Shown: one piece after another, positions 1 to 38,209 of the stretch
Position numbering within the stretch: position 1 is the first letter of the stretch
Layout: every line of letters begins with the position of its first letter
NCBI GenBank assembly: GCA_025458035.1
Contig: JALOTH010000043.1
Location: 1-38,209, forward strand
From: Rhodospirillales bacterium
Lineage (GTDB): Bacteria > Pseudomonadota > Alphaproteobacteria > Rhodospirillales > Defluviicoccaceae
Direction of reading: 5' to 3'
DNA: 38,209 nucleotides
Position numbers and translations under genes: made by a program
The notes under the pieces: generated by a model
What the model was told of the DNA's origin: nothing
Databases searched by the model: none
What the model saw: only the letters and a program-made list of their open reading frames with translations

Positions 1-678
1 GCGCAGCTTTGCCGGCACCATCGCCTTAATCAGATAGGGATATCCACCGTAGGTTAAGCCAAGATACAGATAGCCGACCACCGTGATGGGCACAAAGATA
101 TCGCGCGCCAGCACCAGCGAGGCGAACAGAACCATCGGCCCGTCGGCGCCACCAATCGTCGATGTGGCGGCGGCCTGCGCCAGAGTCAGATTGGGCAAAC
201 CAATCCAACCGCCGAGCACCGTACCCAGTGGAAAGGTAACGAGCGTGCCGAGCTCCGCACAGACGGCAAGGAACATGCTGCGGAACGGCCGCGCCATGAC
301 AAAGCCGACGTCGAGCAGGCTGCCGATGCCGAGAAAGACGAGAACGGCGATGAGACCATTGGAGAAGGTGAACGTGTAGATCGGCTGTAGAAAGTCGATC
401 TGCAGGATCGTCATCACCTCGTCCGTAGTCGATGCGAGCGGTTCGAGGAACAGCGTGCCTTGACGATTTCCTTCAAAGAACAGCACGCCCGCATTGACGA
501 TGGCCATGCCGAAGCCCATCGGGATCATCAGCAGCGCTTCGAGAACGCCCTTGTAGCCCAGGTACATCAGCAACAGGCCGAGCAGGATCAGGAACACCCG
601 GCCGATCGCGATCTGCGGTTCCGACGCAAACAGCGTGGCGACACCCTGAAAAATCTGTAGAAAGTCGATCTCGGTCAT
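1..678 (-). CDS. mmdB: Na+-pumping decarboxylase beta subunit, partial
   Basis: This is the membrane carboxybiotin decarboxylase (beta) subunit of the sodium-pump decarboxylase family. It removes CO2 from carboxybiotin and couples this to Na+ export. The 226 codons present start MTEIDFLQIFQGVATL and run off the left edge, so the C-terminal part (about 40% of the usual length) is missing. Several hydrophobic segments are visible, at about residues 27-41, 48-68 and 108-123. A re-entrant-type stretch ends in TSTIGGADGPM at about 172-182. The Asp in GGADGP (D179) matches the conserved Asp that the OadB/MmdB family needs for Na+ coupling. It starts 16 bases after the biotin carrier gene and is the last gene of an mmdA-D-C-B operon. 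OadB and MmdB cannot be told apart by sequence alone; the name rests on the MmdA-type partner. Confidence 0.92.
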   Translation of the reverse strand, partial: MTEIDFLQIFQGVATLFASEPQIAIGRVFLILLGLLLMYLGYKGVLEALLMIPMGFGMAIVNAGVLFFEGNRQGTLFLEPLASTTDEVMTILQIDFLQPIYTFTFSNGLIAVLVFLGIGSLLDVGFVMARPFRSMFLAVCAELGTLVTFPLGTVLGGWIGLPNLTLAQAAATSTIGGADGPMVLFASLVLARDIFVPITVVGYLYLGLTYGGYPYLIKAMVPAKLR

Positions 679-694
679 GATCCCGAGCCCCCGC

Positions 695-1102
695 CTACTC
701 GATCGATACGAGCGGCTGGCCGGCCTCGACCGCATCACCGACCTTGATGTGGACGGCGGCGACCTTGCCGTCCTTGTGGGCGGAGACGACGGTCTTCATC
801 TTCATCGCTTCGATCACCGCCACCTTGTCGCCGGCCTTGACCATATCCCCAACCTTGACGACGACCTCAAGAATGACGCCGCCCAACGGGGCGAGCTTGT
901 CGTTCGCGCCGCCCGACGCGGCGACGGGGGGCGCCGCGACCGCCGCCGGCGCTGGTGCCGCCGCTGCCGGCGCCGCTACGCGCGCCGCCTGCGCCATGGA
1001 GCCCGGCGCGGGATAGAGCGTGCCACCGGCATCTTCGGTCACGTCCTCGACAACGACGTCATAGGGCTTGCCGTCGACGGTGATGCGCAGGTGCTTAAGC
1101 AT
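695..1102 (-). CDS. mmdC: Biotin carboxyl carrier subunit of the decarboxylase
   Basis: This 135-residue protein carries the biotin that shuttles CO2 from the carboxyltransferase (MmdA) to the membrane decarboxylase (MmdB). Residues 1-30 form a short beta-rich head (MLKHLRITVDGKPYDV). An Ala/Pro-rich flexible linker spans about 37-65. The C-terminal biotinyl/lipoyl domain spans about 70-135 and holds the biotinylation motif EAMKMK, with the acceptor Lys at K101. The reading frame stays open upstream to 1288, but the start at 1102 gives the canonical MmdC/GcdC N-terminus, and the upstream part lies inside mmdD in another frame. The gene sits between mmdD and mmdB with gaps of 28 and 16 bases, so the four genes are very probably one transcript. 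Confidence 0.93.
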   Translation of the reverse strand: MLKHLRITVDGKPYDVVVEDVTEDAGGTLYPAPGSMAQAARVAAPAAAAPAPAAVAAPPVAASGGANDKLAPLGGVILEVVVKVGDMVKAGDKVAVIEAMKMKTVVSAHKDGKVAAVHIKVGDAVEAGQPLVSIE

Positions 1103-1130
1103 GGGCGGTGTCCTCAACAGGGCTAAGGGA

Positions 1131-1490
1131 TCAACGGCGCTCAAGGCGCGGGGTGTGCGATGTATGAAGGCGACTGCGGATCTCGCCGGTCCAGGAGAAC
1201 GCCGGCTTGGCCTCGCCGATGTAGACCAAGCGGTGGGCGCCGAGGACCGTGTAGACGGCGGCGGCGATCGCCGCGGCGATCTCGGCATTCTCGTCGCGCA
1301 GCGGCGTTACCGAGACGACCACCGGCGTCGGTGCCGCCGCCTTGGCCTTCTCCGCCGTCCGGTCCTGAATCATCGCGAGGCCAACCACAATCCCGCGAAT
1401 GACGAGGGCGACGACGGCGGCGATGATGATGAGCAGCACGTACGCGAATAAAGCGCCCTGTAGTGCCTGGTTGAACAGCGTCTCGTTCAT
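1131..1490 (-). CDS. mmdD: Small membrane (OadG/MmdD-type) subunit of the decarboxylase
   Basis: This 119-residue protein has one strong transmembrane helix at about residues 14-40 (FAYVLLIIIAAVVALVIRG). A charged linker and a C-terminal soluble segment follow, with the pattern EIAAAIAAAVYTVLGAHR. That layout is the OadG/MmdD small-subunit plan, in which one helix anchors and stabilises the complex and the tail contacts the carboxyltransferase. It lies 36 bases after mmdA and 28 bases before mmdC. The family diverges strongly in sequence, so the call depends on length, topology and the operon position second after mmdA, as in the Propionigenium mmdADCB order. The C-terminal Arg-rich end (TPRLERR) is not informative. 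Confidence 0.82.
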   Translation of the reverse strand: MNETLFNQALQGALFAYVLLIIIAAVVALVIRGIVVGLAMIQDRTAEKAKAAAPTPVVVSVTPLRDENAEIAAAIAAAVYTVLGAHRLVYIGEAKPAFSWTGEIRSRLHTSHTPRLERR

Positions 1491-1526
1491 GGCCGGGGTT
1501 CCTTTGCCGCAGGCGGATAGGGGATC

Positions 1527-3089
1527 TCAGAGCGGGATCAACCCGTGTTTCTTCGGCGGCCGGACCTCACGCTTCGTCAGCAGCTTGCGCAGCGACATCG
1601 ACACCACCGATCGGGTGGTCTCCGGTTCAATGATGTCGGTGATGTAACCCTTCGATGCGGCGAGGTAGGGCGAGGCGAATTCGCTGCGGTATTCCTCGAC
1701 GAACTGCTTGCGCTTTTCCTGCTTTTCCTTCGGATCAGCGATATCCTTCAGTTCTTTGCCGTAGAGGATGTTCACGGCACCGTCGGCGCCCATCACCGCG
1801 ATTTCGGCGGTCGGCCAGGCGTAAACCACATCCGCGCCCATCTCCTGACTGCACATCGCGAGATAGGAGCCGCCGTAGGCCTTGCGGCAGACGATGGTGA
1901 TCTTCGGCACGGTCGCACTGGCGTAGGAGAACAGCATCTTCGCGCCGTGACGGATGATGCCGCCGCGCTCCTGCTCGATCCCGGGAAGGAAGCCGGGAAC
2001 GTCGACCAGCGTGACGATGGGAATATTGAAGGCGTTGCAGAAGCGGATAAACCGGGCGCCCTTGTCGGAGGAGTCAATGTCCAGGCAGCCGGCGCGCTCC
2101 ATCGAGTTGTTGGCGAGCACGCCGACGACGATGCCCTGCACGCGGCCAAAGCCGATGATCAGGTTGCGGGCGAAGTTGGCGTGGATCTCGAGAAAATCCC
2201 CTGCGTCGACGACGCGGCGGACGATTGCGTGCATATCCATCGGCTCGCCGGGATCGGACTGGACGAGGGCGTTCATGCCTTCGTCTTCGCCCATCTCGAT
2301 CTCCGGATGGGGATCGTGCGGCGGATCTTCGGAGTTGTTGTTGGGCAGGAAGCTCAGCAGCTTCTTGACGATCTCCAGCGCATGGCGGTCGTCTTCGGCG
2401 ACGAAGTGGACATTGCCGCTGACCGACGCGTGCATGTTCGCGCCGCCCACCTCGTCCATGCCGACGTCGCGGCCGGAGACCGCCTTGATCACCTGCGGGC
2501 CGGTGATGAACATCTGCGCGTTTTCGCGCGTCATGATGATGAAGTCCATCAGCGCCGGCGAATAGGAGGCGCCACCGGCGCAGGGACCGGCGATGACGGC
2601 GATCTGCGGCACCACGCCCGAAAGCTGAACGTTGCGATAGAACACGTCGCCGTAGCCCGAGAGCGCGTCCACCGCTTCCTGGATGCGGGCACCGCCGGAG
2701 TCCTTGAAGCCGACGATCGGCGTGCCGTTCTTCAGCGCATACTCCAGCGCCCAGCAGATCTTCCGCGCGTGCATCTTGCCGAGCGTGCCCGCGACGACGG
2801 TGAAATCCTGGCTGAAACCCGAAACCTGACGGCCGCCGACGAAACCGGTGCCGACGATCACCGCGTCCTCCGGGATGTCCTTGTCGGCCATGCCAAACGC
2901 GGTGCCGGTATGTTTGATATGCGCGCCGTATTCCTGAAAGGTATCGGGCTGAAACAGCATGGTCAGCCGTTCGCGCGCCGAGAGCAGCCCTTTTTCGTGG
3001 CGCTCCTTGATTTTCTTCTCACCGCCGCCGGCCAAGATCGTCTTGCGGCGCTGATGCAGACGATCGCGAAACTTGGCATCGAGCGTCAT
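1527..3089 (-). CDS. mmdA: Methylmalonyl-CoA decarboxylase carboxyltransferase (alpha) subunit
   Basis: This 520-residue protein belongs to the acyl-CoA carboxylase beta/MmdA family and moves carboxyl between methylmalonyl-CoA and biotin. It has two crotonase-like halves. The N half carries the oxyanion-hole signature KDSGGARIQE and then GPCAGGASYSPALMDF. The C half carries VDVPGFLPG, IVCRKAYGGSYLAMCSQ and AVMGADGAVNIL. The terminus PPKKHGLIPL is typical of the family. A Shine-Dalgarno-like GGGAGAG sits just upstream of the ATG. The sequence alone would also fit propionyl-CoA carboxylase beta. The downstream OadG-, biotin-carrier- and OadB-type genes, and the absence of a biotin carboxylase here, favour the Na+-dependent decarboxylase. 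In vivo the complex may run in either direction, depending on the Na+ gradient. Confidence 0.88.
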   Translation of the reverse strand: MTLDAKFRDRLHQRRKTILAGGGEKKIKERHEKGLLSARERLTMLFQPDTFQEYGAHIKHTGTAFGMADKDIPEDAVIVGTGFVGGRQVSGFSQDFTVVAGTLGKMHARKICWALEYALKNGTPIVGFKDSGGARIQEAVDALSGYGDVFYRNVQLSGVVPQIAVIAGPCAGGASYSPALMDFIIMTRENAQMFITGPQVIKAVSGRDVGMDEVGGANMHASVSGNVHFVAEDDRHALEIVKKLLSFLPNNNSEDPPHDPHPEIEMGEDEGMNALVQSDPGEPMDMHAIVRRVVDAGDFLEIHANFARNLIIGFGRVQGIVVGVLANNSMERAGCLDIDSSDKGARFIRFCNAFNIPIVTLVDVPGFLPGIEQERGGIIRHGAKMLFSYASATVPKITIVCRKAYGGSYLAMCSQEMGADVVYAWPTAEIAVMGADGAVNILYGKELKDIADPKEKQEKRKQFVEEYRSEFASPYLAASKGYITDIIEPETTRSVVSMSLRKLLTKREVRPPKKHGLIPL

Positions 3090-3674
3090 CTATTGTCTCT
3101 CCCAACAGCCAGAAGCGCGCGTGAAGGAACCATTCGAACGCCCCGCTCGCGGCCAATCCGGGCAGCCACGTAGCTTCGATCGCGGCCGTTTTCGCGCCGC
3201 ACTTGCCGGGCAAGCCCTGAATGCGAGCTCTCCCAATGCTTGGTTAACGTCCGAATATGACCCTTCCCTGTCGGACGGGACGATAAGAGTCGCCCTTACG
3301 CATTGTCAAAGCAAAATCCCCGTCGCCGCCCGCCGCTGCTCCCTTTGTTGCGAGGCTGTCGCACCGAGCCCAGCCGTCCGTTTTGCCGGCCCGCATCGTC
3401 GCAAGCCCGCCAAGCGCCCCCGCAGCGCCGCGAACGCGATCAAATCATTGCCGATTGCCAGCCATAAAAAAAATACGTGTTTTTGTCTTGACATCGATCG
3501 GCGATGCTGTCCGAACTATGGAATGGGCTTATTTGCGGGTGCATCCGCCGGTTCGCCGCCGCGTCGCGGCGATTCCCTAGGCTGCAAACGGCAAGGGCCC
3601 TGCGGAGCGATGGCAATCGGGAGACGGCCGCCGCCTTCGCCATGACGACTGGTAACACTCATTCAGGTGCTTCA
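3090..3674. other. 585-base intergenic region between mmdA and csp
   Basis: No convincing gene is seen here; the short open frames have no recognisable domain or ribosome-binding site. It must hold the promoter of the leftward mmd operon and that of the rightward cold-shock gene. The most distinctive part is an AT-rich island at about 3467-3493, with a run of eight A and a run of T, inside otherwise GC-rich DNA. It ends in a TTGACA hexamer. The sequence between 3520 and 3674 would be a leader of about 150 bases for the cold-shock mRNA. Confidence 0.6.
3488..3519 (+). promoter_or_regulatory. Candidate promoter of the cold-shock gene
   Basis: A perfect TTGACA lies at 3488-3493 directly after an AT-rich block that could act as an UP element. 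A -10 box is not clear: CGAACT at an 18-base spacing is poor, and AACTAT at 3514-3519 would need a 20-base spacing. Transcription from here would give the long 5' leader usual for cspA-type genes. The -35 match is seen; the promoter assignment is inferred. Confidence 0.3.
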
Positions 3675-3881
3675 ATGACAATAGGGACGGTGAAGTGGTT
3701 CAACACCACAAAAGGCTATGGCTTCATAAAGCCCGATGACAGCGATAAAGATGCGTTTGTCCATGTCACCGAGGTTGAGCGGTCCGGCATGGGCCGGCTG
3801 ACCGAGGGTCAGCGCATTCGCTTCCAGGTCCGACAGGAGGCGCGCGGATTGAAGGCGGTCAATCTGGCGCCCGGCGACTGA
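3675..3881 (+). CDS. Cold-shock domain protein (CspA family)
   Basis: This 68-residue protein is a single cold-shock domain, a five-stranded OB fold that binds single-stranded RNA or DNA and melts mRNA structure. It starts MTIGTVKWFN. RNP1 is present as KGYGFI (about residues 13-18) and RNP2 as DAFVHVTEV (about 26-34). The frame is open further upstream, but the start at 3675 gives the canonical N-terminus and has AGGTG a few bases before it. It stands alone, convergent with the acetyltransferase gene, with a strong hairpin between them. A long structured leader suggests post-transcriptional control, as in other csp genes; this is inferred. Confidence 0.95.
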   Translation: MTIGTVKWFNTTKGYGFIKPDDSDKDAFVHVTEVERSGMGRLTEGQRIRFQVRQEARGLKAVNLAPGD

Positions 3882-3911
3882 ACGCCCCCACACGCGTGAC
3901 GCGTCAGTGAT

Positions 3912-3937
3912 GGCGGCCGGTGACGCCACCGGCCGCC
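3912..3937. terminator. Hairpin between convergent csp and patZ-like genes
   Basis: An 11-base perfect stem (3912-3922 pairing with 3927-3937) encloses a 4-base loop, ACGC. It lies between the stop codon of the cold-shock gene (3881) and the stop of the leftward acetyltransferase (3959). It has no T-tract on either strand. It could stall transcription from both sides, but a GC-rich hairpin alone is not proof of intrinsic termination. Confidence 0.55.
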
Positions 3938-3958
3938 GTCCGGGGCCGCCCTCGCCGG

Positions 3959-6673
3959 TCACGCCGGCGGCGGCGTCAGGTTCAAGATGACCTCGACGAC
4001 GCCCGGATCATCGGCCGACGACCGGCGCTCGAAACCGAACAGGTCGCACACCCGCAGCATCGGCGTGTTCTCGCGCAGCACCTCGCCGAAGAGTTGGCGG
4101 ATGCCCGCTGCCCGGCTGTAGTCGATGATGCGCCGCATCAGCATCGGCCCCAGGCCGAGGCCGACCAGATCGCGCCGCAACAGGATGGCAAACTCGGCCC
4201 GCTCGCCGTTCGCATCGGCGGAGGCATGGACCGCGCCGAACACCTCGCCCTGCCCCGGCGGATCGGGCGTCGCGAGCACCAGGGCCATTTCCCGGTCGTA
4301 GTCGATTTGCGTCAGCCGCGCGGCGAACGGATGCGTCAGCGCCTTCTTCGGTGCGAAGAAGCGCAGGCGGACATCATCGGCGCTGAGCGTCAGGAACAGG
4401 CGCTGAAAGGCCGGCTCGTCCTCCGGCAGCACTGGCCGCAGGGCAAACATCCGGCCGTCCGGCAGCGTCAACGCCTCCTCCAGCTCTTTCGGATAGGGCC
4501 GTATCGCCAAGCGCTTCGCCGGCGGCTCGTCGCGGCGAACGACGCGGATGCGGGCGTCGAGAGCGACGATGCCAAACTCGTCCGCAAGCAGCGGATTGAT
4601 GTCGAGTTCGACAACCTCGGCGAAGTCGATGATCAGTTGCGAGACTTGGATCAGCGACAGCGCCAGATCATCGATCGCCACTGGCGGCCGGCCGAGCCCG
4701 CCGGCCAGCGAATCGAAGATCCGCGTCCGGGTCATCACTTCCCGCGCGAGGTGCATGTTGAGCGGAGGCAAGGCCAACGCGGCATCGTTGATGGTCTCGG
4801 CAGCGATGCCGCCCTGGCCAAAGAGGATGACCGGGCCAAACTGCGGATCCTCCCGGACACCGAGCCGCAGTTCGAAGGCTCCCGGCCGCGACACCATCGG
4901 CTGTATGGCAAAGCCGTGAAGGCGTGCCTCCGGCAGCTGCTCGCGGACACGGCGCGCCATGGCCTCCGCCGCGTCCCGCACCAGGGCGGGCGAACGCAGA
5001 TCCAGGGCAACGCCGCCGACGCGGCTTTTTTCCGCAATGTCCGGCGAAACGATCTTCAAGACAACCGGCCCGCCCTGGGCGGCCGCCAGCGCCGCAGCTT
5101 CCTTCGCGTTGGCGGCAATGCGGGTCGGAACCGTCGGCAGGTGATAGGCGGCGAGCACCGCCTTGGCATGCGGCTCGCTCAACCAGTCCTGCCCGGCGGC
5201 AAGGGCCTCATCGAGTATCCGCCGCACGGCGGCCTGGCCGGGAACGAACGCTTCCGGTATGGAAGGCGGGGTCTGGGTCAGCGCATCCTGGTTGCGGCGA
5301 TACTCGACGAGGTGCAGAAAGGCGCGCACCGCCCGTTCCGGCGTGCCGTAGCTGGCGATCCGATGTCCGGCAAACCGCCGCCGCGCCGCGCTCGCGGCAT
5401 CCGCTCCGAGCCAACAGGCAAGAACGGGCCGTTTTTTGCCGCGAGCCGCCGCGACGACCGCATCGGCGGCGTCGATGGCGCTGGCGATTGCCGTGGGGCA
5501 GTACAGCACCAACACCGCGTCGGCGGCCTCGTCGGCCAGCGCGATCTCGACGGCGCGACCATAACGCTCGCCCGGCGCATCGTCGCCGATATCCACCGGG
5601 TTGCGCCGCGACGACGATGCTGCCGCCAGCTCCTTCAGCGCATCGAGGGTTGCCGGCGACAGGACAGCCAGACGCCCGCCGCCTTCGATGACCGCATCCG
5701 CCGCGATGCGGCCGACGCTTCCACCGTTGGTGACGATGGCCAGCCGATCGCCGCCCACCGATAATCCCATGCCGAGCGTTTCGACCGCACCAAAGAGATC
5801 GTCGAGTTGCAGAACCCGCAGCATGCCGGCACGGCGGAAGGCCGCGTCATAGACCGCATCGCTGCGGCAGGCGGCGCCGTCCGGCGATGGCACGGCAGCC
5901 TCCGCCGCCTGGAACCGGCCGCCCTTGACGACGATCACCGGTTTCAGTCGCGACGCCGCGCGAGCAGCCGACATGAACTTCCGAGCGTTTGTAACCCTCT
6001 CTATATAAAGGAGAATGCCGCGAACCTCGCCCGCTTGCGCGAGATAGTCCAGCATATCGGCGAAATCGACGTCGGCGATGCCGCCAAGGGCCACCAGATG
6101 GGAAAAGCCGATGCCGCGCGCCGTTGCCCAGTCAAGCACGGCGCTGACGATGGCGCCCGATTGCGCGACAAACGCGAGTTCCCCCGCCTTGGGCGTGCAA
6201 TGCGCCCAACTGGCGTTAAGACCCACGCGCGGCGCCATTACGCCGAGGGAGTCCGGTCCGATGATCCGCAGGTTGCACAGGCGAGCACAGGCCAGCATGT
6301 CTTCAACGGCCCGGTTGTCACCGTGCGCCGTCCCGCCGGAACCGACAGCGCCGAGACCGGCGGCGAGATCGGGAATGACGATGGCCGCCCTGCTGCCGCG
6401 TGCGGCGAAGTCGGCGATCAGGCCGGGCACCGTCGCCGGCGGCGTGGCGATGATGACCAGTTCCGGCACCACCGGCAGATCATCGGCCTTGGCGTAGCAC
6501 AAGACGCCTTCCACCGCCCGATAGCGGGGATCGACCGGCATGATCGGTCCCTCAAACCCGGCGTTGAACAGATTGTGGGCGAGACGCGCGCCGACGACGC
6601 CGGTCGCCTTGCTGGCGCCGACCAGCGCGATGGAACGGGGCTTGAACACGCACTCCAGATTCCGGATGCTCAT
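3959..6673 (-). CDS. Pat-type protein lysine acetyltransferase (ACD-like + GNAT)
   Basis: This 904-residue protein has the Pat/PatZ (YfiQ) layout. A Rossmann CoA-binding domain comes first (about 1-130, with FKPRSIALVGAS near the start), then succinyl-CoA-ligase-like domains (about 150-440), an ATP-grasp-like domain (about 470-690), and a C-terminal GNAT domain (about 730-904). The GNAT acetyl-CoA loop region is around DLVGLGLGPMLMRRI. Where ADP-forming acetyl-CoA synthetases carry the phosphorylated His in an SHTGALAG-like loop, this protein has SPDGAACR. The His is absent, which argues against ligase activity and for acetyl transfer, as in Pat. It is divergent from an acetyl-CoA synthetase, the classic Pat target, with 80 bases between the two starts. 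It probably acetylates and inactivates that enzyme. Confidence 0.88.
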   Translation of the reverse strand: MSIRNLECVFKPRSIALVGASKATGVVGARLAHNLFNAGFEGPIMPVDPRYRAVEGVLCYAKADDLPVVPELVIIATPPATVPGLIADFAARGSRAAIVIPDLAAGLGAVGSGGTAHGDNRAVEDMLACARLCNLRIIGPDSLGVMAPRVGLNASWAHCTPKAGELAFVAQSGAIVSAVLDWATARGIGFSHLVALGGIADVDFADMLDYLAQAGEVRGILLYIERVTNARKFMSAARAASRLKPVIVVKGGRFQAAEAAVPSPDGAACRSDAVYDAAFRRAGMLRVLQLDDLFGAVETLGMGLSVGGDRLAIVTNGGSVGRIAADAVIEGGGRLAVLSPATLDALKELAAASSSRRNPVDIGDDAPGERYGRAVEIALADEAADAVLVLYCPTAIASAIDAADAVVAAARGKKRPVLACWLGADAASAARRRFAGHRIASYGTPERAVRAFLHLVEYRRNQDALTQTPPSIPEAFVPGQAAVRRILDEALAAGQDWLSEPHAKAVLAAYHLPTVPTRIAANAKEAAALAAAQGGPVVLKIVSPDIAEKSRVGGVALDLRSPALVRDAAEAMARRVREQLPEARLHGFAIQPMVSRPGAFELRLGVREDPQFGPVILFGQGGIAAETINDAALALPPLNMHLAREVMTRTRIFDSLAGGLGRPPVAIDDLALSLIQVSQLIIDFAEVVELDINPLLADEFGIVALDARIRVVRRDEPPAKRLAIRPYPKELEEALTLPDGRMFALRPVLPEDEPAFQRLFLTLSADDVRLRFFAPKKALTHPFAARLTQIDYDREMALVLATPDPPGQGEVFGAVHASADANGERAEFAILLRRDLVGLGLGPMLMRRIIDYSRAAGIRQLFGEVLRENTPMLRVCDLFGFERRSSADDPGVVEVILNLTPPPA

Positions 6674-6753
6674 GATGACAGAGTCCCCATCGAGCCGATG
6701 GCCGGCCCCGCGCAGCCGATGCTAAGCCCATCGCCACGGCGAGAGGTAGTGAC

Positions 6754-8418
6754 ATGACGGTGGGCCAGCTTGCCATCGCCAACGGCGACGACGCATCCAT
6801 TTCCGCTCTCGCGCTCGACCGCTGGCTCGCCGCCGGCGCCGGCGAGCGGGTCGCCCTGACCTTCGTCGGCCCGGACTTGCGGACAGACCCGTGGACCTGG
6901 CACCGCCTCGCCGCCGAGGCCGAACGCTTTGCCTCGATGTTCGCGGCCGCCGGGATCGGCAAGGGCGACGGCATTTTTACCCTGCTTGGCCGTGTCCCCG
7001 CCCTTTACCTGACCGCCCTTGCTGCTTGGCGCCGCCGCGCCGTGTTCTCCTCCCTGTTTGCAAGCTTTGGCCCGCAACCGATCGCGACGCGCCTGCACCG
7101 CGGCCATGCCTGCGCCCTGGTGACCACGGCTGACCTCTATCGCCGAAAGATCGCCGCGATTCGTGACTCCTTGCCGGCGCTGCGAGATGTCTTCCTGATC
7201 GACGGCGAAGCGGCGGGATGCCAGTCGCTGGCGTCGGCGCTGGCGGCCGTGGAGGGTGCGCCCCCTGCCGTCGCTGCTGCCGCCGATGCCGAGACGCCCG
7301 CCTTCGTCCATTTCACCAGTGGCACGACCGGCGCACCCAAGGGGGCCGTGCACGTGCACGGTGCGGCAACGGCGATGGCCGAGAGCGCCCGCCTCGTCCT
7401 CGGCTACGCTCCCGCAGCGAAGGTGTGGTGCACCGCCGACCCGGGATGGATCACTGGCGTTGCTTACGGCCTCATCGCCCCGCTGGTCACCGGCGCGTCG
7501 GCGATCATTGACGAAGGGGACTTCGAAATCGGGCGATGGTACCAGCTGATCGCCCGTCATCGCGTGGAAAGCTGGTATACTTCGCCGACAGCACTGCGCA
7601 TGCTGATGCGCGGCGGCGTCGAGCTGCCGCGCCAATACGATCTTTCGTCCCTGCGCATCGTTGCCAGTGTCGGCGAACCGTTGAACCCGGAGGTCGTGCG
7701 CTGGGGCGAGGCCGCTTTCGGCCTGTCCATACGCGATACCTGGTGGCAGACCGAAACCGGCTCGATCCTGATTGCGAACGGCTGGAACGAAACCGTCGTG
7801 CCGGGCGCCCTCGGCTATCCCCTGCCGGGTATTGACGCGGCGATCGTCGAACGATTGCCATCGGGGGCGGTGGCGGAGATCGTGGCGCCCACCGACATCG
7901 GCGAACTGGCGATCCGGCGTCCGTGGCCCGGAATGTTTCGCGGCTTCCTCGACGATCCGGAGCGCACGGCACAGGCGTTTGCGGGAGATTGGTACCTGAC
8001 GGGCGATCTCGCCCGCCGGGACGCCGCCGGCCGCTTTCGCTTCGTTGGCCGCGCCGACGACATCATCTCGTCGGCCGGTCACCGCATCGGCCCCTTCGAG
8101 GTTGAAAGCGCGCTGATGGAACATCCGTCGGTCGCCGAGGCGGGGGTTGTTGGCGTTCCCGATCCGCTGATTGGCGAGCGGGTGAAAGCGTTCGTCGTGC
8201 TGAAACCCGGTTACGAGGGCACGCCGGAGCTCGAACGGGGCCTCCTCGCCCTTGCCCGGCGCCGGCTGGGGCCGACGTTGGCGCCGCGCGAGATCACCTT
8301 CATGCCGGCCTTGCCAAAGACGCGCAGCGGCAAGATTTTGCGGCGTGTGTTGAAATGCCGCGAGCTTGGGCTGCCGGAGGGCGATCTATCGACGCTCGAA
8401 ACGGCGGAGCCGGGCTGA
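6754..8418 (+). CDS. AMP-forming acetyl-CoA synthetase-like ligase
   Basis: This 554-residue member of the adenylate-forming family activates acetate or another short acyl group to acyl-AMP and then to acyl-CoA. The P-loop is FTSGTTGAPKG (about residues 187-197). The adenine/acyl motif is DTWWQTETG, as in acetyl-CoA synthetases. YLTGD binds ribose. The catalytic Lys lies in KTRSGKILRR (K527), the residue acetylated by Pat enzymes. It is shorter than the ~650-residue Acs form and closer to the Bacillus AcsA length. A GAGAGG lies about 6 bases upstream of the ATG. It is divergent from the Pat-like gene and followed, after 70 bases, by an acyl carrier protein gene, so the acyl group may also be passed to a carrier protein. 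Acetate is the best guess for the substrate. Confidence 0.88.
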   Translation: MTVGQLAIANGDDASISALALDRWLAAGAGERVALTFVGPDLRTDPWTWHRLAAEAERFASMFAAAGIGKGDGIFTLLGRVPALYLTALAAWRRRAVFSSLFASFGPQPIATRLHRGHACALVTTADLYRRKIAAIRDSLPALRDVFLIDGEAAGCQSLASALAAVEGAPPAVAAAADAETPAFVHFTSGTTGAPKGAVHVHGAATAMAESARLVLGYAPAAKVWCTADPGWITGVAYGLIAPLVTGASAIIDEGDFEIGRWYQLIARHRVESWYTSPTALRMLMRGGVELPRQYDLSSLRIVASVGEPLNPEVVRWGEAAFGLSIRDTWWQTETGSILIANGWNETVVPGALGYPLPGIDAAIVERLPSGAVAEIVAPTDIGELAIRRPWPGMFRGFLDDPERTAQAFAGDWYLTGDLARRDAAGRFRFVGRADDIISSAGHRIGPFEVESALMEHPSVAEAGVVGVPDPLIGERVKAFVVLKPGYEGTPELERGLLALARRRLGPTLAPREITFMPALPKTRSGKILRRVLKCRELGLPEGDLSTLETAEPG

Positions 8419-8488
8419 TCGGCAAGGGCCGCCGGCAACCGCCCCGGCCCCTGACACTATGGTAGTGCGGGCAGAGAAAGCGGCGGCG

Positions 8489-8767
8489 ATGACTGCGACC
8501 GATGACCGATTGCGTTCCGTTATCCTCGATACGCTGAAAGCCGTCGCGCCCGACGGCGACGTTGAGAACCTCGACCCCGGGCGCAGCTTTCACGATCAGC
8601 TGGACATCGATTCGGTGGATTTCCTGAATTTCGCGATGGCGCTGGAACGGCGCTTGGGGGTCCGCGTCGCCGAGGTTGACTACCCGAGACTCTCATCCCT
8701 CGACGGCTGCCTCGCCTATCTGACGCCACGGATCACCGCGATCGACGGTCCGCCGCCGGCGAACTAG
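8489..8767 (+). CDS. Acyl carrier protein
   Basis: This 92-residue protein has the acyl carrier fold. It carries the attachment motif LDIDSVDFLNF, with Ser42 as the probable phosphopantetheine site (DSVD in place of the more usual DSL). A GAGAAAG lies 8 bases before the ATG at 8489; an in-frame ATG at 8459 has no such site. It is separate from any fatty-acid synthesis gene and follows the acetyl-CoA synthetase-like gene by 70 bases. This is a specialised carrier, not the housekeeping AcpP. I infer that it works with the neighbouring ligase and possibly with the acetyltransferase, but no reaction is shown by the sequence. Confidence 0.85.
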   Translation: MTATDDRLRSVILDTLKAVAPDGDVENLDPGRSFHDQLDIDSVDFLNFAMALERRLGVRVAEVDYPRLSSLDGCLAYLTPRITAIDGPPPAN

Positions 8768-8893
8768 GCCGTTTTCAACAGCTTGGCGACGTGCGGCGGA
8801 GCGGCGATGGCCGGTTTCGACACGACGTCCGGCGAGTTCCGTCGGCAGCCCCCGCCCGTCTCGCCCGCGCATCGCGGAGCAGCCTTCAGGATA

Positions 8894-8922
8894 TTGAAAC
8901 CGCTCACCGGTCATGTTTATAT
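8894..8922 (+). promoter_or_regulatory. Promoter of the L,D-transpeptidase gene
   Basis: TTGAAA at 8894-8899 and TTATAT at 8917-8922 are separated by exactly 17 bases, a very good sigma-70-type promoter. Transcription would begin near 8929, about 20 bases before the TTG start codon. This supports the late start at 8950 and rules out starts upstream of it. Confidence 0.7.
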
Positions 8923-8949
8923 CCCGCTTCCATTGTTAAGGGCATCGCA

Positions 8950-9477
8950 TTGAAACAGAGTATCATTGCATCGTGCGTCCTGGGTTTTGCCGTCCTCGCA
9001 TGGCCCGCCGCCGGGATCGCCAGCCCGATGGGTGGTGAAACCATGGCGGGACTGAAGGCCGAGCGCATCCTGGTAAAGAAGAGCGAACGGCGCATGTATT
9101 TGTTAGCCGCCGAACACGTCATAAAAGAATTTTCCATTTCCCTGGGCCCCAATCCCGAAGGTCATAAGTTTTTCTCGGGAGACGGCCGCACCCCGGAAGG
9201 TACCTACTATATCGAGTACAAGAACCCTTCGAGCCGCTTTTACCGTTCTCTGAAAATATCCTATCCGAACGCGGCCGACCTCGAGACTTCGCGAGGCTAC
9301 GGACTGCCCGCCGGCGGCATGATCATGATCCACGGCCTGCCGACCGACCCGATTACCGGCCACGTGCGCTGGCGCAACGCCGACTGGACCGAAGGGTGCA
9401 TTGCCGTCACCAACAGCGAGATGGACGAAATCTGGGCGGCGGTGGAGCCGGGAACGGTCATCGAAATTCAACCCTAG
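8950..9477 (+). CDS. L,D-transpeptidase (YkuD domain), secreted
   Basis: This 175-residue protein has a signal peptide at about residues 1-25 (MKQSIIASCVLGFAVLAWPA, then AGIAS). A YkuD domain follows, with the catalytic His in MIMIHGLP (H128) and the nucleophile Cys in DWTEGCIAV (C150). Such enzymes cut or join peptidoglycan stem peptides, or attach proteins to them, in the periplasm. I chose TTG at 8950 because it has TAAGGG 8 bases upstream, yields a clean signal peptide and lies just downstream of a good promoter. No ATG is in frame nearby. The TEGC motif, in place of SHGC, occurs in a branch of the family whose members may be transpeptidases or amidases. Two coiled-coil lipoprotein genes follow. 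Confidence 0.9.
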   Translation: MKQSIIASCVLGFAVLAWPAAGIASPMGGETMAGLKAERILVKKSERRMYLLAAEHVIKEFSISLGPNPEGHKFFSGDGRTPEGTYYIEYKNPSSRFYRSLKISYPNAADLETSRGYGLPAGGMIMIHGLPTDPITGHVRWRNADWTEGCIAVTNSEMDEIWAAVEPGTVIEIQP

Positions 9478-9519
9478 CCGCTGTGCCGACACCGCCATCG
9501 GCCGATCGCAAGGGCGGGC

Positions 9520-9548
9520 TTGATTTTACCGGCTCCCGCCAGCTAGAG
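9520..9548 (+). promoter_or_regulatory. Promoter of the first lipoprotein gene
   Basis: TTGATT at 9520-9525 and CTAGAG at 9543-9548 are spaced by 17 bases, matching the alphaproteobacterial housekeeping pattern. The start codon at 9612 lies about 57 bases beyond the expected transcription start. The same -10 hexamer occurs before the SRP RNA gene. Confidence 0.55.
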
Positions 9549-9611
9549 GGTTTGAAGGACACGGTGATGCGGCCATCGCGAGGTCGGTCGCCCTGGTTTT
9601 GGAGAGCGGAG

Positions 9612-9905
9612 ATGCGGACATCCTCAAGGCGCCTTCTGGCCTTGCCGATGCTGGTAGGGCTGGGTCTGTCCGCCGCCGGCTGTGCAAGCACGGCGGACGT
9701 GGAGAGCCTGCAGGCAACCATCGGCCGTTTGCAGCAAGAGGTGAAGACCGCGCGACAGCAATCCGAGGCCTCGGCAAAGGCGGCGGCAGAAGCGCAAAAG
9801 CAAGCACAGTCCGCCGAACAACAGGCATCGGTCGCGGCGAAAGCAGCGACATCAGCAGCCGAGCGCGCGGACCGGGTATACCAGCAGTTTCTCGAACGCC
9901 GCTGA
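9612..9905 (+). CDS. Alanine-zipper coiled-coil lipoprotein
   Basis: This 97-residue protein has a lipoprotein signal ending in LSAAGC; the lipidated Cys would be C24. The mature part is a nearly continuous Ala/Gln/Lys/Glu-rich coiled coil (about 28-92) like the Lpp/alanine-zipper outer-membrane lipoproteins. The start at 9612 has GGAGAGCGGAG directly before it. An in-frame ATG at 9567 would add a non-signal extension. It ends ...QQFLERR, with no C-terminal Lys, so Lpp-style covalent attachment to peptidoglycan is not expected. It has its own promoter and stands between an L,D-transpeptidase and a second lipoprotein of the same type. Confidence 0.82.
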   Translation: MRTSSRRLLALPMLVGLGLSAAGCASTADVESLQATIGRLQQEVKTARQQSEASAKAAAEAQKQAQSAEQQASVAAKAATSAAERADRVYQQFLERR

Positions 9906-10032
9906 TACCAATCAGCGGGCTTCGCGTGTTCATCGGGACACACCGTTTGCGCCGCCGATGAAAAATGCGACAGATTGCGGCTTGCATTTCCCACTTCAAC
10001 GTTCGATGTTGCGGGGGGTTGGCTCGCCACTC

Positions 10033-10059
10033 TTGATTTCCGACTGCGGATAGCTAAAA
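10033..10059 (+). promoter_or_regulatory. Possible promoter of the second lipoprotein gene
   Basis: TTGATT at 10033-10038 is followed, after 15 or 16 bases, by CTAAAA/TAAAAA at 10054-10060. The -35 box is the same hexamer as in the promoter of the first lipoprotein gene, but the spacing is short, so this is tentative. Confidence 0.35.
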
Positions 10060-10132
10060 AACAGCGGTCCCGGCGCGGGGCGAGCCGCGTCACACCTCGA
10101 TTACGCTGATCGTTTCATCGGAGGGAGTAGAG

Positions 10133-10405
10133 ATGAAGATGGCTTTCGCGAAAGCCCTGCCCGTTCTGGTCGTTGCCGGCACGCTCGCGGCTGCTGGTTG
10201 CTCAACGGTCGACCGTGCGGAATTCGACCAACTGAAGTCTGAGGTCGCGGCCCTGAAGAGCGAAACCGCGGCAGCTCGGCAGGAGTCGGCGCGCGCCGCC
10301 CAGTCGGCCCAGGCCGCCGCTGCGGAGGCGAAGCGGGCCGCCGACGCCGCCACCGCCGCCGCGGCGAAGATGGATCGCATGCACTCCTCGGGTCTGCGCA
10401 AGTAA
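10133..10405 (+). CDS. Lpp-like lipoprotein ending in Arg-Lys
   Basis: This 90-residue protein has a signal with lipobox LAAAGC (C23). A short coiled coil follows (VDRAEFDQLKSEVAALKSE) and then an Ala-rich zipper to about residue 80. The ATG at 10133 is preceded by GGAGGGAG. The last residues are GLRK. Enterobacterial Lpp ends in a similar RK and is joined to peptidoglycan through that Lys by L,D-transpeptidases, and one such enzyme is encoded upstream. Whether this protein is cross-linked is inferred. It shares its general design with the lipoprotein encoded at 9612-9905, suggesting an old duplication. A strong hairpin follows the stop codon. Confidence 0.85.
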   Translation: MKMAFAKALPVLVVAGTLAAAGCSTVDRAEFDQLKSEVAALKSETAAARQESARAAQSAQAAAAEAKRAADAATAAAAKMDRMHSSGLRK

Positions 10406-10427
10406 CCCGTCTCCGCCCGAAATTCGC

Positions 10428-10462
10428 AGCGCCGCCGGTGGTCGTCATCCACCGGCGGCGTT
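10428..10462 (+). terminator. Terminator hairpin after the lipoprotein gene
   Basis: A perfect 11-base stem (10431-10441 with 10449-10459) extends outward by one C-G pair, a G-T wobble and one A-T pair. It encloses a 7-base loop and is followed by TTT. It lies about 25 bases after the stop codon. This is the best intrinsic-terminator candidate in the window. Confidence 0.7.
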
Positions 10463-10738
10463 TGCCATTGCGGCCCCGGGCTGGCGCTGGGTCACCCAGC
10501 CTGTTCGGCGCCTCCCTTGGCGAGGCGAGCGGTACCGGCATCGCGCGGCGCTTCGATCGGCGGTAACGCCGCGCCGGGCAATCGATGGTCGCGGTCCCAG
10601 CACCCTTTCCTCCGGTTTCATCGCGCGTGGGTGGATCGCACCCGGGCGGCCCGCCTCGACGAGGACCGTTCAAGCGGACTTTCCCGGCTTGCGGCTAAGC
10701 TGGCTTGGTGACGGCCTTCACCCAATAGGGGGGCGGGA
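10463..10738. other. Intergenic region before the glycosyltransferase
   Basis: The whole gap from 10406 to 10738 is 333 bases. After the terminator hairpin I see no gene and no clear promoter, only a G-rich ribosome-binding stretch just before 10739. A promoter for the glycosyltransferase must lie here but is not evident. Confidence 0.5.
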
Positions 10739-12079
10739 ATGCGCGTGCTCTTCGTTCACCAGAACTTTCCCGGCCAGTACAAGCACCTGGCGCCGGCCCT
10801 CGCCAGCCGCCCCGGCACCGTCGTCAAGGCGCTTGCCATCAACAAGAACCCGGCGCCTGCGGGGGTCGCCGTCCACCATTACCTGCCGCAGCGCGGCACG
10901 ACCAAGGACATCCATCCCTGGGTCTCGGACTTTGAAACCAAGGTCATCCGCGGCGAGGCCGCGGCGCAGGCCGCGCAGCGCCTGAAAGGCGAAGGCTTCG
11001 AGCCCGATGTGATCTGTGCCCACCCCGGCTGGGGTGAAGCCCTGTTCCTGAAGGATGTCTTCCCCGGCGCGCGGCTGTTGTCCTTCATCGAGTTTCATTA
11101 TCAGGCGTGCGGCGCCGATTACGGTTTCGACCCGGAGTTTTCGGCCGTCGACTTCGAAGGCCTGTGCCGGCTTCGCATGAAAAACGTCAACAGCCTGCTC
11201 AACCTTGAGGCATGCGACTGGGCGATCACCCCGACCGACTGGCAGAAGAGCACCATCCCGGAAACCTACCGGCATAAGGTCTCGGTCATTTTCGATGGCA
11301 TTGACACCGACCGGGTCCAGCCCGACGCCGACGCGATGATCAGCCTGAACAAGGCCGGCGTGACACTCAAGCCCGGTGATGACATCATCACCTTCGTCAA
11401 CCGCAACATGGAGCCCTACCGCGGTTTCCACATCTTCATGCGGGCCTTGCCGGAAATTCAGCGCCGCCATCCCGAGGCGTGGACGATCATCGTCGGCGGC
11501 GATGAGGTCAGTTACGGCCGGCAGCTTGAAGCCGGCCAGACATACCGGAAGATCCTGCTGGACGAAGTGGGTGATCGCCTCAACCTCGATCGCATCCGTT
11601 TCGTCGGCCGTGTTCCCTATGATGACTTCATCCGCATGCTGCAGGTCTCGGCCGTCCACGTTTACCTGACCTATCCCTTCGTGCTGTCGTGGTCGATGCT
11701 GGAGGCAATGGCCGCCGGCTGTCTCGTCGTCGGCTCGGCGACGCCACCGGTGCAAGAGGTCATTCGCGACGGCGAGAACGGCCTCCTCGTTGATTTCTTC
11801 TCCACCAAGGGCATTGCCGACGCCATCGACCGGGTCCTGGGCCATTCCGACCGCATGCAGTCGCTGCGCATCAAAGCGCGCCAGACGATCGTCGAGCGTT
11901 ACGATCTGCGGCGCATTTGTCTGCCGCGCCACATCGCCCTCGTCGACGCCTTGGCCGCCGGCAACATCCCGCCGGCGATCGACGCCATGCCGATGTCGAC
12001 GGCGGCGGCGATGCGGCGTGCGCTCGCCGCCAAGCAGGCAGCGCGCCACGGCGCGGCAAAAGGCTCCCGGCGCGGCTGA
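10739..12079 (+). CDS. Glycosyltransferase, GT4 family
   Basis: This 446-residue protein has a GT-B fold. The N-terminal acceptor-binding domain begins MRVLFVHQNFPGQYKHLAPA. The C-terminal nucleotide-sugar domain carries the GT4 E-x7-E type motif around SMLEAMAAGCLVVGSATPP. Loops such as VNRNMEPYRGFHIF and the VGRVPYDDFIRML region are typical of GT4 retaining enzymes. The C-terminal 40 residues are Ala-rich and basic and look dispensable. The ATG follows a G-rich Shine-Dalgarno stretch. It is isolated: a terminator lies upstream, and lptM-lysA downstream belong to another pathway, so donor and acceptor cannot be inferred. No membrane segment is visible; it probably acts in the cytosol or at the inner face of the membrane. 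Confidence 0.85.
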   Translation: MRVLFVHQNFPGQYKHLAPALASRPGTVVKALAINKNPAPAGVAVHHYLPQRGTTKDIHPWVSDFETKVIRGEAAAQAAQRLKGEGFEPDVICAHPGWGEALFLKDVFPGARLLSFIEFHYQACGADYGFDPEFSAVDFEGLCRLRMKNVNSLLNLEACDWAITPTDWQKSTIPETYRHKVSVIFDGIDTDRVQPDADAMISLNKAGVTLKPGDDIITFVNRNMEPYRGFHIFMRALPEIQRRHPEAWTIIVGGDEVSYGRQLEAGQTYRKILLDEVGDRLNLDRIRFVGRVPYDDFIRMLQVSAVHVYLTYPFVLSWSMLEAMAAGCLVVGSATPPVQEVIRDGENGLLVDFFSTKGIADAIDRVLGHSDRMQSLRIKARQTIVERYDLRRICLPRHIALVDALAAGNIPPAIDAMPMSTAAAMRRALAAKQAARHGAAKGSRRG

Positions 12080-12107
12080 TTTCACCCTCGCACTGACGGG
12101 AACGACA

Positions 12108-12179
12108 CATCATACTCTACAGCAGCGAGTGTGCGGCGGACGCACCGCCGTTGGTCACGGGCAACTGTTGAGTATGATG
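12108..12179 (+). promoter_or_regulatory. Inverted repeat overlapping the lptM start codons
   Basis: A perfect 10-base inverted repeat (12108-12117 with 12170-12179) encloses an inner 6-base hairpin (12134-12139 with 12145-12150, loop of 5). The distal arm contains the ATGATG start region of the small lipoprotein gene. In RNA this could hide the start codons. No regulator or ligand-binding motif is recognised. Confidence 0.3.
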
Positions 12180-12317
12180 GCCATGCGAAACGCAGCCGGA
12201 TGGGCGTTGGTGCTGATCATGCTGGCATCGCTGATGGCCGTGACCGCTTGCGGACGAAAAAATTCGCCGGAACCGCCGCCGGGTTCCGAGTTCCCACGAA
12301 CCTATCCCTCCCGCTAG
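12174..12317 (+). CDS. lptM: Small lipoprotein, LptM (YifL) type
   Basis: This 47-residue protein has a signal peptide, a lipobox ending in VTAC (C26) and a short proline-rich tail, GRKNSPEPPPGSEFPRTYP. A CGRKGPLEPPP-like tail directly upstream of lysA or dapF is the hallmark of the LptM/YifL family, which stabilises the outer-membrane LPS transporter LptD. Three in-frame ATGs (12174, 12177, 12183) are possible starts; 12174 is taken as the longest with a sensible signal. The stop is 16 bases before lysA. The gene is easily missed because of its size. Confidence 0.8.
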   Translation: MMAMRNAAGWALVLIMLASLMAVTACGRKNSPEPPPGSEFPRTYPSR

Positions 12318-12333
12318 GGCGAGCTGCCGGCCC

Positions 12334-13641
12334 GTGGATCACTTTCTCTATCGCGACGGCTGCCTGTGCGCCGAGGATGTGCCGATCGAGCGGATCGCCG
12401 CCGCCGCCGGCACCCCCGTCTACGTCTATTCCACCGCGACCTTGGAGCGCCATTACCGGGTTTTCACGGCGGCGTTTCGGGGCCTCGACGCGCAGGTGTG
12501 CTACGCCGTGAAAGCCAACGGCAACCTCGCCGTCGTCGCCACCTTGGCCGGCCTCGGCGCCGGCGCCGACGTGGTCTCCTTGGGCGAACTGGAAATCGCC
12601 CTGGCGGCAGGCGTGCCGGCGGCGCGCATCGTCTTTTCCGGCGTCGGCAAAAGCGAGGCCGAAATGGCCGCGGCGCTGAAAGCCGGCATTCTGCAGATCA
12701 ACGTCGAAAGCGAACCGGAACTCCGGCAACTGTCCCGCGTCGCCACATCGCTGGGCGTCGTCGCGCCGGCGGCCCTTCGCATCAACCCCGATGTCGACGC
12801 ATTGACCCATGAAAAGATTTCCACCGGCCGCAAGGAGAACAAGTTCGGCATCGAGTGGACGGCGGCCCATCGCGTATTCGGCGAGGCGGCGCAACTGGCC
12901 AACATTCGCCTTGCCGGCATTGCCGTTCACATCGGCTCCCAGCTCACCCGCATTGAACCGTTTCTCGCCGCCTTCCGCCGGCTGCGCGACCTGGTGGTGA
13001 TGCTCCGCACGGATGGTCACACCATCACCACCCTCGACCTCGGCGGCGGCCTCGGCGTGCCCTACGGCGATCAGAGCCTGCCTGAATTGCCATCCCCCGA
13101 CGCCTACGCCGCAGCCGTTCGCCATACCGTCGGCGATCTGGGATGCCGCCTGATCCTCGAACCCGGCCGGCTGCTCGTCGCCAACGCTGGCATCCTGGTG
13201 ACGCGCGTGCTCTACGTCAAAGAGGGAGCGACCCGCACCTTCGTCATCGTCGATGCCGGCATGAACGACCTGTTGCGGCCCGCACTCTATGATGCCTACC
13301 ATGCCATCGTGCCATTGATCGAACCAGCGCCGGACGGCGAGCAGTGCGAAATGGACGTGGTCGGGCCGGTTTGCGAAACCTCCGATACCTTCGGCATTGG
13401 TCGCCTGCTGCCGCCGGTGGCGGCGGGCGACGGGCTCGCCTTGCGCACCGCCGGCGCCTACGGTGCAGCGATGGCATCCAGCTACAACGCACGGCCACTG
13501 CCGGCGGAGGTACTGGTCAATGGCGACCGATTCGCCATCGTCAGTGCCCGGCCGAGCCTTGCCGAGATGATGGCTCGCCAGCGACTGCCGGACTGGCTTG
13601 CCAACGCCATGCCGCCGGCGCCCGCCGAGGTCGGGCCATGA
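12334..13641 (+). CDS. lysA: Diaminopimelate decarboxylase
   Basis: LysA is a PLP enzyme that decarboxylates meso-diaminopimelate to lysine, the last step of lysine synthesis. In this 435-residue protein the PLP Lys is in CYAVKANGN (K60). Other family motifs are HIGSQ (199-203), the phosphate-binding DLGGGLG (about 235-241), EPGR (276-279), and the active-site Cys of VCETSDTF (C347), which comes from the partner subunit in the dimer. The start is GTG at 12334, 16 bases after lptM. The stop overlaps the next ATG (ATGA), so the following DUF4175 gene is probably translationally coupled. Confidence 0.96.
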   Translation: MDHFLYRDGCLCAEDVPIERIAAAAGTPVYVYSTATLERHYRVFTAAFRGLDAQVCYAVKANGNLAVVATLAGLGAGADVVSLGELEIALAAGVPAARIVFSGVGKSEAEMAAALKAGILQINVESEPELRQLSRVATSLGVVAPAALRINPDVDALTHEKISTGRKENKFGIEWTAAHRVFGEAAQLANIRLAGIAVHIGSQLTRIEPFLAAFRRLRDLVVMLRTDGHTITTLDLGGGLGVPYGDQSLPELPSPDAYAAAVRHTVGDLGCRLILEPGRLLVANAGILVTRVLYVKEGATRTFVIVDAGMNDLLRPALYDAYHAIVPLIEPAPDGEQCEMDVVGPVCETSDTFGIGRLLPPVAAGDGLALRTAGAYGAAMASSYNARPLPAEVLVNGDRFAIVSARPSLAEMMARQRLPDWLANAMPPAPAEVGP

Positions 13642-16103
13642 CCGGCTCGCCGTGGCGGCTGCGCATCCTGCTGGCGCTGGCCGGCGCCGCCGTCCTCTGG
13701 GAACGGCTCTGGCCGCGGCTCTGGCCGGTCACCGCCATCCTCGGCGCGTTCACCGCCATTGCCCTGCTCGACGTGCTGCCGCGGCTGCCGTCGTGGCTGC
13801 ACGCCGGCGTCCTGGTGATGACGGCGCTCGCCCTCGCCAGCGCCTTATGGTCGGCGCGGGGTGCGCTGCGCCGGGTCGGGCCCGCGGCCGCGCGGCGTCG
13901 CCTGGAGCAAGATTCGGGGCTTGCCGACCGCCCGCTGCGGGCGTGCGATGACCGGCTGGCCGGCGGCGTCGATGATTCGCTGGCGGAAGCGCTTTGGCAG
14001 CGCCATCGCCAGCAGATGGCCGCCCAGCTGCGCCGGCTCCGCCTCCACTGGCCGCGATCCGACATCGATCGCGCCGAGCCGTGGGGCTTTCGTGCCGGCA
14101 CCCTGCTGTTGCTGGTGGTTGGCCTCGCCGCCGGCTGGCACGAGCCGATGGAGCGCCTTGCCCGCGCCGTCGATCCTGGTCTGAGGATTGCCGCGGGTCC
14201 GGCCCCGGTGATCGAGGTTTGGATCTCGCCGCCGCCGTATACACGCGCCGCGCCGGTGTTCCTGAGCGGTGAGGCCGGCGCCGGCCCCGCCGACGGCGAG
14301 ATCATGGTACCGCGGGGCAGCACGGTTCTCGCCCGCGTTACGGGAGTTGCCCGCGAGCCGGAGTTGAAGCTGGGCGTCACCCACGCGCCGTTCACCGCCC
14401 TTGACGATCAGGGAATCCGAGGGCGCACCTTTGGCGCCGAGGTGGAAGCCCAGAGCGGCGATCAGCTGGCTGTCCTTAGCGGACGGCAGGTGTTGGCCGC
14501 CTGGCCGATCCGCGTCCTTGGCGATCAACCGCCGCGGATCGCCCTGACGGCCCCGCCGGCGGAAAGCGGCAACGGCGGCGTCGCGCTCGCCTACGAGACA
14601 TCCGACGACTATGGCGTGCGCAGCGCCCTCGCCGTGCTGCGACGGACCGAGACGAACGGCGCCGGCGGCGAGATTCGCATCGAACTGCCATTGACCACGT
14701 CGGACCCGACGGTGTTCAGCGGTGAAAGCCGCGAGGATCTGTCCGCCCACCGCTGGGCGGGCGAGAACGTCGAGATGGAACTCCTCGCCGAGGACGACAT
14801 GGGCCAGACCGGCAGCAGCGGGGTCGTTTCGTTCATCCTCCCGGAACGCCGGTTCGAGCATGCGGTGGCACGCGCCATCGTCGCCGCTCGCAAGCGCCTT
14901 CTTACCGACGATGCGGTGACCCGTCACATCGTTGCCGGCGAACTGCGAACGATTGCTGCCCACCCCGACGCCTTCGCCGGTGACACCGTCGTCTCTTTGG
15001 CGCTCGCCGTCGCCGACAAGCGTCTTCTGCTCGACCGTGACGAGAGTGCCGTCGACAGCGTTCGCGACCTCCTGTGGGCGACCGCCTTGCGCATCGACGC
15101 GGGCGAGGTACCGGCTGCTGAACGCGCTCTCACGGAAGCGCGGCAGCGGCTGCGGGAAGCGCTCGACAACAACGAGCCCGCGTCGGAAATCGAGCGCCGC
15201 ATGGACGAGCTGCAAGCCGCGATGGATCGCTATCTGCAGGCTCTCGCGGCCGAGATGGCGCGGCAAGGCGAAGCAAACCCGGCGTTTGATCCGAGGCTGA
15301 TGCCAGCCCCCGCCACCGATCTGAACGAAATGCTGGAGACAGCGCGGCAACTGCTGCGGACGGGCGCCCGTGACAGCGCCGAACAGATGCTCGCGCAGTT
15401 GCAGCGCATGCTGGACCAGCTGCGGGCCGGCATGCCGATGGCCGGGCCATCGCCGGCGATGAAGGAGGCGAGTGAATTGCTGGATGCGCTCGGCCAAATG
15501 CGCGATCGCCAGCAATCCCTGCTGGACGAGACCTTTCAGCGCCTGCGCACCCAGCGGGATCGACCGGAGTCCGGCGGTCGCGGCCAACCGAGAGCCAACG
15601 AAAAGTCCGGCGACGGCGCCGAGGCGCAGCAGCAACTTCGGCGCGAGTTGACCGAACTGATGGCGCGGGCACAGCGCATGCTGGGCTCCGCACCGGGCGC
15701 GCTGCCGGGCGAACTGCCAGACGCTGAGCAGGCGATGCGCTCGGCCGGCCGGGCCCTCGAGCAAAACCGCCTCGGTGAAGGCGCCAACCGGCAGGGTCAG
15801 GCCGTCGACGCCCTCGATCGGGCCATCGACGCGATGGCGGAGGCGTTGGGAAAGGCCCTCGGCATGGGGAACGCCGTGTTTTTTGGCCCCGGTGCCCAGC
15901 CGGGCGGCGCCCAGGGCGACGCTTTCGGTCGCAACCCACCGGGTGGCCAACGCGGCGCCGCCATTGGCGGTGCGCCCATCCCCGATGCGGCATCGTTACG
16001 GCGGGCGCAGCAAATTCTGGAAGAGTTGCGGCGGCGTGCCGGCGATCAAGGTCGCCCGACGGTGGAACGCGATTACATCGAGCGGATGCTTCGCCGCTAT
16101 TGA
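13638..16103 (+). CDS. DUF4175 (TIGR02302-like) membrane protein
   Basis: This 821-residue protein has three hydrophobic segments in the first 75 residues and another at about 151-167. A long periplasm-type region follows, with repeated beta-rich stretches (PRIALTAPPAE, VALAYETSDDYGV). The C-terminal half is helical and Gln/Arg/Met-rich, with segments such as AEQMLAQLQRMLDQLRAGMP that suggest coiled coils. It closes with ERDYIERMLRRY. This matches the conserved alphaproteobacterial DUF4175 family often found next to lysA; the function is unknown. The ATG at 13638 overlaps the lysA stop, so they are probably co-translated. It converges with the zinc-ribbon gene, with a 25-base gap. Confidence 0.8.
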   Translation: MTGSPWRLRILLALAGAAVLWERLWPRLWPVTAILGAFTAIALLDVLPRLPSWLHAGVLVMTALALASALWSARGALRRVGPAAARRRLEQDSGLADRPLRACDDRLAGGVDDSLAEALWQRHRQQMAAQLRRLRLHWPRSDIDRAEPWGFRAGTLLLLVVGLAAGWHEPMERLARAVDPGLRIAAGPAPVIEVWISPPPYTRAAPVFLSGEAGAGPADGEIMVPRGSTVLARVTGVAREPELKLGVTHAPFTALDDQGIRGRTFGAEVEAQSGDQLAVLSGRQVLAAWPIRVLGDQPPRIALTAPPAESGNGGVALAYETSDDYGVRSALAVLRRTETNGAGGEIRIELPLTTSDPTVFSGESREDLSAHRWAGENVEMELLAEDDMGQTGSSGVVSFILPERRFEHAVARAIVAARKRLLTDDAVTRHIVAGELRTIAAHPDAFAGDTVVSLALAVADKRLLLDRDESAVDSVRDLLWATALRIDAGEVPAAERALTEARQRLREALDNNEPASEIERRMDELQAAMDRYLQALAAEMARQGEANPAFDPRLMPAPATDLNEMLETARQLLRTGARDSAEQMLAQLQRMLDQLRAGMPMAGPSPAMKEASELLDALGQMRDRQQSLLDETFQRLRTQRDRPESGGRGQPRANEKSGDGAEAQQQLRRELTELMARAQRMLGSAPGALPGELPDAEQAMRSAGRALEQNRLGEGANRQGQAVDALDRAIDAMAEALGKALGMGNAVFFGPGAQPGGAQGDAFGRNPPGGQRGAAIGGAPIPDAASLRRAQQILEELRRRAGDQGRPTVERDYIERMLRRY

Positions 16104-16128
16104 TCGGCGCTTGCCGGATCGCCGCGCC

Positions 16129-17025
16129 TCAGGAACCCGCGGCCGGGTCGAAGGTAATCTTGATTCGCTGGGCCGCTTCCTGCGGGGCGACAATCCGCGC
16201 GCGGAACACCGTACTCTCCCCGGCGAGCAGCACTTTGCCGGCCGCGGGGACGGTGACCGATTGCAGAGCCTCGTCGGCGGCGCCGTAGAGCGCTACCTTG
16301 AGCGGCGGCACCGGCAAGGGGCCCGGTGTCGTATTGGTGATGTGGCCGACGACGATGAGCGCCTCCTGTTCGTCCGACCATTCCCGCGACGACGTCACAT
16401 CGGCAATATCAAGGCCGACGCCGACGGCGTCGACGGTCATTCCGAACATCCGATAGACGCCAGCCGATCCTGGCACCGCATCGAGGATGACGCTTCGGCT
16501 CAGCAGAAGGACAATCACCAGCACGACGACGGTTGCGGCGGCAGCACTCAGGGCGACGACCCACCGTGGCGCACGGGGTAGCGACGGCGGCGGCGCGCGC
16601 TCGGGTTCCACCGGCGGTGCCGGCAGGTCGTCCGAGCCCAGCTCGATCTCAAAGTCTTCGGGCTCGCCTGCCACCACCGCGGCCGAGTTTGCCGGCGCCG
16701 CCGGGGCATCAGTTCGGGCGGCTTCATTGCCTCTGTCCGCAGCTGCCGGTGCCGGCGCCCCGCCGTCGACGCTTTCCGGCTTCGCGGCATGGGCGATCGC
16801 CTGCTGGGCGGCCGCCATGGCTTCACCGAAGGACAGATCGGCGATCTCGGAGTGGGCATCGCCGGGCGGCGGTTGCACGCTTGCCGGCGCTGGCGCATCC
16901 GCCCGTCGCGGCAGATGCAACCATTCCCACGCGCAGTGGCCGCACTTCACGGTCCGCGGCGCGTCCCCAAACGCCAAGGCATCCACTTCGTAGCGGGAAT
17001 CGCAGTGTGGGCAGGCGACGATCAT
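16129..17025 (-). CDS. Zinc-ribbon (MJ0042) / DUF3426 membrane protein
   Basis: This 298-residue protein opens with an MJ0042-type zinc ribbon: Cys at 5, 8, 28 and 31 (ACPHC ... KCGHC). An Ala/Pro-rich acidic linker follows (about 45-145), then one transmembrane helix (about 157-176, VVALSAAAATVVVLVIVLLL). The C-terminal domain of DUF3426 type carries IVVGHITNTTPGPLPVPPL. In alphaproteobacteria such genes commonly sit beside ftsEX, ydcF and plsC. Here ydcF and plsC follow divergently and ftsEX is absent. The role is unknown; a cytosolic zinc-binding head on an envelope domain suggests signalling or envelope assembly, which is inferred. Confidence 0.85.
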   Translation of the reverse strand: MIVACPHCDSRYEVDALAFGDAPRTVKCGHCAWEWLHLPRRADAPAPASVQPPPGDAHSEIADLSFGEAMAAAQQAIAHAAKPESVDGGAPAPAAADRGNEAARTDAPAAPANSAAVVAGEPEDFEIELGSDDLPAPPVEPERAPPPSLPRAPRWVVALSAAAATVVVLVIVLLLSRSVILDAVPGSAGVYRMFGMTVDAVGVGLDIADVTSSREWSDEQEALIVVGHITNTTPGPLPVPPLKVALYGAADEALQSVTVPAAGKVLLAGESTVFRARIVAPQEAAQRIKITFDPAAGS

Positions 17026-17146
17026 CGGCGGGTGGTTGTGCAGAGTCGATGAGCCTTATAGGCTTGCGATCGAACCCTGACAAGGTTGCCACGACCGGTT
17101 GCCGGTTTGCCGCGGCGCCGGCGCCGCCCGGGAGATGGGAAGAAGC

Positions 17147-17849
17147 ATGCCGCTGGCGTCGGCCAGTCGATCCGCCACCGTGCGAACGCCATCACGGAGC
17201 CAGCAAGGGCGCCGGCAGCGTCGGCACGTCATGGATGTGGCGGCGGCCCTGTTCATCGCCTGCGCTGTCGCCTGGGCGGTGGGACTGATCGTCTTCATGC
17301 GCGCCATCCCCGAGGCGGTCGAGGATAGCGAAAGCCGCACCGATGCGATCGTCGTGCTGACCGGCGGGGCTGAGCGTCTCGCCACCGGCTTAAAGCTGCT
17401 GGAAGCCGATAAGGCCAGCGCCGTCCTCGTATCCGGGGTCAACCCGCAGGTCGGCGTTCGGGACGTGCTCCGGGCCGCCGGCACTGGCAAGGCCGATGCG
17501 CTGCTCGCCCGCGTGGCAGCGGGGCATGGCGCCCGCGACACGGCGGGCAATGCGGCGGAGGCCGCGCAATGGATGCGGCACCATGGGTTTCGCTCCCTAC
17601 GGCTGGTGACCGCCAGCTATCACATGCCGCGCAGCCGCTTCGAGTTCGCGAGGCTTCGAGTTCGCGAGGGCCTTGCCAGACGTTCGCGTCATCCCTCATC
17701 CGGTGTTCCCGCTGCCGGCGACAAAGCACTTGTGGTGGCGCGACCCGAAGATCCTCGGACTGATCGTTGGTGAGTATAATAAATTTCTAATGAGCGGGCT
17801 GATCTCTGCCGTGGCTTATCTCCATACTCTCGGCAAAGGCTTGGCGTGA
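17147..17849 (+). pseudogene. YdcF-like (DUF218) protein, frameshifted by a 16-base duplication
   Basis: The frame encodes a basic N-terminus, one transmembrane segment (DVAAALFIACAVAWAVGLIVF) and the DUF218 domain. Typical motifs are DAIVVLTGGAERL, VLVSGVNPQVG and VTASYHMPRSRFEF. Immediately after this a 16-base tandem duplication (17637-17668) shifts the frame, which then runs to an unrelated stop at 17773. Removing one copy restores the family C-terminus: LPDVRVIPHPVFPLP, then WWRDPKILGLIVGEYNKF, ending at the TGA of 17847-17849. That TGA overlaps the GTG of plsC (GTGA), as expected for an intact ydcF-plsC pair. The start at 17147 has GGGAAGAAGC before it; ATG at 17231 is the alternative. 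DUF218 proteins act on envelope lipids or glycans, with poorly known substrates. A sequencing error cannot be excluded. Confidence 0.85.
17637..17668 (+). repeat. 16-base perfect tandem duplication inside ydcF
   Basis: Two identical copies of GCTTCGAGTTCGCGAG lie end to end, 17637-17652 and 17653-17668. Sixteen is not a multiple of three, so the second copy breaks the ydcF reading frame. The conserved protein sequence continues in frame only if one copy is removed. Confidence 0.97.
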
Positions 17850-18619
17850 TCTGGTTGCGCTCCGTGCTGTTCGCGGCTCTGGCGCTGGCTTGGTCGGCGA
17901 TCCTGGGGCTGCTCTACCTGCCGCTGCTGGCGTTGCCGCGACGCCATATGCAGGCGGCGGCGCGCTTTTGGATCCGCGGCATCCTGTTGCTGCTGGCGGT
18001 CGTTTGCCGCTTGCGCCACCGGGTCCTCGGCGCCGAGAACCTGCCGGCAGGTCCGTCGCTGGTTGCCGCCAAGCATCAGTCCGCGTGGGATACGCTTATT
18101 TTCCACCTGCTTTGCCGTGATCCCGTCTATGTCATGAAAAAGGAATTGCTGGCGGTACCGGTATTTGGCTGGTACCTGGCGGCAGCCGGCAATATCGCCG
18201 TCGACCGCCGAGGTGGCTTTCGCGCGATCAAGGCGTTGACCCCCGCGGTCGAACGCCGGCTCGCCGAGGGCGCGCAGATCATCATTTTCCCTGAGGGCAC
18301 GCGCACGTCGCCGGGCGAGCGCCGCCCCTACCATCCGGGAATCGCCGCGCTGGCGTCCCATGCTGCCGCGCCGGTCGTGCCCGTCGCCCTGAACTCGGGC
18401 CTGTTCTGGGGGCGCAAGCATCTGCGCAAGCTACCGGGCACGATCACGGTGCAGATCCTGCCGCCGTTGAAAGCCGGCCTTGACCGCCGGGTACTGATGG
18501 CTGAGTTGACCGCCCACATCGACACGGCCAGCGCGGAACTGTGCGCGGCGGCCGGCGGCGGGCATGACGGAAGCGAGATGGCGGCGACCCGATTGCGCCG
18601 CGATGCCCCGCTGTGCTAG
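17846..18619 (+). CDS. plsC: 1-acylglycerol-3-phosphate acyltransferase
   Basis: PlsC adds the second acyl chain to lysophosphatidic acid to give phosphatidic acid at the inner membrane. This 257-residue protein has N-terminal hydrophobic segments (about 5-30 and 43-54). The acyltransferase motif is KHQSAWDT (H77 and D82 of HX4D), and the phosphate-binding FPEGTR lies at 148-153. A further block, PVVPVALNSGLFWG, is also conserved. The start is GTG at 17846, overlapping the stop of the original ydcF frame, so translation was probably coupled. The ydcF frameshift may reduce plsC expression. The C-terminal 25 residues are low-complexity. Confidence 0.93.
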   Translation: MIWLRSVLFAALALAWSAILGLLYLPLLALPRRHMQAAARFWIRGILLLLAVVCRLRHRVLGAENLPAGPSLVAAKHQSAWDTLIFHLLCRDPVYVMKKELLAVPVFGWYLAAAGNIAVDRRGGFRAIKALTPAVERRLAEGAQIIIFPEGTRTSPGERRPYHPGIAALASHAAAPVVPVALNSGLFWGRKHLRKLPGTITVQILPPLKAGLDRRVLMAELTAHIDTASAELCAAAGGGHDGSEMAATRLRRDAPLC

Positions 18620-18713
18620 GAACATAACGAAAACACGAAAGGGGCTTGCGACAGACGCAGTTCGCACCGCCGAGAGCGGTGGCGCACCCCGAGGGCCGAG
18701 AGACTCGCTGACG

Positions 18714-21047
18714 ATGAACATTTCCCCGGTCTCCCAGCAGGTCTGGGACATGAAGTACCGCTTGAAGAGCAGCGATGGTCAGGTCGTCGACGGCACCATC
18801 GCCGATACTTGGCGGCGGGTCGCACGCCATCTGGCGGCGGCCGAGGCCGAGCCCGATCGCTTCGAGACGCGTTTTTTTGAAGCCATGGAGGACTTTCGCT
18901 TCCTGCCGGCGGGACGCATCCTTTCGGGCGCCGGCTCGGGACGGCGGGTGACGCTGTTCAACTGTTTCGTCATGGGCACGATCCCCGACGACATGAGTGG
19001 CATTTTCGAGCACCTAAAGCAGGCCGCGCTCACCATGCAGCAGGGTGGTGGCATCGGTTACGATTTCTCGACGCTGCGGCCCAAGGGAGCGCCGGTCAAA
19101 GGGGTGGGCGCCGATGCGTCGGGCCCGCTGTCATTCATGGACGTCTGGGATGCCATGTGCCGGACGATCATGAGCGCCGGTTCGCGGCGGGGAGCGATGA
19201 TGGCGGTGATGCGCTGCGATCATCCGGATATCGAGGCCCTCATCGACGCCAAGCGCGAACCCGGCCGGCTACGCATGTTCAACCTGTCCGTCCTCGTCAC
19301 CGACGCCTTCATGCGCGCGGTCAAGGAGGACGCGGCGTGGGAACTGACCTTCGGCGGCGTCGTCTACAAAAGCATCAAGGCGCGCGAACTGTGGGACAAG
19401 ATCATGCGCGCGACCTACGCCTACGCCGAGCCGGGGGTGATCTTCATCGACCGAATCAACCAGCGTAACAACCTGTGGTACTGTGAGACGATACACGCCA
19501 CTAATCCATGTGGCGAGCAGCCCTTGCCGGCCTACGGCACCTGCCTGCTGGGTTCCGTTAACCTCGCCCGCCTGATCAAGCGGCCCTTCGCCGACGATGC
19601 CGTGCTTGACGAGGACCGGCTCGCCGAACTCACGGCGACGGCGGTGCGGATGATGGACAACGTGATCGAGGTCTCCCGCTATCCGCTGCCCGAACAGGAG
19701 GCGGAAGCGCGGGCCAAGCGGCGCATCGGCCTTGGCATCACCGGGCTTGCCGATGCGCTGATCCTGTGCGGTGCCCGCTACGGCGGCCGCGAGGCGGTGG
19801 CACTGACGGAGCGCTGGCTGGCGACGTTGCGCCGCGCGGCTTACCTCGCCTCCGCTGAGTTGGCCGCGGAGAAGGGTGCGTTCCCGCTGTTCGATGCGGA
19901 CAGTTACTTGGCCGGGGAGACGGTGCGCGAACTGGACGAGGATGTGCGGGCGGCGATCACCCGCCACGGCATCCGCAACGCCCTCCTCACTTCGGTGGCG
20001 CCGACGGGGACGATCTCGCTGTTCGCCGATAACGTTTCCTCCGGCCTCGAACCGGTGTTCAGCTTCCGCTATGTCCGCCACATGCTGATGCCGGACGGCT
20101 CGCGCCGTGAGGAGGAGGTCTGCGACTACGCCTATCGCCTGTACCGGCGGCTGAAGGGCGAGGATGCACCGCTGACCGACGCCTTCGTCGATGCGCAGGA
20201 ACTGCGGCCGTTGGATCACCTGGTGATGCAGGCGGCGGTGCAGAAGTACATCGACAGTTCCATCTCGAAAACCATCAACTGCCCGGAAAGCATCACCTTC
20301 GACGACTTCAAGGACATCTACGCGCAAGCCTATGAGCTCGGCTGCAAGGGCTGCACCACCTACCGGCCCAACGACGTCACCGGCGCCGTCCTTGAGGTCA
20401 AGGACGATGGCAGACCAACGCCGGCGGCGCAGCAGCAGGGCGAACTGCCCTTCACGCCGCCGCGTACGGCGGAGGCAAAACCGCGCGACCTCGGTGATTC
20501 CGGCGCCATCGTGCAGATGTTCCGGCCCCTCGATCGGCCGGAGGCGCTACCCGGGCAGACGTACAAGGTGCGCTGGCCGGAGAGCGACCATGCCCTCTAC
20601 ATCACCTTGAACGATATCATCCAGGACGGGCGGCGGCGGCCGTTCGAGGTATTCATCAACTCGAAGAACATGGAGCACTACGCCTGGACGGTGGCGCTGA
20701 CGCGGATGATTTCGGCGGTGTTCCGGCGCGGTGGCGACGTCTCGTTCGTCGTCGATGAGCTGAAGGCCGTGTTCGATCCGCGCGGCGGCCAGTGGGTCGG
20801 CGGCCGCTATGTGCCGAGCCTGCTTGCCGCCATCGGCGAGGTGATCGAAAAGCACATGATCGCTATCGGGTTCATCGCCGAGAAGGGCAGCGGCGCGATG
20901 CCGGTCCCGGGCGATCCCTCGCGCAAGGTGGTGACGATGGGCGGCGATGCGCGCTTTCGCCAGTGCCCGAAGTGCGGCTCGCTGGCGCTGATCCGGCAAG
21001 AGGGTTGCGATACCTGCACCAGCTGCGATTATTCGAAATGCGGCTAG
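18714..21047 (+). CDS. nrdJ: Ribonucleotide reductase, class II (adenosylcobalamin-dependent)
   Basis: This 777-residue protein reduces ribonucleotides to deoxyribonucleotides using adenosylcobalamin, with or without oxygen. The catalytic motif NPCGE (264-268) holds the thiyl-radical Cys266 and Glu268. The redox pair is Cys84 (LFNCFVMG) with Cys277 (YGTCLLGSVNL). Phosphate binding is at SVAPTGTISLFADN. A C-terminal Cys-rich tail (CPKCG ... CDTCTSCDYSKCG) matches the zinc/thiol-exchange arm of NrdJ proteins. The frame is open upstream into plsC, but ATG 18714 gives the usual N-terminus. It is 15 bases upstream of the methyltransferase gene. I see no cobalamin riboswitch or NrdR boxes in the 94 bases upstream. 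Confidence 0.94.
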   Translation: MNISPVSQQVWDMKYRLKSSDGQVVDGTIADTWRRVARHLAAAEAEPDRFETRFFEAMEDFRFLPAGRILSGAGSGRRVTLFNCFVMGTIPDDMSGIFEHLKQAALTMQQGGGIGYDFSTLRPKGAPVKGVGADASGPLSFMDVWDAMCRTIMSAGSRRGAMMAVMRCDHPDIEALIDAKREPGRLRMFNLSVLVTDAFMRAVKEDAAWELTFGGVVYKSIKARELWDKIMRATYAYAEPGVIFIDRINQRNNLWYCETIHATNPCGEQPLPAYGTCLLGSVNLARLIKRPFADDAVLDEDRLAELTATAVRMMDNVIEVSRYPLPEQEAEARAKRRIGLGITGLADALILCGARYGGREAVALTERWLATLRRAAYLASAELAAEKGAFPLFDADSYLAGETVRELDEDVRAAITRHGIRNALLTSVAPTGTISLFADNVSSGLEPVFSFRYVRHMLMPDGSRREEEVCDYAYRLYRRLKGEDAPLTDAFVDAQELRPLDHLVMQAAVQKYIDSSISKTINCPESITFDDFKDIYAQAYELGCKGCTTYRPNDVTGAVLEVKDDGRPTPAAQQQGELPFTPPRTAEAKPRDLGDSGAIVQMFRPLDRPEALPGQTYKVRWPESDHALYITLNDIIQDGRRRPFEVFINSKNMEHYAWTVALTRMISAVFRRGGDVSFVVDELKAVFDPRGGQWVGGRYVPSLLAAIGEVIEKHMIAIGFIAEKGSGAMPVPGDPSRKVVTMGGDARFRQCPKCGSLALIRQEGCDTCTSCDYSKCG

Positions 21048-21062
21048 GGGGCGCTGTCGGCG

Positions 21063-22667
21063 ATGGGCAATCACCTCTACTACGGCGATAACCTTGAGGT
21101 GCTGCAGCGATCGATCGCCGCCGAGAGCGTCGACCTGATCTATCTCGACCCGCCGTTCAACAGCAACGCCACCTACAACGTGCTGTTCAAGGCGCCGGGC
21201 GGCCAGCAGTCACAAGCACAGATCGAGGCGTTCGAGGACACCTGGCACTGGAACGAGACGGCGGAGCAGGCCTTCGACGAAGTGATGGCGAGCGGAAATT
21301 CCGATGCGGCGGAGATGCTGCGGGCGCTGCGCGCCTTCCTCGGCATCAACGACATGATGGCCTACCTGACGATGATGGCGGTGCGGCTGATCGAACTGCA
21401 CCGGGTGCTCAAACCGACGGGCAGCCTTTATCTGCACTGCGATCCCACCGCCAGCCATTACCTCAAAATTGTCCTGGATGCAGTGTTCGGTGTCCGTAAC
21501 TTCCTCAACGAAATCATCTGGCAGCGGACGAGTGCGCACTCCAGCGCGCATCGCTACGGGCCGATTCACGACGTGATATTCTATTACGCGAAATCAGATG
21601 ATTATTGTTGGACGGGGGCAACGCAGCCCTACAACCAGGATTACATCGAGGCGTTCTTCGTTCACCAGGACGCTGACGGCCGTCGCTGGCAGCGGGCCGA
21701 TCTGACCGGCGCCGGGGTTCGAAAGGGGGATTCGGGCAAGCCGTGGCGCGGCATCGACGTGACGGCGAAGAAGCGGCATTGGGCGGTTCCCCATGACGAG
21801 CTTGATCGGCTGGACGCCCTCGGCCGGCTACACTGGCCGGCGCGGGAAGGCGGCGTTCCTCAAAGAAAACGATACATCGACGAACTGCCCGGAATGCCTT
21901 TGCAGGACGTGATCACCGACATCAAACCGATCCATAACATCTCCAGAGAGCGCCTTGGCTATCCGACGCAGAAGCCGGTGGCGCTGTTGGAGCGGATCGT
22001 TGCCGCGTCGAGCAGCCCGGGCGATGTCGTCCTCGATCCCTTCTGCGGCTGCGGCACCACCATCCACGCGGCGGAAAAGCTCGGCCGCCGCTGGATCGGC
22101 ATCGACGTCACCCACCTTGCCATCTCGCTGATCGAAAACCGCCTCAACGACGCCTTCCCCGGCATCGAATACGAGGTGCACGGCACGCCGAAAGACCTCG
22201 ACGGCGCCCGCGCGCTGGCGGCGCGCGATAAGTATCAGTTTCAGTGGTGGGCGGTCTCGCTGGTCAAGGCGGTGCCCTACCGTGGTCAGAAGAAGGGCGC
22301 GGACGGCGGCGTCGATGGCCTGATCTGCTTCAAGCCCGACGGCAGGACGACGGAAAGGGCGATCGTCTCGGTGAAGGGCGGTGCCGGCGTCGGCGTCGCC
22401 GTGATCCGCGAACTGATGTCCGTCGTCGAACAGCAGAACGCGAAAATCGGCCTCCTCATCTCGCTGGCCGAACCGACGCCGGCGATGCGCAGCGAAGCCG
22501 CCGCGGCGGGAGCCTATACGACTGATTTCGGCAGCTATCCGAAGATCCAGATATTGACGATCGGCGAGCTGCTTGCGGGTTTCAGGCCGCAGATCCCGCT
22601 GGTTGACACGGCGGCTTTCCGTAAGGCGCTGCGGGAGGAGGGCGTACAATTCCAGATGAACCTTTAG
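21063..22667 (+). CDS. DNA methyltransferase (beta class) with nuclease-like C-terminal domain
   Basis: This 534-residue protein has the N6-adenine/N4-cytosine methyltransferase core in beta order: catalytic motif IV DPPF (29-32) first, target-recognition region in the middle (about 150-295), TQKP (302-305), then the AdoMet motif DPFCGCGTT (325-333). After about residue 385 a second domain follows: [19 protein letters not shown], then [10 protein letters not shown], and AIVSVKGG. The D418 ... S436-V-K438 spacing resembles a PD-(D/E)XK nuclease with Ser in place of the usual acid. No separate restriction gene is adjacent. It may be an orphan methyltransferase or a combined restriction-modification protein. 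It lies between nrdJ and the HD/ArgB frame, all co-directional. The methylase call is firm; the nuclease role is inferred. Confidence 0.88.
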
Positions 22668-22714
22668 CTTGCGGCAATCAGGCTTCGCCGCCGCTCCTCC
22701 TGCTGACCCGCGCC

Positions 22715-24199
22715 TTGCATTTTGCCGCCCGCAAGCACGTCGACCAACGGCGCAAAGGCGCGCGCGCCGAGCCCTATCTCAATCACCTCGCTGAGGTCGC
22801 TGGGCTGCTCGCCGAGGCAACGGCAGGCGCCGATCCCGAACTCATCGTTGCCGGCATCCTGCACGACGCGATCGAGGATACCGACGCCACAAAAGAGGAG
22901 ATCGCCAGGCAGTTCGGCGATGGTGTCGCCGCCCTCGTTGCCGAGGTGACCGACGACAAGCGTCTGCCGAAAGCCGAACGCAAACGCCGGCAAGTCGAAC
23001 GAGCACCGCTCGCCACGGCGCGCGCCAAGCAGCTCAAGCTGGCCGACAAGATTTCGAACCTCGAAGCGCTCCGCCTCAGCCCGCCCGCCGATTGGGCGCC
23101 CGACCGCTGCCGGGACTACGTGCGCTGGGCGGTCGACGTGGCCGCCGGCTGCGTCGGCGTCGATCCGTGGCTGGATGCCCGCTTCGAGACGGCGCGCATG
23201 GCCGCCGAGGCTGCGGTCGCCGCCCCCGGCCGTGGCGAGGGCATGATTTTGCGCTGGCATTCGGCGGCGCGCCCGGGTAATCCCGCCGTCATGAACGAAG
23301 ATCGGCTAAAGTCCCGCGCGGAGTGGCTGGAGCAGGCGCGCGTCCTCGTCGAGGCCCTGCCCTATATGCGCCGATACTCCGGTGCGACGTTCGTCATCAA
23401 GTACGGCGGCCACGCCATGGGCGACGGTGAGCGCGCTCGCGAGTTCGCCCGCGATATCGTGCTGCTGCGGCAGGTTGGCGTGAACCCGGTGGTGGTCCAT
23501 GGCGGCGGGCCGCAGATTGGCCGCATGCTGGAGCGGCTGAAGATCAAGAGCGAGTTCGTCGACGGCCTGCGTGTCACCGACAAGGACACCGTCGACGTCG
23601 TCGAGATGGTGCTCGCCGGCTCGATCAATAAGGAGATCGTCGCCGCCATCAATGCCGCCGGCGGCTTTGCCGTCGGCCTGTCGGGCAAGGATGGCAACCT
23701 GATGCGGGCGCAGCGGCTGCGGCGGACCAAGCGTGACCCTGGCTCCAACATCGAGCGGATCCTCGACCTTGGCCTCGTCGGCGAGCCTTCGGAGATCAAC
23801 CCGCACATCCTCGACTTCTATGAACGCTCCGACATTACGCCGGTCATCGCGCCGATCGGCGTCGGCCCCGCCGGGGAAACGCTCAACGTCAACGCCGACA
23901 CGGCGGCAGGCGCCATCGCCGCGGCGATCGGCGCGCAGCGGTTGATCCTGCTCACCGATGTCGACGGGGTGCTCGACGCCAAGGGAGAGCTGGTCGCCGA
24001 AATGACCGCCGCCGATGCCCGCCGCCTGATCGCCGAAGGGGTCATCACCGGCGGCATGATCCCGAAGATCGAAACCTGCCTCGAAGCGGTCGACCGCGGC
24101 GTCGAGGGTGCGGTTATCGTCGATGGCCGCGTGCCGCATGTGCTGCTGCTGGAGTTGTTCACCGAGCATGGCGCGGGAACACTGGTCAAAGCCAGCTGA
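22715..24199 (+). CDS. argB: HD hydrolase (MESH1/SpoT-like) domain in one frame with acetylglutamate kinase
   Basis: One uninterrupted frame of 494 residues joins two enzymes. Residues 1-165 are a metal-dependent HD hydrolase of the SpoT/MESH1 type: [10 protein letters not shown], then H24 (YLNH), H50-D51 with E54-D55 (LHDAIEDT), and D111 (KLADKISN). These spacings match the metal site of MESH1, which hydrolyses ppGpp or NADPH. A linker of about 27 residues follows. Residues 193-494 are a complete N-acetylglutamate kinase for arginine synthesis ([29 protein letters not shown]). A normal ArgB start exists at the ATG of 23291 (another ATG is at 23243), but its ribosome-binding site is weak. So either a fusion protein or two overlapping products is made. 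The HD start is uncertain: TTG 22715 or a rare codon upstream, since domain-like LLTRAL lies before it. Confidence 0.85.
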
Positions 24200-24221
24200 A
24201 CCGCGCGTGGGCAACCCGTTG

Positions 24222-24902
24222 ATGCCCCACAGGCTGCCGCGCCTCATGGATGCCGAGGTCTGGCTGTTCGATCTCGACAACACGCTCTATCCGCCGCACG
24301 TCAACATGTTCGCCGAGATCGACGATCGCATGCGCGGCTTCATCGCCGAGTATCTGGGTCTGCCGCCGGATGAGGCATTCGCCCTGCAAAAACGCTATTT
24401 CCGCGAATTCGGCACCAGCCTGCGCGGTCTGATGGAGCACCACGGGGTCGATCCGGCATCGTTTCTGGCTCATGTTCATGACATCGACGTCACGCTGCTC
24501 GACGCCGATCCCCTGCTCGAAGCCGCGCTGGCGCGGCTGCCGGGCCGCAAGATCGTGTTCACCAACGCCTCGACCCGCCATGCCGAGCGGGTGATCGAGC
24601 GTCTCGGCATCGGCCACCACTTCGAAGCGATTTTCGATATCGTCGATGCCGGCTACCGGCCCAAGCCCGAACCGGATGCTTATCACCAGATCGTTGCCCG
24701 CCATCGTGTCAAACCGGCCGCCACCGTCATGGTGGAGGACATGGCGCGCAACCTGAAGCCGGCGGCAGCGCTGGGGATGACGACCGTATGGATCCGCAAC
24801 GCCACCGAACACGGCCTCGTCGATGCGGACGGTGATCACATCCATCACGCCATCGACGAGCTGGTCGTCTGGCTTGAAAGTATCATCGCCGACGCGTCGT
24901 AA
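24222..24902 (+). CDS. HAD-family pyrimidine 5'-nucleotidase
   Basis: This 226-residue HAD phosphatase carries motif I WLFDLDNTLYPP (nucleophile Asp in DLDNT), motif II VFTNAS, and motif III/IV Lys and Asp residues in the YRPKPEPDAY and VMVEDMARNL regions. The pattern fits the SDT1/pyrimidine 5'-nucleotidase subgroup, which dephosphorylates UMP/CMP or similar. It starts 22 bases after argB; an alternative ATG at 24246 would shorten it by eight residues. A nucleotidase of this type next to argB and upstream of dapD is a common alphaproteobacterial arrangement. The physiological substrate is not set by sequence. Confidence 0.88.
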   Translation: MPHRLPRLMDAEVWLFDLDNTLYPPHVNMFAEIDDRMRGFIAEYLGLPPDEAFALQKRYFREFGTSLRGLMEHHGVDPASFLAHVHDIDVTLLDADPLLEAALARLPGRKIVFTNASTRHAERVIERLGIGHHFEAIFDIVDAGYRPKPEPDAYHQIVARHRVKPAATVMVEDMARNLKPAAALGMTTVWIRNATEHGLVDADGDHIHHAIDELVVWLESIIADAS

Positions 24903-25001
24903 CCCGCCGACGGGCACGCACGTCCCGTTGACAGGGGAGCGCGGCTCGCCCATCGTCCCGCCGCCATCGCCACCGGAACCACAACCGAGCACACCGCCGC
25001 C

Positions 25002-25841
25002 ATGACCGACGACCTCAAAGCCGCCATCGATGCCGCCTGGGAGGCGCGCGAGAGCCTGACCTTCGCCACGCGCGGACCCGCCCGCGAGGCGGTGGAAGCC
25101 GCGCTCGCGCTCCTCGACGCCGGTGACGCCCGCGTTGCCGAAAAGATTGACGGCGTTTGGCGCGTCCACCAGTGGCTGAAAAAGGCGGTCCTGCTGTCTT
25201 TCAGGTTGAACGACTCCGTCCCCATCGGCGGCGCCCCGGGCGGCGCCACTTGGTTCGACAAGGTCCGTCCGAAGTTCGAGGGCTGGGACGAAGCGCGCTT
25301 CCGCGCCGCCGGCTTTCGCGCCGTGCCCGGCTGCGTCGTTCGCCGCTCCGCCTATGTTGCGCCGGGGGTGGTACTGATGCCGTGCTTCCTCAACGTCGGC
25401 GCCCGCGTCGAGGCCGGCTCGATGATCGACACCTGGGCGACAGTTGGCTCATGCGCACAGATTGGCCGCAACTGCCACATCTCCGGTGGTACCGGCATCG
25501 GTGGCGTGCTCGAACCCCTGCAGGCCGGCCCCGTGATCATCGAGGACAATTGCTTCATTGGCGCCCGCGCAGAGGTCGCCGAAGGCGTGCGCGTCGGCGA
25601 GGGCTCGGTGCTGTCCATGGGCGTCTATGTTGGCGCATCGACCCGCATCATCGACCGCGCCACCGGCGAAACCTTTTACGGCGAGGTGCCACCCTATTCC
25701 GTCGTCGTCTCCGGCACCCTCCCCGGCAAGCCGTTGCCGGACGGCAGCCCTGGGCCGGGGCTGTACTGCGCCGTCATCGTCAAGCGCGTCGACGAAAAGA
25801 CGCGGGCGAAGACGTCAATCAACGAATTGCTGCGGGACTGA
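25002..25841 (+). CDS. dapD: Tetrahydrodipicolinate N-succinyltransferase
   Basis: DapD succinylates tetrahydrodipicolinate in the DAP/lysine pathway. The 279-residue length is normal. The N-terminal helical domain (about 1-100) includes [18 protein letters not shown] left-handed beta-helix follows, with hexapeptide repeats such as [20 protein letters not shown]. Conserved segments are [17 protein letters not shown] and [13 protein letters not shown]. The C-terminus [19 protein letters not shown] is canonical. The gap to dapE is 11 bases. With lysA in the same window, it points to the succinylase branch of DAP synthesis. Confidence 0.96.
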
Positions 25842-25852
25842 CGGCCGCGACG

Positions 25853-27007
25853 ATGTCGGCCGCGCTCGACCCGCTTGCCCTGGCTCAGGCGCTCATCCGC
25901 TGCCCGAGCGTGACGCCAGAAGACGCCGGCGCCCTCGACGTGCTCGAACATGCCCTGAAGCCGCTGGGGTTCGTCTGCCACCGGCTCCGTTTCGAGTCTC
26001 CCGGCACGCCGCCGGTCAGCAACCTTTATGCGCGCCTGGGGGCAGGAGGCGCCAACTTCTGCTTCGCCGGGCACACCGATGTCGTCCCCGTCGGCGATGC
26101 GGCGTCCTGGACCTGCGACCCGTTCGGCGGCGAGGTACACAACGGCAAGCTGTGGGGGCGCGGTGCGTCGGACATGAAGGCGGCGATCGCCTGCTTTGTG
26201 GCAGCGGTCGCCCGCCGCATCGCTGCCGGCGGCATCACGCCAGGTTCGGTAAGCCTGCTGATCACCGGCGATGAGGAGGGGCCGGCGATCAACGGCACCG
26301 CAAAGATGCTTCAGTGGCTCAGTGGCAACGGCGAACGCCTCAGCGCCTGCCTCGTTGGCGAGCCGACCAACCCGACCCGTATCGGTGAGATGATCAAGAT
26401 CGGCCGGCGCGGCAGCCTCAATGCGAAAATCACCGCATTCGGCGTCCAGGGGCACGCCGCCTACCCGGAGGTCACCGACAACCCCGTGCCACGGCTCGTC
26501 CGGCTGCTCGCAGCCATCGATGCCGAAGCCCTCGACACCGGCAGCGCGCATTTTCAGCCGTCGGCGGTGGCGATCACCTCGATCGACGTGGGCAATCCCG
26601 CGACCAACGTCATTCCAGCGCGGGCGGAAGCGCGCCTCAACATTCGCTTCAATGACCACCACAGCGGCACCAGCCTTAGCCGCTGGCTCGAGCGGCACAT
26701 CGCCGCCGTCGGCGGGCGCTTCGCACTCGACGTTGAGGTTTCCGGTGAAGCGTTTGTCACGCCCCCTGGCGCGCTCAGCACCATCGTCGCTGACGCGGTA
26801 ACGGCGATAACCGGGCGCACGCCGCAGTTGACCACCGGCGGCGGAACCTCCGATGCGCGCTTCATCAAGGACTTCTGCCCAGTCGTTGAGTTCGGTATGG
26901 CGGGAGATACCGCCCATAAGGTGGACGAGAGCATTGACGTCGCCGACGTCGAGACGCTGACGGCGATTTACGGCGCCATCCTCGATCGGATCGCCGCCGG
27001 CGACTGA
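25853..27007 (+). CDS. dapE: Succinyl-diaminopimelate desuccinylase
   Basis: DapE is a di-zinc M20 peptidase-family enzyme that removes succinate from N-succinyl-LL-DAP. In this 384-residue protein the metal ligands and catalytic residues are visible: [19 protein letters not shown], and the catalytic glutamates in GDEEGPA. GEPT follows, and the final His lies in AHKVDE. The dimerisation domain lies in the middle ([12 protein letters not shown] onward). The start is ATG at 25853, 11 bases after dapD, although the frame is open further up. The stop TGA overlaps the next start (TGATG), suggesting co-translation with the membrane-protein gene. Confidence 0.96.
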
Positions 27008-27573
27008 TGGCGCCGTTGATTGAAATCGCGCGCGCGCTGTTCGGCGTCTGGCGCATCGTTCACTTCGATCGCCGCGCCCTCGGCTTTTTTGACCTGTCGA
27101 CGGCGGGTGCGCTGCGTTCGTTCACGGCGGCGGTGCTGGTGGCACCGATCTTTGCCACCCTGACCGCGCTGCGCTTCGACAGCACGGCGACCACCGCATC
27201 ACCCGGCCGCTACACGCTGGTGGAGGCCATCTCATACGTCATTGCCTGGACGATGTATCCGGTGATCATGGAAAGCCTGACCCGCAGCCTTGGCTGCCGC
27301 GCCCGGTTTCCCGCCTACCTCTGTGTTTATAACTGGACGATGGTTCTGCAGAACACGGTGGTGATGGTTCTGGCGCTGTTGGGAACCTTGCGACTGCTGC
27401 CCGCCGATGCTGTTGCCATCCTCGGCTTCGCCGTCCTTGCCATCACCGCGGGTTTGTTATGGTTCATTGCCCGGCTGACGCTGGGTGTCCCGTCCTGGAC
27501 CGCCGTCGGCTTCGTCTTCCTTGACCTGCTCGTCAGCGTCCTTATCAGCAGCACTTCTGACATGCTGCAATGA
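27007..27573 (+). CDS. Multi-pass membrane protein of unknown function
   Basis: This 188-residue protein has about five hydrophobic segments, near 37-55, 70-86, 105-127, 134-152 and 158-178, including VVMVLALLGTLRLL and AILGFAVLAITAGLL. I do not recognise a catalytic motif. The ATG overlaps the dapE stop (TGATG), so it is probably translated with dapE, and a membrane gene in this position between dapE and truA recurs in alphaproteobacteria as far as I recall. Its 3' end overlaps the 3' end of truA on the other strand by 117 bases. Confidence 0.75.
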   Translation: MAPLIEIARALFGVWRIVHFDRRALGFFDLSTAGALRSFTAAVLVAPIFATLTALRFDSTATTASPGRYTLVEAISYVIAWTMYPVIMESLTRSLGCRARFPAYLCVYNWTMVLQNTVVMVLALLGTLRLLPADAVAILGFAVLAITAGLLWFIARLTLGVPSWTAVGFVFLDLLVSVLISSTSDMLQ

Positions 27574-28323
27574 CGGCCCATCCCCGGGATAATGGATGCC
27601 CGCCAGATAAAGCCCCTCGGCCGGCGCGGTCGGGCCGCCGCACCGGCGGTCGCGGGCCGCAAGCGCCGCTGCGACGTCAGTTGCCGACCAGCGGCCTTCG
27701 CCGACCCATTTCACGGTGCCGACGAGGATCCGCACCTGGTTGTGCAGAAACGAGCGGGCCTCGGCGCGAACGCGGATCTCCGCTCCCTCGGTGGTGACGG
27801 TTAGAGCGTCGAGCGTTTTCACCGGCGATCGGGCTTGGCAGGCACTCGACCGGAACGATGAAAAGTCATGATGGCCGACAAGCCGGCGGGCGGCCGCCGC
27901 CATCGCCGGGACGTCCAAGGGCTGCGACAGCCACCAGACGCGCCCCCGGTCCAGCGTTGGCGCCGCCCGACGGTTGAGGATGCGATAGAGGTAGCGTCGG
28001 CGAATGGCGGAATAGCGGGCGTGAAACGTGTCGGCGACGACGGCGGCGTCGAGGATCGCGACGGGTTGCGGCCGCAAATGAAAGTTGACGGCGTCCCGCA
28101 CCGTGGTCGGCTCATACAGCCTTGGCAAATCGACGTGCGCAACCTGGCCCAGCGCGTGCACGCCGGCATCGGTGCGACCCGCGCCAACGGCGCTGCAGTG
28201 TTGCCCGCAAAACCGCACCACCGCCTCTTCGAGGGCCTGCTGGACCGACGGGCCGTTATCCTGACGCTGCCAGCCGACGAACGGCGATCCGTCATACTCG
28301 ATGGTCAAGCGATAGCGGGGCAT
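27457..28323 (-). CDS. truA: tRNA pseudouridine(38-40) synthase
   Basis: TruA converts U38-U40 of the tRNA anticodon arm to pseudouridine. This 288-residue protein has the N-terminal motif YRLTIEYDGSPFVGWQRQ and the catalytic Asp in GAGRTDAGVHA (D52). Later blocks are FHARYSAIRRRYLYRI and FLHNQVRILVGT. GLYLAGIHYP marks the usual end of the family. The frame then continues for about 40 charged residues (SAADKDADEQVKEDEADGG), antisense to the end of the membrane-protein gene. The start at 28323 (MPRYRL) is canonical; an upstream in-frame start would only add an unrelated extension. The tail is probably a by-product of stop-codon loss. Confidence 0.94.
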   Translation of the reverse strand: MPRYRLTIEYDGSPFVGWQRQDNGPSVQQALEEAVVRFCGQHCSAVGAGRTDAGVHALGQVAHVDLPRLYEPTTVRDAVNFHLRPQPVAILDAAVVADTFHARYSAIRRRYLYRILNRRAAPTLDRGRVWWLSQPLDVPAMAAAARRLVGHHDFSSFRSSACQARSPVKTLDALTVTTEGAEIRVRAEARSFLHNQVRILVGTVKWVGEGRWSATDVAAALAARDRRCGGPTAPAEGLYLAGIHYPGDGPSLQHVRSAADKDADEQVKEDEADGGPGRDTQRQPGNEP

Positions 28324-28469
28324 CGGCGACAACCTCGTTTGCCGCGCGCTCACCACCGCCCCCGATCGGGGTGCGCACGTTAACCAATATTTGGCACCCC
28401 CGGCCCTATCAAGGGTGCAGCTTGCGGCTGGCGATCCGCCATCGCGGGCCGGAACGATGAGGGACGGCG

Positions 28470-29510
28470 ATGATGTCCGATGACGCCCTGGAAATTCCCG
28501 ATGTTGACCGGGACTCCCTGCATATTCTGCCTCTGGCGATCATCCCGATGCAAACGCCGGCGCTGCGGCGCGCCCGGCTGATCAAGAACGTTCGTCTGGA
28601 AAGCGTCATCGAGTTGTTCGAGTGCGCCCGCAACGGCAGCGGGCAGATGGATATCGAAGGGGTGCCGCGTGTCCTCGACTGGCCGGAAATTCCCATCCAT
28701 CCTGATTTGAAGATTCTTCGCAAGTTGGCGAAGCTGAGCAGCTTCGATGTCTACAGCCTGCGCGTCCTGTTGCGCGAGCAGGGCATTCCCGTCAATTCGA
28801 CCGACGCGTTGAAGCTGTCGCCGACGAAGAACGCCGAGCTGATGAGCTACATGAAGATGTTCACGCGGCCATTGATTGAGCAGATCTATGGCAGCGATGA
28901 TCTGAGCATGCAAAGTTTTGAAGATCTTATCGGCTTATTCCGGCAACCAGATGTAAAAAAAGCCGTTGACAAACTACGAATGATGGCGAAAAAACTTGAG
29001 ATAAAAACCGAAGATGTGCCAAAATTCCTGGAAGATTACGGTGATATATTCCTTTCATTATCATACTTTCGATCCTGCCTTGAGCATATAACGCCAATAG
29101 TCAGTGATTTTTTTGAATGGCTCGATGAATTGATGAAAAACCGGCAAGTCCGCCAGGATGCCATGCTGTCGAAAACCTGTCACATCATTCAAGCTACCAT
29201 GAACGAAAGCATGGCGGCGGTGACCGGACGCCTTGAAGACTTTGACAACTCGACGAAAAATTTGTGGGAAAACGTTTCGGCCGCGCGCTTTCGCCAGGTC
29301 GAGGAACTGATCCGCAGCTACCACACGGCCATCGGCAGCGTACTTTGCGCTTTAACCGTAAAGATCGAGGCGTGGGCCAAGCTCTTTCCCCACAAGAACT
29401 CGGGCGGACCGCAAAAGCGCGCCGAGTTCATCATGGCGGACCTTCGCCAAGGCATGGAAAAGATCCAGCAGATTCAGAGTGCGACACCAATGCGCGCCTC
29501 GCTGCGCTGA
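28470..29510 (+). CDS. Conserved-looking protein of unknown function with AT-rich core
   Basis: I do not recognise this 346-residue protein. It has no signal peptide or membrane segment. It looks mostly helical and soluble, with amphipathic stretches such as KKAVDKLRMMAKKLEIKTED and RQVEELIRSYHTAIG. Nearby blocks include GQMDIEGVPRVLDWPEIPI in the N-terminal third. A strong GAGGGAC lies about 5 bases before the ATG at 28470 (ATG 28473 is an alternative). By hand count the bases 28921-29160 are about 40% GC, while both ends of the gene and its neighbours are far more GC-rich. It lies head-to-head with truA and ends 5 bases from the stop of fmt. Thus it separates truA from fmt-def, which are usually adjacent. 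Confidence 0.8.
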   Translation: MMSDDALEIPDVDRDSLHILPLAIIPMQTPALRRARLIKNVRLESVIELFECARNGSGQMDIEGVPRVLDWPEIPIHPDLKILRKLAKLSSFDVYSLRVLLREQGIPVNSTDALKLSPTKNAELMSYMKMFTRPLIEQIYGSDDLSMQSFEDLIGLFRQPDVKKAVDKLRMMAKKLEIKTEDVPKFLEDYGDIFLSLSYFRSCLEHITPIVSDFFEWLDELMKNRQVRQDAMLSKTCHIIQATMNESMAAVTGRLEDFDNSTKNLWENVSAARFRQVEELIRSYHTAIGSVLCALTVKIEAWAKLFPHKNSGGPQKRAEFIMADLRQGMEKIQQIQSATPMRASLR

Positions 29511-29515
29511 CCGAC

Positions 29516-30430
29516 TCACCGCAGCCGCGTACCGCGGGGCAGCGGAAAGCCACGCAGAAACGCCTCCGTCGGCATCACCGCGCGACCACTGCGTTGTACC
29601 ATTAGTGGCCGCAGCGCACCCTCGCCGCAGGCAATGGTCAATCGATCATCGATGACGAGGCCGGGTTCGCCCCTCGACGGCATCACCTCCGCCGCCATCA
29701 CCTTCAGCCGTTCGCCAGACGCCTCGAACCACGTGCCCGGCCATGGGTTCAGCGCACGCACGGCACGGGCCAGCACTACCGCTGAGAGCCGGAAATCGAG
29801 CCCTCCTTCGTCCCGATTGAGCTTGGTTGCGTAGGTTGCCCCTTCAGCCGGTTGCGGGCGCGGCGACAGCGTGCCGGCCGCGAGGCGATCCAGGGCCTGT
29901 TGCATCAACTGCGCACCCAGCGTCGCCAACTGCTCGTGCAGGTCCCTCGCCGTCGTCTCTTCACCGATGGGGACCGCTGATTGCAGGAGGATCGGCCCGG
30001 TGTCGAGGCCCGCGTCCATCTGCATGATGGTGATCCCGGTTTCACGGTCGCCCGCCAGGATCGCCCGCTGGATCGGTGCGGCACCACGCCAGCGCGGCAG
30101 CAGCGAGCCGTGCACGTTGAGACAGCCGAAGCGCGGCGCCGCCAGGATGGGCGGCGGCAAGATCAGCCCATAGGCGGCGACAACCGCGGCATCGAGGGCG
30201 AGCGAGGCGAATGCCGACTGAGCATCCGCCGTGCGCAGGGTTGCCGGCGTAAAGATCGGCAGGTCGTAGTGCCGCGCCAGCGCCTCGACGACGGACATCC
30301 GTGGCCGCTGACCCCGGTTAGCGGGCTTCGGTGGCTGCGTGAACACGCCCGCCAGGGTGTGCCCGGCCTCGATCAGGGCGCGCAGGGTGGGCAGGGAAAA
30401 ATCGGCACTGCCCATGAAGGCTAAGCGCAC
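29516..30430 (-). CDS. fmt: Methionyl-tRNA formyltransferase
   Basis: Fmt formylates initiator Met-tRNA with 10-formyl-THF. In this 304-residue protein the N-terminal Rossmann domain begins [16 protein letters not shown]. The catalytic set is N105 and H107 ([13 protein letters not shown]) and D143 (GLDTGP). The C-terminal OB-like domain carries [12 protein letters not shown], which contacts tRNA. It lies 28 bases downstream of def, so the two form an operon for adding and removing the formyl group. Its stop is 5 bases from that of the convergent unknown gene. Confidence 0.96.
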
Positions 30431-30458
30431 GGGGGATGCTCTCGCCGGAGGGTGGCGA

Positions 30459-30977
30459 TCAGACCGTCGCCATCTGCCGTTTCTGCTTCGCCAGCTTGCG
30501 CAGGATGATACCGCGTTTCAGCGAGGTGAGGTGATCGACGAACAGCACGCCATCGAGGTGATCGATTTCATGCTGAATGCATTTGGCCAGCAGACCACTC
30601 GCCTCCAACTCTCGCATCTCGTTCTGATGGTCGAGGTAGCGCACGCAAACGCGCGACGGCCGCACCACCTCCGCATACTGCTCGGGCAGCGACAGGCACC
30701 CCTCCTCGCCGGCCACGGCGTCATCGCTCGACCACACGATTTCCGGGTTGGCCATTCGCCATGGCTGCGGCGACTCCTCCGGCCGTGCCACGTCAACAAC
30801 GATGATCCGCTTCAAAACGCCGACCTGCGGAGCGGCGAGGCCGATGCCATTGGCACCGTGCATCGTCTCCAGCATATCGTCCATCAGTCGCCGAACTTCG
30901 CCGTCGACTTGCTCAACGGGCAACGCCCGGCGTTTCAACTGGACATCAGGGGCAAAGAGGATGGACAGGCGCGCCAT
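30459..30977 (-). CDS. def: Peptide deformylase
   Basis: Def is a metal hydrolase that removes the formyl group from nascent proteins. This 172-residue protein shows all three family motifs: GIGLAAPQ (44-51), EEGCLS (metal Cys94) and QHEIDHLDG (metal His136 and His140, catalytic Glu137). Its length is normal. It is the first gene of def-fmt, with arfB upstream on the same strand after a 96-base gap. The C-terminal [15 protein letters not shown] is basic, as in many Gram-negative Defs. Confidence 0.97.
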
Positions 30978-31073
30978 GACGGATTCACTCTCTCAAGAAC
31001 TCCTTTCGTCAAATAGGAGGCGGCAGCACGACCCGTCAAGCATGGTGCCAGAAGCGTGGCAGCCTCTCCCTCG

Positions 31074-31499
31074 CTAGTCTTCGTCGGCGGCGACGCCAGC
31101 ACGCCAGTGCTTGCGGTCGCTCCGGCTGCGTTTTGCCGCCAGCCGGCGCTCGCGAGAAGCGATCGTTGGTTTCGTGGGATGGCGCCTCGCCGGGGATACG
31201 GTTGCCGCCGCGATCAGTTGGATAAGGCGGTCCAGCGCATCGCGGCGGTTGCGCTCGCGTGTCCGGTACTGCTGCGCCGTGATGATGACGAGGCCATCGT
31301 GGGTCAATCGGCGGCCGGCAAGGCGCTTCAGCCGCGCCCGCACCTCCTCCGGCAGCGACACTGAACGCGCCGCATCGAAACGCAATCTGACCGCCGTGGA
31401 AACCTTGTTGACATTCTGTCCACCGGGGCCCGATGCGCGGATGAACTCCTCCTCGATCTCGTCCTCGGCGATGGCAAGGCTGCTGGTAATCCGTATCAT
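31074..31499 (-). CDS. arfB: Alternative ribosome-rescue factor / peptidyl-tRNA hydrolase
   Basis: ArfB (YaeJ) releases nascent chains from ribosomes stalled without a stop codon. This 141-residue protein has the GGQ catalytic motif at 26-28 within RASGPGGQNVNKV. The rest of the domain is RF1-like. The C-terminal tail is long, basic and flexible (ERRLAAKRSRSDRKHWRAG), and in this family it threads into the empty mRNA channel. It belongs with def and fmt as a translation group on the minus strand. It is divergent from paaK, with 185 bases between them and no clear promoter visible to me. Confidence 0.95.
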   Translation of the reverse strand: MIRITSSLAIAEDEIEEEFIRASGPGGQNVNKVSTAVRLRFDAARSVSLPEEVRARLKRLAGRRLTHDGLVIITAQQYRTRERNRRDALDRLIQLIAAATVSPARRHPTKPTIASRERRLAAKRSRSDRKHWRAGVAADED

Positions 31500-31684
31500 T
31501 ACTCATCCTGCCGCCGCGATGTCGGCGCCCCGGTGGTGGTTTCTGGCCCTCGCAGTCTAACGCCTCCCAGCGATCGCGACGAGACGCCGTCGCCGGCCCA
31601 TTTCCGGCCTTCGGTTTCGCCGTGCGGCCGGATATTCTCCGCCGCCGCCGGATAAAGAGCTCACTCTTGAGAGGGAGAAAGCCC

Positions 31685-33001
31685 ATGCGCCGCAAGGGGC
31701 CCGCCACGCACCAGCTCGATCCCATCGAGACGGCCAGCCGCGACGAGATCGCCGCCTTGCAACTCGCCCGGCTCAAATGGTCGCTGCGCCACGCCTACGA
31801 TAACGTCCGTCACTACCGGCGCGCCTTCGAGCATGCCGCGGTCCACCCCGACGATCTGAAGACCCTCGACGACCTTGCCAAGTTTCCGTTCACGACAAAG
31901 GAGGATCTGCGCGCCAACTACCCCTTCCGCCTGTTTGCGGTGCCGCGCGATGAGGTGGTGCGCGTCCACGCCTCCAGCGGCACCACCGGTCAACCCACGG
32001 TCGTTGGCTACACCCGACGCGACATCGACACCTGGGCGGATCTGATGGCGCGCTGCATCCGCGCCGCGGGCGGCCGCAAGGGAGATATCGTTCACGTCGC
32101 CTACGGCTATGGCTTGTTCACCGGCGGACTCGGCGCCCACTACGGAGCGGAACGTCTCGGCTGCGTGGTCGTGCCGGTCTCGGGCGGACAAACGGCGCGA
32201 CAGGTCCAGCTGATCTGCGACTTCCGCCCTGACATCATCATGGTCACACCCTCCTACATGCTGGTCATTGCCGATGAATTCGAACGGCAAGGCCTCAATC
32301 CCCGGGAGACGTCACTGTGCGTCGGCCTGCACGGCGCGGAACCGTGGACCAACGCGATGCGCCGGGAAATCGAGCAGCGCTTCGATATGGATGCCCTCGA
32401 CCTTTACGGGCTATCGGAGATCATCGGCCCAGGCGTCGCTTCGGAATGCATCGAGACCAAGGACGGACTACACCTGTGGGAGGATCACTTCTATCCAGAG
32501 ATCATCGATCCGGCGACGGGAACGCCGCTTGCTGACGGCGAGATCGGCGAACTGGTGCTGACGTCGCTGACCAAAGAGGCGTTGCCGATGATCCGCTATC
32601 GAACGCGGGACCTCACGCGGCTCCTGCCGGGTACCGCGCGCAGTATGCGGCGGATGGAGAAGGTGACCGGTCGGACCGACGACATGCTGATCATCCGCGG
32701 CGTCAACGTCTTCCCAAGCCAGATTGAAGAGTTAATCCTGAAGGACAAACACCTGTCACCCCATTACCTCCTTGAGGTCTACCGGCTTGATCACCTGGAT
32801 CAACTGGACGTGATCGTGGAACCGCGGGGCGACGTTGGTCCCTATGATGAAGCGACGCAGCGCGCCTGCGCCAGCAACCTCGCCCATGCGGTGAAATCTT
32901 ATCTCGGCATTTCCGTCAACGTGCGCATGGTCAACCTCGGCGAGATCGAGCGTTCCATGGGCAAGGCCAAACGCATCATCGACATGCGCCCGAACGTGTA
33001 G
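31685..33001 (+). CDS. paaK: Phenylacetate-CoA ligase-like enzyme
   Basis: This 438-residue member of the PaaK branch of adenylate-forming enzymes activates phenylacetate or a related aryl acid to its CoA thioester. Motifs in order are VHASSGTTGQPTVVGYT (P-loop), YGYGLFTGGLGAHYGAE, VGLHGAEPWTNAMR and DLYGLSEIIGPGVASEC. The C-terminal domain holds GRTDDMLIIRGVNVFPSQIEE and ends ERSMGKAKRIID with the catalytic Lys. GAGAGGGAG lies before the ATG at 31685. The start of the domain (DPIETASRDEIAALQ) is typical. No other phenylacetate-degradation genes are in the window, so the substrate may differ. It converges with the Mct-like gene. Confidence 0.9.
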   Translation: MRRKGPATHQLDPIETASRDEIAALQLARLKWSLRHAYDNVRHYRRAFEHAAVHPDDLKTLDDLAKFPFTTKEDLRANYPFRLFAVPRDEVVRVHASSGTTGQPTVVGYTRRDIDTWADLMARCIRAAGGRKGDIVHVAYGYGLFTGGLGAHYGAERLGCVVVPVSGGQTARQVQLICDFRPDIIMVTPSYMLVIADEFERQGLNPRETSLCVGLHGAEPWTNAMRREIEQRFDMDALDLYGLSEIIGPGVASECIETKDGLHLWEDHFYPEIIDPATGTPLADGEIGELVLTSLTKEALPMIRYRTRDLTRLLPGTARSMRRMEKVTGRTDDMLIIRGVNVFPSQIEELILKDKHLSPHYLLEVYRLDHLDQLDVIVEPRGDVGPYDEATQRACASNLAHAVKSYLGISVNVRMVNLGEIERSMGKAKRIIDMRPNV

Positions 33002-33026
33002 CCCACCGGGTGGCGCCCGTCCTCCG

Positions 33027-34259
33027 TCACGTGAGCGGCCCCGGGCCGGCGACGATGCCCTCGTCATAGAGGTGCCCGACCTCGGCCTCACTCATGCCAA
33101 GCAGATCGAGGAGGATTTCCTCGGTGTGCTCGCCAAGACGCGGGGCGCGCCTGACCGGCATCCGGTCGACGGCAGCAAAGTCCAGCGGCGATCCCGGCAT
33201 CAGATAGCTGCCGATCCCCGGCTGCTCGACCATTTCGAACATCGGGTTCTTGGCGGAACAATCGACGTCGTGCTCGATGGTCTCGCGGACGGTTCGGTAC
33301 TGCGACCAAGTCACCCCGTGCTGATCGAAAGTCCGGCGGATTTCCTGCAGCATGCGGGTGGCGAACCACGGCTCGAAGATCCGGGCGATCTCGCGCCGAG
33401 CCCGAAAGCGGTCACCTTCCTTCTCGAAATTGAGGCGAAGGCGCGCCGCCAACAGATCCAGTTCCGATTGCAGCCCCGTCGCCTCGACCAGGGACCGCCA
33501 CTGCCCGTGCGTGAGGCCGACGATCATCAGCCGTTTGCCATCAAGGGTGCCGAAATCCCGCCCGAACGCGCCATAAAGGTAGTTACCATCCTTCGGCCGG
33601 TCGCTGTCGTTGACCATGACTTCCGCGATCTTGCCGAGATTGCCGAGCATGGCGAGCGCAACGTCTTTGAGCGCCAGACGAACGAACTGCCCCTCCCCGG
33701 TCAACCGGCGGTGCCGCTCTGCAGCCAGCAAGCCAACCATCGCCATCTGTCCGGTGATGCAGTCCCAGGCCGGCAGCAGGTGGTTGACCGGCCGCGGGAA
33801 CGCCGTCGGGCCGGTAACGAACGGCAACCCGGTCTGCGGATTGACCGTGTAGTCGACTTCCGATCCGCCGTCACGGCGCCCGACCAAGTTGACCATGATC
33901 AGATCGTGCCGATGGCTGCGCAGCTTTTCATAATCGAGCCAGCCGCGCGCCGGAAAATTGGTAACGAACAGTCCCGCATTCTCCCCGGGGGCGGTGATGA
34001 GCCGGGTCAGAACCTCCTGCCCCTTCGGCTTGCGAAAATCCACGGCAATCGAACGCTTGCCCTTGTTGAAACCCGCCCAGAACAGACTGTGCTGGCCGTC
34101 AAGGGTGACCGGCCATCGGGTGTAATCGAGTCCACCGCCAATCGGATCGAACCGAATGACGTCAGCGCCAAGCTGGGCCATGGTCATGCCACCGACGGGC
34201 ATGGCAACGAAGGCCGAACCCTCCACGATCCGCATACCGGAAAGAATGCCACCGCTCAT
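33027..34259 (-). CDS. mct: 2-methylfumaryl-CoA isomerase homologue (family III CoA transferase)
   Basis: This 410-residue protein is a family III (CaiB/BaiF) CoA transferase. The catalytic Asp is expected at D166 in LLPAWDCITGQ. The N-terminal VEGSAFVAMPVGGMTMAQLG, then GGGLDYTRWP, GRRDGGSEVDYTVNPQTGLP and EQPGIGSYLMPGSPLDF fit closely what I recall of Mct. Mct moves CoA within mesaconate (C1- to C4-CoA ester) in the 3-hydroxypropionate bicycle of Chloroflexus and is also reported from Accumulibacter. Neighbouring pathway genes (mch, meh, mcl) are not in the window. The identification rests on memory of the motif set and needs an alignment. It converges with paaK, with a 25-base gap. Confidence 0.82.
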   Translation of the reverse strand: MSGGILSGMRIVEGSAFVAMPVGGMTMAQLGADVIRFDPIGGGLDYTRWPVTLDGQHSLFWAGFNKGKRSIAVDFRKPKGQEVLTRLITAPGENAGLFVTNFPARGWLDYEKLRSHRHDLIMVNLVGRRDGGSEVDYTVNPQTGLPFVTGPTAFPRPVNHLLPAWDCITGQMAMVGLLAAERHRRLTGEGQFVRLALKDVALAMLGNLGKIAEVMVNDSDRPKDGNYLYGAFGRDFGTLDGKRLMIVGLTHGQWRSLVEATGLQSELDLLAARLRLNFEKEGDRFRARREIARIFEPWFATRMLQEIRRTFDQHGVTWSQYRTVRETIEHDVDCSAKNPMFEMVEQPGIGSYLMPGSPLDFAAVDRMPVRRAPRLGEHTEEILLDLLGMSEAEVGHLYDEGIVAGPGPLT

Positions 34260-34515
34260 CGTTGCCTACCCACCTGTCCTATCATCGTGAATCCCATTTA
34301 CCGGACACTCGCCGCGCCCCGATCGGGCCGACAGCAGCCGCGGGGGCCGCGGGCCGGTGGCGCATACATTCGCCGACGGCGGCGTCCATACGCCACGAAC
34401 TACTCTGCCCAGCCATCAACGGGGAACGCTGCTGCGAGCCTCCTTCCTATTCCTTCCAACGCAGCCATGCAAATGCTTCTCTCTGCGTCCACCATCGATT
34501 CATCCCGCCATTCCC
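34260..34515. other. Intergenic region between mct and ffs
   Basis: I see no gene in these bases. The region should contain the promoter of the leftward mct gene, but no clear -35/-10 pair is evident. The short open frames crossing it have no recognisable domains. Confidence 0.5.
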
Positions 34516-34516
34516 C

Positions 34517-34546
34517 TTGCCACGGTCCGGGACGACGATGCTAGAG
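34517..34546 (+). promoter_or_regulatory. Likely promoter of the SRP RNA gene
   Basis: TTGCCA at 34517-34522 and CTAGAG at 34541-34546 are spaced by 18 bases. The expected transcription start, about 34552, coincides with the 5' end predicted from the RNA fold. The -10 hexamer is the same as that of the lipoprotein promoter at 9543. Confidence 0.5.
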
Positions 34547-34551
34547 TAGGC

Positions 34552-34654
34552 GCCGGGAGGTTGGCCGCGGGCGGATCCCTCGCCAACCCGGTCAGGTCCG
34601 GAAGGAAGCAGCCGTAACGAGTTTCGGTCCGGGTCGCCGGTCCAATCTCCCACC
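34552..34654 (+). ncRNA. ffs: Signal recognition particle RNA (small, 4.5S type)
   Basis: The RNA folds into one long hairpin. The terminal stem pairs 34555-34564 with 34642-34651 over ten pairs, with one G-U. The conserved apical part, about 34593-34621, holds the GGAAGG-type tetraloop region and AGCAGCC that bind the Ffh M domain. The size of about 100 bases fits the 4.5S-like bacterial class. It lies 60 bases before dnaX, an arrangement frequent in alphaproteobacteria. Exact ends are inferred from pairing, within a few bases. Confidence 0.94.
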
Positions 34655-34669
34655 CTCTGTGATGGTGAT

Positions 34670-34684
34670 GCCGGGCCCCCCGGC
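34670..34684 (+). terminator. Short GC hairpin between ffs and dnaX
   Basis: A 6-base perfect GC stem (34670-34675 with 34679-34684) has a 3-base loop and sits between the SRP RNA and the dnaX start. It has no T-tract. It may help define the RNA 3' end or only reflect GC-rich sequence. Confidence 0.3.
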
Positions 34685-34713
34685 GGATCGAAGGACCGGA
34701 CCCGCGACCGGCG

Positions 34714-36651
34714 ATGACCGATGCCGAGGCCCTTTCCGCTTTGAAGAGTGACGGTCGCGCGCCCTACCGAGTGCTCGCGCGCAAGTACCGTCCGGCCACC
34801 TTCGCCGAGTTGGTGGGCCAAGACGCGTTGGTGCGGACGCTAACCAACGCTCTGCGTTCGGGCCGGCTCGCCCAAGCCTACATGCTGTCGGGCGTTCGCG
34901 GCGTCGGCAAGACCACCACCGCCCGCATCCTCGCTCGCGCCCTCAACTGTGTGGGGGCGGACGGCAAGGGCGGCCTGACCGCCGAGCCGTGCGGCGTCTG
35001 CGAGCATTGTCGCGCCATCGCCGACGACCGCCACCTCGATGTCATCGAAATGGACGGCGCCACTCATACCGGCAAGGACGAGATCCGCGAGTTGCTCGAC
35101 GGCGTGCGCTATCGGCCGACGACGGGCCGCTACAAAGTCTATATCATCGACGAAGTGCACATGTTGTCGGAAAAGGCGTTTAACGCCCTCCTCAAGACGT
35201 TGGAGGAGCCGCCACCGCACGTGCGGTTCGTTTTCGCCACGACGGAAATCCGCAAGGTGCCGGTGACCGTGCTGTCGCGGTGTCAGCGGTTCGATCTGCG
35301 CCGCGTCGACGGCAGCCGCATCGCCGGCCATCTCGCCGACATCGCTGGCCGCGAAGGAGCTTGCGTCAGCCCGCAAGCGCTGCGGCTGATCGCTCGCGCC
35401 GCCGATGGCAGCATTCGCGATGGCTTGTCGCTGCTCGATCAGGCCTTGGCGCTGGCGGCGGGGCGAGCCGTTGACGCGGCGATGGTGCAAGAGATGTTGG
35501 GCCTTGCCGATCGCACACAGATCTTCGAGCTTGTCGAAGCGCTGTTCGCCGGCGATGCCGGCGCCGCCTTGACCCTGTTTTCGGCCATGTACGATGCGGG
35601 CGCCGATCCGCTGCTGCTGCTCGAAGACCTGCTTGAGGCAGTCCACTGGCTGACGCGCATAAAAATCACCCCGACGGTCGTCGACAGCCCCGATATCGCC
35701 GAGGCCGAGCGGGTGCGCGGCGGCCAGCTGGCTGAGCGTCTCGACGTCGCTGAGATCAGCCGTGCGTGGCAGATCCTGCTAAAAGGCCTCGGCGAGGTCC
35801 GCTACGCCCCGCAACCCTTGGCAGCGGCGGAGATGGCGCTCATCCGCATGTGCTATGCGGCAACCTTGCCGACGCCGGCCAAAGCGCTGCAACGGCTGAG
35901 CGCCGCGGCGCCGGACACGGAGCCGGCGCGCTCGGCGAACGAGCGGGCGGTGGCACCTCCCGCCAGACCGGAGGCGCCTTCGCGTCCTGCCGCGGCAAGC
36001 CTGGTACCGGCACCACCGGCTTCGCCGGCGTTCGATCGCCGGGGCTCGACGCTGCCCGTCGCCAAGCCGGCGGCGACAACGCCGCTGACGGTCCCGACGA
36101 CGGACGCGTCGGCATCAACGCCGGACGGCGGTAAACGCCCGCCCCCACGATGCTTCGAGGATATCGTCGACCTGCTGGCCGAGCAGCGGGAGATGATTCT
36201 CCACGGCCACGTCCTCGGCAACGTCCGGCTGGTCAGTTTTCAGCGCGGCCGCATTGAGTTGCGTCTGGAGGAGGCAGCCCCGCCCGATTTGCCGCAGCGG
36301 CTGAGCCGCTTCCTTGCCGAGCACACCGGTGAACGCTGGCTGGTGTCCGTTTCCGACGCGCCGGGTGGAGCGACGATCACCGAGCAGCGAAACGCCGCCA
36401 GCGCTTCGCGCCTTGCCCGTGCCGCCGCTCATCCTTTGGTCAAGGCGGTGCTGGCGACGTTTCCCGGCGCCCGTCTCGATGGCGTGCGCACCGCCGGTCG
36501 GGCATCGGACGTGACTGTCGGCGACAGCGGGGGTGGAGACGGCGGGGGTGAAGACCGCGAAACTGAAGAGGATGGGGTAATGGCGCCGATCCGTGCGGAC
36601 GGCGATGCCGAGGACATGACGGACGACAGCGCAGATGGGGATCGAGATTGA
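34714..36651 (+). CDS. dnaX: DNA polymerase III subunit gamma/tau
   Basis: DnaX is the ATPase motor of the clamp loader. In this 645-residue protein the AAA+ domain starts at VLARKYRPATFAELVGQD, with Walker A GVRGVGKT (60-67). Zinc-binding Cys are at 79, 93, 96 and 99 (EPCGVCEHC). Walker B is IIDEVH (144-149), and the SRC motif is in VLSRCQRF. Domain III follows to about 375. A Pro/Ala-rich linker (about 390-470) leads to a C-terminal tau-like domain (about 475-585) and an acidic tail. I see no A-rich slippery site for a programmed frameshift. The 3' end overlaps the CYTH gene by 17 bases. The common ybaB-recR partners do not follow. Confidence 0.95.
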   Translation: MTDAEALSALKSDGRAPYRVLARKYRPATFAELVGQDALVRTLTNALRSGRLAQAYMLSGVRGVGKTTTARILARALNCVGADGKGGLTAEPCGVCEHCRAIADDRHLDVIEMDGATHTGKDEIRELLDGVRYRPTTGRYKVYIIDEVHMLSEKAFNALLKTLEEPPPHVRFVFATTEIRKVPVTVLSRCQRFDLRRVDGSRIAGHLADIAGREGACVSPQALRLIARAADGSIRDGLSLLDQALALAAGRAVDAAMVQEMLGLADRTQIFELVEALFAGDAGAALTLFSAMYDAGADPLLLLEDLLEAVHWLTRIKITPTVVDSPDIAEAERVRGGQLAERLDVAEISRAWQILLKGLGEVRYAPQPLAAAEMALIRMCYAATLPTPAKALQRLSAAAPDTEPARSANERAVAPPARPEAPSRPAAASLVPAPPASPAFDRRGSTLPVAKPAATTPLTVPTTDASASTPDGGKRPPPRCFEDIVDLLAEQREMILHGHVLGNVRLVSFQRGRIELRLEEAAPPDLPQRLSRFLAEHTGERWLVSVSDAPGGATITEQRNAASASRLARAAAHPLVKAVLATFPGARLDGVRTAGRASDVTVGDSGGGDGGGEDRETEEDGVMAPIRADGDAEDMTDDSADGDRD

Positions 36652-37129
36652 ACGAAAGTTTCTCGTCAGTGGTGACGGCTGGCGGTTCGGCTCACACGGC
36701 CTCGTCATCCGTCAGGGCTATATTTGTTCGCGTCAGGACACCGTGGTGCGCGTGCGCACGCTTGGCAGCGACGGCTTTCTCACCATCAAGGGTGACAACA
36801 GCGGCATCGCTCGCGCCGAATTCGAGTACCCGATACCGGCCGCCGACGCCGGCGCGATGCTGGACCGGCTGTGCCAGCGCCCGCTCATCGAGAAAACTCG
36901 CTATGCGGTCGAGTATGAAGGGACCGGCTGGGTCGTCGACGAATTCATCGGCGACAATGCGGGGCTGATCGTCGCCGAGGTCGAGTTGGACCGCGTGGAT
37001 CAGGCGGTGACGTTGCCGCCCTGGGTCGGCCGCGAAGTGACCCTGGATCCCCGGTTTTTCAACGTCAATCTGGCGTCGCGACCCTTCACCCGTTGGCCTG
37101 CCGCTGAGCGGGCAGCAATCGTTTCATAA
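36635..37129 (+). CDS. CYTH-domain triphosphate tunnel metalloenzyme
   Basis: This 164-residue protein begins with the CYTH signature EIERKFLV (4-11). Further blocks are IRQGYI, VVRVRTLGSDGFLTIKG, EKTRYAVEYEG, WVVDEFIGDN and VAEVELD, with alternating charged residues that line the tunnel and bind metal and triphosphate. Most bacterial single-domain members hydrolyse inorganic triphosphate; adenylate cyclase activity is known for some and cannot be excluded. The C-terminus (REVTLDPRFFNVNLASRPF) is typical. Its ATG overlaps the end of dnaX by 17 bases, so the two are probably co-transcribed. Confidence 0.92.
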   Translation: MGIEIERKFLVSGDGWRFGSHGLVIRQGYICSRQDTVVRVRTLGSDGFLTIKGDNSGIARAEFEYPIPAADAGAMLDRLCQRPLIEKTRYAVEYEGTGWVVDEFIGDNAGLIVAEVELDRVDQAVTLPPWVGREVTLDPRFFNVNLASRPFTRWPAAERAAIVS

Positions 37130-37181
37130 GCTTCCCATCTCATCCCCTGCAACGAACCGGGCGCCAGGAAAGGAGGGCCGC

Positions 37182-38209
37182 ATGGCGGCGGACTTCAGCA
37201 TCGCCGGTCTGCTGGCGGCCTTGGCTGAACGGGCCAGCCATCCCGCCATTGTCGCCGTGAAAGGAACGGCGACGACACCGCTCAGCTACGGCGAGGTTGC
37301 CCAATTGACGGCCCAACTGGCTGCCGGTCTGCGCACCAAGGGGCTTGCCGCCGGCGAGACGGTGGGGCTCTGGGGGCCCAACAGCGCCGACGGGATCATC
37401 GTTTCACTCGCCATCGTCGCAGCAGGCGGGGTGATTGTCCCGATCGATGACCAGGCCGCGGATGCGGAAGCCCTCGCTTTCCTCCGCGACAGTGGCGCAA
37501 CCCGGACCTTCGCCGCGACAACGCATCTCCTCGCCTTCACGGCGGAGAACACGCACCGCGACGAGGCCCTGTTCCGCCTCGACGATGTGCCGCCGGATGG
37601 GTACGCCGCAGCGGTGCCGCACTGGCGGTCCCTGCTGACGACGGCGGCGGACGCAGCCCCCCTGGTCCCCGACCGAGACCCCGATCGGCCGTTGGCGCTG
37701 TTCTACACGTCCGGCACCACGGGGACTCCGAAATCCTTTTTTCTCAGCGAGCGCAATGTGGCGGCCAATGTCGATGGCATCCGCGCGACCGGGGCGGTCC
37801 GTGGTGATGACCGGCTGCTGCTGCCGCTGCCGCTGCACCACGCCTACCCCTGGATCGTCGGCGTCCTGACGTCGGTGGCCATCGGTATGACCATCGTGCT
37901 ACCAGAGGGGGTCAGTGGGCCGCAACTGGTCACCGCGCTGCGCGCCGCCGACGTCACCGTGCTGGCGGGGGTGCCGCGCCTCTATGCGGCGCTGACAGCG
38001 GGCATCGCGGCGCGGGCAAACGAGCGGGGCCGTCTCGCCGCCATCCTGTTCCGGGCACTGACCGGCGTTTCGCGGATGACGGCACAGAAGTTCGACTGGA
38101 ACTCCGGGCGCGTGTTGCTGGCGCCGATCCGCCAGCAGGTCGGCCCGCGACTGCGCCTTCTCGTTTCCGGTGGTGCCAAGCTGGACGCCGACGTGATCTG
38201 GCAGCTGCG
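37182..38209 (+). CDS. AMP-dependent acyl-CoA synthetase, partial
   Basis: The first 342 residues of an adenylate-forming enzyme are present; the right window edge cuts the gene. GGAAAGGAGG stands before the ATG. The P-loop motif is FYTSGTTGTPKS. The later LLPLPLHHAYPWIVGVL and LLVSGGAKLDADVI blocks resemble long-chain fatty acyl-CoA ligases (FadD/FACL type), where the second matches the SGGAxL motif. The C-terminal domain with the catalytic Lys is outside the window, so substrate and intactness cannot be judged. It follows the CYTH gene by 52 bases on the same strand. Confidence 0.88.
   Translation, partial: MAADFSIAGLLAALAERASHPAIVAVKGTATTPLSYGEVAQLTAQLAAGLRTKGLAAGETVGLWGPNSADGIIVSLAIVAAGGVIVPIDDQAADAEALAFLRDSGATRTFAATTHLLAFTAENTHRDEALFRLDDVPPDGYAAAVPHWRSLLTTAADAAPLVPDRDPDRPLALFYTSGTTGTPKSFFLSERNVAANVDGIRATGAVRGDDRLLLPLPLHHAYPWIVGVLTSVAIGMTIVLPEGVSGPQLVTALRAADVTVLAGVPRLYAALTAGIAARANERGRLAAILFRALTGVSRMTAQKFDWNSGRVLLAPIRQQVGPRLRLLVSGGAKLDADVIWQL

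Follow-up and report, generated by a model that had tools for sequence, protein, structure and literature searches.

The hydrolase and N-acetylglutamate kinase sequences that share one open frame in this DNA are best read as two ordinary genes brought head to tail in a single frame by a recent, lineage-specific apposition, in which translation of ArgB begins for the most part at its own ATG (23291); we give this reading a probability of about 0.55. The frame is on the plus strand of the window, by which we mean the whole stretch of 38,209 nucleotides analyzed, and comes from a draft assembly of 239 contigs that is 96% complete. It follows a TAA at 22622–22624 and is free of stops until 24197–24199. 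The original prediction of an uninterrupted run from the hydrolase into ArgB was borne out, in that a single translation of 22667–24196 contains both an HD_4 domain (Pfam, residues 16–141, E = 9.5e-20) and an AA_kinase domain (Pfam, residues 241–486, E = 6.3e-50). The open extent that it gave, 22625–24199, is also correct, but 22625 is merely where the open frame begins and is not a start codon; the earliest ATG, GTG, or TTG of the frame is the TTG at 22715, from which 494 amino acids can be read. The features discussed below are as follows.

22634..22642, plus strand: GGAGGAGGG, a hypothetical Shine-Dalgarno-like sequence within the end of the methyltransferase gene (sequence reading).
22688..23221, plus strand: MESH1-type hydrolase domain, residues 8–185 of the translation of 22667–24196 (HD_4; PDB 3nr1, E = 2.7e-38; confident AlphaFold segment; divergence biased to third codon positions).
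22715..22717, plus strand: TTG, the sole ATG, GTG, or TTG in frame between 22625 and 22759 (reading of the frame; AlphaFold helix).
23222..23290, plus strand: stop-free linker comprising the C-terminal end region of the hydrolase and the argB leader (low model confidence).
23243..23273, plus strand: upstream element of argB, inside the hydrolase frame, common to four same-genus genomes, with a common core at 23251–23263 (best local alignments with G001–G004).
23278..23283, plus strand: TAATCC, located where 18 of 29 relatives have a TANNNT box (hexamer comparison).
23291..24199, plus strand: argB, N-acetylglutamate kinase of 302 amino acids with its own ATG (TIGR00761; aligned with the acetylglutamate kinase PDB 2buf over residues 8–300; 82% identity to G002 over residues 1–301).

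The hydrolase is, as named from its structure matches, a Mesh1-type small alarmone hydrolase (SAH), and we have left Mesh1 and Mesh1-L undivided. The closest solved structures are 3nr1, which we take to be human MESH1, 5vxa (MESH1), and 3nqw (CG11900), presumably fly MESH1, with E values of 2.7e-38 to 2.4e-36; after this group the next match has an E value of 9.4e-19, and Rel enzymes appear from 6.1e-15. The metal site, which had been predicted to be complete at H24, H50-D51, E54-D55, and D111 (H40, H66-D67, E70-D71, and D127 when counted from 22667), is so: its residues are invariant in two alignments, of five and nine SAH relatives, and line up with their equivalents in 3nr1. In its HD_4 domain, its H, HD, ED, D metal site, and its body of ∼180 residues, the protein is like the Mesh1/Mesh1-L SAHs as described in the available portions of PMC3153485 and, for XccSAH, of PMC9765508, and as seen in 3nr1 and 5vxa. 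The Xanthomonas XccSAH hydrolyzes (p)ppGpp, pppApp, or NADPH, according to the available portion of PMC9765508; for the SAH of the window such activity is a prediction. When the whole frame was modeled with AlphaFold, confidence was high for the SAH; the ArgB part, modeled from an alignment without ArgB relatives, is unreliable, so that no conclusion on domain contacts can be drawn from it.

Within its family, the SAH was found in one of 11 genomes, its own, and was absent from the other 10 in a sequence search with the SAH at E ≤ 1e-17. At E ≤ 1e-30, with its own genome counted each time, it was found in 35 of 317 genomes of the order (6 of 115 genera), in 16 of 385 genomes of the class, and in 23 of 398 genomes of the phylum; the samples overlap, and in all four surveys the first pass scored only part of the candidates in many genomes. 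Genomes that were negative in the four surveys, which had the SAH alone as query, say nothing further about a fusion. The patchiness is shared with known Mesh1/Mesh1-L SAHs: in the available portion of Atkinson et al. 2011 (PMC3153485), small RSHs are described as sporadically spread and Mesh1/Mesh1-L as much transferred. The SAH gene of the window was probably acquired horizontally. An assignment as a phage or plasmid gene was rejected, the only matches being below 60% identity with none over 80% of the query, and PADLOC returned nothing for the SAH.

The SAH gene is abnormal at both ends. Mesh1 SAHs are usually single-domain proteins with their own start and stop, but that of the window lacks both a canonical start and a stop ahead of argB and is not encoded as a stand-alone protein. 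Starts and stops were compared in 78 SAH loci of relatives, which represent 70 distinct proteins because some places were fetched twice and to which one set of 80 loci contributed only L076–L086. In all 78 an ATG, GTG, or TTG is present at position −12 to 16; in the window there is none in this interval, and the first is at position 17 (TTG 22715). Initiation at this codon would truncate the first modeled helix (residues 8–23) near its middle. The ATT at 22649, a putative rare start, and the CTG codons at 22700 and 22703 are possible starts of the SAH, and GGAGGAGGG sits 6 nt upstream of this ATT, which is in the SAH frame. At the other end, 65 of the 70 distinct relatives have their stop at query-equivalent residue 181–200, the same place at which the argB leader element starts here. 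The outlying stops are at 207, 225, 245, 300, and 7, the last of these (locus L211) resulting from a match whose start lies 5′ to an in-frame stop. Near the end point of the relatives the window has a TGA (23244–23246) that is one base out of the SAH frame.

The loss of a canonical start and of the stop, together with the lack of the SAH in the other family genomes, is what would be expected if the SAH were a decaying gene that merely lies upstream of argB. About 180 codons without an internal stop, the retention of every metal-site residue, and a divergence from five relatives that is mostly at the third codon position (0.46–0.55 versus 0.21–0.31, values that describe the whole branch and not recent history) argue against decay, which we consider very improbable.

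The ATG at 23291 belongs to ArgB itself, and the kinase is full length from there. Its score with the NCBIfam model TIGR00761 (argB) is 255.7 bits as compared with a cut-off of 151.3, so the full N-acetylglutamate kinase that had been predicted in this frame is confirmed. It is the same full-length kinase as other ArgB proteins (TIGR00761; 2buf), except that the frame here extends upstream into the SAH domain. No second full-length argB is present in the 96% complete assembly of this genome.

A sequence shared with the region upstream of argB in same-genus relatives lies inside the SAH frame. The 91 bases before argB in the same-genus genomes G001–G004 all align best (4/4) with window positions 23243–23273, and their scores were reached by 7, 5, 8, and 3 of 2000 shuffles, respectively. 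Nothing comparable was found in five more distant genomes, for which 146 to 1065 of 2000 shuffles reached the score. The element is located close to the usual end of the SAH in relatives. In 18 of 29 relatives, namely the genomes of the order with loci returned by the whole-frame search, a TANNNT box ends 6–9 nt before the argB ATG (shuffle mean 0.9, maximum 5 in 500); it is missing in 11, including the same-genus G004. This spacing suggests a transcript beginning at the ATG and thus a leaderless argB mRNA in these relatives. Leaderless transcripts have been reported for alphaproteobacteria including Zymomonas mobilis in the available portion of PMC7566282, and the sole literature match for a leaderless argB was a Bacillus methanolicus transcriptome, as far as the accessible part of that source goes.

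In the window the position of the box is occupied by TAATCC, and the TANNNT ending 6–9 nt before the ATG, by which the putative leaderless argB promoter of the order is defined, is missing. TAATCC scores −0.4 on a −10 matrix derived from the 18 box-bearing relatives. Scores of 3.0 to 11.2 were obtained for 21 of the 29 relatives, 18 of which are favored by having built the matrix, and seven relatives score below the window. A score as good as that of the window is reached by 61 of the 538 plus-strand ATGs of the window and by 159 of 1000 shuffles, and a generic sigma-70 scan found no promoter. Because the score of TAATCC is poor and so readily equaled, the argB promoter of the window may be weak or dead, and this is the main evidence against a simple two-gene reading; with a dead promoter, ArgB would be made mainly as a fusion. 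The relatives that have no box and the firmer shuffle results for the leader element pull the odds in opposite directions.

A fusion as the main product is the boldest reading that remains, because the −10 sequence is poor, no Shine-Dalgarno-like sequence was found upstream of the argB ATG at 23291, and no stop precedes that ATG. It would require a genuine bifunctional SAH-ArgB, initiated at a non-ATG codon (ATT 22649, CTG 22700/22703, or TTG 22715), to supply most or all of the ArgB. The lack of a stop that could permit re-initiation at the argB ATG, the intact state of both domains, the position of GGAGGAGGG ahead of the ATT, and the single full-length argB found in the genome are all in accord with such an enzyme, but it would have to start without the ATG, GTG, or TTG that all 78 SAH loci of relatives have at position −12 to 16, or else at a TTG that divides the first helix, and its linker, modeled with low confidence, contains the argB leader.

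Comparison with other genomes also speaks against it. The homologue search for the same domain order that had been proposed as a check was run with the whole frame as query at E ≤ 1e-10 on 60 genomes including its own, the only search to use this query: 56 of the 59 other genomes gave some match, and in none (0/59) did a single match span both domains. Similarly, argB was present in none of the 78 SAH loci of relatives (0/78), most of which had flanks of 1.5 kb and the others flanks of up to 5 kb or more, shorter at contig ends; five of the 34 other SAH matches in the order survey had no locus and were outside this check. A conserved bifunctional enzyme was rejected on these counts, as was an established SAH-ArgB fusion, which should recur with this domain order in one or more other genomes, and the proposed joining of ppGpp or NADPH turnover to arginine synthesis has no support from comparison of genomes. 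The literature searches returned no paper that pairs an acetylglutamate kinase fusion with an HD domain or N-acetylglutamate kinase with a small alarmone hydrolase. As judged by these sequence comparisons, there is no sign of selection keeping a joined enzyme. We regard it as unlikely that a bifunctional protein provides most or all of the ArgB, and we consider distinctly unlikely the specific proposal that the only ArgB of this strain is the fusion, with the SAH stop lost at the time when the leaderless argB promoter decayed.

The genes before argB in the window are nrdJ (TIGR02504), a methyltransferase, and the SAH gene, and argB is followed on its 3′ side by genes for a pyrimidine 5′-nucleotidase, dapD, and dapE, an order that is common to several relatives, partly with inserted DNA. 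In both G002 and G003, nrdJ and argB share a contig, separated by ∼160 kb; in the window they are near neighbors. This difference, the draft state of the assembly, the two abnormal ends of the SAH gene, and the out-of-frame TGA at 23244–23246 would fit a sequence or assembly artifact, in which the SAH stop is hidden by a chimeric join or by a small indel close to the end of the SAH. Chance out-of-frame stops are common, however, so the TGA is weak evidence, and nrdJ and ArgB on either side are complete and resemble those of the genus (identities to G002 of ∼81 and ∼82%, respectively); an artifact appears improbable to us.

A different gene occupies the place of the SAH in G002 and G003. There engB, named by TIGR03598 for G002, lies upstream in the frame of argB with a single TGA between them and no later stop before the argB ATG; in the present genome the engB match is on a separate contig (C21). 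The engB-argB junction thus resembles that of the window in having an upstream gene in the argB frame, a leader otherwise free of stops, and the shared leader element, but engB keeps its TGA and the SAH gene here is stopless. With engB in the argB frame and an open leader, an incoming gene in that frame need only lose its stop. An open in-frame leader is not rare, as at least 24 open codons precede the argB ATG in its frame in eight of the 29 relatives. The alternative in the original prediction, that argB starts within the frame of another gene, fits the data better than the fused enzyme does, and the arrangement is less strange than had been supposed.

For the apposition of two genes that we prefer, the following history can be proposed. 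A MESH1-type SAH gene, probably of horizontal origin, would have arrived directly upstream of argB, the leader of which by then probably contained no stop in the argB frame. The SAH gene would then have lost its own stop, merging the two frames. ArgB would be translated mostly from the ATG at 23291, as it seems to be in relatives from a leaderless mRNA, and ribosomes on the SAH frame would run on to give an SAH-ArgB read-through fusion as a presumably minor product.

Within NAGS/K, the partner of the kinase is an acetyltransferase. In yeast NAGK it is a C-terminal domain, as opposed to the HD hydrolase here, and an HD hydrolase as partner of ArgB was not found in the literature and genome searches made. 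Two known ArgB fusions, as described in the available portions of the papers, indicate that a covalently attached partner is compatible with the kinase domain: a bifunctional NAGS/K from Maricaulis maris (PMC3236213) and the NAGK of yeast, which carries a C-terminal domain (PMC3329491).

If the fusion is made, it pairs domains that were not found together in the searches here and would be a very young example of the origin of a gene fusion, in which an incoming gene and a leader open in frame are joined by one stop loss. If it is the only ArgB, the supply of ArgB would be tied, in a fixed 1:1 ratio, to translation of an alarmone/NADPH hydrolase, the enzyme made dependent in this way would be the control enzyme of the arginine pathway, and the locus would represent a fusion at birth. 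If it is not made, the case is a caution for annotation based on the longest frame, which would report one fusion of 494 residues in place of two genes.

Several further observations were made. The gene at 21063–22667 (plus strand), upstream of the SAH, encodes an N6/N4 DNA methyltransferase fused to an Mrr-like restriction domain. It has only partial matches, of ∼30% identity, in two of the other 10 family genomes and, among the matches listed, aligns with phage proteins at 46–47% over 96% of its length. A recurrent pairing with the SAH was considered and rejected, no such gene being present at E < 1e-20 in SAH loci L034–L155 (L053–L059 excluded). The TANNNT box in 18 of the 29 genomes of the order suggests that a leaderless argB is widely kept there. 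Short tandem repeats lie just upstream of argB in G012 (locus L040). In locus L075 (G241), the SAH has ∼110 extra residues after the domain and is possibly another fused or extended SAH.
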